Part shown: piece by piece, positions 1 through 64,000 of the stretch
How the letters are laid out: the number at the start of each line of letters is the position of its first letter
Position numbering within the stretch: the first letter of the stretch is position 1
Source: Dioszegia crocea
Taxonomy: Eukaryota > Basidiomycota > Tremellomycetes > Tremellales > Bulleribasidiaceae
Length of the DNA stretch: 64,000 nt
Reading direction: 5' to 3'
Assembly: GCA_001600615.1 (NCBI GenBank)
Contig: BCKK01000004.1
Span: forward strand, 124,001 to 188,000
The notes under the pieces: model-generated
What the model was told of the DNA's origin: nothing
What the model saw: only the letters and a program-made list of their open reading frames with translations
Databases searched by the model: none
Translations under genes and position numbers: made by a program

Positions 1-2319
1 GATCCACTTCTGGATTCTGAATATGAGCGGGGAAGGGGATGGTTTCATGAGTTCCGAGTTCCAGCACACGCTACAGGGTCACGGCATGGATGATACATAT
101 GCAGGTAAGCTACCCGTGGCGCACTGCTCGTCCGCAGCTAATGTCCTAGATGTCGGATTTGGCTCAGTTGTCTCTATTCGACACGTCAACACCCAAGGCG
201 GATATCTTCACTCTCACCCCTACGCCTATCCTGGAGGCTCTCAACGTGAGCTTGCTCATAACGTCCGTTGTATGATGAAGCTGACTCGCTAGAACAACAA
301 ATCACCCTCTACCCTCACCGAGACGACAATAACAACTGGCGCATAACCAACGGGTCTGGCGTAGACCAACCAGCCAGCTACCCCTGGGCGGAATTACCTT
401 TCGAGGAAGTCATCGCCGGGTCCAAGATCAGACTGGAGCACGTCTCGACGGAGAAGCGATTACACAGTCATGATGTCCGTCCACCAGTAAGCGAGGTGGA
501 TTTCCAGAATGAAGTTTCGGGTTATGGTTTCCCTGGGTGAGTCAGCTTACGGGACCCATTTGACCCGAGATCTCAAGCTGATACTTGTAGATTTGCCGGT
601 GATGCGAATGATGATTTCGTCGTTGAGATTGCGCCCAAAACGAAGGGTAGCCGAAGGGATTCAGCAGCCAAGCATCGCCTTAGAACTCTTCGAACGCAGT
701 TCAGGTTGAGGCATGCTTTGTCAGGCTGTTATTTGTTCTCGCATAAGACTAAATTGCCCGAGTGGGGGTTTGAGCAGCAGGAGGTGAGTTACCAGCCCCA
801 GAAAGGTGTCCCAGAAACTCATATAATAGGTTACCTGTAATAAGAACCCAACGTGGGATAACTCATTATGGTATATCGAGACCAACAATCATCCTCAATG
901 TGAGCTGACGTGTGTGTGTGCTCATGGGATCACGGAAGCTGACGATCGCAGTACCCGTCGACGCTGAGAAGGTCAACTATCAACGCCCGTCATTCTTTGA
1001 AAAGTTCTTTGAGCTACAGGCGGTGATGTGGCGTACCAACGCCGGATTGACGGATCGGCACGCGTATGATTCTAGACCTCAATCATGGCCGTGGATGAGG
1101 AGAGGAATCGTCAGTTGCGCGGTCATCAACGAGTGATGAAATGTAGCTGACCAAGCAGAACTTCTGGGTTAAAGACCATACCCAAGTATACCTCATTGGG
1201 AACCCAGTAGTCTGGTGGCTTAGCTCAGCAAGTATTGCAGTCTACCTCGGTATCCGACTTCTCCTCGTCTTGCGTGAAAAGCGAGGCTATCGTGATCTAT
1301 ACAAACGTAAGCTGCCCAGACAGCATCGGCCAAATGAAGGCAAAGCTAACACTTCAGCCCGGATCGCATTCTACGACGAAGTCTGCGGTTTCCTAGTGAT
1401 CGGCTGGGCCCTCCACTTCCTACCCTTTTTCCTAATGCAACGACAACTATTCCTACATCACTATCTCCCCTCTTTATACTTTGCCGTCCTGTGCTTTTGC
1501 GCAGTCTTCGACTTTGTCCTCTCTTCCGTCCGACCCCGTGTCAAATTACAGGTCGGAGCTGTTATTCTCGTCCTAACCATTTGGGCTTTTGCGCATTTGA
1601 GTCCGTTGACTTATGCCAATCCTTGGACTAAAGGAATGTGCGAGAAGGGGAAATGGATCAAGAGTTGGGATTTCGCTTGGTCAGTTGTTGCGTACTTGTT
1701 TAGATGGGCGAAAAGCTGATGAGGATAGTAATGATTTCCATGATCGGCTTTCGGAGTATAAATCGGGTATCGTTAGTGATAAGATTATGCCTAGCGCGGC
1801 GATATCGTCGTATGCCGATAGCGCAATCACGAATACACTAGTGGTGAGTTGCCCAAAGCTTGTACAGGATACAGGGCAGAGCTCACACATCAGGACGAAG
1901 CCCCTGAACCGATTAAAAACGTATTTGAACCCGACACCCCACCCGAAGAAAAAACACAAGCGATCGTAGGCCCCGAACCCAATGTGCCCATGCTTGAATC
2001 CACCGAAACTCAGCCTATGCCCACAAACTCCGAAACGGACGCTCAGCAAGATACTCGGGCGCCAGTAGGGATGGATGCGGGTGCGCCACAGGTCACAGCT
2101 GCCGATCAAGATGAGGGAGGGTGGCATGGTGATGCCGAGGATGATGGGAAGCGGAATGCGGTGGGTGAGGAGGTGTTGGGACCTGGAGAAGGGAAAGTTG
2201 AAAAAGCGCCTATTGGGGCGAAAGTTGAGAATGTGCCTGAGTTGGAATTGGATGATGAGGCCAAGAAGTTGGTGGAGGGGGCTATGAAGCATTTGGAGGA
2301 GCCTGTTGGGGCTGTATAG
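1..2319 (+). CDS. PMT1: Protein O-mannosyltransferase, PMT1 subfamily (5' end outside window)
   Basis: Transfers mannose from dolichyl-phosphate mannose to Ser/Thr of secretory proteins in the ER membrane. The first bases already encode the loop before the MIR domain (IHFWILNMSGEGDGFMS). MIR repeats follow, with LHSHPYAYPGGSQ and LHSHDVRPPVSEVDFQNEVS split by short introns. Then comes TNAGLTDRHAYDSRPQSWPW, which is typical of the PMT1 rather than the PMT2 or PMT4 branch, and C-terminal membrane segments with the HHYLPSLYFA motif. The last exons need two introns (about 1676-1731 and 1854-1901). With them the frame runs WDFACNDFHDRLSEY into an acidic tail ending at 2319. The N-terminal catalytic part is outside the window, so subfamily assignment rests on the C-terminal two thirds. 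It converges with the oxidoreductase gene about 100 bp away. Confidence 0.88.
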
Positions 2320-2417
2320 AGATGTATTGGTGCGGTTTGGCGGATACTGTGGTCAAGGCATTGATATGCTGATTTAGGCAACAACTACATTCTACCACTT
2401 TCTACTTGAGTCCTTAT

Positions 2418-4356
2418 CTACAAGACAACACCGAGCAACTCATCAATCTTGACCAATTTCCCAGTTTTGAAACTCTCATTCGCCGCCAACCCAACCGCCA
2501 TGGCCAAAGCACCATCAATCTCATTTGCGCCCAACCGTGATACAGCAGTTTGCTTCTCCGTCTGTCCAGGTCGTGCACCAAAGATTTGATCAAGCATGGC
2601 TGTATCTCCACCACCTGGCTTTATCAGCTTAACTCCTTTGATAACCCGACGTTGGGAAGCGTAAAACTGACCATGGCCACCTTCTCCCTTGACGAACGGA
2701 ACTTCCACCGGAGTCTCCCATAGAGGGTGCAAGATAATCTTTTGATGTCCCTCATTAGGCAAAGCCTTCTCGCCATGCGTCACACCGGCCGTATTGCCCC
2801 CTTTGACTATTGGGTGTCGGTGAGAATTTTCAACTACTTCAAGTTCGAGGCGGCCCTTATCGCCGTTGAACATGACGCGATAACCTTCCCAGGGCTGTGT
2901 GTGTCAGCTGGGATTCGCCCGGACGGAAGGGAGAAAGCAAGCTTACGGAATACGCTGTGAGGTGATAGGTCATCGTAGCGCCATTGGCGTATTTGACTAG
3001 GACGGCCATATCATCTTCGATCGTAATGTCCTCTGCGAAGACGTTCATGTCGCGGTGGTAGTTGTCTGCCCGTATCAGCTTATGGGCGATGATCGACTAG
3101 AAACCTGCGAGTTCTTCACAGCTGATTACAGTGAGACAAGACAACTCACCAACATGTTCAGCATCCGCATACAGCTTCTTCAAAGTAGGCTCATCCTCCA
3201 GATGAATCGCAAACGGGTCATTCTCAGCCTCCTTAGAGTCTCTCGCTCGATAATAGTCTTTGGCCCATCCTGATTTCTTGCCATTCTCTGCACCGTAGAA
3301 TGCGAGGGAACCCATACCGAATACCTCTTTAGGCTTGGAGTTGATCCAGAAATTGACTAGGTCGAACTGGGGGATCAGCTCTGATTGCCTGTCATTGTTG
3401 ATGCAAGATCATGGGAACGTATCAGCTGACGTACGTGGTGGGATGACTTGTGCACCATCAATCCTCCAGATTGGTCCTTGTATCTGTGCCACCTCCTGAA
3501 GTAGTCTGCGCCATGTACGGTGTCCTAGGTGATCAGCTCATGGGCGCAGCCAAGGTCCCGCCAGCTGAAGTCTCACCAGTAGCCACTCAAAGTGTACAGA
3601 TTTAACATTCCCAATCTTCCCGCCCGAGATCAATTCTTCAATCTTCCAATGGCAAGGGTTGTAGCGGTAGTTGAAGAGGACTGAGTGCGTAAGCTTGGGT
3701 CACATTAGGGCTCTAATGCACGTGTAAGCTCACCTTGGCAGTTGCCCTTGCTCTCCTTGACTGCGCTGAGAATGCGCTGACATTTGGCTACATCGCTACA
3801 ATGCGTCAGCTGAACGTTTTCGGTTACCTTGAATGTTCCACACCAGTTAGCTAACTTACGTCGTCATTGGCTTCTCAGTCAGAACCCTGATTCCTCGCTC
3901 GATAGCGGGGATGATGAACTTGTCATGCGTGTAATCAATGGTGGTCACGACGAGAGTATCGAGCTTGGCCTCGTCGAGCATTTTGAGGAAGTCTTCCTAA
4001 GAAGCGTCAGCTGGCTTTCTCCTGGCAGTATGCAGCTAGGCCTGGAAGTAGACGGTCCATTCCCTCACTCTCATAGCTGGAACTGGAGCCAGAATATCAA
4101 CTCACCCCAGCATACTCCACCGCGGCAGGCTGACCCTGCTCAGCCAACAACTCATTATAAACCTTCATGCGCTCTTTGTTAAGATCACAGATGGCCACAA
4201 GCTGAGATTCGGGACGTTCGCTGATCGCATTGAGATACAGCTACACCATGAGCTTTCGGTACTGTCTTTCCGTACACTGAAACTCACCCTTCCTCGGTGA
4301 CCAGTACCGATCAGACCGACCCTGCCGCCTGCTTTCGAAACGCCGTTGCTTGACAT
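2418..4356 (-). CDS. Gfo/Idh/MocA family NAD(P)-dependent oxidoreductase
   Basis: Predicted soluble dehydrogenase of the glucose-fructose oxidoreductase/inositol dehydrogenase/MocA family; the substrate cannot be told from sequence. The N-terminal Rossmann fold shows [11 protein letters not shown], followed after an intron by [20 protein letters not shown]. The family EKP signature is present ([11 protein letters not shown]). The C-terminal domain contains [18 protein letters not shown], an arrangement usual for the substrate pocket, and ends [18 protein letters not shown]. At least seven short introns interrupt it. I chose the ATG at 4356 because it sits 11 codons before the nucleotide-binding glycines; an in-frame ATG at 4395 would add 13 residues. 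Such genes in fungi are often of bacterial descent, but nothing here proves transfer. Confidence 0.85.
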
Positions 4357-4656
4357 GTTTTCTGGATGGTGTAGGAGGGGATGTATAGAGCTCATGTGGA
4401 CTTCGATCAGAGGTGGGTTTATAATAGAATTTAAGAGGAAAGGAGAGTAACAAGGTGGACCCCACCGGCGCCGGCGGGCCGGAATGCTACCGAGCAGCGA
4501 CCGGCCCGAGCACGGATATTACGGCATCCAGATCGTCGTCCGTGCGTTGCGTCCAAATTTGGGTGGCGAGTCGCGTCAAGAGTGGTGGTGAAGCACTTCA
4601 TCTAGTCAATCGCATAGGACACATCTATATCAGCACGCACTACCAGCATCGCGAGC

Positions 4657-5128
4657 ATGTCGCTCGTACCGGTATGTGGGCAATGTTCACAGTCACTAAA
4701 TTCGGAGGGAGCAATTTGGTCCCAATCAAAGCTGATAAGCAGAAATGCGCACCGACGCCTTCCCCCTTGCCCGCAGATCTCCTCACTCTCATCGTATACC
4801 ACCTCGATCGACCTTCTGCATTTTGCTTTGCTTGAGCTTGCCGGATCTTCTCTGCGATTGCTGCCCTGGAATCTGGAAGGAAGTCCAGATCAAGCTTCCG
4901 GCTCACTATGGCGAGTTCCCCACGGTGTATCCAGACGCGGGACCTGGCCTTTCGCCATACCTGAGACAGCGCAAGGAGTCACATGAGGAGGAGAAATACG
5001 CAACGGAAGCAGAGGAACTGTGAGGAGATGCTGCTAGGGAGATCGCACAGCAGATTGTCTTACAGGCGGATGGAAGGCGCTGGGGGATGGTCAAATCCAT
5101 CCGGCTTGAGCCTCGAAGTGGGAGGTAG
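4657..5128 (+). pseudogene. F-box-like protein relic
   Basis: The start MSLVP is followed by a plausible 54-nt intron (GTATGT donor, GCTGATAAGCAG acceptor) and then LPADLLTLIVYHLDRPS, which resembles the first half of an F-box. The frame then has to shift to reach GIWKEVQIKLPAHYGEFP, a typical F-box continuation. Further on, EEL is followed by an in-frame TGA at 5021-5023 and then by ARE IAQQIVLQADGRRWGMV in the same frame, ending at TAG 5126-5128. One frameshift and one internal stop suggest a decayed gene. An alternative is an intron that I have not resolved. No function is assigned. Confidence 0.35.
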
Positions 5129-5643
5129 ACAAGTAACAGCCTGAGTCGGCGAGGTCGACGGTAGAAGTTCAGAGATCCGACAAGGCATCGTACATACTAT
5201 GCACAAAATCTAACCAGTCAGCGTGGGTTTTCCGAAGAAGGCAGGAGGACGTACTTGTCGTCTGAGAAAGTCACTCCGTTTCCTAAGGCCTCGTCCCGGA
5301 CCCAACCTCCGTGCTCCACTCGCCGCCAAAAGGGGCATCCTTCTTCCCCCTTCTATGACACCTATACTGCTTTCCCCCTTTATCAGCACGACGCCATCCC
5401 TTCAAAGGCATGTCAAGCCCTGAGAGCCGATGGTTCTACTTTGGCGCAATAGGGTATCCACAGGGGCCGTGATGTCTTCCTTGTCGCGTCGATAGCGGGA
5501 ACGAGGCGATTTGGCCAATGAAGAAGGCAACGAGGATCAAGCGAGGATAGGGTATAAGATGATCTCAGGAGTTTGGGGTGGAAGGAAAAGTGGAAATGGC
5601 ACGATGGAGAGTGGGAATAATATTGCTGACTGGCCGGTATCGC
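5129..5643. other. Intergenic, no supported gene
   Basis: Only short unsupported ORFs on either strand; no splice pattern or conserved motif that I could follow. Confidence 0.5.
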
Positions 5644-6051
5644 CTAAGTCGCGCTGTAAGGCGGCGGGATATCGTCCCCTTTCTTAGGTTTGATCATGAG
5701 TCGGTCTGCGCGTGTATAGGCCTCTTGGCGTACTGAATCATCAGCAATGTATCCACAGCTTTGACAAAGTCATAATAGCCCACAAAGAGACCAGAGGCGA
5801 GACTGACTAAGCGGTGTCTGTTCCTCCCTTCGCGTGTGCACTTCTCTCTCCATCCTCTCCCGCCAATCCCTTTCCGCGTTCTCTAGCCTTTCCTGGTCTT
5901 CCCTCTCATTACACACATCGAGACATACGGCCTGGATGAGGTATCCTAGCGCATTGCCAATGACATGGCCGACAAGTGAATCAGAGCTGGAGTCATGGTG
6001 GTGATCCGGATGGCACATTCTCGACGTTGGATATCGGTAGATTGATAACAC
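5644..6051 (-). CDS. Small hypothetical protein (about 115-120 aa)
   Basis: An ORF from 6051 (or the second ATG at 6021, MCHPDHHHDSSSDS) encodes a short hydrophobic stretch (VGHVIGNALGYLIQAVCLDV) and a charged helix (ENAERDWRERMEREVHTRRE). It meets a stop near 5770. The same frame resumes downstream with YTRADRLMIKPKKGDDIPPPY and ends at TAG 5644-5646. A 51-nt intron (GTGGGC donor, CTGATGATTCAG acceptor) would join the two parts in frame. The donor is weak, so the model is tentative. I recognise no family. It lies in a gene-poor region next to decayed sequences and may itself be a remnant. Confidence 0.4.
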
Positions 6052-6290
6052 TCCTGACTGAGTGAGTGGCTGAGACGTAGCTACGAGTACTCTGATGAAA
6101 TGAGCGCGTGATTATGACGCTAGATGGCGGGCGTAGGCATGAGGTATGGGACGAAAGGACGGATTTGTGCCAAGGTTCAAGGTGGCAAATTGCTTGGCGA
6201 CAATTCGCCAGATAGCGCTAGCCAGGATATATGAGCTTTATTAACCAAGGGGTCCAATGCGCGGGTCTTTAGGACATCGTTATTTACATC

Positions 6291-6611
6291 ATGACTACTC
6301 CTGATCTCAGCGCTACAAACCTTCCCGTCTGCCCTCCGGATCAATCAACCCTTGAAGCATTGACCTTTGGGCAAGCCGAGCTAGCGGACGACTACTCTCG
6401 CTGGTAGGCGGAAGACCTCGAGATGTGGCTAATGGTGATGCTCTTCGACAACCCCAACCTTGCCATTTGGTCGAGGACCTGCTCGCTGTGATCCTGCTCG
6501 CCATGCCCCCTCGAAGGCCTTATCCGTTTTCCGGCCCCTGCCCCGGCTCCTGCTCCCGGTCCTGTTGCGGCTGCTGTCGTGTGTGCTGCTCCGGCGACGG
6601 ATCTCGCTTAA
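6291..6611 (+). pseudogene. Decayed ORF with two internal stops
   Basis: A single frame starts MTTPDLSATNLPVCPPDQ and stays protein-like for about 105 codons (AELADDYSRW, then AEDLEMWLMVMLFDNPNLAI, then a Pro-Ala-rich stretch PAPAPAPGPVAAAVV). It is broken by TAG after SRW and TGA after RTCSL, and ends in TAA at 6609-6611. The style is compatible with the N-terminal part of a retroelement-encoded protein, but no diagnostic motif is visible. Confidence 0.3.
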
Positions 6612-7661
6612 CACCTACCATTTACCGGCTGGTGCAGATGGGTGTGTCGGACGATGCATACTATCTCAATGACCATCTCAACTGGGTGTGCCCGTTCAGT
6701 CAATCCTTGCAGGTGAGTGACGCAATTACACCCTCGTCGCTCGTACTACACAGATATCCGCTGGAAACCTCATCAAAATATCTCTTCCGCGCCACCTTCC
6801 TCCGAAGCGTACCCCAATCCGCTCGGCTCCTTCTTAACGCCCGTCGCGCGGATCAATTGCCATCAGTCAGTGTTATCACTCACACAACTCTGCTTGAAGA
6901 CGGCAGGACTTATCTCGTGATTATTCCGGCTGGCTCCGCCATCCGCGCACCCGTCCCCCCGGAGCCCGGGCCAAGCGTTCCCCTCTAAAGACCGCTCTCC
7001 ACCTCGCCCGCATATACGGTGAGTCCATAGGAGGGCAACTGCGATTTGTGACGGTGGTACCAGAGGGGTGGTGAGCGTATCCAGCGGGGATGAACACTGC
7101 TTAACTCTATCATACTCATCAGCTTCGTTCATTTACCAACGGGTCGACCTACCGGAAAGAAAAATGATATCCGATACCTCGTCGCAGCTTCTCTCCCGGA
7201 CAGAGACCCAACCAAATGCCAGCACACATACGTCGAAGCGGGGGTTCGAGGGAAAGGACCAATAGACAATGGACGTGAAGAAGTATCGTATATATCAAAT
7301 TGGGCACTGGATCAGTCTAGGGACAACGAGTTCTGTAGTTGGAGTCTTGAATCACCAATATGAATCAATATTGCCCCCAGTTGACCGCCCAAATAACCGC
7401 CTAGAGACCGCCTAGAGGTTTTGACAGAGGATCGTTCCCTATAGACACAAAGCGGCCGGAGGGAGGCGTGTTCACGATCTGTCTGAGCTAGAAAGTTGGT
7501 AAGGAAAGTGAAACTAGGGCAGGCAGGGGCTACGCTGGCAGATCAAGGCAAGGTAGGCCGTGGGTGCAGGAATCGCTTTGCAGCAATTAGACCCAAACAG
7601 TGAGACGAGTCCATCAGGCGATATTCCCGACCCCTACAGCGTCCTCATCCTAGCAAAGACT
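6612..7661. other. Gene-poor stretch
   Basis: Short overlapping ORFs on both strands without splice or family support. I see no RNA gene or clear repeat. Confidence 0.45.
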
Positions 7662-7979
7662 TCATCTTTCAATGTCTACGCTCATTTGATAATAAACCTC
7701 GCTGAGCCTTAGAAGCTGGACCATCCCTCTCCTCCACATCATCGCCGAGTACCCGAAGTCCTCCAAATTCTTAACAACCTCACCCTCGGCATCGTGGATG
7801 GCACTGCCCCGGGCGCAGACAAGTTCTGCGCTAGCCGCATCACCCACTTGTTGGAGAGGCGCTAGGATTAGAAAGGGGAATTAGGCGGACTCCGGTGGCA
7901 GAGATTTACCGTTTAGCGTTGAAGTCAATTGCGAGGCATGCTGTGAACTTTGGGGTGTCACGGACGTTAGAGGTTTGCT
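7662..7979 (-). CDS. Uncertain small multi-exon gene or gene fragment
   Basis: The last exon (about 7662-7852) encodes APLQQVGDAASAELVCARG and FGYSAMMWRRGMVQLLRLSE, ending at TGA 7662-7664. A short intron (GTAAATCT donor, TAATCCTAG acceptor) links it in frame to an exon ending QHASQLTSTLN near 7910-7978. That exon is preceded by a GCTAATATAATTCCAG-like acceptor, so more exons upstream are possible. I could not find a start codon or a family. It is reported because two independent splice signals keep one frame open. Confidence 0.3.
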
Positions 7980-8579
7980 GGAATTATATTAGCCACTCCT
8001 GGGGTTACGTTAGATAGGATCGACAACATCGTGATTCGCTTAGACATTCCTCGAGACTCGTACCTAGCTGTCTCATTCATACTTTCTAGATACCAAGGCT
8101 GTAGCTTTAGATCAGTACTACATAGACTCAGGTCAACGGGATTACTGTAGGGACACAACCGCCACTTCCGATCCGCCACCACCGAAATCGCCAAACACTC
8201 CCGAGATCGATTAGATTCTCCATCCGCTATTATATCACCTAAAATATGTACTACGTATAAAGCTACTGTACGCTCCGACCAGCAACCACACGATCCCCGT
8301 AATAAACGGACTTCCTAGCCTACAGGGCACCGGCAAGACTCCCGACTTGCTGCCCCTGACTCCCTTGCTCCCCCTGCTTCTGCTCCCCCTGGACCTCAGC
8401 CGCCAGGTTGGCCCTGGCGTTGATCCGCTCATCCGCCGATATGTTGCCATTTTGCCGCGGGAATGTAGCGCCTCTTAGATGAGCCTTTCCTGTTTCTTCA
8501 CCAATCCCCTGCCGTTGCACTCTGCAGCGCTGTGGTTATAGCTGTCGTGCGCGGGATGAAAGAGATGTCGGCGAGGACG
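7980..8579. other. Stretch upstream of the RT relic, no supported gene
   Basis: Positions 8330-8420 are C/T-rich, with TGCTCCCCCTG-like near-repeats on the + strand. It may be the eroded 5' part of the retroelement, but no RT motif is readable before about 8600. Confidence 0.3.
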
Positions 8580-9176
8580 CAGTCTGGTAGGGATCAAGGG
8601 TGGGGTGGAACCGGTGATTCGCTTGATTGACAGGGCGGTCAAGAAGGAGCTGGATGGTGACTACAAAAAGGTCACCAGCCTTGACTTCAGGAACGCCTTC
8701 AATACCCTCAGGCGAGGCATGATCGCCGACGGTCTCCGCAAACACTCCTCTGGTCTCTTCCGATGTGCCAAATGGGCGTACAGTTCCCCCACTGGTTCCA
8801 TCATCCCTGGCGCTGCTCCTGCTTCATCCCCTTTTTTTTCCAAAAGTTTATGCCAAGGAGGTCCCCTCGGGGCCCTTTCGCTCCTCGGTTGCCTACCTGC
8901 CCATCCTCGAAGCCCTCCACGCCGAGTTAGGTGATGCTTCAATCATCGTCGCCTACCTCGACGACACCTACATCCGCTCCAAATCGGTCGATCCACTCCC
9001 CAGCGGTCTCCGAGTTCTTCACCCGGCCCGAGTCCTGTCTTAAGCTCAACGTCTCCCAATGTGTAACATTCGAGCTAGACGACATCAGGAGGGACGGGCT
9101 GGAGATCCTGGGGACGATGGTGGGGCCGGCAAGCGTAAGGCGAGCGTTTCTCAACAAGAAATTTGACATTCTCTAA
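8580..9176 (+). pseudogene. Degenerate LINE-type reverse transcriptase fragment
   Basis: Three consecutive frames each carry part of a reverse transcriptase. The first (from about 8590) has GGVEPVIRLIDRAV and the motif-A-like LDFRNAFNTL, followed by motif B QGGPLG near 8855. The second has ILEALHAELG and the catalytic YxDD motif as AYLDDTYI near 8955. The third has TFELDDIRRDGLEILGTMVG and stops at 9174-9176. At least two frameshifts separate them, one close to a run of eight T at 8831-8838. The order A-B-YxDD and the spacing identify a non-LTR (LINE-like) polymerase. No endonuclease domain, target-site duplication or poly-A tail was recognised. The copy is inactive. Confidence 0.75.
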
Positions 9177-12022
9177 AAGTCTGTGTGAGATCAGTAAAGC
9201 CCTAGCGCTATGCGAGTTGGGACGTACCGATTCTGACTTTCGCACCTTTCAAGCCATCTCCACCGCCTCCATCCCATTCTTTTTTCATATACATATTGCG
9301 AGGTGGGTTTGATCGGCGTTTGTCTAATACGGTTAGCTCGTTTCATGTGAAGAATGACTGAATAAGGAAACTTACTGACTAGCTTGGTGCTTGAAGCGGC
9401 ATGGTATGGGGGAGGAGAAGGAAAGCTGCACCTAGCGAGGGGAGTGGTCAAAGTCGGCTACACCGAAAGGGGAGACTTTGGAGTGGTGCAACCGAAGGAG
9501 CCAAAGCAGAGCCAATTATGCTTCATGCACACCTGGAATCCTTGCCCCCGGGCGAGTGTGTCCCTTTAGGCAACTTCGCCCCGTATTGCAAGCGTGCCAA
9601 GAGTGAGCCAATGCTGCGCCTCACCCAGTCCCGGCAACTTGCTCGCTCTCCGCATTACTGCGAGAGCCTCTTCAGCTAAGGGACCTCTGATGCCTCGCCC
9701 CCCCCTCCTCAAGATTCTCCGAAGTCCTACCACTTCCCTCTGACCTTCGCCCGATGCGGAATCGTCCTCTTGACGGCATGGACATAGAGGTAGACCTGAC
9801 AGACCGTGGTTACCCTGTCCAGCCTCTACCCAGAGATCGAGAAGAGGTATCATTTCTTTTTCGACCCAATCAACATCGTCAAGTAGATGACCGGGCAGGT
9901 CAAGAAGGGTGACTTAGTCGGCGATACGCCGCCGTCCAAATTTTGATCGCCAAGCGCAGAATGAGTTCTGCAGGAGTACGGGAGAGTAATATGCTGGAAG
10001 AGTATTTGGGGAAATAGGGAAAGAGCATGCTGGAAGAATGCTAGGGAGTAGGCGAGAGCATGTATGCGGTGAATAGTGGGGGCGCGCGGGAGCAGATGTC
10101 GCTGGGGTCTGGGTGTTTTAAGGTATGGGAATGAGGCGGAGGATATGGGTGTTGAGCTATGCAGGATGAGGAGTACGGCGGGGAAAAAGAGGGCCGCTGC
10201 CCTTCGGAAGGCGAGGGGAATCTGGGCGAGAAGCGACGTGGAGTCGAACAGTGGAGTTCGGCTGTATCGCGTTGAAGGATTGAGCTGCAGAAAGTGTGTC
10301 AGCTGGATTCCGGACTGATATACATCGGACAAAGAGAATCGACTTGCGGGTAATCCCCCTAGATCCGATCTCCCCCTGCGTCTCCTCGAGTACGTGGTGG
10401 GGCAGTGAGTCTTGGGTTGAAAGAATGATCTGACGTCGGACGCGAACCGTCTGGCGTTGTGGATAGGAAATTTTGCCGTGGGTGGATCACGCCCCAGCGG
10501 ATCATTCAATGCCCCTCGATTTCCGCAGACAACCGTCGTAAATAGTCGAGTAGCTCCGACCGTTGCGCCCATTGGTGGTGATTCGGCACATGGGTCGATT
10601 GGAAGGAGAAGTAGACTAAGATCTGCGTTGGGGCGTCTTTGAGACGGAAGACGCAGGGAGGAAGGGACAGAGGGAGTCGGTACGTGTCTGACCCTACTCC
10701 GTCAGCCTTGCTCGGTCAGCTATCTCTTTGCATCAAGATCAGCAGCAGCGACCCAACTCACGCAGAGCAACCACCGGGATGTATACAGAGATGTCTAGAG
10801 CGGATTATTGATTTTGGCTCGAATATGGTGGGGAGATGAGGCGGGCATGTGCCGAATCAATCAATACCATTTACTGATGGATCAGCTTAAAGCGTTTCTA
10901 CTCTAGTAGTAAGCTGACTTACGATCGAATGAGAGCTTCGATCACTGCCTCTCAGCCCTGGACTCGCTTGGTGAAGTTCGCGGCATGGAAACGTAAAACT
11001 GCGCTACCAATGTCTGGAACAGGTATCACGAAACATCTTCTCTCACTGATCCCGACTCCCCTCTAATCCTTGTGCCAGAACGCAGGCGTGATAAGCGTAG
11101 ATGTAGCCGCCTTCTATTTTGGTCGGGCCAGGCATGGGTCTCGACGCGAGTTGCCGAGGCGGAGTGAGTTGCTTTGCGATTCTATGAGGAGATGGCTGAC
11201 TCGTCGAAGGGGACATCGCGCCAGTCGGAAGAAGAAGCCAACAGACACGTCGCGATGTGGTAGATGACGTGACACGTTTGAGCCTGCAGCTGAAGTTACC
11301 GGTTGGCGCTAGTCCGCATTCCGGGATGCCACTCATTGAAGGTCATGTCTGGAGTGAGGTGCGGATGAATGCTGAATCGATAGGGGCTGTTAGTAGAAAC
11401 AACGTCACAGCTGAGTAGGTCAGCTAAGGCATGTGAGGGAAAACGTACCTCTTGAAGTATTGAAGCAGTACGGTTCAAGTCGAAGTGGTGTTTGAGCTCT
11501 GTTCCGTCATGCTGCAAGTCACTTCTGACTTCCGATACTCTGCAAGAGAGATAACTCGATTCGCTGAAACTGATGTCGTTGAACGGGAAGCACAGCTATC
11601 GAGATACATTAGAGAAGGAAATTGGTGTGACAGAAGTTCTATCTATAGGGGGGAAGGCGGAAAGAAGGGGAAGGTGGAGGCACCAAAATGACGCATTTGG
11701 ATTGGCTGTTCCTTTGTTTGCCTCAAAAGGTCTCAATCCACTCAATACATCTTCTCATCCGGGGTATACTATCCGCTAAATATGGGTATAGGGCTTGACA
11801 CTAGATCCTGACTAATTCTAAACGGGACCGTAGCTAGATTGAAGACTGTACAAAGATAAATGGTGAAGATCTCTCCTCTCGCCCCTTCCTTCCCTCCCTT
11901 CCTTCTCTCTTCCTTCCCTCCTTGACTCCATCCCCATATCCCATGCCTCGTTCCCGCCAATCACCCTCAATCTCATCGCACAGGCCTATACTGATCCAGC
12001 AGCATGCTTTGTTCTTGCCTGC
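9177..12022. other. 2.8 kb without a supported gene
   Basis: Between the RT relic and HD1. A 240-codon ORF on the minus strand (9850-10572) is low-complexity and lacks family or splice support. Around 11040-11520 the minus strand has short open stretches and one good intron-like signal (GTACGT to TTAGCTGACCTACTCAG), but the exons do not join in frame. Positions 11876-11930 hold a C/T-rich tract (CCTTCCTTCCCTCCC type). This desert borders the mating-type gene pair. Confidence 0.5.
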
Positions 12023-13986
12023 CTACCCCACTCGTCCTTCTAACCTAGGCGCAAACTCATAATCCCCCACTGGCAGCCCGTACCTCACATCGCTAACTCC
12101 CCAATCGGGCCTGGCGAGAGGTGCGGATGTAGACCAAGTCGGACCGGCACCAACGCTCATCATCTGATGTTGGCCCAGACTGTTATCTGATCCTCGGCGT
12201 AGACTCGACATGGTCCCCATTCTCGACTCTGTGCCCATCCCACCGCTCAGCCCCATCGCCGACCCAGATCCAGACACCAATCCCGACCCTGACCCCACAG
12301 CAGACTGAAGGATGACTCCCGAATTGCCAAAAGACGGATAGGGCAGGTAGTTGGCTTCGATATCCGTCACGCTCGACGGGGACGAGATGGACTCTGCAGA
12401 CTCGCCGGGGGAAGAGGTATGCGAAGAGGCGGGTGAGAGGGCACGGGCGGAGATGTAGCTGTGGCCCTTCAGTCCAGTTTGGGGATGGTGCGGACGGCTG
12501 GAGGATGCCTCGGCCCCGCCATGGGTGGAAGAGGTGGGATGGGAATGGTCGAGTCGGGTAGTCTTGGCTGATTGGGAGACGAGCGGGGTGTCGGCAGCTC
12601 GTTTCTTGCCCTGAAGATTGGGTTGGCGGAAGGACGAAGGGGTGAGACCGTGGGATGAGGCATAGAGGGGTGTGAAGGTGAATACTGATGACGACGTCGC
12701 AGCTGCCTGTTGAGATTGGGCAGCGTTGGGCTGAGAGACCTGTCGAATGGCATTCGACTTCGCCAAGGACTCTTGATCCAACTCGCCATCGGCAAAAGTC
12801 GAATCGGTCCCATAAGAATACCTCGACGATCCCGAAACGGTACGTTTCCCTCCTCCTGGGGCATAATCACCCGCAGTGGAATTGACGAATGTGGAAGTGG
12901 TAGAGAGAGAAGAGATGGAAGGGATGTGAGGCATTTGTCGGGATTGGGCTGTAAAGCCTCGAGAGGCCGTAGGAAGAGGATTGTAAGTCTCTTCTTCCGA
13001 TTCGGAGTCGGGTTCGGATTCCGCGTCGATTTCGTATAACTCGGAAGATTGGCGTCGTTTTCGAGGGTTGGAAAGGGATGGAGTGGTAGTAGGGGCGCTT
13101 CTACCATTGGCAGGTAACTAATCCATCAGTGTATATCCTCGAAACAAGGCAAAAAATGGATGGATTGGATGGGTGAAAGGGAAAAAACTCACATCGTCAA
13201 TCCACCCAATTTCGACTTTAGGTCCTTCACCCAATAGATACCTCTTCACTCCTTCAACAGCTTCACCTTATCCCCTTACTCGTTCACCTCGGCCCTGGAG
13301 AAGCATCTCAATCATAGCTCGCATTACATCCCTATCGCCTCCGGAAAAACGAACCATCATATCGGTCCATCCGGACCGACGACGCCAATTGGTCATGTCT
13401 GAATCGACTTTGGCGCGGGTGATGCCGCAGTCGGCTGCGATGGACAGTTTCTCTTGTGGGGAGGGGTAGGGGAATGAGAGGTGGTCCAGGAACCAGTGGC
13501 GGAGGGGGAGGGAGCGCGGGTCGTGTGTTGTCGAGGCGTGCGTGGTGGGTGGAGGTGAGGGGGAACGGGAGGGTTGAGGACGGCGGGTAGAGGGGCGGCA
13601 GGAGCGTTTAGAAGTGCGGAGGTTGGGCTTGGGGGTGGGTTCGGGGGATCGGTCTGAGTGTGTCAGCTACAGTTCGTCGCGAATGTCCTGATCAACTTGC
13701 CTTCACGCAGAAATACACTGCGGAGATCTGCAGACAGCGCGTCGATCATCTCGTCACTGCCTAGCCTTAGATTGTGCATAGATGAGGCGACTACCTTGAC
13801 TCTCGATGCGACCGCCGTTGCAATTTGCGCTTCCGAGTCAAGGAGATGACCGGCCACCTGAGCATGCTCAATTCGGGTCGCGATCTGGACCCAAGCAGGT
13901 ATATGAGCAGACAGAGACTCGCTCGCAGTGAGCGCGGCGAAGACATCCTGCCCAACTTTCAGTATGTCGTGTCGAAGCGCGGACAT
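12023..13986 (-). CDS. HD1-class homeodomain mating-type protein (SXI1-like)
   Basis: Transcription factor of the basidiomycete homeodomain mating-type pair; HD1 proteins act as heterodimers with HD2 from a compatible mate. Exon 1 (13701-13986) gives a helical N-terminal domain (MSALRHDILKVGQDVFAALT). A 47-nt GC-AG intron (13654-13700) leads to exon 2 with the TALE-type homeodomain: HWFLDHLSFPYPSPQEKL, GITRAKVDSDMTNWRRRSGW. The extended loop with FPYP and the RRRSGW end mark HD1 rather than HD2. A 75-nt intron (13118-13192) precedes exon 3, which has an NLS-like NPRKRRQ, an acidic patch and a Ser/Pro-rich tail. The usual W-F before the conserved Asn is replaced by D-M. The frame contains TAA at 13268-13270; a 36-nt intron (13244-13279) would remove it. 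Length is about 600 residues if spliced. It may be intact or a recent pseudogene. Confidence 0.8.
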
Positions 13987-14120
13987 TGCTTGTATGTTTG
14001 TATGTATGTATTAGGATGAAGTTGGATCGATACGCATCACAATGGCGACAAGATGACAAGAGACGGGAACCAAGCCGCGAACAAAAAGGCTGAAAATCGC
14101 AACCTGAAACGCGGGTCAGT
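13987..14120. promoter_or_regulatory. Divergent promoter between HD1 and HD2
   Basis: 134 bp separate the two start codons, so one short region must drive both genes. It contains GTATGTTTGTATGTATGTA near the HD1 start. No clear TATA box is visible. If HD2 begins at the later ATG (14214), the region is 227 bp. Confidence 0.6.
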
Positions 14121-17100
14121 ATGTACTCCCTGTCTCTATCTGCCGAAACCGCCAACATTTTCATAGCTTCATCGCCCACGAGCAAACGTCTAAACATTCA
14201 TAACCGTCTCGCTATGCTTGAGATCCTGCGCACTATCAACCGCGACGCCAAACGGATCACGGAGATCTGCACCCCCTATCGTGAAGGCTCCTCTCCACGG
14301 ATTATACGATGTTCGGGCTCAGCAATACAATTCTCGCGATCAACGCCCACATCAGCCTTGACCCTCCTCATCGAAGCATTCAACACTCCGATGCAGGAGA
14401 AGCTCGGCAAGCTGTTCGATCATCAAATCGCGCTTTCCGAAAGTGACACTCGTGCAGGATGCGAGTCCGTCCTCGACCGCTTGGAGTCGGTCGAGCACCT
14501 CGGCGGTCTACGTGATGCGGAACTCGAGGCTCTTGTCAACCAGACGTTTCAACATCAGCACGCACAGAGGGTACAGCACATCAACAATACTCTACTCGGC
14601 CTGCTTGGAAGTCATGGGCCGCAAAGGCAGCCAGACCAGCCTTCCGGGGTTTTCAGCACGGTAAGTTAACTTGATCGATGTTACCAATTATATCTGACCT
14701 CTTTGTACGCCCTGACTCTCCTCCCCCTGCAATTGCCTCTTATCATCCCAGCTGACCCCTTCAGCGCGCCGTCTCCATCCTCGAATCCGCCTTCACGCGC
14801 AAATCCACCTTGAACAACGCCGAAACCCTCGCCATCTCCCAAATGACCAAAATCACTCCAGTTCAAGTAAGCCTTTCCCCTCTCCAATTCCAGTCCGAGC
14901 CACGCTGACAAATAGGTCCGTACATGGGTAAGCCTTCCTCTCCTGTTCCACATCTCCCACCTATCCACCCCTATCTTCTCCATTCCCATCCCCCCCTATC
15001 CCTCACTCCTGGCTGCCTCTTTTCGCCACTTCCCTCATCCCCTTCACTCATCCACTCACCCCCCTATCCACAACAATAAGCTCTTTGCAGATTTTTCAAA
15101 GTTCAGGGCGGGAAGAAGGGGATACACACAACTTGTGTGTTTCAGGACACTTACTTTTGAAACACCGCCCTTATTGTCCCCGGAATTACCTAAAGGAGTA
15201 ATAGTGGCACTTTTTGACTCCGGCCCCCACTTTCCCCCACCCCCTTCTGCTTTCTTTCCTCTTCTTCTTGCCCTACCGTGACCTCTTTGCCTACTCAGTC
15301 AAACTCAGCTAATGGCCAGTTCCAAAATCGTCGTAATCGTCAACGTAACGGACGCCCCTCATCCCGCCCTAGTAAACCCAAAGATGATTCCCCCGACTCT
15401 GACCCCGACCCCCGACCCATCTCTTCCCTCCCCCGCCGTAAGGCCCAACCAGCATACGATGACACATTCGGTACCACCCCCGTAGCCAACGGTCAAGGTC
15501 GTCGAGTCAAAGCAATGCCTAAACGTGCATTCCCTCCTTCACACCCACACCAAGCCAGTCTATCTACCTTATCTGCTTTAGCTTCATCCGCTCTGGCCAC
15601 TCAGTCCCAACCCCCTCTCGGTCTCACACCCAACTACAGTCGGGACAGAACCGGACCATCGCCTGCACCCAGTATGGCCCGTTCCCTCTCTGCTCATTCT
15701 TCCGCTAGCGAAGTATCCTCCGTCGACCCCTCTGGCGGATTCAGCTCGTTGCTCATCAATCCCCACGATGCCCCCACCCAAGTCACCCTCCCTACGTTCC
15801 CATCGTTCAATGGCGATATGTCATCCTTGGCCGTCGGTGGAGAGTATACGATGGAGCAGTATACCGCCGGAGGCGAAGAAGGACCAGGCTGGGGTCTCAA
15901 TTTCGCCCCTCCCCAAATGGCAATCTTTGACTCGCTCAATGGGTTGGATTTCGACTTTGATCTATTGAACTATGATCTGGGTTTGGCGGGAATGGGTATG
16001 GGCGATGGGGTCGGGGGATTATCAGCATTGGATAATCTCACCCTTGTTGCTACTCCAAACTTCACCGAATCGGGTTCGACGTCAGGATCACCTACTCGTC
16101 TCCCTCCGTCTGTCGGTCCTGCCCAATCATCCTCTTCTTTAGGGGCGGGTGGAGAGATCTCATCAGCCGATTGGGCATGGGCAGGGTCTATAGCTGAGCA
16201 AATGGCGGCGTTATTCGAAGGTGAGGGTAAGAATTGGATGGCGGAGATGGAAGATGCTGTTGCGGCTTCTGCTTCTGCTTCTGCGGCTGTAGGAGTGGAG
16301 AGTGAAGAGAAGGAACCGGTAGTCTTGGAGGTCATTGATGTACTGGATGAAGAAGCAGAAAAGGAGAAGGAAGAAGATTCCCCATCTCAATCGGAATCCG
16401 GTTCGGGTACAGGATCAGGTTCTCGATCCGAATCTCGATCAGTCACACCTCCTCCTCTCAATCCTATCTTCTTGACTACAACTACGGAAGCTACACCCAC
16501 TCGACCCCTCTCTACTTCAGCTCAGACATTCACCCCGTCTCATCCTGCACCAATCCCACAATCCGCACCTCAAGGCCAGGGGATGGACTTCGGCAGTCTA
16601 TCAATCCCAATTCCCTACCATCCCCAGAACAACCACAAATATCACACACACCATCAACCCACCCACCACCACCAGCCCACCCACCCTTACTCCCTATCCT
16701 CACAACCCCACCCACACGCTAATCCCAATCCGGGTCCATACGACTCCCTCGGTGATCCCTTCTACACATACACGTCCGATCCTCACTCTCGGAATACTTC
16801 ATATGGCTCTTCCGTATCGTCTGGATCTAGCGTACGGATCATAACGCCGCCTTCTGGTGAGTATACGTATTTCCAGGGTGCCCCCCAGGGGTTTCAGGGT
16901 CAGCAAGGTCAGCAAGGTCAGCAAGGTGGAGAGTATCGGTATGCCCCGACAGGGATGGGGATGGGGATGGGGATGGGGATGGGGATGGGGATGGGGATGG
17001 GGCATCAGATGAATGACGGACAGGGGCAAAATATGGGGGCGGAAGGGAAATCTTCTCAGGGAGAGTATACTCAACACCCTCACCCACACCCACACGCCCA

Positions 17101-17764
17101 ATCTCACACTCGCCAGCCTTCCTTCACGTCAATCCCTCCCCATGCTTCGGTACCGGGTCAGATGGGTCAGGCGTATCCCTATCCGGGGTACGACGCTATG
17201 CCTTTCTACGCTTTCGACCCTTATGCCCAACCTCAGCAATACATCCCCCATTCTGGTCCTCCTCCAAATTTCCACACTCAGCAGCAGCACCCCTACCATC
17301 ATCACCCCCAACAACAGCCGCAAAGCCAAGAGGCGATTGCCCCTCCGCCCCATATTTACTCCCACACCAATCCATCGGCATCGTACTCGGGCTCAGGGCC
17401 CGTAGAAGGGGCTTACATCCTCCATCCGCCAAATGCGAGTCTGTTCTACCCCCCTCTTCCTCTCTCCCACCCTCACTCTCACCCTATCTCACATGCCAAC
17501 GCCAAGGTCAACCCCTCGGTCCCAAGTTCGGCCCCCATCTCAGTTGGCGATACGCGCGTACCCACTCCGGCGGCTGTCCTGGAGAAAGCACCAGTGGCGG
17601 TATCGGGCGACAAGGCTACGGGCGGGGATAAAGAGGCTGAGATTGAGCCGGAGATGGTGGCAGAGACCGAGGAGGAGAAGGCGAAAGCGGCTCAAAGGGC
17701 TGAAGAGGAGGAACGGTGGACTAAAGGTGTTTTGGCTTTTGATTCGCCTTGCTCTGTGGAGTAG
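14121..17764 (+). CDS. HD2-class homeodomain mating-type protein (SXI2-like)
   Basis: Partner class of the HD1 gene, divergently transcribed. Exon 1 (14121-14660) encodes an N-terminal dimerisation-type region (MLEILRTINRDAKRITEI). Exon 2 (14765-14866) carries helices 1-2 of a canonical homeodomain (RAVSILESAFTRKSTLNNAE). Exon 3 (14916-14927) is 12 nt and encodes VRTW. Exon 4 (15320-17764) begins FQNRRNRQR, completing the WFQNRR recognition helix expected of HD2. The frame is consistent across all four. The predicted protein is about 1,030 aa. The 800-residue C-terminal part is Ser/Pro/His/Gln-rich, with an acidic hydrophobic patch (LDFDFDLLNYDLGLAG) that could be an activation domain, and a Met-Gly repeat. 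An ATG at 15278 inside intron 3 is open into exon 4 but would start within the homeodomain. Start choice between 14121 and 14214 is open. Confidence 0.85.
15124..15140. repeat. Perfect 8-bp inverted repeat in HD2 intron 3
   Basis: ACACACAA-C-TTGTGTGT forms a hairpin-capable palindrome in the 392-nt intron, with GGGCGGG and CCGCCC arms on either side (about 15107 and 15165). Meaning unknown. Confidence 0.5.
16952..17003 (+). repeat. In-frame hexanucleotide microsatellite (GGGATG)n in HD2
   Basis: About eight GGGATG units encode alternating Met-Gly. The period is a multiple of three, so length changes would not shift the frame. A shorter in-frame array (CAGCAAGGT-type, QQG) lies just upstream around 16898-16925. 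Confidence 0.9.
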
Positions 17765-18234
17765 GCTGAGTTGGTGGTGGAACGGGATGACATCAGGATA
17801 TGGATGTGAGGGCGGGCGAGTGGGAAGTAAATTTGAGGCCAGATCTGGCGTGTGGACTTTGGACTTTAGATGATTGGGGGATGGTGCTGCAGCGGTTGTG
17901 TTGCAGATTGAAGAGGAGGTGTATAGATCAGGTCAGCGATAAAATTTAGTCAGCGGTTCCATGTCTCAGTATTGGCTCAAGTTAGATATGGTAGTCCCGT
18001 TCCAACTCAAGGCTCATGTATTGGTCTTACATCTAGTACTGCGTCAGTACGTCGGCACATTTTGCCCCTTGGCGACATGTCCATTCCACACTCATACGTG
18101 TCAAGACGAATAAAAGGTGCTTTAGGTCATTTACTAAATGACTGCAGAATGAAGAAGCTAGTGTGCATAGTGCGTGTGGCTAGCTAGCTAGCTAGACAAT
18201 ATGACCCTGAAAGCCCGGCGGAGGAGGCGGAACA
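17765..18234. other. Intergenic between HD2 and gene B
   Basis: 3' flank of HD2 and of gene B, whose genes converge. A (TAGC)n microsatellite lies at about 18177-18194. No gene seen. Confidence 0.6.
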
Positions 18235-18959
18235 TTACCACGGTTTATTCAAAGTCGCGGGATAACCATCAGCATCTCGATAATTCCGGAGATGGAGATG
18301 GTACCACCTCGTTCTCTCTCGAGGCAGACTGGTGGGTGTCTTGCAGAAGACATTGAATGCCGACACAACGTGTCCATTGATCACAGCCGTCTGCATTCTC
18401 GTTGGGTCAAAGGGGTCAGGTTCAAGAGCCCGTGTCCAAATACTGAATATGGTCAGTCGAAGGCTAGCTCACACCATGGCCCAACGGATAGCAAGTCACA
18501 CTGACTTGTAAGTATAGGCCCGTCTCTCATCTTCATCATCAGATACCCAATCCGAACACACGCTGACAAAATCTTGCAAGATCTCAAGGGCGTCAGTATC
18601 GATCGATCCAATGGCCGGCACTGGCAGGTCTGATTGCTGGTAATTCCAAAGCGTGTGTCCATTCTCGTAGATGCTCTTGACTGCTTGTGTGATCCAAGTC
18701 CTGTGAGTCAGGATAAGCGGCTATTTTCCTTTCTTTGCTCATGAGGGGAGGTCAATACAGCGCGATAGGTAGATTCGAAAATCTGTCATGTATGTAACGG
18801 GATATATTCGGGGATCAGGATTCTTACTCACACCGTATCACCTTGGCCATACGCAATGATCTGACTGTTCAGTCTCTCAGCCGGTGCTTGCCAAGCTGAG
18901 TCTTCGGTTGATGGTGGAGCTGATTCGTCAGAGTCAAATTCAGATCCACAGGGGTCCAT
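18235..18959 (-). CDS. Unknown protein B, tandem paralogue of gene A
   Basis: Three exons with two introns. Exon 1 (from ATG 18959) ends RLNSQIIAYGQGDT. Exon 2 encodes TWITQAVKSIYENGHTLWNY and DFVSVCSDWVSDDEDERRAY. Exon 3 encodes the conserved FNVFCKTPTSLPRERTRWYH and ends NKPW at TAA 18235-18237. Gene A has introns at the same places and phases and matching blocks (IIAYG, NGxTLW, FNVFCxTPxxLP, TRWxHL), so the two are duplicates. No signal peptide, membrane segment or known domain is visible. Length is about 180 aa. The donor of intron 2 (GTCAGT) is weaker than usual. Function unknown; placement beside the mating-type pair is the only context. Confidence 0.65.
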
Positions 18960-19399
18960 GACGAGTGATCAAGAGGGTAAGAAGTAAGTGTAGAAAGTAT
19001 GAAGTCAGAAACGTCAACGAAGGACATGGGAGTTCTCACCTCTTACATACATTCACTCGAGGCTCCGGATGCCTGACTACGCCCCAAAAGCACGCCATGG
19101 GCCGACCTGCAGACAGTTCAAAGGATCATCAGTAACACGGGCGTATGACGCCAGGCTCACCCGTGTCGTATCCTCTGTGAAAGTAAGTGCAAGTCAGCGA
19201 GGTTCTAGAATGGACTGAGAGCTGGAAGATACGCAGACCCGTAAGCTGATCTCCTCTAGCCTTTCCTCATATCGGACAAGTCAGCTGTAAGTAGACGTGA
19301 AATGTGAGGGTGTACGTAGCTGCATATTATGAGTATACAGCTGGAGGCTGTAGCTAGCCTAGTTCGATGTCCCGACTGCTGTTTAAAGATACAGTATAG
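18960..19399. other. Intergenic between genes B and A
   Basis: Upstream region of B and downstream region of A. No ORF with splice support. Confidence 0.5.
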
Positions 19400-20026
19400 T
19401 CAGCGGGAGACTTGAGGATATCCATCAACATCATCAATTGTCCCAGTGTCAAGATGATGCCACCTCGTCTTGGCGTTTGGAAGAGTGTCGGGTGTCGGAC
19501 AGAACACATTGAGCGCGTGGAAAGAGCCGAGAGGTGTATCGATCGAGTGTATAGACCTGCCGTGAGGCAAAGCAATGTCGCCAGCTTGCCAAACCCTGAT
19601 ATACGAGTCAGCGAACTACCCCAAAGCGGGAACTTGTACTCACTGTCTGGTGTATGACCGTTTTTCCGCTTCGGATATCCACGCAGAACCCTCATCGATA
19701 AATTTGCGAATGAGCTTGTTGGTTTCGCGTTGTCGCTCTGTCGTAGGCATGTCAGCGAGATCAGTAGGGGGGTTCAGATCCCATAGCGTGCCACCGTTAT
19801 CGTAAGCAAATCTAGCAGCTAGCACGACCGAATCGCTAAGGTAGGCCATCAGCAAGGCTTAGTGCAAAGGAGTAGAAGTTCGGGATTGGGATATAACTCA
19901 CACCATCTCCTGAGATCCATATGCGATGATCTGGCTGTATGGCCGAGCACCGGAGCAGGAAGAGATGGATGTGAGTGTGGGATCTTGGGACATGGTGGAT
20001 GGTGGAGCTTCAGGCTGGTTGGACAT
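19400..20026 (-). CDS. Unknown protein A, tandem paralogue of gene B
   Basis: Three exons. Exon 1 starts MSNQPEAPPSTMSQDP and ends YSQIIAYGSQEMV. Exon 2 (acceptor CTACCTTAG) encodes VVLAARFAYDNGGTLWDL and RKFIDEGSAWISEAEKRSY. Exon 3 (acceptor TATATCAG) encodes VWQAGDIALPHGRS and FHALNVFCPTPDTLPNAKTR, stopping at TGA 19400-19402. Frame continuity across both introns, and agreement with B at the same intron positions, make the model convincing. About 165 aa, no recognised family. It is probably soluble, since no hydrophobic segments are seen. Confidence 0.68.
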
Positions 20027-20199
20027 GGTAGGTTGATTGAGTGAGGAAAGGATAAGATGAGCGATGAAGATGGAAGTTGGGGATTTCAGCCCTGTTATGA
20101 ACTCCGCCCTGATGCACAATCCTAAAAGTCCGCCTGTATCGCCGACATCATGAAAGGTGTTATCTTGCCGAGCGGTTTGAAACGTCAAGACTCACCCTC

Positions 20200-20440
20200 T
20201 GACATCATTCTGGGATGTTTCGTCAGAGTCGATCCTTTGTGGTGACAACACACGGTGGATGTGTTTGGTTGATTCTCCGAGGTGTTCTGGAAAGCACCAT
20301 AGTCGTAGAGCGTCGAGGTCGACATCAGCCCCAGCGCATCTTCTCGCCTGTCGTCCAGCTTCCAGTATGTAGACCGTACTTTGCGCCGTCGATGACTTGT
20401 TCGGCATCCTGTGTCCATCGATGATTCGACCTCGGGTGTC
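20200..20440 (-). pseudogene. Decayed third copy of the A/B family
   Basis: Two reading frames carry weak matches in the right order: QVIDGAKYGLHTGSW, corresponding to the exon-2 block before NGxTLW, and ADVDLDALRLWCF, corresponding to IDTDALEILQDF of B. They are in different frames and no third exon was found. Likely a truncated paralogue upstream of A. Confidence 0.35.
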
Positions 20441-20618
20441 TGTACGGTAGTCAGAGTACATGAAGAGCAGACAGTCAGTTTCGGCAGGAGCTTTCAGCTA
20501 AGCACGATCCAGAACCCCGACTTTAGCACCAACACTCATGCATTCCAAACCGTCACAGGTCTGTTTCTACAGAGCTTAGCTCCCCACCATCCGCCAAGAT
20601 CTACACTGAGCGAAAGAT

Positions 20619-21574
20619 CTATTCCTCCTCCTCGGCCTCATCCTGGTCAACCTTGAAGTATCGGAGGGAGTAGGTGTCTTTGGAAGTGGCAACGACACTA
20701 TTGGGTCAGCTTGGATTCTTAACCTGACCAGCTTGTCCTGCTTCCCAGGGGGGGTGTGTGAAAGGAAGGGGTAAGCTTACCGGAGGAAGTTCTCGAACGA
20801 GTTCTTCTTGAGGTGCTTCTTTGTCAAGTACTGAATAGTCAGCAACCTCTTTAACTTTGCCTATAGCGGAACCGATGACTCCGAAAGGAGGTTGAGCTGC
20901 GGGCAGCTGCTTGGCGTGGAGAGGGCTCACCTTCAAGTATCGCTTGGAGAAGGGGATCAGGGAGGTAAGGACGAGCTTGTTGCCTGTGGTGTCAGTTTGG
21001 GCAAATTTGAAGATTCGCATAGTCCGAGCGTCTGGTCCTCCTCTTGCGCAATGCAGCGTATACCAATTCCCCGCCTTGCGACATCCAGTCACTATCGTCC
21101 GTGCAATGCGAGGAGTATCCATCGCCATCTCCCATCCCATATCCTTTATATCCTTTGCCCGATACACATCCCTCATCTCCAAATGCCTCCAACCAACTCT
21201 TCGCACCATCCCCCGCACCACACCCATCCCTGACGCAAACCAACAACTCACCCTCTCGGCTAACGATAACATTGTCGCCCAACTGTCCAGCCTTGCCCTC
21301 AACCTTGATCCTGTCCTGCAAGAACTTCTCGAACGCAGCGGGGTCAAATACGCTGTCGGCAGCCGGCACACTGTAGTCAATGTAGAACTTGTGCAGCGGC
21401 TTGGCGGCGGTGGGCTTGGAAGCGGCGGGGGTGTTGGCTTTGGGCTATGAGGTCAGTATATCAGTTTTGAGGCGAATCATAAGTCCGAGGTCTAGAGAGG
21501 GCGTATTTGCATAGGACGAAGGCCCCAATGCTATAGGATCATATGAACGGGAAGAGGGGTAGATCACGCACCAT
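20619..21574 (-). CDS. RPL22: 60S ribosomal protein eL22
   Basis: Large-subunit ribosomal protein. Exon 1 is the ATG alone (21572-21574), followed by a 127-nt intron. Exon 2 (21252-21444) encodes KPLHKFYIDYSVPAADS and FLQDRIKVEGKAGQLGDNVI. After a 258-nt intron (20994-21251) come NKLVLTSLIPFSKRYLK, an intron, YLTKKHLKKNSFENFLR, another intron, and VVATSKDTYSLRYFKV ending in an acidic tail (DQDEAEEE) at TAG 20619-20621. All blocks match eL22 in order and the total, about 125 aa, is the normal length. RPL22 lies inside the MAT locus of Cryptococcus neoformans, so its place about 3 kb beyond HD2 supports the identity of this region. Confidence 0.95.
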
Positions 21575-21756
21575 TGTGTCTACAGGTATAGTCTGCAAAA
21601 CGGTGCTTTTAAGGGAGTGGATAGGGTGGATAGATGAATTGGCTGATGCTCGAAATTTTGGCTCAGAGGCGGCGACGGGATCAAAATTGCACGCACGGAT
21701 AAGGGCGGAGTTTGGCGGTGTTTCGTGAAACGCGGTATGTGGCGCGCCGTTTCGAG

Positions 21757-21853
21757 TGGCAAATTCGCCACCCGCCACTTGCTGTAAGGGGTTGATGCGT
21801 GACACAAGACGTTTCGACCACTTTGCCCCTTCTTACACTGGGACAGTCCATTC
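21757..21853. repeat. Dispersed repeat, copy 1
   Basis: Shares TTCGCCACCCGCC, TGATnCGTGnCACAAnnCGTTT and GACCACTT in the same order with 25051-25167, then CCCTTCTT and CAGTCCATT. Copy 2 has about 30 extra bases before CCCTTCTT. Confidence 0.65.
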
Positions 21854-22040
21854 ATTCTCGACCGTAAGGGGTCTCTTTATGTCTGCACAGCTTTCTGGAG
21901 CACATCATACGAAGCTCAAACCCGACGGCTCGCGTTTTACTAGCTAGACAGGCCAAAGCGTGAATGGAGCTCAGGAGGTTGTATGCTTCAGCAGCGTTCT
22001 GGCCTTGAAATCGAGGTGGCTGATACTGAGCTAGCTATCT

Positions 22041-22050
22041 ATATAAATAG
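22041..22050 (+). promoter_or_regulatory. TATA-box-like element
   Basis: ATATAAATAG lies about 125-135 bp before the ATG of the unknown gene at 22175; a C/T-rich leader lies in between. Confidence 0.5.
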
Positions 22051-22174
22051 CCTCCTATCGCCGCTTCATATCTTCCTCACTGACTTCACATCCCCTTACA
22101 CAGCGTCACTCTGATCAGACCGCGTATCACAAATTCCCCTACTCCACTCTTTATCTTTCTACATCGTCAACAGT

Positions 22175-23567
22175 ATGTCTGAATCGACTGACAGGGTTCA
22201 GTACCCTTTCTCAGGCGTTGAGGCACCAACGGAGAAGGCAGCTAGTAAGCGCATTCATCCCCTATATACCTTTTCACACTCAATGCGCCCATTTGAAGCA
22301 CAGGGTGTGGAAAGCTAGCTGACTCAGGGAATAGGAAAGTCCATCAATTACCTCAAAGACTTACTGGAGTCGACGACGGAGGATCCTGCGGAGCTCGTCA
22401 GCGTCTTATCCAGCCCTGAGGGGTTGGTAAACTTGAGACTTGTCGCTCTCGAGTCAGCCGTCCACACAGAGAGATTGCGATATCTCGAGAGTATGCGAAA
22501 GGAGCTGTGTGATCCCAAGTACTGGACTCGAGCTACGTGGAGCGAAGACAACAAGGCCGCGATGGGCGAATATTGGAAGAATCTCTTCGACGGCAAAGAC
22601 AGGGTCAGCTACAACTTCGAAGGCGCACAGAGAAAAATCGCGGAGCAAATCGGCGAGAAGATCTTTGAAGAGATCCGCACGTTCATGTCCAATGATGCTA
22701 CCAGTGTGTCAGACATTGTGGCTGAAGTCGTGCTTCCGACGTTCATCAATAGCGTTGGAGAGTCCGAGGGGGACGAGTCACATATTCTTCCTCGGGAACA
22801 AGATCTGCTTGGAAAGACTTACCATCGATACCATTTGAGGCAGTCGGCGGCCTCGAGAGTCTTGAGCTCATTGTCCGGTGCGTTGACGAACTACGGCAAT
22901 GAGGTCCCTGTGGAGATGATTGAAGGCATCAACGTTGCACTGGGATTCGAGCGCGATGTCAATGCCGAGTCCAGGCGACTCACTCAGACCAGCGCCGGTC
23001 ACACTTCGGGTCAGTCAGCTGGCTATATCATTCATGCTTCTCCTTACGTGACGATGGCTAAGAAACCTATAGAGACCGAGCAGTCATACAATCAGATCCA
23101 GTGGCAGATGACGTCCGATATCCGCACGCAATGCCCCCGCCCTCCAACACCCTGTAAGTGTCCACTTTAGCACCAGTGAATTGCTGCTTCTGCCGCTCGA
23201 ACGACTTATTCTGTCATCCGAGCGTTATACATTTTCGGCAAGCTTCGCAGCTAATCAGACGCTGACGAGAACATCAGCCAAATCTCCACAAAGCATCACG
23301 ACCAGGCTGGCGAAAACAGCCAAAGGATCATCTTTCTTCCAGGCACTCGACGAAAAGTACTCACTCTCCCAATCCTGGCCTGACTACCAGTGGACCGAGG
23401 CCGAATGTTCCACCGGTCGAAAGACTGGAGGTCGGGGCAAGAGACAGCAGGACCCGGAGGAACCTGAGGAGGTTACCATGCGCTGGGGCAGCGGCCGCCG
23501 GCGCCCTGAAGGACGCCCTCATGAGCCGGAAGAGCAGAAGGAGGAGGCTAACAGCATGTGGTTTTAG
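22175..23567 (+). CDS. Unknown protein, predicted mostly helical
   Basis: Starts MSESTDRVQYPFSGVEAPTE; a short intron (GTAAGC donor, GACTCAGGGAATAG acceptor) joins in frame to RKSINYLKDLLESTTEDPAE. The long middle exon encodes an amphipathic, helix-rich domain (LRLVALESAVHTERLRYLES, IAEQIGEKIFEEIRTFMSN). A second intron of about 125 nt (GTAAGT after PRPPTP) leads to a basic, charged C-terminus (RKTGGRGKRQQDPEEPEEVT) ending MWF at 23565-23567. About 385 aa. No known domain recognised, no signal peptide. It has a TATA-like element, in contrast to most neighbours. Gene model fairly secure, function unknown. Confidence 0.65.
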
Positions 23568-24067
23568 TCGTGTAGGTGTTTTCACGACTTGGGAGTGAGA
23601 GGCAAACGGCGATGGCAGACTTCCGTCACTATGGCAGTGATAGAATTTACGCTGGGAGGAATGTTATGAATCATCTTGTAGATCACCGGCAGCAGGCCAG
23701 AACTGGCCACGGTCGACTCGCTGAGCTGTCTAAGATCCTAAGCGGATACTGAGGCCGCAACAGATTGACGCAGTAGTTACAAATCGGTGTATAGCGCTCA
23801 TAAGCGTCGGAGAATTACACTACTCAAGTTTCACTCTCATCATCATGTTACCCAAATTATTATATGGTGGCTCGGTGAGTCCAGAGATGTCTCTCAGCTA
23901 GAATTCTGGAGCCGCGAGCGGACGGCGAGAGTTACAAACCTAGTTCTGGAGTCCGGCCCTCCGGGTCAGCATTACGATGATAATCGCGCACAAGGCATCG
24001 TTGCATGGGATATATGAGGTGCATCTGAGTAGACTCGTATGGGTATCTTGACCGGTGCGCAAGCTCG
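23568..24067. other. Intergenic, convergent 3' flanks
   Basis: Nothing supported; only short ORFs. Confidence 0.5.
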
Positions 24068-24703
24068 TTAGCAGCTATTGCTCTGACGTTCGTTCTCGCC
24101 ATTGACATCGAGCTTGACGTCGAATATCATGGAAGGAGCGAACTGAGCTTTGTAAGTCACTTCAAACTCCCATGGAGCGCTTGATGGGTCCGCCACCGCC
24201 AAAGCGAGATCCACCTCGTCGCCTTCCTCAGTGACGACTTCCACGGGGTCAGCCGTAGAGTAGGTCTTGTCCTCGGTCCGAGTTGAATTCGTAACGGCGT
24301 CGAAGACACTAGAATATCAGCCGAAGAGATTTTCGTTCAGACGATGCCCAAATCTCTAGCGCTATAATGTTCAATGCTGACTGACCTTTTGGCGTACTGG
24401 ACCTGCTCGTCACGGGGCACAGACTAGGAGATCGTGCCGCAGAACCATTGCACGCTCCGCTCGGCCGCTGGACTGCTGGGCGTCTCGGCATAGTCAAACC
24501 CTTGGATCGACACTCCTGCATCCGCAAAAGGCTGGAAGACCTTGATCAGCTCGGCCCTGAATGACAGTCAGCGATGAGCCCAGATCAGACATTGCAAGTC
24601 AGACCAAGCAGGTGTAGAGATCCAGAAGTGGCGAAAGCCGACAAACTCACCTGACAGCGTCGGAACAGAGAACTTTGAGTGTGTGCTGGTAGCTGTCAGA
24701 CAT
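24068..24703 (-). pseudogene. p1: small unknown protein with in-frame stop
   Basis: Exon 1 encodes MSDSYQHTLKVLCSDAVR; after an intron the frame gives AELIKVFQPFADAGVSIQGF and RSVQWFCGTIS. It then hits TAG, and continues in the same frame with SVPRDEQVQYAK. A last exon encodes VFDAVTNSTRTEDKTYSTAD and PWEFEVTYKAQFAPSMIFDV, ending at TAA 24068-24070. Exon layout and short sequence blocks match p2 and p3 further right (helix ending KQF or QVQYAK followed by a beta-rich end). Apart from the TAG nothing is broken, so it is a very recent pseudogene, a readthrough gene or a sequence error. Function unknown. Confidence 0.55.
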
Positions 24704-25050
24704 TGTAATATTCTTCAGGAAGTAATGTATGACAAAGCTGTATGATAAGGTGAAGAGTTCTGCGATATATGTAGCTCGGACGAGGAACAGTGAGGGGGTC
24801 GGTGGCGATTTTTGACGAATCCTTCCTCTGACCGTCCCTGCTGGTGACAGGGTAGCTTGACAAAGGTGGTCCGATAAGCCACACGTCAGAACGATCAAAG
24901 GTGTAAGACAGGAGAGGCACTAGTGCCATGCAAGTCCTCTCCTGCTCAGATGACCCCACTTGGTGTTCCGGCAGCATGCACGGCTCGGTGACTCGGTCCG
25001 TTAGGAAACATGGCATGTGGTTATTGTGTCGCCGGGTTTGTAATTGAGTA
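24704..25050. other. Intergenic upstream of p1
   Basis: No gene seen; it holds the presumed p1 promoter. Confidence 0.5.
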
Positions 25051-25167
25051 ATGGCGATTTCGCCACCCGCCCTCCGGGGCTGATACGTGTCACAAAGCGT
25101 TTTGACCACTTATAATCAGTACTGAGTCATTGTGGCATATCCCTTCTTGCAATTGATCAGTCCATTA
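25051..25167. repeat. Dispersed repeat, copy 2
   Basis: Second copy of the element at 21757-21853, same orientation, with an insertion of about 30 bp after GACCACTT. Confidence 0.65.
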
Positions 25168-25396
25168 GTGCACGGGCTTAGGAGTACTCGTTAGCTCTGC
25201 AGTACGGCTTCTGCGAGCTCTCATGCCGATATCTGGTGTTCCACTAGTTTGGCAGTTGCGGCTGAAGTAGTCGGCTGACAGAGTGTCACACTAAGCATTG
25301 ACCTCAGATAGGAGACATGCTGCATGAGGAAGGTGAGTACATAGAAGCAGGCCGAAGCTGAGCGGTATGAGACACCATCAGTCGTACGTGGGTGGT

Positions 25397-25889
25397 TCAG
25401 TTGCTGGGAGCGGTAGAGCCCGTGCAGTCCCTGGAAGCGTTACATGGTCCGCTGTGTAGGGGATGAGAAACTGTGAAGGAGTACTGTCCACTCGCATCAG
25501 GGACGGCGGCACTGGCAGCGGCGAGCACACTGGGATCGTGTCACCTTAATTTCGTGATTCCTGCCAATACAGCGCAGCGATCACTAAGAACTCACTCCGT
25601 GATGAATTGTTTTCGTAGTGCAATGTCACCGGCTCCATCTCCACTCGGGAGGTATCGGGAGAGCGTACTCGTCATGTGGTTGATTGATGCGACAATGTGC
25701 GAGTCGAATTGGTCATCGGAGGTGAAGCTGACTTGAATCAAATCATTCCTGGAGCGTGGTCAGCAATGCGAGCGACACTCCCGAACCGAGTCCGCAATGA
25801 CAGCATAGGCTACTGCAGGAAAGGAACACTTGACAGGTCTGCGCAAGACACTCACAAGGTCTGCTGGTCGCAGAAGAGGGGATATTCAT
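25397..25889 (-). CDS. p2: small unknown protein (100 aa)
   Basis: Three exons join without a break: exon 1 25856-25889 (MNIPSSATSRP), exon 2 25596-25731 (SFTSDDQFDSHIVASINHM, then GDIALRKQFIT), exon 3 25397-25529 (DVLAAASAAVPDASGQYSFT), ending TAPSN and TGA at 25397-25399. Introns use GTGAGT donors and acceptors with TGAC/TGA branch-like motifs. The order of blocks mirrors p1 and p3, so I regard all three as one family. No signal peptide or membrane segment. A 660-bp repeat begins 233 bp upstream of the start. Confidence 0.55.
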
Positions 25890-26121
25890 GCGAGCGCAAG
25901 CATCCGGAGTTGGCGGGCATCGCAAGTCGAAAGAAGTGTTATCGGATAATTGAATGATAGAATGAAGTATATCAGTATATCTGATAGGGGAGGTTCGGAT
26001 CCTGGCTGAGAACAACGGGGACGAGGAACCACTTCGGCCTATATACCCAGACCTGAGGCAGCTGTCGACCCGGTAGGATAAGGCCACAGCTCGTCAGATG
26101 AAGGGAGCCCAGGTCAAGGCT

Positions 26122-26781
26122 GAGGACCCGTCCGGTTCACCCGTACCGTTTCGTGATAAGTCCTTTGTCGACCTCGGCGAGCCTGTACGGCCAACACGCC
26201 GTTTGGCCAAAGCACGTCAGAGCACGCCTACTTACGGTATGAGCTCCCTTTGACGCATACCGTACAGGTCCTCTGCGCGATAAGAGGGTAGGATCGAGTC
26301 GATTCCGGAGCCGGGGAGAGGTCGATTTATCCGAATAAGGCGGGTTGTGCGGATCCGACGTGGAAGTCAATGTCGGGTTGATGATACCGACAGCAGTAGG
26401 GCTGGACTAAGCAGACGCTTTGGATTTCGGAGATAGTAGAGATTAAGCTTGAGCTGACCTGCAGTATTCAGTATACTCAGTCGGCGTAAGCGTGACGGAC
26501 TCGAAAAGCGGCGTTTGTGGCATCCAAGACGAAGAGACATATTGACAGTGTGGCTGTAAGTTGGAGCCTGCCAGCCTTGACCGCTAGGAGCTGTGGAAAG
26601 CGCATCTGGATCAGTAGAATAGTGAGACCGTGTGCTGTGAGCAAGGTTGTCAAGCCTTGACCACCGCCTATGATACATACCCATGCCCTGACTTCAGCTC
26701 GGCGCCAATAGTCCCTCCGGCTCAATTGGCCACTGTCCGCTTCTCCACTCTACCCGTCACAGCATCCTCCATCTCCTGATA
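26122..26781. repeat. Segmental duplication, copy 1
   Basis: An imperfect direct repeat of 27563-28202, alignable by eye end to end. Shared landmarks are GAGGACCCGTCCGG at the left end, AACACGCCGTTTGGCCAAAG, CACCGCCTATGATACATACC and AGCATCCTCCATCTCCTGAT at the right end. It carries a copy of the last codons of CSL4. Confidence 0.85.
26722..26781 (-). pseudogene. Duplicated 3' end of CSL4
   Basis: Encodes QEMEDAVTGRVEKR followed by TVAN and a stop, matching the genuine CSL4 terminus QEMEDAVTGRVEKRKVAK. No upstream CSL4 exons are present, so this is a fragment carried by the segmental duplication. Confidence 0.8.
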
Positions 26782-26885
26782 GATATATATGCATAGTGAG
26801 GTGTATGGTGTTTGTACCACGATATCAGTACATAAGAAGGTAGCTAGGCTCGATCGGCGCGAATAGGCAATGGTGACACCGCTGA

Positions 26886-27396
26886 TCAGGGAAGCTGGCC
26901 GAGTTCCACTTCGACATCAGTCTTGTCAAAGCCGTCTTCAGTTTGGTACTTGTAGGTGAAGACGCAAGGATTATTGCCCTTGCCGAGGCTGTTCACGCAT
27001 TCTTTGGCGATGCTGCGATGTAAGCAAGCTACTCTGGATACAGGTATCTCTGGAACTTGTTATGACTTACTTGTCAGTGAACTGTTTCGGGGTTTGCGGG
27101 ATGAATGTCCGTGTGCGCGAAGATTTTCCAAAGGGCGGTATCATGTGATGACAGGTTGGCTGGAAATTTGACCCTGTGGAAGACATCCACCTGGTTAGGA
27201 CGTCCGCCATCGATGTTGTAGCGGGTCTGCTCTGACAAAAAGTGCCTGCCAGAAATCAGCGCGTCGTTGTTGCTCGTCCAGCAAGTCACGCTAAGACTGG
27301 GCCATATGTGAGTGGAGTGTGTGTTTGGAGTCATTGGACTCACATCGTCTTCTCGGGAGCAGTCACCGTAATGCTGGAAAGGTTGTTTGAAGACAT
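26886..27396 (-). CDS. p3: small unknown protein, exon structure unresolved
   Basis: Exon 1 encodes MSSNNLSSITVTAPEKT; a GTGAGT...CTTAG intron leads in frame to IVTCWTSNNDALISGRHF and GGRPNQVDVFHRVKFPANLS, which reaches TGA at 27074-27076 (90 aa). A further exon-like stretch follows a good GTAAGT...GCAG intron: IAKECVNSLGKGNNPCVFTY, ending ELGQLP at TGA 26886-26888. It resembles the p2 C-terminus. Reaching it needs a frame change between VKFP and TPKQFTDN that I could not explain with a normal intron. Either p3 is truncated or one small intron is missed. p3 and the repeat to its right form a unit parallel to p2 and its repeat. Confidence 0.45.
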
Positions 27397-27562
27397 GATG
27401 GATGTTTGCGATGAGAAATCTGGAAATATGAGGATGAAGTATGATGTATGATCAGAAGAGAAAAGGCTGGGGACTCGCTGTTATATCTCTTCGACAGACA
27501 GCTCTTTCCATGGCAGATTCCAAATCACATGCGGGCATGTCAATGGAAGTTCAGGAGAGGGG

Positions 27563-28202
27563 GAGGACCCGTCCGGTCCATACATACCGTTTCGTCTTGA
27601 ATCCTTTATGGCGACGAACCCGTACGGCAAACACGCCGTTTGGCCAAAGCACGTCAGAGCACGCCTGACTTGCTGTTTGGACTCCCTCTGATCGACCGTG
27701 CAGGTCCTCGTTGCGATAAGCCGGCAGATTCGACTCGATATCGGAGCCGGGACAGGGGTGTCTTATCCGGATAAGGCGTTTTGTGCCGATGGGACTTGAA
27801 GGTGAGGTATGGCGAATCGGACATACCGACACCAGTAGTGCTGGATCGACAAATGCTTCAGGGTGTAGAGATAGTAGGATAGGATGTTGAACTTAGCTAA
27901 ACTCGTAGTGCAGTATTTAGTGGGCGTGAGCGTGCATCAGAATTGGAAAGGCAGGCCGCCGTGCGCAAGACGGAGTGGCCAATCGACAGTATGGGTGTGT
28001 GTTGGACCTGTAATTGTTAATGGAGAGTAACTGAGATAGCGGATCTGCTTCAGCAAGATCAGTGAGTGTGGTAGCCTGCCTTCACCACCGCCTATGATAC
28101 ATACCGATACCCCTCACGCCACATCCGCGCCTACAGCCCCTCCGGCTTTGCGACTTTCCGCTTCTCCACCCTACCCGTAACAGCATCCTCCATCTCCTGA
28201 TA
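27563..28202. repeat. Segmental duplication, copy 2 (source copy overlapping CSL4)
   Basis: Partner of 26122-26781. Its right end overlaps the last coding exon of the intact CSL4 gene, which makes this the probable parental location. Confidence 0.85.
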
Positions 28203-29083
28203 TGATACCGGTAGTAGCGCGTTACCTAGACGCGTATAAGCTTGTATTCCCTATGCTTGACGGGGGCCGAGGGATTAAGAAGCTTACCTGCTTCCGATGT
28301 CCCATAAACTACACCTAACTCATTGGCTGCTGTTGACAAGTAATAACTCCTTGCATCACCTAATGACAACTAGAAGAGATAAGCTTGAATCTAGAATTTC
28401 ATCGGTGTCGAGGATGCGGAAGATGAAGCTCACCACTTTCGCCTTGACGACATCACCTAATCGGAAACATTCTCCCATTTTGATCTTATCCCTCTCTGTC
28501 AATCTACCCAGATCAGCTACTGGCTCTTCCTGACCTCTGCAGAGCAACCGGTAGCTGAAGATTGACATACCGTATATCTGCTATTCTGACCACACCGCCA
28601 AACTCATCCCCTGCTCCGCTTTCTTGGACTGGTTTATCATCCACAATGCTTATTGTCATATGTGCTTGTAGGGGCGTTAATCTCGTCACCTAAGTCAGAT
28701 ATCAGCTATATCCTGCAGGTCATTGTCGAGGCTCTAGCTGGAGACTGACTGTCCCAATAACCTGCAATATCAGCTTTGTGCACGCAAAAGTATGGCGCCG
28801 AACCAGCTAAAAGGTTTGACCTACCGTAGATTCTATCTCTGGCACCACACCCGCTTCTTCTCTCCCTACCACACTCACCACCTAGCATATCAGCTCAAGT
28901 CTCGCTATTCTCTGCAATGACACAGCTCACCGCTCCATCCCTCCTCGGTCTCCCAATTATGCTCGCGAGTATTCTCCCGTCGTCCTCATAGCATCCCTTG
29001 CCGCACTGCGGTAATGGACTTCTGGTGAGATGTGGGGGGAGCGGCTGGCCGGGGAGTAGTAGGGGTCGAGAAGAGGATGCCAT
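28131..29083 (-). CDS. CSL4: Exosome complex component CSL4
   Basis: Cap subunit of the RNA exosome, which degrades and processes RNA 3'-5' in nucleus and cytoplasm. The N-terminal exon encodes MASSSRPLLLPGQPLPPH and CYEDDGRILASIIGRPRRDG. Later exons give the S1-type RNA-binding domain (VRIADIRLTERDKIKMGECF, RLGDVVKAKVVSFIF). The C-terminal part reads SYYLSTAANELGVVYGTSE and VSYQEMEDAVTGRVEKRKVA, the order seen in eukaryotic Csl4. The zinc-ribbon cysteines of animal Csl4 are absent from the readable end. Several short introns. The last exon is duplicated at 26722-26781. Confidence 0.9.
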
Positions 29084-29312
29084 TGTGTCTATAAGGGGGA
29101 TGAGAGTGATTTTGGAGTGATTGATGGTTGATCGAAGGGCAAATCTGGTTCGGAATGTGGAGGTTCTGATTACCCCGCACGGGCCGGCGTTGTAATCTAC
29201 GAAGTGGGGTTGTAACGGCCACGGTCAATGGCTCTGACCTCACTGTGCAGACACACTAGCTAAGATCCCAATCCATGCACCTTACCCCTACCCTAGATCT
29301 ACCCTACTCTAC

Positions 29313-31414
29313 CTAAAGCATGAAAGTCAATGGCTGCTCCAAATACTCCTTAAAGGCCTTCAACCACCTCGCGCCAACCGCACCATCCACCGTCCGGTGA
29401 TCCGAGCTCAACGTCGCGCTCATAATCTGTACAGCCTTCCATCCCTTCTCCTCGCTAGGGTCAACAGCCATCTGAGTCTTTGTAGCTCCAATAGCCAAGA
29501 TACAAGATTGAGGAGGGTTAATGATTGCGGTAAAGTTGTCAATTCCAAACATTCCCAAGTTGGAAATGGTGAATGTTCCACCTTGGTACTCTTCGGGTTT
29601 GAGTTTACCATCACGGGCCTTGACGGCGAGGTTTTTGGTTTCGGCAGAGATTGCGGCTAAGCCCTTGGCGCCGGCGTCTTTGATTATGGGGGTGATGAGG
29701 CCAGTAGGGGTCGCGACGGCTACGCAAATGTCGGCGCGCTTGTACCTGTCTCGTCAGCCAAAAGTTTGGGCGCAAGGTCGAGGACTCACATTCGGATAGT
29801 GTCTCCTAGCCAGGCAGAGTTGGCCTCGGGAACTTCAGCCAGGGCGAGAGCGGCAGCCTTGACGACTGATGGGTTAGCTTGCGGATTGACTCATTCTACA
29901 TCTCGCCAACTCACTGAAGTCGTTGACCGACAGCTTCGTCTTGCCCTCTCCAGCCTTGTTGAACATCTGACGCAGCTTCATCACGCGGTCTATAGTATCA
30001 GCTTTGATGCCCAGTCAAACACGTAAGCCCTACAGCTACTCACCCATGTTGACATCCACAGTCAAGTAGTAGTGTGGCAACTGCTGCTTGCTCTCCGTCA
30101 ATCGTTTACCGATCGTCTTGCGCATGCTGCTAGTGGCGATATCCTCGTAGTGTGCAGGAGCGACAGGTGCGGCCTGACCAGGAGTGGTAGTCTTGCCGGA
30201 AGTAGGGGTGGTGGCGTTGATGCCGCCGGAAGTTCCGCCCGAGGCTGATCCAGAGAACTTCTCGACGTCCGACTAGGTATATCAGCTTGAATCCTACACG
30301 CCAAGCTCTGTAGGCCGTAAACTCACCTTGGTAATCCGGCCCTCAGGTCCCGTACCCTTAACCTGACCCAACGGCACACCCTTCTCCAGCGCGATTTTCC
30401 TCGCAACGGGACTAGCAAAGAACTTGGGTTTATCGCCCGACAGTTCAGGTGCCTTCTGGCCCTCAGTCCCTCCATTCCCACTACCGTACTTGCCCTCATC
30501 TTTCGGTGTGGCAAGTGCGGGTGAACCACCGACGGCAGAGGCATCCTTCTGGGACGCAGCGGTAGTTTTAGGAGATCCCGATCCGGTTTCCTTCTTGGGC
30601 TCGGCGGATGTAGGGGTGGATTGAGAAGAAGCGGACTCTTCGCCCTTCTTTGGTAGGGGTGCAGAGGCCTCGTCGGCGCCTTCAGAAGCGAGCGCGTCGG
30701 CTCCGGACGCGTCGTCCCCTTCTTCACCTAGGATAGCGATGGGTGTGCCGACTTGGATAGATTTGGCGCCGTCGTTTGACTAGGGACGTCAGCGAGCGTT
30801 TGAAAGCATACAGGATGAGGGTTGAGGTGGTTTGATGATGATTTGGAAATTTGATCGGAAGCCTCTCTCCAAAGCTGCACGCCATCATCTCCAAAAGACC
30901 GGGCAAAAAGCACCCAACCTCAGCCACAGCTCACGACCTATCCCTCTCCCCTCTCCCCTCTCCCCTTCTTCGTATTCTCCAAATCGCCCCAGATCAAAAG
31001 CCACATTCCTCCCGCCCGGCCCAGACCAAAACTTCAGACTTACTATAATCTTAATGAGCACACCGTCATCCTGAGCCTCAACATCGATAGTAGCCTTATC
31101 CGTCTCAATCTCAACAAGCACATCACCAGCCGTAAAGCTGTCACCTTCCTTCTTCTTCCAGCTGGCGATTCCACCTTCAGTCATGGTGGGGGACATGGCA
31201 GGCATGGCGAATTTGCTCAGTGCTGAAGAGCGCGATGAGGGGTGGAAGGCTGAGTATGGGTGAGCTGATATTCCTGACAAAGGGCCTCTACCCCTCACGG
31301 TCGCAGCTCTGCCTCCTAACCCCGTCACAAGCCAGACATACCTCTTTTCGACAACACCTGTTGCCTCATCCCCGCTGCAACTCCCCGCTTTGCGACCTGG
31401 GCGAACGACATCAT
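29313..31414 (-). CDS. LAT1: Dihydrolipoamide acetyltransferase (E2) of pyruvate dehydrogenase
   Basis: Mitochondrial PDH core enzyme that transfers the acetyl group from lipoamide to CoA. The N-terminus ([20 protein letters not shown]) is basic and fits a targeting peptide. The lipoyl domain has [20 protein letters not shown] and the lipoylation motif [16 protein letters not shown] Pro/Ser/Glu-rich linker follows, then the E3/E1-binding domain ([20 protein letters not shown]) and the catalytic domain with [20 protein letters not shown] and the active-site DHRTVDG. It ends LEQPLTFML at TAG 29313-29315. One lipoyl domain, as in fungal Lat1. Start set at the first of two adjacent ATGs at the head of the targeting sequence. 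Confidence 0.95.
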
Positions 31415-31679
31415 TTTTTTTCGCGAGATGTTTTGATTCGTGTAGATATCCGATCCGAGTCTGTCCTTGCTATATCCCCGGGTGTGTATGGGATAGATGT
31501 TATAGCTCAAATAGCAGTTCAAATGTGATGATAGCGGAGAAGTCGGAAACTTGGTCCGTTCCGCTAGGTGGGGGAATTTTGCTTCCGTCCCGCACCAAGA
31601 GAGGCATTCCGTCCAATGTATTGATGCTTTGACTGTGATACTAAGATGCTACAGCTACAGTACTGTGATTGATGCTAGA

Positions 31680-34247
31680 CTACTCCTCCGCTCCATCCCC
31701 GTTCGTCCCAGCTGAATGAGCGCCATTGGGCCCATTGTCCGTTTCTTCCAATTGTTCGACGTTTTTGATCCAAGCTCCGATAGCGCCCCTTTCAAAGTCA
31801 GCTGTGGTCCGTCAGTGAGATCGACTGAACTGACAAGAATCCCTCATGTCGCAAGAAACAAGCTCGCATTGTGCCCTTTGACCAGAATCGGATAGCATAA
31901 GACAGCGTGGAGATAGTCGACGCGTGGCCTGACGTATGAGCTGACGGTCTTACCACCGTGGATAGTGAACCCGTTAACTCACCTCGGATGAAACAGCCAC
32001 TGAAGAAGACCTTGTTCAACCCATACTTGGCAGCATTCATATATCTACCGTGTCAGCTCACAAGCCCTTGGTATCAGATGAGGAGCGGGAAACTCACGCA
32101 ACATGTCCAATATTGTTACTGACGGCATAGAGCAAACTCCTCGCAACGTCTTCCTGTCGTATCCCCTTTTTCCGCTCTTCGGCACTCTGGCCCTTCTTGA
32201 ATACCTTACCGAAGGTCGAGGCGATCGTACTTGATTTGAGACCGATTTTGGAATAGTCGGAACCGTAGATGTCTCCAACGAGCATGTCAACTTCGGTGTT
32301 GTCGCCTTTTTCCGATAGGAGCAGCATTTCTGTGGAGTCAGCTGGGCGTACTCAGAAATGAATGTGCTTGGAACAGCTGATAGAATGAGGGTGTTTGGAT
32401 GTCAGATTAGAGAGAGGAAGAGCGTGATGTGGGTGGAAAGGAGGGAGGACCCGGATTCAGCTGATTGGCTCTGATTCACGATTCAAACACCCATCCCAGC
32501 TGTATATTCCTGTTCCCACCTTCCATTCCTACCCATTCTGCCCTCTCACTCAAAGCTGAACGTTACGCCGAACAGGGCCAGGACTCACCATCAAAACTCC
32601 TCGCATCAGTCAAAAGACTCAACAATCCCCACAGTGTCCCACCTCCCAAACTCGTCCCGCTCACTCTCTCAAACTTCCCATCTTCATCCACCCGTACAAT
32701 ACTCACCCCACTCCCGATGTTGACAACGAGGCACGGAAAGTTCGGCTCGGGTTCTTCATTCGGGTCGGAAGAGGGAGTTGCGAATGTTACAGAGTATTGG
32801 GGAGGGGTAGGGGATGGGCGCTCGAGGTCTGGTTGTGGTACCGAAGGGAGTTTGAGGGAGGGTTTAGATTTAGGTTTAGGTGTGGAACCGGTCTCGGTAG
32901 TAGACTGAGATTCGGCGGTGGGATGAGTGGGCGTGGGTTGTGGTGATGGAGGTGTAATGTGAGGGATTAAGTCGGCTTTCGTCGGTATTTCGGACTCGTT
33001 GCCCGCTGACGATATCGATATTTGCGCCATATCCTTCGATATCCCCGTCTCTGGTTGACCATCCGCAGATGGGTCAGAGAACGTCGCAGTGGTAGGCGAA
33101 CCATCTCTTGACCGACTCCCATTCATCCCTTTCCCCCTTCTGCCTTCATCCCCGTCTAACCTCTCACCATCCCCATTTGGCAGAGCATTATGACAATGAT
33201 GCGTCGTTGGATCCGGATGACTAACCTTATAGACCAATTCCTCAGAGAACCAGAACACCTCTTCTGGTATCCTCGCCACGAATCCCAAGCCCAGAATAAG
33301 ACTCTCCATTTCTTCTTCCCTCATCACTTCCACACCCAGTTCTTCCGCTAGACGATCATTGTACATATACGCTCCACCTCCCGTTACCATGACTTTCACT
33401 GTTGATTTCATTCGGTCCAAAGTCACCCGATTCGCTGCTGCGGAAGTAGCTATCAGGTCCGCTAGCCACCGAATTAGATCGTCGATATTTGCAGTTTCGA
33501 ATCGGGCGAAATTTAGTAGACCGCCAGGGAGTGGTTGGGGTAATTGGGGTGAAGAGGAGAAACGACGGCCTTTGGAGTAGCCGTTGAGTTGACGATGTTG
33601 GCCGTATGCGGAATGTTTGGGGACGGATAGGTAATCCTCCACTAGTGCCTGGGGTTTCAGGGCCCCGTTGACTGTTGGTAATCGGGATTCGGGGTTGGTG
33701 GGGGAGTGTGAGAGGTCGGGCAGGTCGTCGGGAAGCCGAGAGGATGATGCTTGGGCATTAGGGGAAGAGACGGATTGGGAAGGAGGGAGGAAGGGTGATG
33801 AGGGGGTTGTTGCGGGTGGAGTGTGTAGGATGGGGGCTGAGGACCGGGTGAAGTAGACTACTTTGGCTAGGGATCCTCCAATCTAGAGCGTCAGCTTGAG
33901 CTCCTGCGGTACAATACCAGGTGCGCGACAGCTTACATCAATTGCGATGTGGGAAACTGGCTCGATGTAATGAGGCAAGTATATCCCTCTTGAATCCCGA
34001 GTCTGCTTAGTCAGCTCTGGCTCTTCTCTCAGCTCTCGAAAGTAAGATAGCTCACAGCGACAGACTCCTCTTGCACGATCTGCGCACCAGTAGTATCTAC
34101 CGCAATACGCCGAGCTTGAGGGATGGAGATATCAGGCTTATCGTGTGGGAGTCTGGGGTTATGAAGGCGGGGAGGGGCAGGCATGGTGGGTGTGTTGGTA
34201 GGTGAAGGAGACGCAGGCGTGGGCGAGGGTTTGATGGTGGACGGCAT
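31680..34247 (-). CDS. CAB1: Pantothenate kinase (eukaryotic type II)
   Basis: Catalyses the first step of CoA synthesis, phosphorylation of pantothenate. The nucleotide-binding start of the ASKHA fold reads [16 protein letters not shown]. Later come the family blocks [36 protein letters not shown] with [13 protein letters not shown], and [17 protein letters not shown]. The C-terminal exons give [16 protein letters not shown] and [14 protein letters not shown], ending at TAG 31680-31682. Two parts exceed the usual length: a Pro/Ser-rich N-terminal and early insert, and a roughly 150-residue low-complexity insert (about 32750-33230) before NIGSGVSI. It shares the CoA theme with LAT1 next door, but I see no evidence of co-regulation. 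Confidence 0.9.
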
Positions 34248-34530
34248 GATAGGTGCGCGAGATTGTACAGACTACTGAGGGATGTAAGGGGATGATGGGG
34301 AAGGTGAGATAGATGTCGTCCGAGGGTCAAACCCGATGAGTCGTCCGAGTCGAAAGTGAAGAGCTAAATCCCCATTTCTCCTCGACTCCCTTTCCTTTGC
34401 GCGCTTAGATGAGTGGGAACAGAGGATACAGGCCTCGTGTGGCGTATATGATGGCCTAAGTGTGGGTATGGCTTGACTAAGTGGGGGATATGGATGTTGA
34501 GCGTATGGACAAGTCGGTGAGTCGGGTGGG

Positions 34531-34611
34531 GCAACGAAACTTAGCCGGGGTCGGGGTCCGTGCCTGAACACGTGGCTGAGAGTGGCGCCAGAGGAGATGT
34601 TTTGCCACCCG
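34531..34611. repeat. Dispersed 80-bp repeat, copy 1
   Basis: Contains TGCCTGAACACGTGGCT, AGAGTGGCGCCAGA and TTTTGCCACCC, all shared in order with 36406-36480. Lies between pantothenate kinase and gene D. Confidence 0.8.
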
Positions 34612-34832
34612 GTCTGACTATGGGGTGAGCGGGACGAGCGGATTGGCCTCGAGCCAAGCGCTGACGACAGTAAGTCTATCGCCACTGTGGATTTGAGGAG
34701 GTGTGCAAAGTAACTGCCAGAGGAAAGACCATGAATTCTATAAACATAACTAGTCCATTCGCATTCTATCTCGATCTATTGAGGCTGATATCATCTGTCC
34801 CCCTCGATACGGCCCGGTCCGCCCCCCGCCTC
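34612..34832. other. 3' flank of gene D
   Basis: No gene seen. The GGCCCGGTCCGCCC near 34811 resembles CGCCCCGGTCCGCCC just beyond the end of gene E, consistent with a shared duplicated flank. Confidence 0.4.
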
Positions 34833-35907
34833 TCAGTCGTACATCGACAAGTCGAGTTCATGGGCTCCAACGTCTTCACAGGGGGTCTCCATAGTCACCA
34901 CTGCCTTGACGACTCTGCCTGCATCAGCATCCCAGACTTGTAGATGGATAAGATCATTGGAGGATTCTGTTTGCAACATTGGTTTGTAAGATGCGACTCA
35001 CTCCGATGTCCGGTCAACGTCAAGCCCCCTCTCCTCGGCCATGTACTTCTTCATTCTCCGCCTGGCACCCATCATCCTCTTGTGTCCTGCAGGGTCTTTC
35101 TGCAGTGCTTGCTCCCTACTATCGTCATAGAAGTTGTGGAAGGTGCTCAACATAATGTGATCGTCCATGAGCTTGAAGTGAGTGGTGATCTCCCCGGCGA
35201 AGTACACTTCTGATAAAGAAGGATCTGCACTCCGTGCATCAGCAAGAAACTCAAGGAATCTCTTCTGCTTCAACAAGCTCTGCAGGAAGTCATTGTGACT
35301 AGGCAGACCAGGGACTCGTATTTCATCAGGGTTCTCGATGAGCCGCTTGAGGTGGGCTCTGCGGGAATTGGAATCCAGTTTCGATGTTCCAGTTGAAAGA
35401 TCGAGGTATGGATCACTCGATGAGGGTTGCCCGAGGTCTCGATGTTCTTGATCTGGATCGACCCCGTCGTCGGTGACTTTGTCACCGAGGACTCTTTGCC
35501 CATCCCCGCGCCGCTCCTTCATGATCCTCAGCATTTTGTTTGCAGCTTGCACAGCATTTGGGTCAGCCCATACTGTTCCCTCCTTGCCCGGGTTTTTGTG
35601 GCTCGGGTCGAGACCGAGGAACGCATACACGGCACGAGTATCTTCAGTGTCACCTTCTGACACCCTCGTCTGCGTGTAGACCCTCCTTGCCAACATGTCC
35701 AATTGCCACTGGGGCAAGCCCTGGCTGACAGTAGCCAGGCGGGAATTCGTATTGAACCGAGCGAGCGTCATCGAGTGGTCCTGCATAATATCTCGGACGA
35801 CGGGTAGAGCTTCGAGATCAGGGTCTTGGTCACTCCCGAGGTGGTGGAAGCCGGGAAAACTCACCGTCTTGCAACGCGGATGGATGGGCGGATCTGGTGT
35901 TAGGCAT
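34833..35907 (-). CDS. Unknown protein D (possible paralogue of gene E)
   Basis: Exon 1 (MPNTRSAHPSALQD) is joined by a GTGAGT intron, in frame, to a long exon beginning ALPVVRDIMQDHSMTLARF. That exon includes QWQLDMLARRVYTQTRVSEG, VPGLPSHNDFLQSLLKQKRF and HKRMMGARRRMKKYMAEERG. A third exon, reached through an acceptor GCTGATGCAGGCAG, adds VVKAVVTMETPCEDVGAHEL and ends LSMYD at TGA 34833-34835; without it the protein stops at 34998. The basic helical stretch near the C-terminus is similar in style to that of gene E (QVMKARMESEMRSKEF). About 330 aa, no recognised domain, no membrane segment. An ORF upstream to 36068 exists but skips the good splice donor. Confidence 0.55.
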
Positions 35908-36405
35908 GGCGTTGAGCTTGAGCGAGGGAAGGTCTCTTGTAGAGGTAAAGTGGGAATGCAGAAGTGATCAGCTGTGAGGGAGCGAATGTGGGCACAAGAC
36001 AAAGCGAATGGGGAGACCGGTACCTTCAGTCGAGGTCTCGACCGATCATGCCCGTAGACCCCCACCAAGACTGAAAGGACTTTTGGTGAAGGTTTCCCCC
36101 TTACGTCGACCGGTCCTGGGGAGAGGAGTGCTTAGAGAAAGGATCTAGTCTCTGACGCGTTCAGGCTGGACTCGGTGTCTCTTTAGCAAACGCGAAGGCG
36201 ACGAACGCCTGTCTTAGTCGCTATTGGCTGGGCATGCCGCGACATCAGTGGTCCCTCTTACGATATAAGCGTTAAAGCGGCTGAGAAGGGAGAACGTCGA
36301 GACTCGTCATGTAACAGCTGCGCCAGGGTCGATGCTACGCTCATCATGGACTCTAGAGTCTATTCTGGGGACACGCTTTCCATCCATCGGAACTGAGTGA
36401 GATTC

Positions 36406-36480
36406 GCAACGAGACATAGCCCGGCATGGCTGCCTGAACACGTGGCTTAGAGTGGCGCCAGAAGGAGCTTTTTGCCACCC
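36406..36480. repeat. Dispersed 80-bp repeat, copy 2
   Basis: Second copy of 34531-34611, same orientation, lying between gene D and gene E. The copies start 1,875 bp apart. Confidence 0.8.
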
Positions 36481-36861
36481 GAGAAGCTGCGAGACTCTGT
36501 ATATGATCGTCGACGAGTAATCGCGGCTAAAGTCCCTCCGTCCTTCGACCACTCCCGCTCCGTCGTCTTCAAAAGTGATGCAGCTGCTTGATCGCTCGGC
36601 ATGTGCATGATTCCTCAGCGGCAAGATACTCAATTAGGCTGAAGCTTCTGGAGTGGAAGGTGACATCAGCCTGATATCGATGTTTTCGGCCACAGTTATA
36701 AGTCCTACGTAGTATCCTCTGCGACCTGAGTAGAGGAAGTTACATAGATATCAAAGCCACTTCATTGCATGATTGCGACCTCGAGAACTTTCCCCTGCTG
36801 CTCCCGCCTCCCTGCACGCCCCGGTCCGCCCGACATATTACAACTAGTATGCTCGAGCTCG

Positions 36862-37991
36862 TCACATTCCACAATACTCAGGTAGCTCAATCTGACCAAA
36901 GTACTCAGAAGCCCAGTCCACCATCTCAGTATCATCATTCCATGGTTCTGATACCCCATTGTCCTCCGTGTCGCTGCAGTAGAAGTAATCAGCGTCATCG
37001 ACTTCAGAACCGTTCCGAGCGCGAGCGTTGCCGGTGTCCGAAGACGATCCCGTGATTGTGCCAGAGACCTTACTCCGGCGTGCGTCGTCACCTTCACTTG
37101 TGGGTATCGAGTCTTCTTGTACGAATCGAATCGACTGATCCATACTAATTGTGTCAGATCATCAGGGTTGGAGATCATTTGGGGGAAGGAGTCAAGGATG
37201 GATTGTGAATGAATGGTTGCACTTGTGCGCAAACATTCGCTACGTACCCTGCGTGATCACCCTGGAACTCTTTGCTCCTCATCTCGCTTTCCATCCTGGC
37301 CTTCATCACCTGCCTGCTCTTGTGACTCCGCTCTCGGTCGCCGCCTGAACGGCAAGCGAGGAAAGTATCCAAGGTGTGGGCCGATTGGCGATCATGTAAC
37401 TTGATGAACATTGCTGTGGACATGATTGTCAACTGCCTCCTTGTCAGTCCAGTCTGCTGCAGGCCATCTTCGACACAGCCATCGAGATCCTTCCCATCCA
37501 TGAAACTTTTCCAGATTATTGTACCAGCCGCATCGCGATTCGCGCGGATGACTTGTAATTTAGTCATGACTGGTACCGGTGTCTCTGTTCCCGGCAAGGC
37601 TTAAGAGGGATTCCTGGGGAACTTAGTCAGCTTGGTTCCGCATGGATGTTGAAGTGAAGTCTCAAGGTACAACTTACGATAAGTCGTCGTTGGTGAGTCC
37701 TGCTAGCCGTTCTGTCTCTCGGCGGATGGTATTGGCCAACCTGTAATCACCAGCAAAAAAGGTTGTCAGGCACCCCCGTTGCACGTCCACATCCTTGATG
37801 AGTCTGAATATGGCCAAATACCTGCCCGAGTCCGGACCATATCCTCTCTCAGCCTCCATGCAGATACGAGACTTCCCGCTCGCTACCTCCGCAGTGAAAG
37901 CAATCAACTCGTCGGCAGTCGGAGCAGCGAAGCGCGGACGAGAGCCACGGCCTTGTCTGCGCCTCGAGCTCGGCTCCGCTGCAGTAGACAT
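36862..37991 (-). CDS. Unknown protein E, exon joins partly unresolved
   Basis: Three clear coding blocks on the minus strand: MSTAAEPSSRRRQGRGSRP to GLTNDDL (37677-37991), AGTIIWKSFMDGKDLDGCVE to MRSKEFQGDHAG (about 37235-37560), and MDQSIRFVQEDSIPTSEGDD to IELPEYCGM with TGA at 36862-36864. The last join works (GTACGT donor, GATCTGACACAATTAG acceptor). The first intron starts with a perfect GTAAGT, but I could not find an acceptor that keeps frame. A 33-nt intron-like stretch also interrupts block 1 (around 37725-37757). Acidic C-terminus. No family recognised; possibly related to gene D. Confidence 0.5.
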
Positions 37992-38529
37992 CGTCTATCT
38001 ATAATCGGTCTCCTCAGATGGGATATTGAGAGGTGTGAAAAGCAGCTTTGGTTGAAGGAAGTACTGGGATGAAAGATGCCCAGTGATCAGAGTGGTAAGG
38101 TTGTAAAAGTAGGGGATGCGGTGCGATGTCCCATAAAGCACACAGGTCATGGAAGCTGCCAGACCACGACGCAGGAGTCCTTAGATAAGGGATGAAATTC
38201 TCAGACGCGGCAAGGCAAGACGTGGACCCGCGCGGTCAGCCAAAAAGGATGCTATCTTCTGCAGGTGACGTCAAGACGCGGTGGGTCTGACGCTCCTTCG
38301 GGTCAGTACAGCTGAAATCCGGGCCATAGGCTTGACGATGGGAATCAAGTGTGATCGGTACATATCAGCGATGAAGCCTGATGGAGCGCCCTCGGTCGTA
38401 GCGCGCTTACCCGGCGCTGAAGTCATTCGTGAGCTCTGACGGGATCCGGCACAATCAACATAAACGAATCACATGCCTACCCTAACCAGACAATGTCCAT
38501 ATACACCCCCAGACTCTCACTCCAGCCTA
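37992..38529. other. Intergenic
   Basis: Promoter side of gene E and 3' flank of the KRE6-like gene. No gene seen. Confidence 0.55.
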
Positions 38530-41204
38530 TCAAGTACAACCATCAATCAATCGATTCTTCTACACACAATCAGCTCGATCCTATCCCCAAGGTAGACCAA
38601 AACTTACAGGGAATGTATTTCCAGTAGCAGACCAAACCGTCAAGTTCGGATTACTGTACGCGTCCAAATGCCTCGCGATATAATCCGCAGTAGGTCTGTC
38701 GGCGGGATCACACCCCATTCGACCTTCAGGTCGTTGATAGACCCGAACATAATCGACTAGCATTTGAGCAGGGAAGGTGAGATGAGAGAAATCGACAGTT
38801 TGGAATCCGTTTGACATTCCGAAATTGATGATCTGGAGTATTAGCTGAAGCTCTTCACATTAAAGGAGAGGTAAAGAGAGTAGGTTGCTGAAGGAGGGGG
38901 TAGGTACAGATCCAGAGAGAGGGCAGGAGGTTGACAAGGAAGAAGATGACGCAAGGTAAACTCACCATTGCCATAGGCTCTTCCGCGATAAGTCGCTGAG
39001 AAACACCCGAGAGCGGGTTGGCACGCACTGCCGAAGCCATCATGGTCCATGATTGCTTGCCTTCGGATTGCCAATTGATGTACCCGTTTGCTCGGTCAGA
39101 TGGGTTACCGTAGTACTCGAATCCTAGATTTGTCAGCGAGAGATCCGATACCTTGACTCAGCGCTCCCATCCCCATCCATGCTCCCACCCCAACCTCGCC
39201 CTCCACGCCCTACCCCAATTCGAGACCCCAGACCCCATCCACCTCCTCGAACCCCTCATCCTGCCCAACCCAACCCCAACCCCGTAACCCGAAAGCCTAC
39301 TCACCATAAGTCGCAAACCCTCTGGACGTCAACTGATAATTCGCCGTAGTAGTATACGCCAACTGTGACACCGCCTGCTGATATACCCCTCCTCGATAGC
39401 TATTAGGCTTAACGAGCGCAGTATCATAGACGATAATATCCGTCGTGGCGTTGAATGGCCAATAGTCTGCGTCAAAGGGCGCGATTTGGGCTGATTGAGA
39501 TACTTGGCCTCGGGGTAAAGAGAGGTCGGTCTGGGCTTCGATGACGTCGATCTCGGGCGCGCCACGGCCGTAGGAGACGTCAGGACCGGGATGGTCTTCG
39601 CCTTTACAGGTGCAGGCTGATAGACGTTGTCCGGGTAGGCTGGGGATTAGCGAAGTTTATAGGGTGGAAAGGGAGAGGTTAAAGAATAGAAGAAGGAAGA
39701 CGAAGAACATACAAAGACAGTGGATTCCCTTCACTGTTCGTAGCACCCGCCGGACCCGTCCCCGCCGCATTCGTCTGATTCTTCAACGTCCCCAAATCAC
39801 ACGAATCATAAGTGTATGGCCAAGTCCCATCGGTCGTAGCTCCATAACCCGGCCGACCCAGATTACCCATCATCCATACACCTGGCCAAAACCCTCCCAC
39901 CGCCGGCGTTCCAGGTAGAGATACCCGCACTTCGATATAGGCCGAGTACTGGAAACACATCTGATTCCATGATTGGAGCATTCCCGATTTAAAGTTGAGA
40001 TCATTGATTGATTCTTGAGTCATGGTGATGACTAGGTTACCGTTTCGGGTCGTTATCGCTGATGGGTCGTACCATTCAAAGTCCCTATGAGATCAGCGAA
40101 GAGTAGGGAGAGGAGAAGGGGGAACTTACGTCGTTGGCCAATAGTGGATATCCATCGCTGTCCAATATGGGTCATCTCCGGGGTAGAAAGTTCTGCAATG
40201 TCAGTGTTGGTCTACTAAGTGGCCGTCTCCTCCCTCTTTGTCCTCCGTCGCCGCAGCATCCGAGTCTTCATATCTCCCCCTCTATATACACACTCGACAA
40301 CCTCGCGAAGCCCAACTCACCGTCCGTCCTTATTAAACTCGTCCGAGAAAGCAAGCGTGTAACTCTTCCCATCAAACCCTGTCCTCGTCATCGCCGACGC
40401 CGGCGTATCCGGATCGATAACCGCCTTGAAGTTGGATATCTGGGGCGTTTGACCCGTCGCGTTGATCCCACCGAGATTGTACGCTCCATTGGTCGTAAGG
40501 TGATTCTCAGAGTAGTAAGACGCGATGGGGTATCCCGCGAATAGACCCAAGATCGCACAGAGTACCAAAGCGAGACAGCCGATATTGGTCAGACCACGAG
40601 CGGTGAAGATCGTGCCTAGGCGATCGTGCTACAGGGTAAGCTACGCGTACACTTTCGAGTCAAAGAAACACTCACCCTTCCGCCTCGCTTTGGATCGGGG
40701 TTATGCAGCTCATCATCCGCTTCTGCCCCTTCTGCCAATCCGCCATAACCTGATATATCATTCTGGTACGATTGAGACTGGATCGCATATGCCGATCGAG
40801 GTTGGGTGTAGGATGGGCGATCGGAGATGGAAGAAGTGGGCGAGAGGAGGGCTTGACTAGATGGAATGGGGACAGCAGCGGCACGAGGACCGTATCGTCT
40901 TGGTGATGAGGGCTGAGATATCAGCTATGATCCATTCGTAGGTCTGACAAGCGGGAAAGAGAGATAGATGAGAATCGGTCGAGTGTAAAACCCTTCCCGC
41001 TCTTCCGCATCGGCGGGCGGGCGGGCGGGNCACAAACAAACAAACAGGTACGGTGCTAGTGCAACTCACCGAATCATTCTCCGACTTCATAGCACTCATC
41101 AACGCCCGACTACTCTCTCCTCGCTGTGGCATCGCCGCCAGAGTGCCCGCGGACCGCGGCGTGGGGTTTGCCCTGGGCGTAGTGGGTGTTGATGGGGATT
41201 GCAT
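38530..41204 (-). CDS. KRE6: KRE6/SKN1-type beta-1,6-glucan synthesis protein (GH16-like)
   Basis: Type II membrane protein of the secretory pathway needed for beta-1,6-glucan in fungal walls. The cytosolic N-terminus is Ser/Pro-rich ([20 protein letters not shown]). One membrane segment reads [20 protein letters not shown]. The lumenal GH16-like domain starts [20 protein letters not shown] and has [16 protein letters not shown] and the catalytic signature EIDVIEAQ (E-x-D-x-x-E). It ends [20 protein letters not shown] and, after a last intron (GTAAGT to TGTGTAG), [11 protein letters not shown] at TGA 38530-38532. Reading through that last intron would give an early stop at 38581. Order and motifs fit the KRE6/SKN1 family; which paralogue cannot be told. 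Intron 1 contains an ambiguous base at 41030. Confidence 0.92.
41014..41046. repeat. GGGC/CAAA microsatellites around an ambiguous base
   Basis: A (GGGC)n run is followed by n at 41030 and a (CAAA)n run, inside intron 1 of the KRE6-like gene. The n suggests uncertain repeat length in the assembly. Confidence 0.9.
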
Positions 41205-41762
41205 ATTGGGTGCGGGTGGCGATGGCGTGTAATTAGAGCTGTTCTACCTTCTCTCTGCTCTATCGGTGCTGTGTCCCCCCACTGGACAAAGGTGATATGT
41301 GGTGTTGATGGTATTATACGGGAAAGGGCGAACTGCCTTCTACTGCGGCTCGGCGTGAGATGAGAAAGTTTGAATGGGATTCCAATCGATGAGATCTGCG
41401 CTGTTTTTGACTGAATCTTTCCAACCGTTCAATCTCGCTTCGTCTCGATCCGAACCTGTTGATGTTTTGTATGAAGTTATAGGTACGAACGAGAGCTCTT
41501 TGCCATCTCTCTGCCTTGCATTGCCTTGTGCATATCCCGCTCTATTACACCGCCCTCTCGAGAGACAGACGACGTTAATTGAATTTACCCTTTCCTCGCT
41601 TTACGGCACACATTCACCCAAAATAGACTCCGTGCCTGAGTGACATCCGTGCGCAGGCGTAAACATGGGGTCCCCACAGTCAGTCCATCTCCATCCACCG
41701 TACAGTACATCCACACCATAGACAGGATACTAATTCACATTGCTACATATACTATGCTATAC
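41205..41762. other. Intergenic between KRE6-like and INO80
   Basis: Presumed promoter of the KRE6-like gene and 3' flank of INO80. A 90-codon ORF at 41374 (+) has no support. Confidence 0.5.
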
Positions 41763-44700
41763 TCAAATAGGCAGCCCATCCGGCCCCACAGCAACCTTGA
41801 CCTTCTTCTTCTTAGGCGCCGACTTCTTTTCTCCAGCTATATGGATCAGCTAAAACGTCTCTTCCTATACAAGCTAGGTGACAAAGCAACTCACCTTCAG
41901 TCGGAGCCTTCCGCTTATGACTCGTTCCCGTCGCCTTCTTCTTCGCGCCAGCCCCCTCTTTAACCGCCTTGGGCTTAGCCGTCGTAGCCTTGGCCCCCCC
42001 ACCTGAACCTTCCCCTACTTCATCCCCAAAGTCCTCATCTTCCCCATTGATGACCTGCCTTCCAGCATTGAAGAAATCATCCTCGTCATCCCCGCCTAAA
42101 CCATCCCCGAAGATTGGCTTAGCCTTGCCATTGCCCATATTGACTGGCGCAACGTATCCGTGCGCTTCGGCCTGTTTACGCTTCGCGACTGATTCCGCCA
42201 ACTCTTCGTCGTCCATGAAGAGCGAGACGATCTCGGATGGCTTGGCGACGTCCGTGAGGGTCTTGGTGCCGACGACGATATCTTGGACCTGTGGTGTCAG
42301 CATGAGATGACTCGGACTGAGTATTGCAGCGAGCTCACATCTTTCTTAGCTCGGGCGAGCTTGAGAATCCGCTCCTCAATCGTACCCCTCGCAATCAATC
42401 GATAAACAGTGACTTGCTTAGTCTGACCGACTCGATGAGCTCGATCCATAGCCTGAGCGTCGTTGGAGGGGTTCCAATCGTGGTCGTCTGAAGATCGTCA
42501 GCTAGGACCCTCAAACTCCAAGTGGGTACTTCCAACTCACAAAAGATGACAGTATCAGCCGCAGTCAAATTAATACCCAACCCTCCAGCCCTAGTCGACA
42601 GGCAGAACACAAAGTAATCAGAACTGTCCATCAGCCCACATTCCACCTTCTAGGGAAAACAACTCACTTGGTTTGCCAATTCGTAACCATATCCCTCCTA
42701 TCTCCAATGGCACTACCCCCATCCAGCCTCATATACTTATACTGACGATAAATCAGATACTCCTCTACCAAATCCATCATCCGTGTCATTTGGAAATACA
42801 GCAACACCCTATGACCGCCTGCTTTCAATTCGCGGAGTAACGAATCGAGTCGAGCGAGTTTAGCAGAGTCGACAATGAGCCTCTTTGTAGGTGGGATAAG
42901 CATCGATGGTGCTATGCCTTGATTGGCGGGCGAAGAGGAGAATAGACCACGGGGAGGGAGGTTGGGCGTGATGAGGGAATGGAGGTGTGAGATGGAGGTT
43001 GGATCGTCCAGCTCGGAAGGGGCAGCACCGTACATTGCAGAAGTGACGAGAGGGTCGGAGGACAGACGCGATTGGGTGTTGATGTATGATCGAGAGGAGA
43101 TGATGGGGCGAAGAGGAGGAGCGACGGCTTTTTCCAGTGAGAATCGGGAGTCCGGACGGGAGAGGATGGAGGTGTTCCATGCGATGGAAGAGATGTCGCG
43201 GAGGGGAGTATCGGTATGTGCTAGATTTGATGAAACGCGGGGAGGGAGTGATGAGAGTTTGGACGTAGATGCCGCAAATTCAGAATCACTATGGGTCAGC
43301 TTGGGCCAGGGCAGCACATGGTAGAAGCTCACCTTTCATACACACCCCTCTCAACACATCTCGCCTTCTCCCCAGCTTCATCAAGGAGAGTAACCAACGG
43401 ATGGCCTTTGGCCCTCGTACAAACCTCCCCTTTCCCCATCCCCTTAATCCTCAAGAAGCCCCAGGCATCATCATCATCATCCAGCCTGTCCCGGATCCAC
43501 GCAGGGTTCCAAATACTACACAGATTCTTCAACGCCCAACCCTCCCCACCGGCCATACTATCCTCATCGACCCTAGTCACACTTTCATCCCAGAGTAATC
43601 GGGGTAATTCGACTGTAATAGCGTTCTTGGCAGAATCGGGTAGATACATCCCATCCCCTTCCCTAGATATGTTGGAATGGGAGAATGAACCAAACATGAA
43701 TGGTGAAACGACGTCTGCGCGTTCGAAGAGATCGGGGTGATTGCAGACTTTTCGGAATTGCATGACGAGGTTCATTAGGTTTTTGGTTGAGTTACCGTCG
43801 AATGTGCTGGATGCTTGAGCGATCAGGTCAGAGACTGAGACGCGTTGTCGGAGGGCCTTGTAGATTGCCCGTTGGCGCTGTGAGAGGTCGACAAGGACGT
43901 CAATCTCGATCTGGTGTGTCAGCTTGGGGCCCGTTTGATACGCGTGAAGCGGCTGGCGAACTGACCTTGTCGCCCAGCTCCTTCTGGACATGCTTCTTCA
44001 CTCGCCTAAGCATGAATGGCTTTAAAATCATATGCAACCGCCTCAATTGCTCAGGCTGTAAACTCCCAGATTCACCCGCAGCGGCATTCTCCACATCCTT
44101 CGAGAACCACTCTGAGAACTCTTCGTGCGAGTCGAAGAGGGACGGCATGATGAAGTGGAGTAGAGCCCATAGTTCTGCGCAAATCAGTTAATCATCCTCT
44201 ATTGGTATTTACAGCCTGTATCAGGATCATGCAACTCACCGTGCATTGAGTTTTGGATCGGTGTACCAGTCAACAGAAGCCTGTTCCGACATGGCAGGCT
44301 GAGCAGACTCTTCCACCGAGCAGAAGTTGACGATTTGATGGCCTGAGCTTCGTCCAGGATCATATATTGCCATTTAACGCCAGAGAGATATTTCTCATCC
44401 ATCACGGCCTGTCATATCAGCTTGACCCTACCAACCTCCATCCTATTCCCCCCCAACACCACTTCCCCACCCCCAACATCTCGCCGCCAGGACATCAAAC
44501 CAGGCAGAAGTACTCACAAGCTGATACGACGTAATCAAAATATGAAACGGACTATCCTCATCAAACGTCATATTCTTCTTACTCCAAATCCTTCTGAGCG
44601 TCTCCCTATCTTTTGGTGCACCCCAATAAGGTAAAGCCTTCAACTTGGGTACGAAACGTGCTAACTCTTGCTGCCAATTATGCAATGTTGATGCGGGGGC

Positions 44701-47700
44701 AATGACGAGGAATGGGCCCCAGAGATTATGATGTTCGGCCAGATAAGCAAGGAGGGATATGGATTGAATAGTCTGTAGGCGTCAGCTTCTGGACAAAACG
44801 TGCGAGAGTTAAACAGCTTGCCTTGCCTAATCCCATTTCATCCGCTAGAATCCCATTAATCCCCTGCTCATACAGATTCCCCAACCATGTCAAACCCTTC
44901 AATTGATATTCCTTCAATTGAGCCATGAGCATTTTAGGTTGAGTGATAGTCACGCTATCTGCGCCAAGGGAAGGATTTTGGAAGTTGAGTTCGTCTCCGT
45001 CGACTGTAGGGTAAGCTGGTGGCCTTGTTGGTGCACATGAGGCGGGACAACGTACGATCAATAGGCATAGCCTCATCCTTCTTCGCGCTGGGCTTGGCGT
45101 CGTCGAATGCACGGGCCCTATCTCTCGCTGCGACAATAGCAGCCTGGGCACCTCGAGCGGCATGTTTCCGAAGGTTCTCTTCGTCATCTAAATGATCAGC
45201 ACTGCACACAACACGGACACAAGCATATCTTCCATCCTCCCTCCTTTCCTGCCCATGTATTCCACACCTGAAGGAGATAACCAGCACCAAGCAGGAACCC
45301 AAAACTCACCATCATCATAATCAATATCAGGCAAAGCCTCCCCCGCATCACCTTCCAAATCATCCCTCCCATCCTTCCCACCCTTCCCTCCAGACCCTCC
45401 GGCCACTTCAGCCCTCTGAGCATCCGTCAAATCCTCATCATCAGGCCGTTCAGCCTCAGCCGTCTTAATCTTCTTCCCAATAAAATGAGAATACAGTTCC
45501 GTCTGAGTAAGCAAGAAGTTCAACTTTCGGGATTGACGTTTAGCCTCTCGGAGTTCTTCTTCTGCCTTTTGACGATCTAGAGTTTCCTTTTCTGCCTTTT
45601 TTCGAGCTAGATTTTCATCTTTTTCGTTTTTGCGCCAATAGGTTAGGAGCTGAGTCATTAGCATAGATCACAAGTTGAGAGAATGACCGAGGGTGATAGT
45701 ATCAGGCGGTATTTGGGGGTGGGTAGGTAAACGCCCAAAAACAAACCTCTTTGATCACCCTTTTCCCCTTGGCGACAGACTCCTTCTGGATTCTAGCGGC
45801 CGATCGGTACGTAGGCTTCAATGATCGCTGAGTAAACGCACTCCTCACACACGCATTCGCTACTCGGGCACGATCAGTCTTGGTGAATTGGTCGACGGAT
45901 TGATAGAGGCGATAGACCTGTGGGGTTAGCCAGCGTCCATATAGATGTCACACAATTCCAAGCGCCGTCTAGCAATCACCGCCCTTTACCCTTCCCTCAG
46001 CCCAAATAAGACCCAGCCCAGACCTACCCCGCTAAATCCCAACCTATCTCCACCCCACCCACACTCAGAACCACTCACTCCCCCCTTCTTCCCCCAAACC
46101 AGCCAAACCCCCTCCTAACCAACCCCGCGCCCCAATCGATCACAACCAGAATCTAAGCCTTCACCCAAATCAAAAACTCACCCTAGGTACATCCTTAACC
46201 ACCGTCCCCCAAGCCTGCCTCTGCAATTCCTCCACAAGGCCATACCTCACCCTCGCCTCAGTCTCCGATATCCCACGCCTATCCACCGTATTCGGCCTAA
46301 TCACCCCACCCACACCACCGACTCCCTCCCCATCCTCTCCCACCACAGCACCATCCTCCCCCACTCCGAATCCCGCAACAGGTGCCGAGAGGCTTAAATC
46401 CGCTTGTGCCAATTCGCTCACTGCCATTCCACCCGCCAACATCTCTGCCTTCTTTGACATCTCTTTTTCGCCCTTCGACAGTTTGACCCAAGCGGTTTGT
46501 TTAGCTTTCGCAAGTGATGCGGGTGTAACTTTCGTTTTGGCCTTTTTCGGAGGGGGACCGGCAGCTCGAGCAAGAACAAGAAGTCCATCTTCTGCTCCAG
46601 TGAGCGAAGGGAAATCGTCCATGTTGTCCATGGTGTCGTTGCCGTTTACGTGGCTCGTTGCGCCATCATCCCCATTGGTCGGATCAAGCATGACCGATCG
46701 ATCATCATCCGTATCCACCCTACTCCCTTCTTCCTCCACCCCCACTTTCGCCCTCTTCCTTTTCCCATTAGGCTTCTTGACCGCGGGTTTCTTCCCAGTT
46801 CCAGCAACACTACTGTCCCTAACCGACCCCTCGACATCTTCCCCCTCATCCAGTAATTGAGCAATATCATCCTCTGCCCCACCCTCCGTCCCCTCTTCAT
46901 CCTCTCCATCACCCATCACGCTACTCCCACCCCCATTCGTCCCCTGTTTACCCTTCCCTTTCTTCTTCTGGGCAATAATAACCCCATCTTCACCTCGCAT
47001 AGCTTTCCAACCCTTTGCAGGACCTGGTTTCCGCCTGAAAAGCCCATCCTTCCTAATGCTTACACCCCCTACAGTCTCTTTGGCACGGATCCACATTTCA
47101 TCCTGAACCTGCTTCACATCCGTCTCTGTCAATCCCTCCAAATCCGCATGCTCCACCTTCCTAATCACCTCAGCCCGGGTCAAACCGCAAGGCATCACAA
47201 TAGTTTCAGGGGTGATGATGACGGGTTCGGAAGGTCCCGCATCGTCCACCTCCATCTCACTACCGGGAACAGGACTGCTCCTTAGCCCAGCGGCACCGGC
47301 CTCATCACCTTCAATACCGGCCAGGCCCAACAATTCATCCTCCAAAGCCGCCTTGGCAGCAACTTTGGCCTTCTTCGGTACGCGGCGTTTGGGCAATGTA
47401 CCGCCTGCAGCGAGGATAGCGGCGTCTTTGGCTTCACGTGCGGCGATTCGGGTAGGATGATCCGCTGGCCAACCCTTGCGCTTGGCAGGAGGAGCGGCGG
47501 GCGCAGGGGCGGGCGAGGGAAGGGGTTCTTGCGGCAAGATGGGCTTTTCTTCTGTGGGTGCAGAGGTGGGGTCGGGGGTCTCGTCAGTCGACCCGCCAGT
47601 AGTGGCGGGGGCGGGGGCGATGGAGGTGGTAGGGATAGCAGCAGCGGGCTTCTTGGCAGGAGCCCTTTTGGTTGGTTTTTTATCGGCTTTTGGCTTGGGT

Positions 47701-48924
47701 TGAACGTTCTGCACAAGTCAGCGGGAATTTCTAGCACAAGTCTACACCAAATCTCTCTCCACTACTCATTCTCGGTGAGAGAAAAGAAAACCCACCAGTC
47801 CCGGTTGAAAACCCTCAATCATCACCACCTCTGCCTCCCTTTTATGCTGATACGCCTTGAGTGCATCCTCCCATACTTCTTCGCTACCCACGAGTATATC
47901 ACCGAGGCGGTAGGCAATGTGTCGAGGGGGCGGCGCACCGGGTTCAGGTCGGTTGGGGGGAGGCGCTGGGCGTTCCCAGAATGTATGCGAAGGAGCATGT
48001 CCACGAGGGTGCATCGGTATAGCTGGCGGTGGCGCCTGCGGGGGTGGTGGTGCGTGTGATCCCGAACCCGAACCCGAACCGGACGGTCGATCACGCTCTC
48101 GGCCGTGAGTGCCATGTGGGAATTGGGGTGGACCGTGATTATAGAATGACCTTGGAACAGGCGGAGGAACGGGAGGGTAGTCAATCACTGAACCTCGGGA
48201 TTGGGAAGGAGGAGCATAAGGTGATCGAGAGTGAGAATGGGAATTGGAATGTGCTCGACGATCATACTCTCGATCATACTCATACTCATACTCTCTATCC
48301 CTTTCTCTTTCGCGCTCCCTGTCGAGATCTCTATCTCGGCTTCGTTCATATTCGGGCTCGCGGTCGCGCTCGTATCGATGTCGCGCAACGGGGTCGCGTC
48401 GAGATTGCGGAGGAGGGGAGAATGAGGCAGAGCGGAACTCGTATCCCTGGCCCTGGCCATGGCGGGATGATTGGGGTGGAGCATAGGCATATCGATCCCT
48501 CTCCCGCTCGCGTTCCCGGTCTGCGCTGCGGTCTCGCTCTCGATGGGCGTGGGCGGGCGGGGCGGGGCCAACAGGGGATAGAGGACCCGGAACGATAGGG
48601 GGTGAGTTGACGAGGACAGAGAGTGACATGCGGGAAGGTGTGGGACCGTTGGGGGGTGGAGGTGAAGCAGGCTGGGTGCGCTGGATAGTCAGTATATGTC
48701 ATAGGCTAGGGTGATGGAGAAAGAAGGAGGGAAGAGAAAGAATAACTTACCCAGTCCGTATTTGTCCTTCTTTCAACTTCCCGACGTCCATGCGCTGATC
48801 CACTCGCACTGACACTATGCTCCATCCTTTCTTGGGTAGACATGACAGGACTTAGACTCTGACTGTCGCTCGGTCGTCGGCGCTGCGGCGGATAGGTAGA
48901 CGAGCCTGGCGTTGTGCCCGACAT
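41763..48924 (-). CDS. INO80: Chromatin-remodelling ATPase INO80
   Basis: Catalytic subunit of the INO80 complex, which slides nucleosomes and acts in transcription and DNA repair. Exon 1 starts [20 protein letters not shown]. The N-terminal 700 or so residues are low-complexity (Arg/Asp/Glu repeats, then Lys/Ala/Pro-rich). The DBINO region lies about 45.5-45.9 kb ([39 protein letters not shown]). The SNF2 ATPase shows motif I DEMGLGK, motif [12 protein letters not shown] and [13 protein letters not shown]. The second RecA lobe has [20 protein letters not shown] and [19 protein letters not shown]. The long insertion between lobes is present, as expected for INO80. Ends [14 protein letters not shown] at TGA 41763-41765. 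About 2,000 aa and many short introns. Confidence 0.95.
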
Positions 48925-49726
48925 GATTAGGTGTCACTAGGCCCGGTGTAGGCTGGCGGGGGAAGAGAAGGGCCGAGCGCTGTACTGGGGTGTATAGGAA
49001 ACGGCCGCGAAGTGTGGGAGGAATGAGGAGTGAGAGGGAGTAGGGATACGATGGATGGATATATGCACCAAGTACCACCGGGGAAGGGAGAAGGATAAGA
49101 GGCGAGGGGGGAAAGAAACCCAGAGGGGCGATGATTATATGCACGGAAGGGGACCCTGGAAAATGACTCCTGGGCTGGATCGAGCTCGGACTTGGCCCTG
49201 CTCTTCGCTGCCGCGCTCTGATTGGTTGCCTTCGCCACAACCTTCCGTGGATGTTTTGAGTGACACGAGTGACAATTGCAAGCAGCTGAAACACGGATGA
49301 TCGTCAGTGCTATAGACGACTACAAAGGTGTGTGGCAGGGATGTATGCATAGGCTCGCTGGTTGATGGCGCGATAACGCCGATGAAAACGCCGAAATGGG
49401 CGCCGGGGGAGGCAGCTCAGGGGAGTCGCAGTTGTGAAGGAGGGGGGGATCTTTTTGGGTTGGGTGGGGGCGGGGACGGCGACGCGATGAGCACACCTCC
49501 ACTCGAAATCCTCCTTCTGACAACATCTATAGGAATTACCAGATGTGGAAATTTAGGGGGTAGGAAAGGTTCCGTTCTTGCTCTTTGGCCTGGTTATCTA
49601 GACTGCCACATCTGTGCAGGGAGACCTGGTCGAGCGGATCGTCTAGTTTATAGCTAAGACGGATAAGACGGGTCAGGGACAGGAGATCGTGAAGTCGGCA
49701 TTTCAATTCCTAAACTACCCAACAGT
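48925..49726. other. Intergenic, INO80 promoter
   Basis: Contains the INO80 5' region and the 3' flank of the next gene. G-rich stretch near 49440-49480. No gene seen. Confidence 0.55.
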
Positions 49727-51562
49727 CTAATCCTTCAACTTCTCACTCTTCTCTTCACCCTCTTTAACGCTCCGTGAGCTACTCTGAGACTTGAGTGGTG
49801 GTGGTGCAAGAGCAACCATGGGCACATCTTCGACGGTATCTGTAGAAGCAGGCGGTATTGCTGATCCCGATCCTGAGGCCGAGGGGCCTGGAGCGGTGGT
49901 GGAAGGGGGTACAGGAGTGGTAGATGCTATTCTAGCATCGAGAGCTTTGAGCGCCATGGCTCTGTGTTCATCAGCATGGCTCCTTTCCAAAGATGCCAGG
50001 GGATACCAGTCAGGGGAATCTCAAACTCACCGTCGTCTTTCAGCCTCTGCGCGTGCGCCTCCGGGACCGGGTAAGACGGAATATTGGATAGGCTCATCCC
50101 ATGCTTGGACAAGCTTGATTTTGGTCGCTAGTTTGAAGACGAAATTGCCAGCTTTGGAGATGTATGGTCTGGGTCGTCAGTGAGGTTCTGTGGTCCTGCG
50201 TTTGAGCCAGAGATGAAGAAGAGAGGGGGCGGAAAGGGGAAGGAGGTGGACGGCACTCCCAATGCCCATCTTGCGACACCACTCGCATTCTTCTGCTGCG
50301 CTGGTCTCCTCACCGCTCCCTCTTCTTCCTCTTCGCCGGCCAGGAGTCTCATAGTCTCTCTCCTTCCCCTCTCTTCTCTCCTTCCCCTTTCTCTCTTCCC
50401 CCTCCATAGTCAATCCATCCCCTCCTTCCCCTTGCGTTCTCTCTCATACTCTCTTAGACACATTTCCTTCTCATATCCCACAACAGTGAACCCAAACTCA
50501 CCTAACAGGTCCAGGGAACCAATACTGGAAAGCAAACGTCTCTGACCGATCACCTCTCACAACCCCATCATCCGATAACTTGAAGAACCTCAAATACGCC
50601 CAAGCAACAAAGAACCCAAATTGAACGAGCATATATGGTGATGAGCCCAGAACGAAGATGAGCACGTTGGAAACGAGGAGGTAGATCCCTGGTAGGGCCT
50701 GAGGGGTTCAGCTTTGGTCCATGATCTTAGCCCATTGTTGATTCAACAGCTAACAGCACCACTGGCTCACCTTGACTTTTATCCTCAGTGCGCCTAAGAG
50801 CTGGATTTGATGTTCCGGTATCAACTGTGTAAAAGCGACTAGGAAGCCTACTTGAAGTCCGGAGAGACCGTGGTAGGGTAGGCCGTATCTGAAGTTTCAG
50901 CTGGCTCCTTTTCGCGAAACAGCGGCAGAGCTAGCTGATTTCGAGGTGGACACGAGACTTACAAGGCATCCTCAGACCCTGTGACGGTATTGACAATCCA
51001 GCTGAATCCGAAGGCGATGATGTTGGAGCCAACAATGACTACGGTGGAGAATCGGAGGACTTCGACAAATCCCCATATTCGGTCGAGATATCTCGTAGCG
51101 AGGACGAGGGTGATGATGGAGAAGATGAGCTATTGGTTAGCGGTAATTCTGGGGTTATGTAGTGATCTAGACGGGAGAGCTATTATGGATCGTGGGGAGA
51201 TATGCAGCCTCAAGGCCTTCCCTATCGTTCGCTCACTATCATCTCGCGTCATTCCCGCCTCTCCCCTCAATCGCTTTCCCTCACAATCTTATTCCCGATC
51301 CTTTAAACCTCTGACTCACCTCAAACACACTAAGCTCTACCAGCCCAGCAGTCAATACCACCCAAGGATAAATCAAACTCTTTCCCGGAACCAACACCAG
51401 CCAAGGCAATTCCAAACCTGTCGGTCCCTTGGTGGGTATATTCTCCTTGGCGAGATTATCGAGTCCCCACGCTGCCAGAGTAAAAAGTACCACCAAGGCC
51501 GTGAGGAGCCTGGTCGACGGTGGTACGCCCTGTAAGAATGGGAGGAAGCTTATAGCTGGCAT
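49727..51562 (-). CDS. TMEM115-like (DUF1751) Golgi membrane protein
   Basis: Rhomboid-like integral membrane protein family; human TMEM115 is a Golgi protein linked to retrograde transport. The N-terminus has SFLPFLQGVPPSTRLLTALV and then hydrophobic segments (LELPWLVLVPGKSLIYPWVV, LIFSIITLVLATRYLDRIWG). Later come LYGLPYHGLSGLQVGFLVAF, LIPEHQIQLLGALRIKVK and FFVAWAYLRFFKLSDDG, blocks characteristic of the family. After the membrane core there is a soluble Ser/Pro-rich tail ending KSEKLKD at TAG 49727-49729. I chose the ATG at 51562 (MPAISFLPF); one at 51604 would add 14 residues. Divergent from the SIF2-like gene. Confidence 0.85.
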
Positions 51563-51993
51563 AGTAACGTGTGAGAGATAAGGGGATAGCTGCAGTCGCG
51601 TCAAAGTTATGGCTGGTGAGGGTCTGAAGGTGGGGGGAAGATTTAAGGGACGAGGGGAAATTGCTACAAGTGGGAATTTCGCGTGTTGTGGCTATGATTT
51701 AGAGCAGAAAGGAGTTTTAGCGCATTAGGACTGGACTGCAAACTTCTATACCTCATCTATACATCTCACTACTCAAGGAAACCAGCTTCAATACCGACAA
51801 GGTAGATCCGAGCGTGATAACTGGAGTGCCAGCTACATTTCTGCTTTTCGCCAATCGGAATTGAGTCACCCACTCCTGTGTGCGTGAATTTCAAAGTCGA
51901 CCGGTACAACCATCACTCAGCGTACTCCCTCCCCATCTGACACTCCCGAATCCACTTTGAGATCACCGTCCTCCAGTCAAGCGAACCGCAAAG
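51563..51993. promoter_or_regulatory. Divergent promoter region
   Basis: 431 bp between the starts of the TMEM115-like (-) and SIF2-like (+) genes. No distinct element recognised. Confidence 0.5.
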
Positions 51994-54900
51994 ATGCTAC
52001 CTTCCGTGCCGCCGCAGTTATCAGGCAAGGATTTTGACCCGTCGAACATCCCCGCTGAGGATGATGTCGATATGGAGAATCAGGATGATGAGGAGGAAGG
52101 AGGATCAAGTGTGGAATTGAGCAGTGTTGAGATCAATATACTGGTCTACCTTGTGAGTTGTCTTTTGTAATCTCGCGTTGTGAGAAAAGGGGTCTCAGGT
52201 ACGGCCGGGTATAGCGCAAATGGGCGGGGAGGAAAGAAGGGAAAGTCGATGAGGTCACAAGCAGTCGTTCATCTACGAAGAGCTCGAAGTGAAAAGTCCA
52301 GTAGCGAGGCCTGGAAGAGATAGTTGCAACTCTGAAAGAGACGACTCTTATTCTTCGGTCTGAGTCTTCGGTCTTCACTTGGAGTCGGGGGCAGAGTTCC
52401 GTCTCTGGCAAGGACAACTCAAGGAACGGGCCAAAGGACAGATCAAATTATTTCTCCTTCCCCATCCTCTTTACCTCTTTTTCCAATGCTCGATCTCGCC
52501 GTGCTCAAGCCCTTGCTGACAAACAAAGTACCTCCTCGAATCCAATTTCGCCCATACAGCATTCACCCTCCTTTCCGAATCCTCCCTCCCGTCCACATCT
52601 CTCTTTCAGCACTTCCACCCTTCTTTCCCATCCCCTTCATCCTCCTCTGCTCCAGGTTCCAAATCGAACGGCGCAAACGTGACTGGTAAAGGCGCTACAC
52701 CGACTACACCGACATTCGGCAGTGTGGGCGGTAAGATACCGCGTGGAGAGTTAGTGAGGAAGTTGTGGAAAGGTATCAGGTGGGAAGAAGTTGAGCGGCA
52801 CGTCAATAAGAATGGAGTAAGTGTATTCTAGCAGACGAGAATCATCGGCCATGTTTTGACATAATGTGGACGGAGCTAATCTCCTAGGAAACTTACAAAC
52901 CCCCCTGTCCTGCCCCTTTCCACCTCCTCATCCCTCATATCTGCCCATCAACATATCCCTCCTCTGCCCAAAACCCGCCCCTGCCCCTTCCGGCCGGAAT
53001 GAAGATAACATCCCCTCCTCGTCGATCTGAAGCCTTCCCTCCGGCCCGCAGCGGGGATGATAATGCCGATGCTGAAGCAGCCGGACCATCCCGACCACGA
53101 AGTAGTCATAGGGAAGATCGATCTGGAGATAAATCCGAGAAGGAAAAATTGACCGTTGTGAATGGCGCCAAGGGCAAGAGGCGGTCTAGGCGGAATAGCA
53201 CCGAATCAAATTCCAGAGCGGACAGTCCTGCGCCTAAAGATACTGGACGGCGAGAGAAGGAGAAGGTCAGAGAGGGCGATAAGGAGCGGGAGAGGGAGAA
53301 GAAGGATGAGAAAGTCAGCGAAAAAGTCGAGAAGAAGAGAGGGAGACCGAGTGCTGAGGCTATTGCAATGAGGGATCGGCGGGAAAAGGATAAAGAACGG
53401 GAAAAGGAAAAGCCGTCCAAGGATAAGAATGGGTGGATGGATGTGGATGATTCGAATACCACAGCACCAAAAGTGAAGATCCGGAATTCGACAGGTGGAG
53501 CAAACTCCCAAGCTCAGTCTCGAGAAGAATCACCGGCAGTTGAACGAAAACGCAAACGAATAGACGATGGCCCTAATCCTACTCCCGGTCCAGGTCCCGG
53601 TCGACCTAAATCCTCAACTTCCACATCCCTTTCAACATCCACACCTTCAGCACGAAATGGTACCAATCCCAAATCTTCCTCTTCGCGCGAATCCAAGAAT
53701 CGTCAGATTCGAGGAACGAATAATCCCCTTTGGATCTCAGACGATGCCGTAGCGGTATTCACTGGCCACCGCGATTCCGTTACTTGCCTCGGATGGAATC
53801 CGCGGAACCTCGACCTCCTAGCTTCGGGTAGTTTGGACGGTATGGCGCGATTATGGGAATTGAGCGCGTCAGCTTCTGGATCAGCCACTGCTGCTTTGGT
53901 GCAAAAGGACGAAAGTCTGATTGTGAAACATACGTCTATTGAGTCGTCTAAAAAGACGGTTAGGGCGTTGGCTTGGCATCCTGAAGGAAGCGTTCTGGCT
54001 ACTGCAGCGATGGATGGTGTAGGGCGGTTGTTCACGCCTGCTGGACAACTGCAGGGGATTATGAGTTATGGAAGGGGTTGTCTGAACGCAATCAAGTTTA
54101 GTCCGGATGGGAGGAGTGTCTTGACTGCCAAGAATGACTTCGTGGTTAGTCTTTGGACGGTAGGGAAGGGGTATGCGCAGATGCTCAATCGGAGTTATGA
54201 TGCCCATACCAGTAAGTCCAGCTCATCGCCTCGTCAATCAGACTGCGCATCAGCTGACCCCTGCGCAGAAGAAGTAAACGACGTAGATTGGCTAGACGAC
54301 AATGTCTTTGCGACAGCAGGCAACGATCACACAATCTTCATCTTCCACACATCCGACAAACACATCCGATACACCCTAAAGGGACACACAGACGACGTGA
54401 CACGAGTCAAATGGTCACCTGTTCTCAACACAAACGCACCGCCCGAATCTCGATTATTGGCCAGTGTATCCGACGACGGTTTTGTCCTTGTATGGAAATT
54501 ACCAGGATATCCAGCCGAGAGAGGAAGGATAGGATCAAGATCGGCCAGTCCTGTCAAATCAGCTTCGGCATCGGGTAGTGTTGCACAGCCCGGAACGCCT
54601 AGTGTGGGGCATGGACAATTACCCCCGGCGTCAGGTGATGGGGAGGATTACTTTGAAGGTCAAGGACGGAAGGGGAAGGAAGGGATTGAATATTGCGTGG
54701 CGAGGTTGTGTGTGGTTGATTCGGAGAATAAACGGTTGAATAAGCTTGAGTGGAGTCCGGCTTGTACGGAAGGGAGGATGTTGTTGGCTGCGTAAGTCTG
54801 TTTGCATCGCTGGGCAGGTCTGACGGAGGGTTTTGGGGATAAGTCAAGTGGGCGGACAGAAGAGGAAGGTTATGATCAAGGAGGCAGACCCGGAGTTTCC

Positions 54901-55511
54901 TCAGTCATTGCCCTTATGTCTCAAGCCCAGTCTTGTTCCCGAACCCAGCTGACCCCTCAGCGGCGCCGAAGACTCCACCGTAAAAATCTTCAACATTTCC
55001 ACTGGCCAGCTTCTCCATTCCCTTTCAGGTCTCGAATCAGGAACAGCAAGTCTGACATTTTCTCCATTGGGTATCCCCGGATATCCCTTGGGGGCTATAG
55101 CGGCTGGAGGATGGAATGGACAGTTAGGGATTTGGGATGTTGATAGTGGAGAAAAAAGAGGAGAGTGGGAGGTTGATTCGGAAGGTGAAGAAGATAAAGT
55201 GGGGCCTGTCGTGGTGAGTCTTATTCTCCTTGGCCGTCCGTTTTCTGGATGTTATACGGGATGTGGAGTGGGTGTGATGAAGCACCTTTGAGGCATGGGG
55301 TACCCAGTCGTTTGAGGGCCGTTGTGTAGTGCAGCGGGCGAACTGTTCTATGAAGGTGGACTTATGCTGACTTCTGCAGTACTGCCTAGCTTGGAGAAAC
55401 GACGCGAAACAGCTCGCATTGGGCTTACAGAATAAACTCGTCGTTACTGTGGGAACGGACCTGGAAGGGATGACGATGAAGGCTAAGGGCAAGAAGGTGG
55501 AGAAAGCGTAG
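51994..55511 (+). CDS. SIF2: SIF2/TBL1-like LisH-WD40 corepressor subunit
   Basis: Homologue of the WD40 scaffold of Set3C/SMRT-type histone deacetylase complexes. Exon 1 encodes MLPSVPPQLSGKDFDPSN and an acidic patch, then EINILVYL, interrupted by an unusually long intron (about 52154-52528), then YLLESNFAHTAFTLLSE, together a LisH dimerisation motif. A long basic and charged linker follows (KREK/RE-rich). The WD40 repeats are recognisable: VFTGHRDSVTCLGWNPRNLD, LLASGSLDGMARLWEL, VLATAAMDGVGRLF, DNVFATAGNDHTIFIF, LLASVSDDGFVLVWKL. The final exons read YCLAWRNDAKQLALGLQNK and end KKVEKA at TAG 55509-55511. Family assignment rests on the LisH plus C-terminal WD40 order. Confidence 0.85.
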
Positions 55512-55875
55512 TAGAGATGATTGGGGGCGTAGAAGAAGGGAGAGAAGATCACAGATAAGAAGAGACGAGAAATACAAGTATAGTGTGAAATTTGGTTTAG
55601 TCCCACTACTGAGATTTATATGCATGGGCAAAAGTATCTTGTACTCCATGTACTGACGACGCTACCACCCTCGACTCTGAGGCAATGTCCAGCAATCTCC
55701 ACCTGAACTCTCTGCACCCATTTCTGCTCGCCCGAATTCTGACCCGTCTTCCGATACAGTCAGGTCGGGCGAGTTGTAGGGTTCGGACATGGCGGTATGA
55801 TGAACGCGGGAGAAGACTAGAGGGGGGAGTGAAGGTGGATAGGTGGAGTGAAATGTGTGGCGTACTCCATACACC

Positions 55876-56747
55876 TCATCTGGCCGACTCGACTTGTGGT
55901 TGACTGGTCGATCCGTCCACATCGGAACTATCGCTCTCGCTCTCCGTGAAGCTATCCGAGCTTTCCCCCATATCCTCATCTTCATCCTCTCCCGCCTGTC
56001 CCTCATCGTCATCATCATCCTCATCCTCATCTTCATCATCCTCATCGTCTTCCTCTGAATGTGACTCCGGGATATCCAACTCAGGCCCCATATCCCCCCC
56101 AACCTGGCCTTTCACATCATACACCCCCAAACCCAAATCCTAAACAGATCAGCTATTGCCCTACCTAAAGCTCAAGCAGTCGGAGGAGGATGATAGCTCA
56201 CCATTTCAATAACCCGGCCATTTCCTTTAACATTCTCAATATCGACTGATTCTGGGTTTTCTCGGGCGCGCTGGAGCAGCGTTTCGTTAGAGGATGCCAT
56301 GAGTGGGAGAAAGTTTCGGACGCGAGCTAAGACTGAGAGAGGAGTCAGCATTTCTTCTCTTTCATGCTTTCAAGCTTAGATGGAAAGTGTAGAGCTTGAG
56401 TAGAGACTTACTGTCACTTTGCGGCAAAGGTCCTATTTCAGGTCGGGTAGTAGGGAATGGGTTTGATGAGCGATTAGGCGAAGTAGGTGTTGATGGGGAT
56501 TTTGAGATGAACAGACGGCCTAGAGCTATAAGATACTACATCTTCACTTCAAATCTTGCTCCGTGTAAAATCAGAGGTCGGGATAGACAAGGCCGAGCGA
56601 AGGGGGAGACAACGAACCTAATCTCTCTTGTCTCTCTTCAGTCGATTCAACATCCAACCTCTCCCGCTTGGGCGATGATGTCGGACCATTTGATTGAGCC
56701 GTCTCGTTAGCATGACCAGCAGCGGAGGGTGTATTAGTGGGATTCAT
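55876..56747 (-). CDS. NOPCHAP1/New4-like (DUF4598) protein
   Basis: Family of small assembly factors linked to box C/D snoRNP proteins in animals. Exon 1 encodes MNPTNTPSAAGHANETAQSN; the next gives LFISKSPSTPTSPNRSS and PEIGPLPQSD. The conserved core is ARVRNFLPLMASSNETLLQR, NPESVDIENVKGNGRVIEM and, after an intron, DLGLGVYDVKGQ. The tail is extremely acidic (Asp/Glu runs encoded by TCATCC-type repeats on the + strand), ending PQVESAR at TGA 55876-55878. About 210 aa, as expected. Converges with the SIF2-like gene. Confidence 0.75.
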
Positions 56748-57237
56748 GTTTGTCTAGATGTTATAATGAGTATGAGTGCAGGGGTGTCCACAATCAAGCA
56801 TAAGATCAAGCAAATTTGCTCGTGGAGGAGCTGCGGAGTGATCTCGGAGTAAAGCCCAGGTGTGTTACGGCATGCTCCTGCCACACCAAACACCCATCTC
56901 AAAGTCCCTTATCTCCATGCAAAACCGTACCCCAGACAGCATAGATACAGTGTACTGTACAATAGGCCTACACCCACCTCCGAAAAGATGAGACCGATAC
57001 ATCTCCGAAATCGATCTGCTAAGATATGGGAGAAATCCATGTGGAATTGGATTTCAATCCCGATTCTTCCCCTCCTTCCTCTCTATCTTTCATCACTATA
57101 ACTATAATCCCTTCTCTAATATCTCACCATCCGTCAAATGTCCTTGATATCATCTCGAGCTTCCTTTATTGATACCTCTCATGTCTCAACCACCTTATCC
57201 CTCATCTATCCCTCATCCCCTACCCCAACTGTCCATT
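56748..57237. other. Intergenic
   Basis: Promoter of the NOPCHAP1-like gene and 3' flank of the next. No gene seen. Confidence 0.5.
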
Positions 57238-60200
57238 CTAATCCCTCGCCGGCGTCTCACTCTCCACCACCCCTCTCATGGGCGTCTCCAACCCACCCAA
57301 ATACCCATAAGCACCCACCAATCCCAACTCCGCCGCCACACCATTACCCGCAGGCGATGACAAAACCCATCGACTAGGCCTTTGCGCACTCCCCTCCGCC
57401 CCTCTCCCCCCATCCTCATCCTTATCTCCTCCCTCAATCACACTCCCCCTTCTCATCTCGGACGTCCTCACCGTACCAGGTGTTTTCCCAAATAAGGCCT
57501 GACCAAACCTATAAGTCCCCGCCCGCCTCCCAACTGGCGTGGCATACGTCGCCGATTGCCCATGTCGCTTTAAGGGCGATATAGTGGTTTGACCAAAGTG
57601 TGTATTGGGCGCAACGAGCGTTGAAGACAAAGAGGAAGAAGAGTGATGTCGCGAGATGGCTGCCGTGGGGTGGGCTCTGTCGGTGCGTGTTTGGGAATAG
57701 GATGAAGGAGGAGGATTGGCAAGGATCGAATTGAGTGGTTGGCGCTTCCGATAAGGAACTGGAGACCCATCTTGTCCTGCCTTCTTTTCTCCTTTCCATA
57801 ATCCAACCATCTCCCCAATGCCAACAGGCTCGGTATTCTCTTTGCCTCCTGCGCCGCCGAACGATACGCTGAATGGATCATCATCCGTCTCCCCACCCTT
57901 CGCAAGTCCGGCCGGAATGATAGCAGAAAAGCTCAGACTCCGCTCTCCACCCATCAACCTTCCCCTCCCTGTCGGCTTCTTCCGCCCTTCGACCCCTTGC
58001 CTTTCCGACTCATCCGCCGTCGCCGCCTCGACATCGATCTCGCTCGGCCTCTTACCTCTAGCCACCGGTGGCCGGAGAGAAATAGGAGTTTCGAGACCCT
58101 GCGGCGTCGAACTTGGCCAGCCAGGATACGGATTCGGAGCCATGCTCAAGCTCGAAGAGCACATGACGGCGTCGGTGGATGATGAACCGAGAGTAAACCT
58201 TTTCAGGGGAGTAGGACGGCTGAGTGGGGGGCGGGGTGTGGAGTTGGGGTTAGGGAGATGTCGCATGGGGCTAGAATGGAGATTGAGGAGCGTTTCGGCT
58301 GCAAGGGCGGTATTGGGTCTAGAGCTGGCCGAGGAGGATTTGGGACCCGATCTTAATTCCGGATCGATTGCCATTTCGCTCCCCCTTTCGGCGTCCATAT
58401 CGAGATTGACATCCCCGGACTCCGCCGCCTCCCCATCATCCCCGTCCCCCTCGTCAGGCGGGAATGTCATCCAGCTTATCATTTGATGCGCAGTCATATC
58501 GTGCCATCCTTCAGGAACGGCCCATTGTTGCTGCGCGCCCAATTCGATCGGGTCGGGGGAAGAAGAGAGGGGAGAGTCCGTCTGCTGGGTTGGGGCATAG
58601 GATGCGGTCCTTGAGACTTCGGCTGGACGGGCGAAGGTGGTAGATGGTCCCGCGTCCGCATTGGCTGGTTGAGACCAGGTAGCAGACCCATGTAGGATCG
58701 CAAGGGTTGTTTCGCAAGATGTGTCAGCCGGTTCATCCTCCTCGTCATCCTCGTCCATATCGTCATCGTCGTCAGAGGAAAAGAGCGGAGAGTCTTTGCT
58801 AAAGAGGACATGGGTGAGGTTTGAAGTTTGTTTCTTGGGTCCTCGTTTGGGCCGAGTCAGAGCGTTGTGCTGATCCTTCTGTAGGGCTGCGTCTATTCGT
58901 TCTCGCTCCGCTTGTCTAGGATATGAGCTATCATCTCTGGTTCGCTCCGGTGATTTCAACTCACCGATGCTTTCTCGCCCATCCCGCCTTATTCGCCCGA
59001 TTCCTATCATCCCTCTCGAAATCATCCTTCGGCCGTTCAGCATCTACATCATCAGCACAACCCCCCTACCTCCAACCCAAACGTCGACTCACTTTTATCC
59101 CACCGACTCCGCCTTTCCTGCAATTCCAACCGCACAGCATGCTTATCCTGTAAATGCCGCCTTGCCACACTCCGCGCGTTCTTACCGGAATACGTCTTCC
59201 TGCATAATCGACAAGAATACTGCTCGAAATCCGATGCTACAATATCTGTATCGGGTGGCGCGTAATTGGCAGGAATGAGGATGATGAAGTTGTTGACGGA
59301 GTATGTCGTACCGACCGGAGCTTCAAGGATGGGGTATGTGACATTTTGGCAAGAGATATTGGATGGGGGATAGGTCGATTCTTCTTCTGAGCCTTCGGCG
59401 TCGGGGTCGGAGCCGTCAAAGGCTCGGCTGGCATAGGCTAAGGTATTGGGATCTGAGCAGAGGGGAATTTCGGGGGCTGGCGTAAGCGAGGCACGTTCGG
59501 GAATGGGGGCTTTGGTGAGTTTCTTTCGGCTAGGTCTAGACTTCACCTTCGGTCGAGTGATCTCGACCAGGGCGGCAGAGCGAGATGGGGGAGGTCGTCG
59601 ACTCCGAGGACCAAGCGGCTGAGGCTGTACCGCCACTTTACCCACCGCCTGGACTTTAGATTTCCCCTTCGCCCCTAATCCCGATCCCGCCTTTGATTTT
59701 GATGGTGCTGACTTTACAGCCGTAGGCAGATACTCACTCCCTCCCGAATGTACAGATATGGTAGTACACGTGCTTGTGCTCGTATGCCTCGAATGGGCTC
59801 CGAGGGAAGTACGCGTCGGAGGGCGGGAAATGGAGGTGTGATCGTGTACTTCCGATACGCCAAATAGGGGCGAAGGAGCCGGGAGGGTATCGGTGTGGGC
59901 CGAGTTGCCCACTGATGCCTGAGCTTGGGGAGGGTGATGAGTTGGAGCCGGGTGGATATAGGGGTTGATTACTCCCGGTGGATGAACGGGATGATGAGGG
60001 CTGAAATTGGGGTAGGGGTAGGGATAGGCGGGATTATGACCATACCCATGATCGATGGATGAAGAGCTAGAGTGGTTGGGGTAGGGATATGGTATTGGCG
60101 CACCGGGATGAGGGCGGGATATGAGGTGTTGCTGGTGCGAATGGAATTGGATTGGACCAATCCATGGCTGGGTGGTATATTCCGCTGTAAGCTCGTTGGG

Positions 60201-60335
60201 GCCTGGCTGGGGATGATAGTATTGCTGGGTCGGGTATGGAGGGGGATGTTGGTGTGGGTACGCGTCGAAAGGGTGATAGGCCGGCGTATATGGGAATGAA
60301 GGGGGGAAGTGGGGTTCTGAGCCAGGAGGGGACAT
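57238..60335 (-). CDS. Large low-complexity protein with a C2H2-like finger
   Basis: Exon 1 (about 59100-60335) starts MSPPGSEPHFPPSFPYTPAY and is Pro/His/Tyr-rich. Near its end it has one zinc-finger-like motif, YSCRLCRKTYSGKNARSVAR followed by RHLQDKH (C-x2-C and H-x4-H). A small exon (DDFERDDRNRANKAGWARKH) and two short introns lead in frame to the last exon, beginning QAERERIDAALQKDQHNALT. This exon has an acidic segment (SSDDDDDMDEDDEEDE) and the motif VPEGWHDMTAHQMISWMTF, and ends ETPARD at TAG 57238-57240. About 1,000 aa. The finger and acidic regions suggest a nuclear or DNA-binding role, but I recognise no named orthologue. Confidence 0.7.
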
Positions 60336-61341
60336 GGCTGGTGGATTAGCGGTAATTCGGTGTGTGATAGGTCGGAGCTTACTGATATAGGCCAGAGTGA
60401 GGAATAGGGGATAAGGTGAGTACTAGATATAAGTGGATATCTCCAGAAGATTGAGATTGGGCTGATGGGTATAGGTGTACAGAAGGAAATTGTGAAAAGC
60501 TGAGTATGGATGGGATGTTTGGGTGAGTCAGGGTAAGTACGCCAGAGGTGTGTGTGTGTGTGTGGATCTGTGTATTCAGGGTCCAAAGGGAGGGAGGCGG
60601 AAGGGGTAAAGGGACTACGTACAGGGAGAAAGAGGATGGGTTGTGTGTGTTGACCCTCTTTCAAGGTTCAGCGTCCGAGCGCAGAATTAGCCACCGCACG
60701 GGGGTTTTTCAGGGGGGTTGCACGGGTGGGCTGTTCTTTAGACCACATACTGGTCGCGCATACGCACAAGGATATCATCCTATCATCTGCTTGGTTGTGT
60801 CGTCTGATATATCTTACTGATTGACGGGGCGAAAGGGTCAACCATTGCCACCAGCAGACCGATCAGCTGAAACCTTATGTTGGGACTAGCTTCATTCCCC
60901 TGAAAAGAGAAATCAGGCGCGTGTCTGCGTCGCAACTTCCTCATGAGTACCACTGCCTTGAGAGAAGCACGCGCCTCGGTAAGCATTCTGTGATCTCAGT
61001 GTCCCCGCAGCTCTCAGCCTGCAGTTTCATCCCAACATCCAGGTTTGCTGATCAATTGATCCCTGTCTGGCTGTCATTTCGCGCTGAGCCAGTGCGTCGC
61101 GCGCCACTGGGGTAAGTGGTGTCATCCGCATAAACCAATCAGGCATTGCACCTGGCAGTCTGGGTTTCTACCTCATCAGCATACTCTTGTATGGCGTAAT
61201 ATACGCTACATGTAGGTTCTACATGTAAGTTACAGAGCGTTCACAAGGCTAGTCTCAGCGGACAATCCTGTGCAAATGTACCTCATGCCATTATAAACAC
61301 GGCCTCTACACAGACCCCTTGTTGATTCACCTGATTACTGA
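60336..61341. other. Intergenic, no supported gene
   Basis: Carries the promoter of the zinc-finger-like gene; a (TG)n microsatellite lies at about 60548-60564. Nothing else supported. Confidence 0.5.
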
Positions 61342-61663
61342 CTACACATCTTGAGCCTCTTGATCATCTGACACAACATGTTGATCATACCCCAAATAAG
61401 TCTGCATATGCGGGCAAAATGATCGTACGAGTATGCAATATCTCCCGTCCAACAAGTCGTCAGGTCGCCGACCTTGTGCAACGAAAGCCTCCACCCTTCG
61501 ACCCAGCATGACCTGGCCATTCCGAACCATCGCATGTCATCCCCAGCCGTCATATGTCATAGTCGTCGCCACCCCAATGACAATTTGCCGAAATCACGGA
61601 CCTCGATCGCGAGCCCGCCTCCTGGTCGGATCTGGACCCCACGCCTATAGCCTGACCCCGCCT

Positions 61664-62404
61664 TCACCTATCTGCAGGTAGGAAGACGACCTTGGCCTTC
61701 GCTCGAGCGTGATTATCAGCGGTGATCACCGGATCAAAGTCGCTATTCACTCTCCCCGCCAAACGGTGGGGTTCGGACGCGTACTCTTGCAGATTCGATA
61801 GGAAGATGAGGGTGGGCCAATTCGCTTTTTCGAACGCGCCACCATTTTGGGTACAGGTCTTGTCTGAAGACACGCCGGAGGTCCGGAGGGTTGTGGCAAT
61901 GGCGGCAACAACATTGCGTCGCCATTGCTTTTGGTGTGAGCTTTGGTCTGTTCCTCTTGGATATGCACCAGCATTGCCGGGGGGGTTGCTCAACAAGAAG
62001 GATTTGACTCGTTCGGTGTTTGCATGCATGAGCCACGACGCCGCCGTATCTTCATAGTCACCCCAGCCTGTGGCAACTGGTAGCGACGAGGCGGTGAGGT
62101 TCGTATTGGCGTTCTGGCTGACGTCTGTGTCGGTGTTGCGAGCCGAGGTTTCGAAGGATTGTTCATCTTGATCGTCGACTGCGGTCCCGAGGCTCGCATG
62201 ATCGTCATCTGCGGTTCGATTTGAGTCTCTTCCGTCCGGGTCGAGGCTGGGAGCCTCATTGTACTGAGGCGTTCTTCGTCGGTCGGAGTCGGATGCTGGT
62301 GACGAACAGCGGCTGTCCGAATCATCTAATTCATCTGGATCAGGTTCAGGTACATAACACATCAAGCCTAAAGGCAGTGGGGTCCGGGCCGGAAGGTGAG
62401 ACAT
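61664..62404 (-). CDS. Hypothetical protein, possibly with further exons
   Basis: Open from MSHLPARTPLPLGLMCYVPE through a Ser/Asp-rich region to ATGWGDYEDTAASWLMHANT, KQWRRNVVAAIATTLRTSGV and ANWPTLIFLSNLQEYAS, ending FLPADR at 61664-61666 (246 codons). The frame is open upstream of the ATG to a good acceptor (GCTGATTCACGTTAG near 62455), so the true start may be in an earlier exon. Downstream, 61342-61512 encodes GRRVEAFVAQGRRPDDLLDG and ends EAQDV; it looks coding and may be a last exon, but I found no donor in the right phase. No family recognised. Confidence 0.5.
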   Translation of the reverse strand: MSHLPARTPLPLGLMCYVPEPDPDELDDSDSRCSSPASDSDRRRTPQYNEAPSLDPDGRDSNRTADDDHASLGTAVDDQDEQSFETSARNTDTDVSQNANTNLTASSLPVATGWGDYEDTAASWLMHANTERVKSFLLSNPPGNAGAYPRGTDQSSHQKQWRRNVVAAIATTLRTSGVSSDKTCTQNGGAFEKANWPTLIFLSNLQEYASEPHRLAGRVNSDFDPVITADNHARAKAKVVFLPADR

Positions 62405-62569
62405 TGCCTCTGCGGGGGTCTGCTGAGTGGTTGATTGGGTAGTGAAGGAGCTCTAACGTGAATCAGCAATTTCGCCGGAGGTCCCGATGAGCTTGGGGGT
62501 TCCAACGCGATGATGATGGACTGACCAGCTAACGTGTACGTATGGGACCTTTGTGCTGAGAGCTGAAGA

Positions 62570-62585
62570 GGGGGGGGGGGGGGGG
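62570..62585. repeat. Homopolymer run of 16 G
   Basis: Sixteen consecutive G on the + strand, upstream of the hypothetical gene; prone to length errors in sequencing. Confidence 0.95.
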
Positions 62586-64000
62586 ATTACAGTAGCAGTG
62601 GATGGAAAGGCAATGATTAAGGGAAGGTAAGGGTGAGCTGACGTAGAGATTAGCGAGTTGGGATGTAGGTTAGCGTTCAGGAAGCGGTAACGGTGATGAT
62701 TAACGATATGTCAGTGAAGGCTTGGTGAAGGGAGACTGAGTTGAGGGTGGGACTGTGTTGTGAGGAGGAATATTCGAATGTGTATAACATCAGGATATGA
62801 GTGGCCAAGGCGGCTACATATAGGGCAGAGGCCAAGGAGGGACCCAAGGGATAGAGCGAGCAGCCAGTCGTGAGAAAGGATCGGTAAAGAAGGCCCTTGC
62901 TTGCGTGCTCGTACGCCTTTTCCCTTGAAACCACGCACAGCAGCGTTTCGAATCTCTGCGCACAGCTATTCAAGCTCGCCGCACCCAGCCATCCGCTCGC
63001 GGTCTCGCGCCTGCTCCTCATATTCCTTTATACTGCTCACACATGTCTCAGCTCTTCCAAGGACGCTGGCCTTGAGTCCGGCCTGATTCTTCACTCCGCT
63101 CTTCCTCGCCGATTTCGCCTTTTATATCCCCCGCCTGCGTCTCACCCCTCCTTCGACCCGTCTTGGTTATACCCCACACGCGTACCAAATGCTCCAAGTC
63201 CCGGAGAGAAGCAAAAGAATCCCAGAATCAGAACCCGATAACCATATCCCCGCTCCTCCACCCCCTCCTTGAAGCGCCTCGGACCCTTTCCACCCTTTCC
63301 GCTCCCCTCGCCGCTCCAGACCGCCCGCCCGGACTCTCAAGCCTGCTCCATCGATCCTTGGAAGACTCCACACAAATTCCAGCATTCAGCTCTCCCTCGG
63401 CCGACGAGCCCGAACGATGGCTCCACGGCCAGATATCTGCTCTGCACCCCTTCTTCCTCCTTTATCGTCCCTCTGACCCGTTTCGCTCTCCTGCACCGCC
63501 CTTCAGCCCACATCCACACCTACCCCTTCACACGCATATCCACTCTGCTCTCCGTCCTTTGTAGCCCCACACGCGTATCAGCTCACCACGCTGTTCCAGC
63601 CCAGCACCCGCAAAGTTCAAACAGCTCATCTCCGCCCTCACCGTCATGCTTCTCCGCTCTGCTTCGGTGCTTCCCCTCGATGACATTTCTTCTCTCACGT
63701 AGTTGGTACTCACAGTCAAGCATTCATCATCACTCAAGCAGCTAGCTGCTATAATTAGAGTAATGGCGTTTTTTTAACCGCGCCATTCATGATTCATCAG
63801 TAGAATCAGCATCAACGTACCCCGAGAACCGCAGATCCGGCTTAATATAACTGCTTGGGGCATTGAGCATGTAGCAGATGTCCGTCGACAACGCCATCGC
63901 CATGAGTAGGTACCGATTAGGCCTGCCCCTTCTGCCCCCTCTTTGTATTGTGTGGTATGATTGGACGATCGACTCCGTCTGACCCGCCAGACGGCGTCAC
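62586..64000. other. No supported gene to the window end
   Basis: From 62900 to 63700 the + strand is strongly C/T-rich, which opens long but compositionally biased ORFs (114 and 158 codons) with no splice or family support. It may be a promoter or leader of a gene outside the window. Confidence 0.45.

Follow-up and report, generated by a model that had tools for sequence, protein, structure and literature searches.

Does a pair of homeodomain genes lying back to back in the genome of a basidiomycete yeast constitute its HD mating-type locus, and if so, does that locus stand apart from the pheromone receptor genes? The genome in question comprises 20.57 Mb in 17 contigs, and the window analysed here is a 64-kb stretch of contig C4 (C4:124001-188000); positions without a contig name are those of the window. 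The two genes occupy 12023-13986 on the minus strand and 14214-17764 on the plus strand, and they are transcribed divergently from a short shared region of 227 bp between the two start codons (13987-14213). An earlier note on this DNA had read the pair as an HD mating-type locus. That reading gains support from the domain classes of the two products, their divergent orientation, the one genomic place listed for each, the homology of HD2 to a Tremellales protein and the linkage to RPL22. On these grounds, and from the data of the single allele in this genome, we consider it very probable that the pair forms the HD mating-type locus of a Tremellales yeast which, to judge from the one HD2 homologue, probably belongs to Dioszegia or a close relative, with divergent HD1 (TALE) and HD2 (canonical) transcription factor genes that would form a cross-allele HD1/HD2 switch. 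The locus type itself is well known; the novelty lies in the taxon and in a splicing puzzle in HD1. Within the openly licensed literature, we found no description of a mating-type, MAT or homeodomain locus for Dioszegia or Bulleribasidiaceae, and the paper on the D. hungarica genome uses none of the words mating, homeodomain and pheromone in its main text (PMC9713403).

Two divergent homeodomain genes

The minus-strand gene is SXI1/bE-like HD1, for which our working model has exons 13986-13701, 13653-13280 and 13117-12023, the stop codon at 12023-12025 ending the open frame, and a product of 584 aa once a 162-nt intron is removed. The TALE homeodomain core lies at 13376-13495 (minus). The FPYP and WRRRSGW motifs, of which the earlier note had used FPYP and RRRSGW to recognize an HD1 protein, are present, and the spliced product matches Pfam Homeobox_KN at 1.7e-12 (47.4 bits, cut-off 24). 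When compared with solved structures, HD1 retrieved 17 sequences at 0.1, with the Meis TALE proteins first (3.1e-6) and Extradenticle and Pbx next. Intron 1 (13654-13706, minus) has one acceptor, shared by two possible donors, a GT at 13706 (53 nt) and a GC at 13700 (47 nt). A model in which this intron was GC-AG alone was dropped, the GT donor being equally frame-preserving. In a single-sequence fold prediction of moderate confidence (mean pLDDT 65.7), exon 1 forms four helices, and this predicted fold is compatible with a dimerisation region.

Relatives of HD1 were found for its C-terminal part. The sole protein retrieved with the full-length query was P0001, a 329-aa protein with a C-terminal match of 41% identity over 63% of the query; by global alignment with the 364 residues of exon 3, 165 of 310 aligned residues are identical. 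P0001 stops upstream of the position where a homeodomain would be expected, and a search with the homeodomain region only, in which 38 candidates were scored, gave no protein at E 10 or better. The full-length searches with HD1 and HD2 scored 7996 and 7992 candidates, respectively, and may thus have missed relatives.

The plus-strand gene is SXI2/bW-like HD2 and encodes 1001 aa in four exons (14214-14660, 14765-14866, 14916-14927 and 15320-17764), separated by introns of 104, 49 and 392 nt; once spliced, the frame is open throughout, with the stop codon at 17762-17764. The stops of both genes agree with the ends given in the earlier note. Residues 147-197, placed on the exons, locate the homeodomain coding region to 14652-15349 (plus), where it is interrupted by all three introns. 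One of its exons is only 12 nt long (14916-14927, plus) and encodes VRTW, a string also present in the D. hungarica homologue described below. The earlier note had assigned the gene to HD2 by its WFQNRRNRQR helix, and the helix is indeed there, but not in one open frame, since it is encoded across an intron, after the VRTW exon. The 392-nt intron (14928-15319, plus) was considered as a possible site of a repeated element, which was ruled out: its part 15075-15300 matches only itself genome-wide. The product scores 6.5e-12 against Pfam Homeodomain (45.5 bits, cut-off 22.9), and among 86 solved structures retrieved at 0.1 the first is yeast MATa1 (3.6e-8). A profile check of both proteins, as had been proposed, gives homeodomain matches above the curated cut-offs for each, Homeobox_KN in HD1 and Homeodomain in HD2, which is beyond what chance would produce.

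A phmmer search with HD2 found one homologue, the 934-aa D. hungarica homeobox protein MKK02DRAFT_30789 (P0002; 344 bits, 8.6e-97). The BLASTP line for this protein reports 33% identity over just 3% of the query, so that the similarity along the length rests on the phmmer score and a global alignment. In that alignment the two proteins share their start (MLE...), a homeodomain with VRTWFQNRRNRQR and matching blocks through to the C-terminal end, and yet differ in every part: 51 of 141 aligned residues are identical in the N-terminus, 41 of 59 in the homeodomain and 143 of 254 in residues 200-480. For residues 481-1001 the count is 137 of 420, and since the C-terminus is divergent as well, the yeast studied here is probably a species other than D. 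hungarica. Because the D. hungarica protein starts alike, we place the HD2 start at 14214, and the gap between the genes is then 227 bp; the 134 bp given earlier fits solely an upstream in-frame ATG at 14121. For HD2 exon 1, helices were also predicted, with a pLDDT (49.3) too low in confidence to read a dimerisation region from them.

Across the genome, Homeobox_KN has one place among the matches listed, which is HD1, and the first 450 aa of HD2 likewise have one. A search with the general homeodomain profile PF00046 listed four places elsewhere; HD2 escaped it, presumably owing to the introns that divide the gene. Since the genome searches were run exon by exon, these counts of homeodomain places are lower bounds; one listed place each for HD1 and HD2 fits a haploid or collapsed assembly. 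Another homeodomain match lies at C2:1125167-1125316 (minus), about 69 kb from a pheromone receptor gene.

The in-frame TAA of HD1

The homeodomain frame of HD1 meets a TAA codon at 13268-13270 (minus), 3' of the homeodomain, which the earlier note had missed. The stop could lie within the 162-nt intron of our model, within a shorter in-frame intron of 36-72 nt, or it could truncate the protein; splicing is favoured, because exon 3 is open through 364 codons. The TAA sits just past a donor-like GTAAGG at 13279, and when this site is joined to the TTAG ending at 13118 (proposed intron 2, 13118-13279, minus, 162 nt), the stop is removed in frame and the 584-aa product results. We use this intron as the working model because GTAAGG looks like a good splice donor by consensus, and because the resulting exon 3 start agrees with P0001. 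There are, however, many other in-frame ways around the TAA. A donor at 13287 gives introns of 36, 39, 63 and 72 nt and the donor at 13279 gives another of 36 nt, all of them frame-preserving, and those of 63 and 72 nt are of ordinary length. These five shorter introns need a downstream 75-nt intron to be spliced as well. Judged by the mean lengths of 59-67 bp in the four-genome table of the D. hungarica paper (PMC9713403), 162 nt is long for an intron, yet HD2 has one of 392 nt.

The sequence immediately past the TAA complicates the choice. A stop-free stretch of 75 nt (13193-13267, minus; GEAVEGVKRYLLGEGPKVEIGWIDD) looks coding-like and is followed directly by a 75-nt GTGAGT...TTAG intron, although in the working model it falls within the 162-nt intron. 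Its coding score is at or above that of 89% of 146 training-exon windows, and is reached by 140 of 7886 stop-free 75-nt windows across the whole 64-kb window (overlapping, coding windows included) and by 2 of 138 off-frame exon windows; the score is indicative only, having been trained on ten self-chosen open frames of the same window, some of which have no Pfam match. The pyrimidine share of these 25 codons is 33%, compared with 45-68% in the other introns measured.

A mating-type locus whose HD1 is cut off past the homeodomain, at 223 aa (221 with the other first donor), would account for a TAA that sits in the homeodomain frame (13270-13268) and for the 25 coding-like, pyrimidine-poor codons that run from it into the GTGAGT...TTAG intron. 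Such a strain would mate through its own HD2 pairing with the HD1 of its partner, and C. amylolentus strains minus one HD gene are described as keeping the ability to mate with most partners (PMC13059729). The donor-like GTAAGG just 5' of the TAA nevertheless joins exon 3 in frame, the five further introns of 36-72 nt preserve the frame too, and an assembly error is a possible source of the TAA. Moreover, the 364 open codons of exon 3 and its similarity to P0001 mean that any truncation would have to be recent, and we regard it as quite unlikely. An allele in early loss, or two isoforms, of 223 aa when unspliced and 584 aa when intron 2 is spliced, is a tentative possibility to which we give a small probability. 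If it were true, a species with unlinked loci would be at the first step toward the one-HD-gene state, which is that described for bipolar species. Removal of the TAA by splicing remains our preferred reading.

Neighbours of the pair and separation from the receptors

The ribosomal protein gene RPL22, which had been placed 3 kb from the pair, is represented by part of an exon on the minus strand (about 21232-21396), roughly 3.5 kb past the HD2 stop, with a match to positions 3-57 of the 110 in Ribosomal_L22e (1e-14). On the other side, 35 kb beyond HD1, a PLDc match at C4:100936 is a candidate SPO14. No CAP1 was found on C4, and the sole GT90 match listed sits on C3. In K. heveanensis and T. 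mesenterica the HD genes are reported to have RPL22, SPO14 and CAP1 as linked neighbours (PMC2873909), and linkage to RPL22 is a feature that these two species share with the locus here.

Some features of the flanks may be recorded for their own sake. Between HD2 and RPL22, at 18200-20200 (minus), two to three related small gene pieces can be seen by eye among the ORFs; a nucleotide self-comparison of 17901-20800 gave zero matches. The left flank of HD1 at 8001-8555 contains pieces for which nine further matches were found, spread over C7, C3 and C1; seven of the nine are no more than 45 kb from the start of a contig. A YLDD motif, noticed by eye in the frame 8723-9043, may hint at a reverse transcriptase near 8560-9043; a Pfam scan of the ORF 8560-8931 gave no match at 0.1. 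Measured from the start of C4, the HD pair is 136-142 kb inward, and a check of the contig's first 10 kb for three telomere-like patterns found none of them. An Rfam scan of the 64-kb window at gathering cut-offs returned no match.

STE3-type receptor matches were found on C2 and C11, in three pieces each, and none is listed on C4. Even if the nearest contig ends were joined, the HD pair would be about 1.3 Mb from the STE3 of C2 and, with C4 and C11 joined, about 0.43 Mb from that of C11. This physical separation, with the HD pair on C4 and the receptors on other contigs, agrees with a tetrapolar-type arrangement in which the HD locus of this Tremellales yeast is unlinked to the receptors. The receptor on C11 (C11:287550-288634) is a second member of the STE3 family and possibly lies outside mating-type function.

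The same distances bear on whether the pair could belong to a fused, bipolar MAT such as that of pathogenic Cryptococcus or Trichosporonales. RPL22 adjoins the HD genes here, and it is described in or near fused loci as well (PMC6730849; PMC2873909), but a C4 with no listed STE3 match, receptors on C2 and C11 and some 1.3 Mb and 0.43 Mb left by the nearest joins make a fused locus very improbable. Both HD genes are also retained, which speaks in the same direction, although the fused locus of K. fici is reported to retain both (PMC12510652). We hold it to be equally improbable that HD1 and HD2 are ordinary homeodomain genes with no mating role, divergent by chance. The four other PF00046 places do indicate that the genome has homeodomain genes elsewhere; the sole TALE-type place among the matches listed is, however, the HD1 of this pair, and the pairing of HD1 with HD2, their divergence, the RPL22 linkage and the MATa1 best structure jointly indicate MAT.

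Relation to known mating-type loci

What the genome displays directly is the anatomy of the two genes, their domain classes, their copy number within the reach of the searches, their neighbours and their separation from the receptors; what the pair does may be supposed from relatives, in which such proteins act through heterodimerisation, self/non-self discrimination and developmental control. By that analogy, when two cells with different alleles fuse, the N-terminal regions would let the HD1 of one parent pair with the HD2 of the other, and the resulting heterodimer would bind DNA and turn on dikaryotic growth and sexual development. The growth of filaments and the later sexual steps would then be under the control of the cross-allele heterodimer, whereas HD1 and HD2 of the same allele would form no active pair. 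For mating in C. amylolentus, a single heteroallelic Sxi1-Sxi2 pair is described as both necessary and sufficient (PMC13059729).

The divergent HD1/HD2 arrangement is reported as standard in the group (PMC2873909; PMC12510652). Tetrapolar Cryptococcus and Kwoniella are described as having an HD locus made up of the two-gene pair alone, which in Kwoniella is mostly subtelomeric (PMC12510652). The present locus is like those of K. heveanensis, C. amylolentus and other tetrapolar Tremellales in its divergent pair with P/R elsewhere (PMC2873909; PMC12510652), a comparison made with published descriptions. It differs from these SXI1/SXI2 loci in belonging, by its HD2 match, to another lineage, in the in-frame stop past the HD1 homeodomain and in that no CAP1 was found nearby. 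RPL22 is linked here, as in Tremella, Kwoniella and Cryptococcus. The fused MAT of C. neoformans likewise has an SXI gene and RPL22 (PMC2873909), but it carries one HD gene per mating type with STE3 linked, whereas here both HD genes are present and the STE3 matches are on other contigs. More distantly, the bE/bW pair of the U. maydis b locus is an HD1/HD2 pair related to Sxi1/Sxi2, a likeness again by description (PMC2873909).

The present data give a Dioszegia-like lineage a divergent HD1/HD2 pair that is linked to RPL22 and lies away from the receptor locus. This arrangement fits a published model that regards unlinked loci as the more ancient condition in Tremellales (PMC6730849). The N-termini of HD1 and HD2, STE3 and a pheromone candidate could serve as markers for finding out whether these yeasts mate.

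The STE3 of C2 is accompanied by two STE12-like places and a CAAX pheromone-like ORF. The STE12-like places (C2:1181924-1182594 and 1192987-1193674) are 11 kb apart and 67.9% identical over 479 aligned columns. STE12 is described as apparently truncated in Kwoniella a2 strains (PMC12510652), and by that precedent one of the two copies may be a remnant. A scan of six stretches for the CAAX pattern gave four ORFs, among them this one (C2:1186543-1186716, 57 aa); at 15.4 bits it falls below the cut-off of 25 for Pfam MFA1_2. It holds two copies of DAENNRSMWTYGCVVA, and a degenerate MWTYGCVV pattern with up to two mismatches occurs genome-wide at just those two copies, so that the pheromone-like precursor would have two mature-like units.
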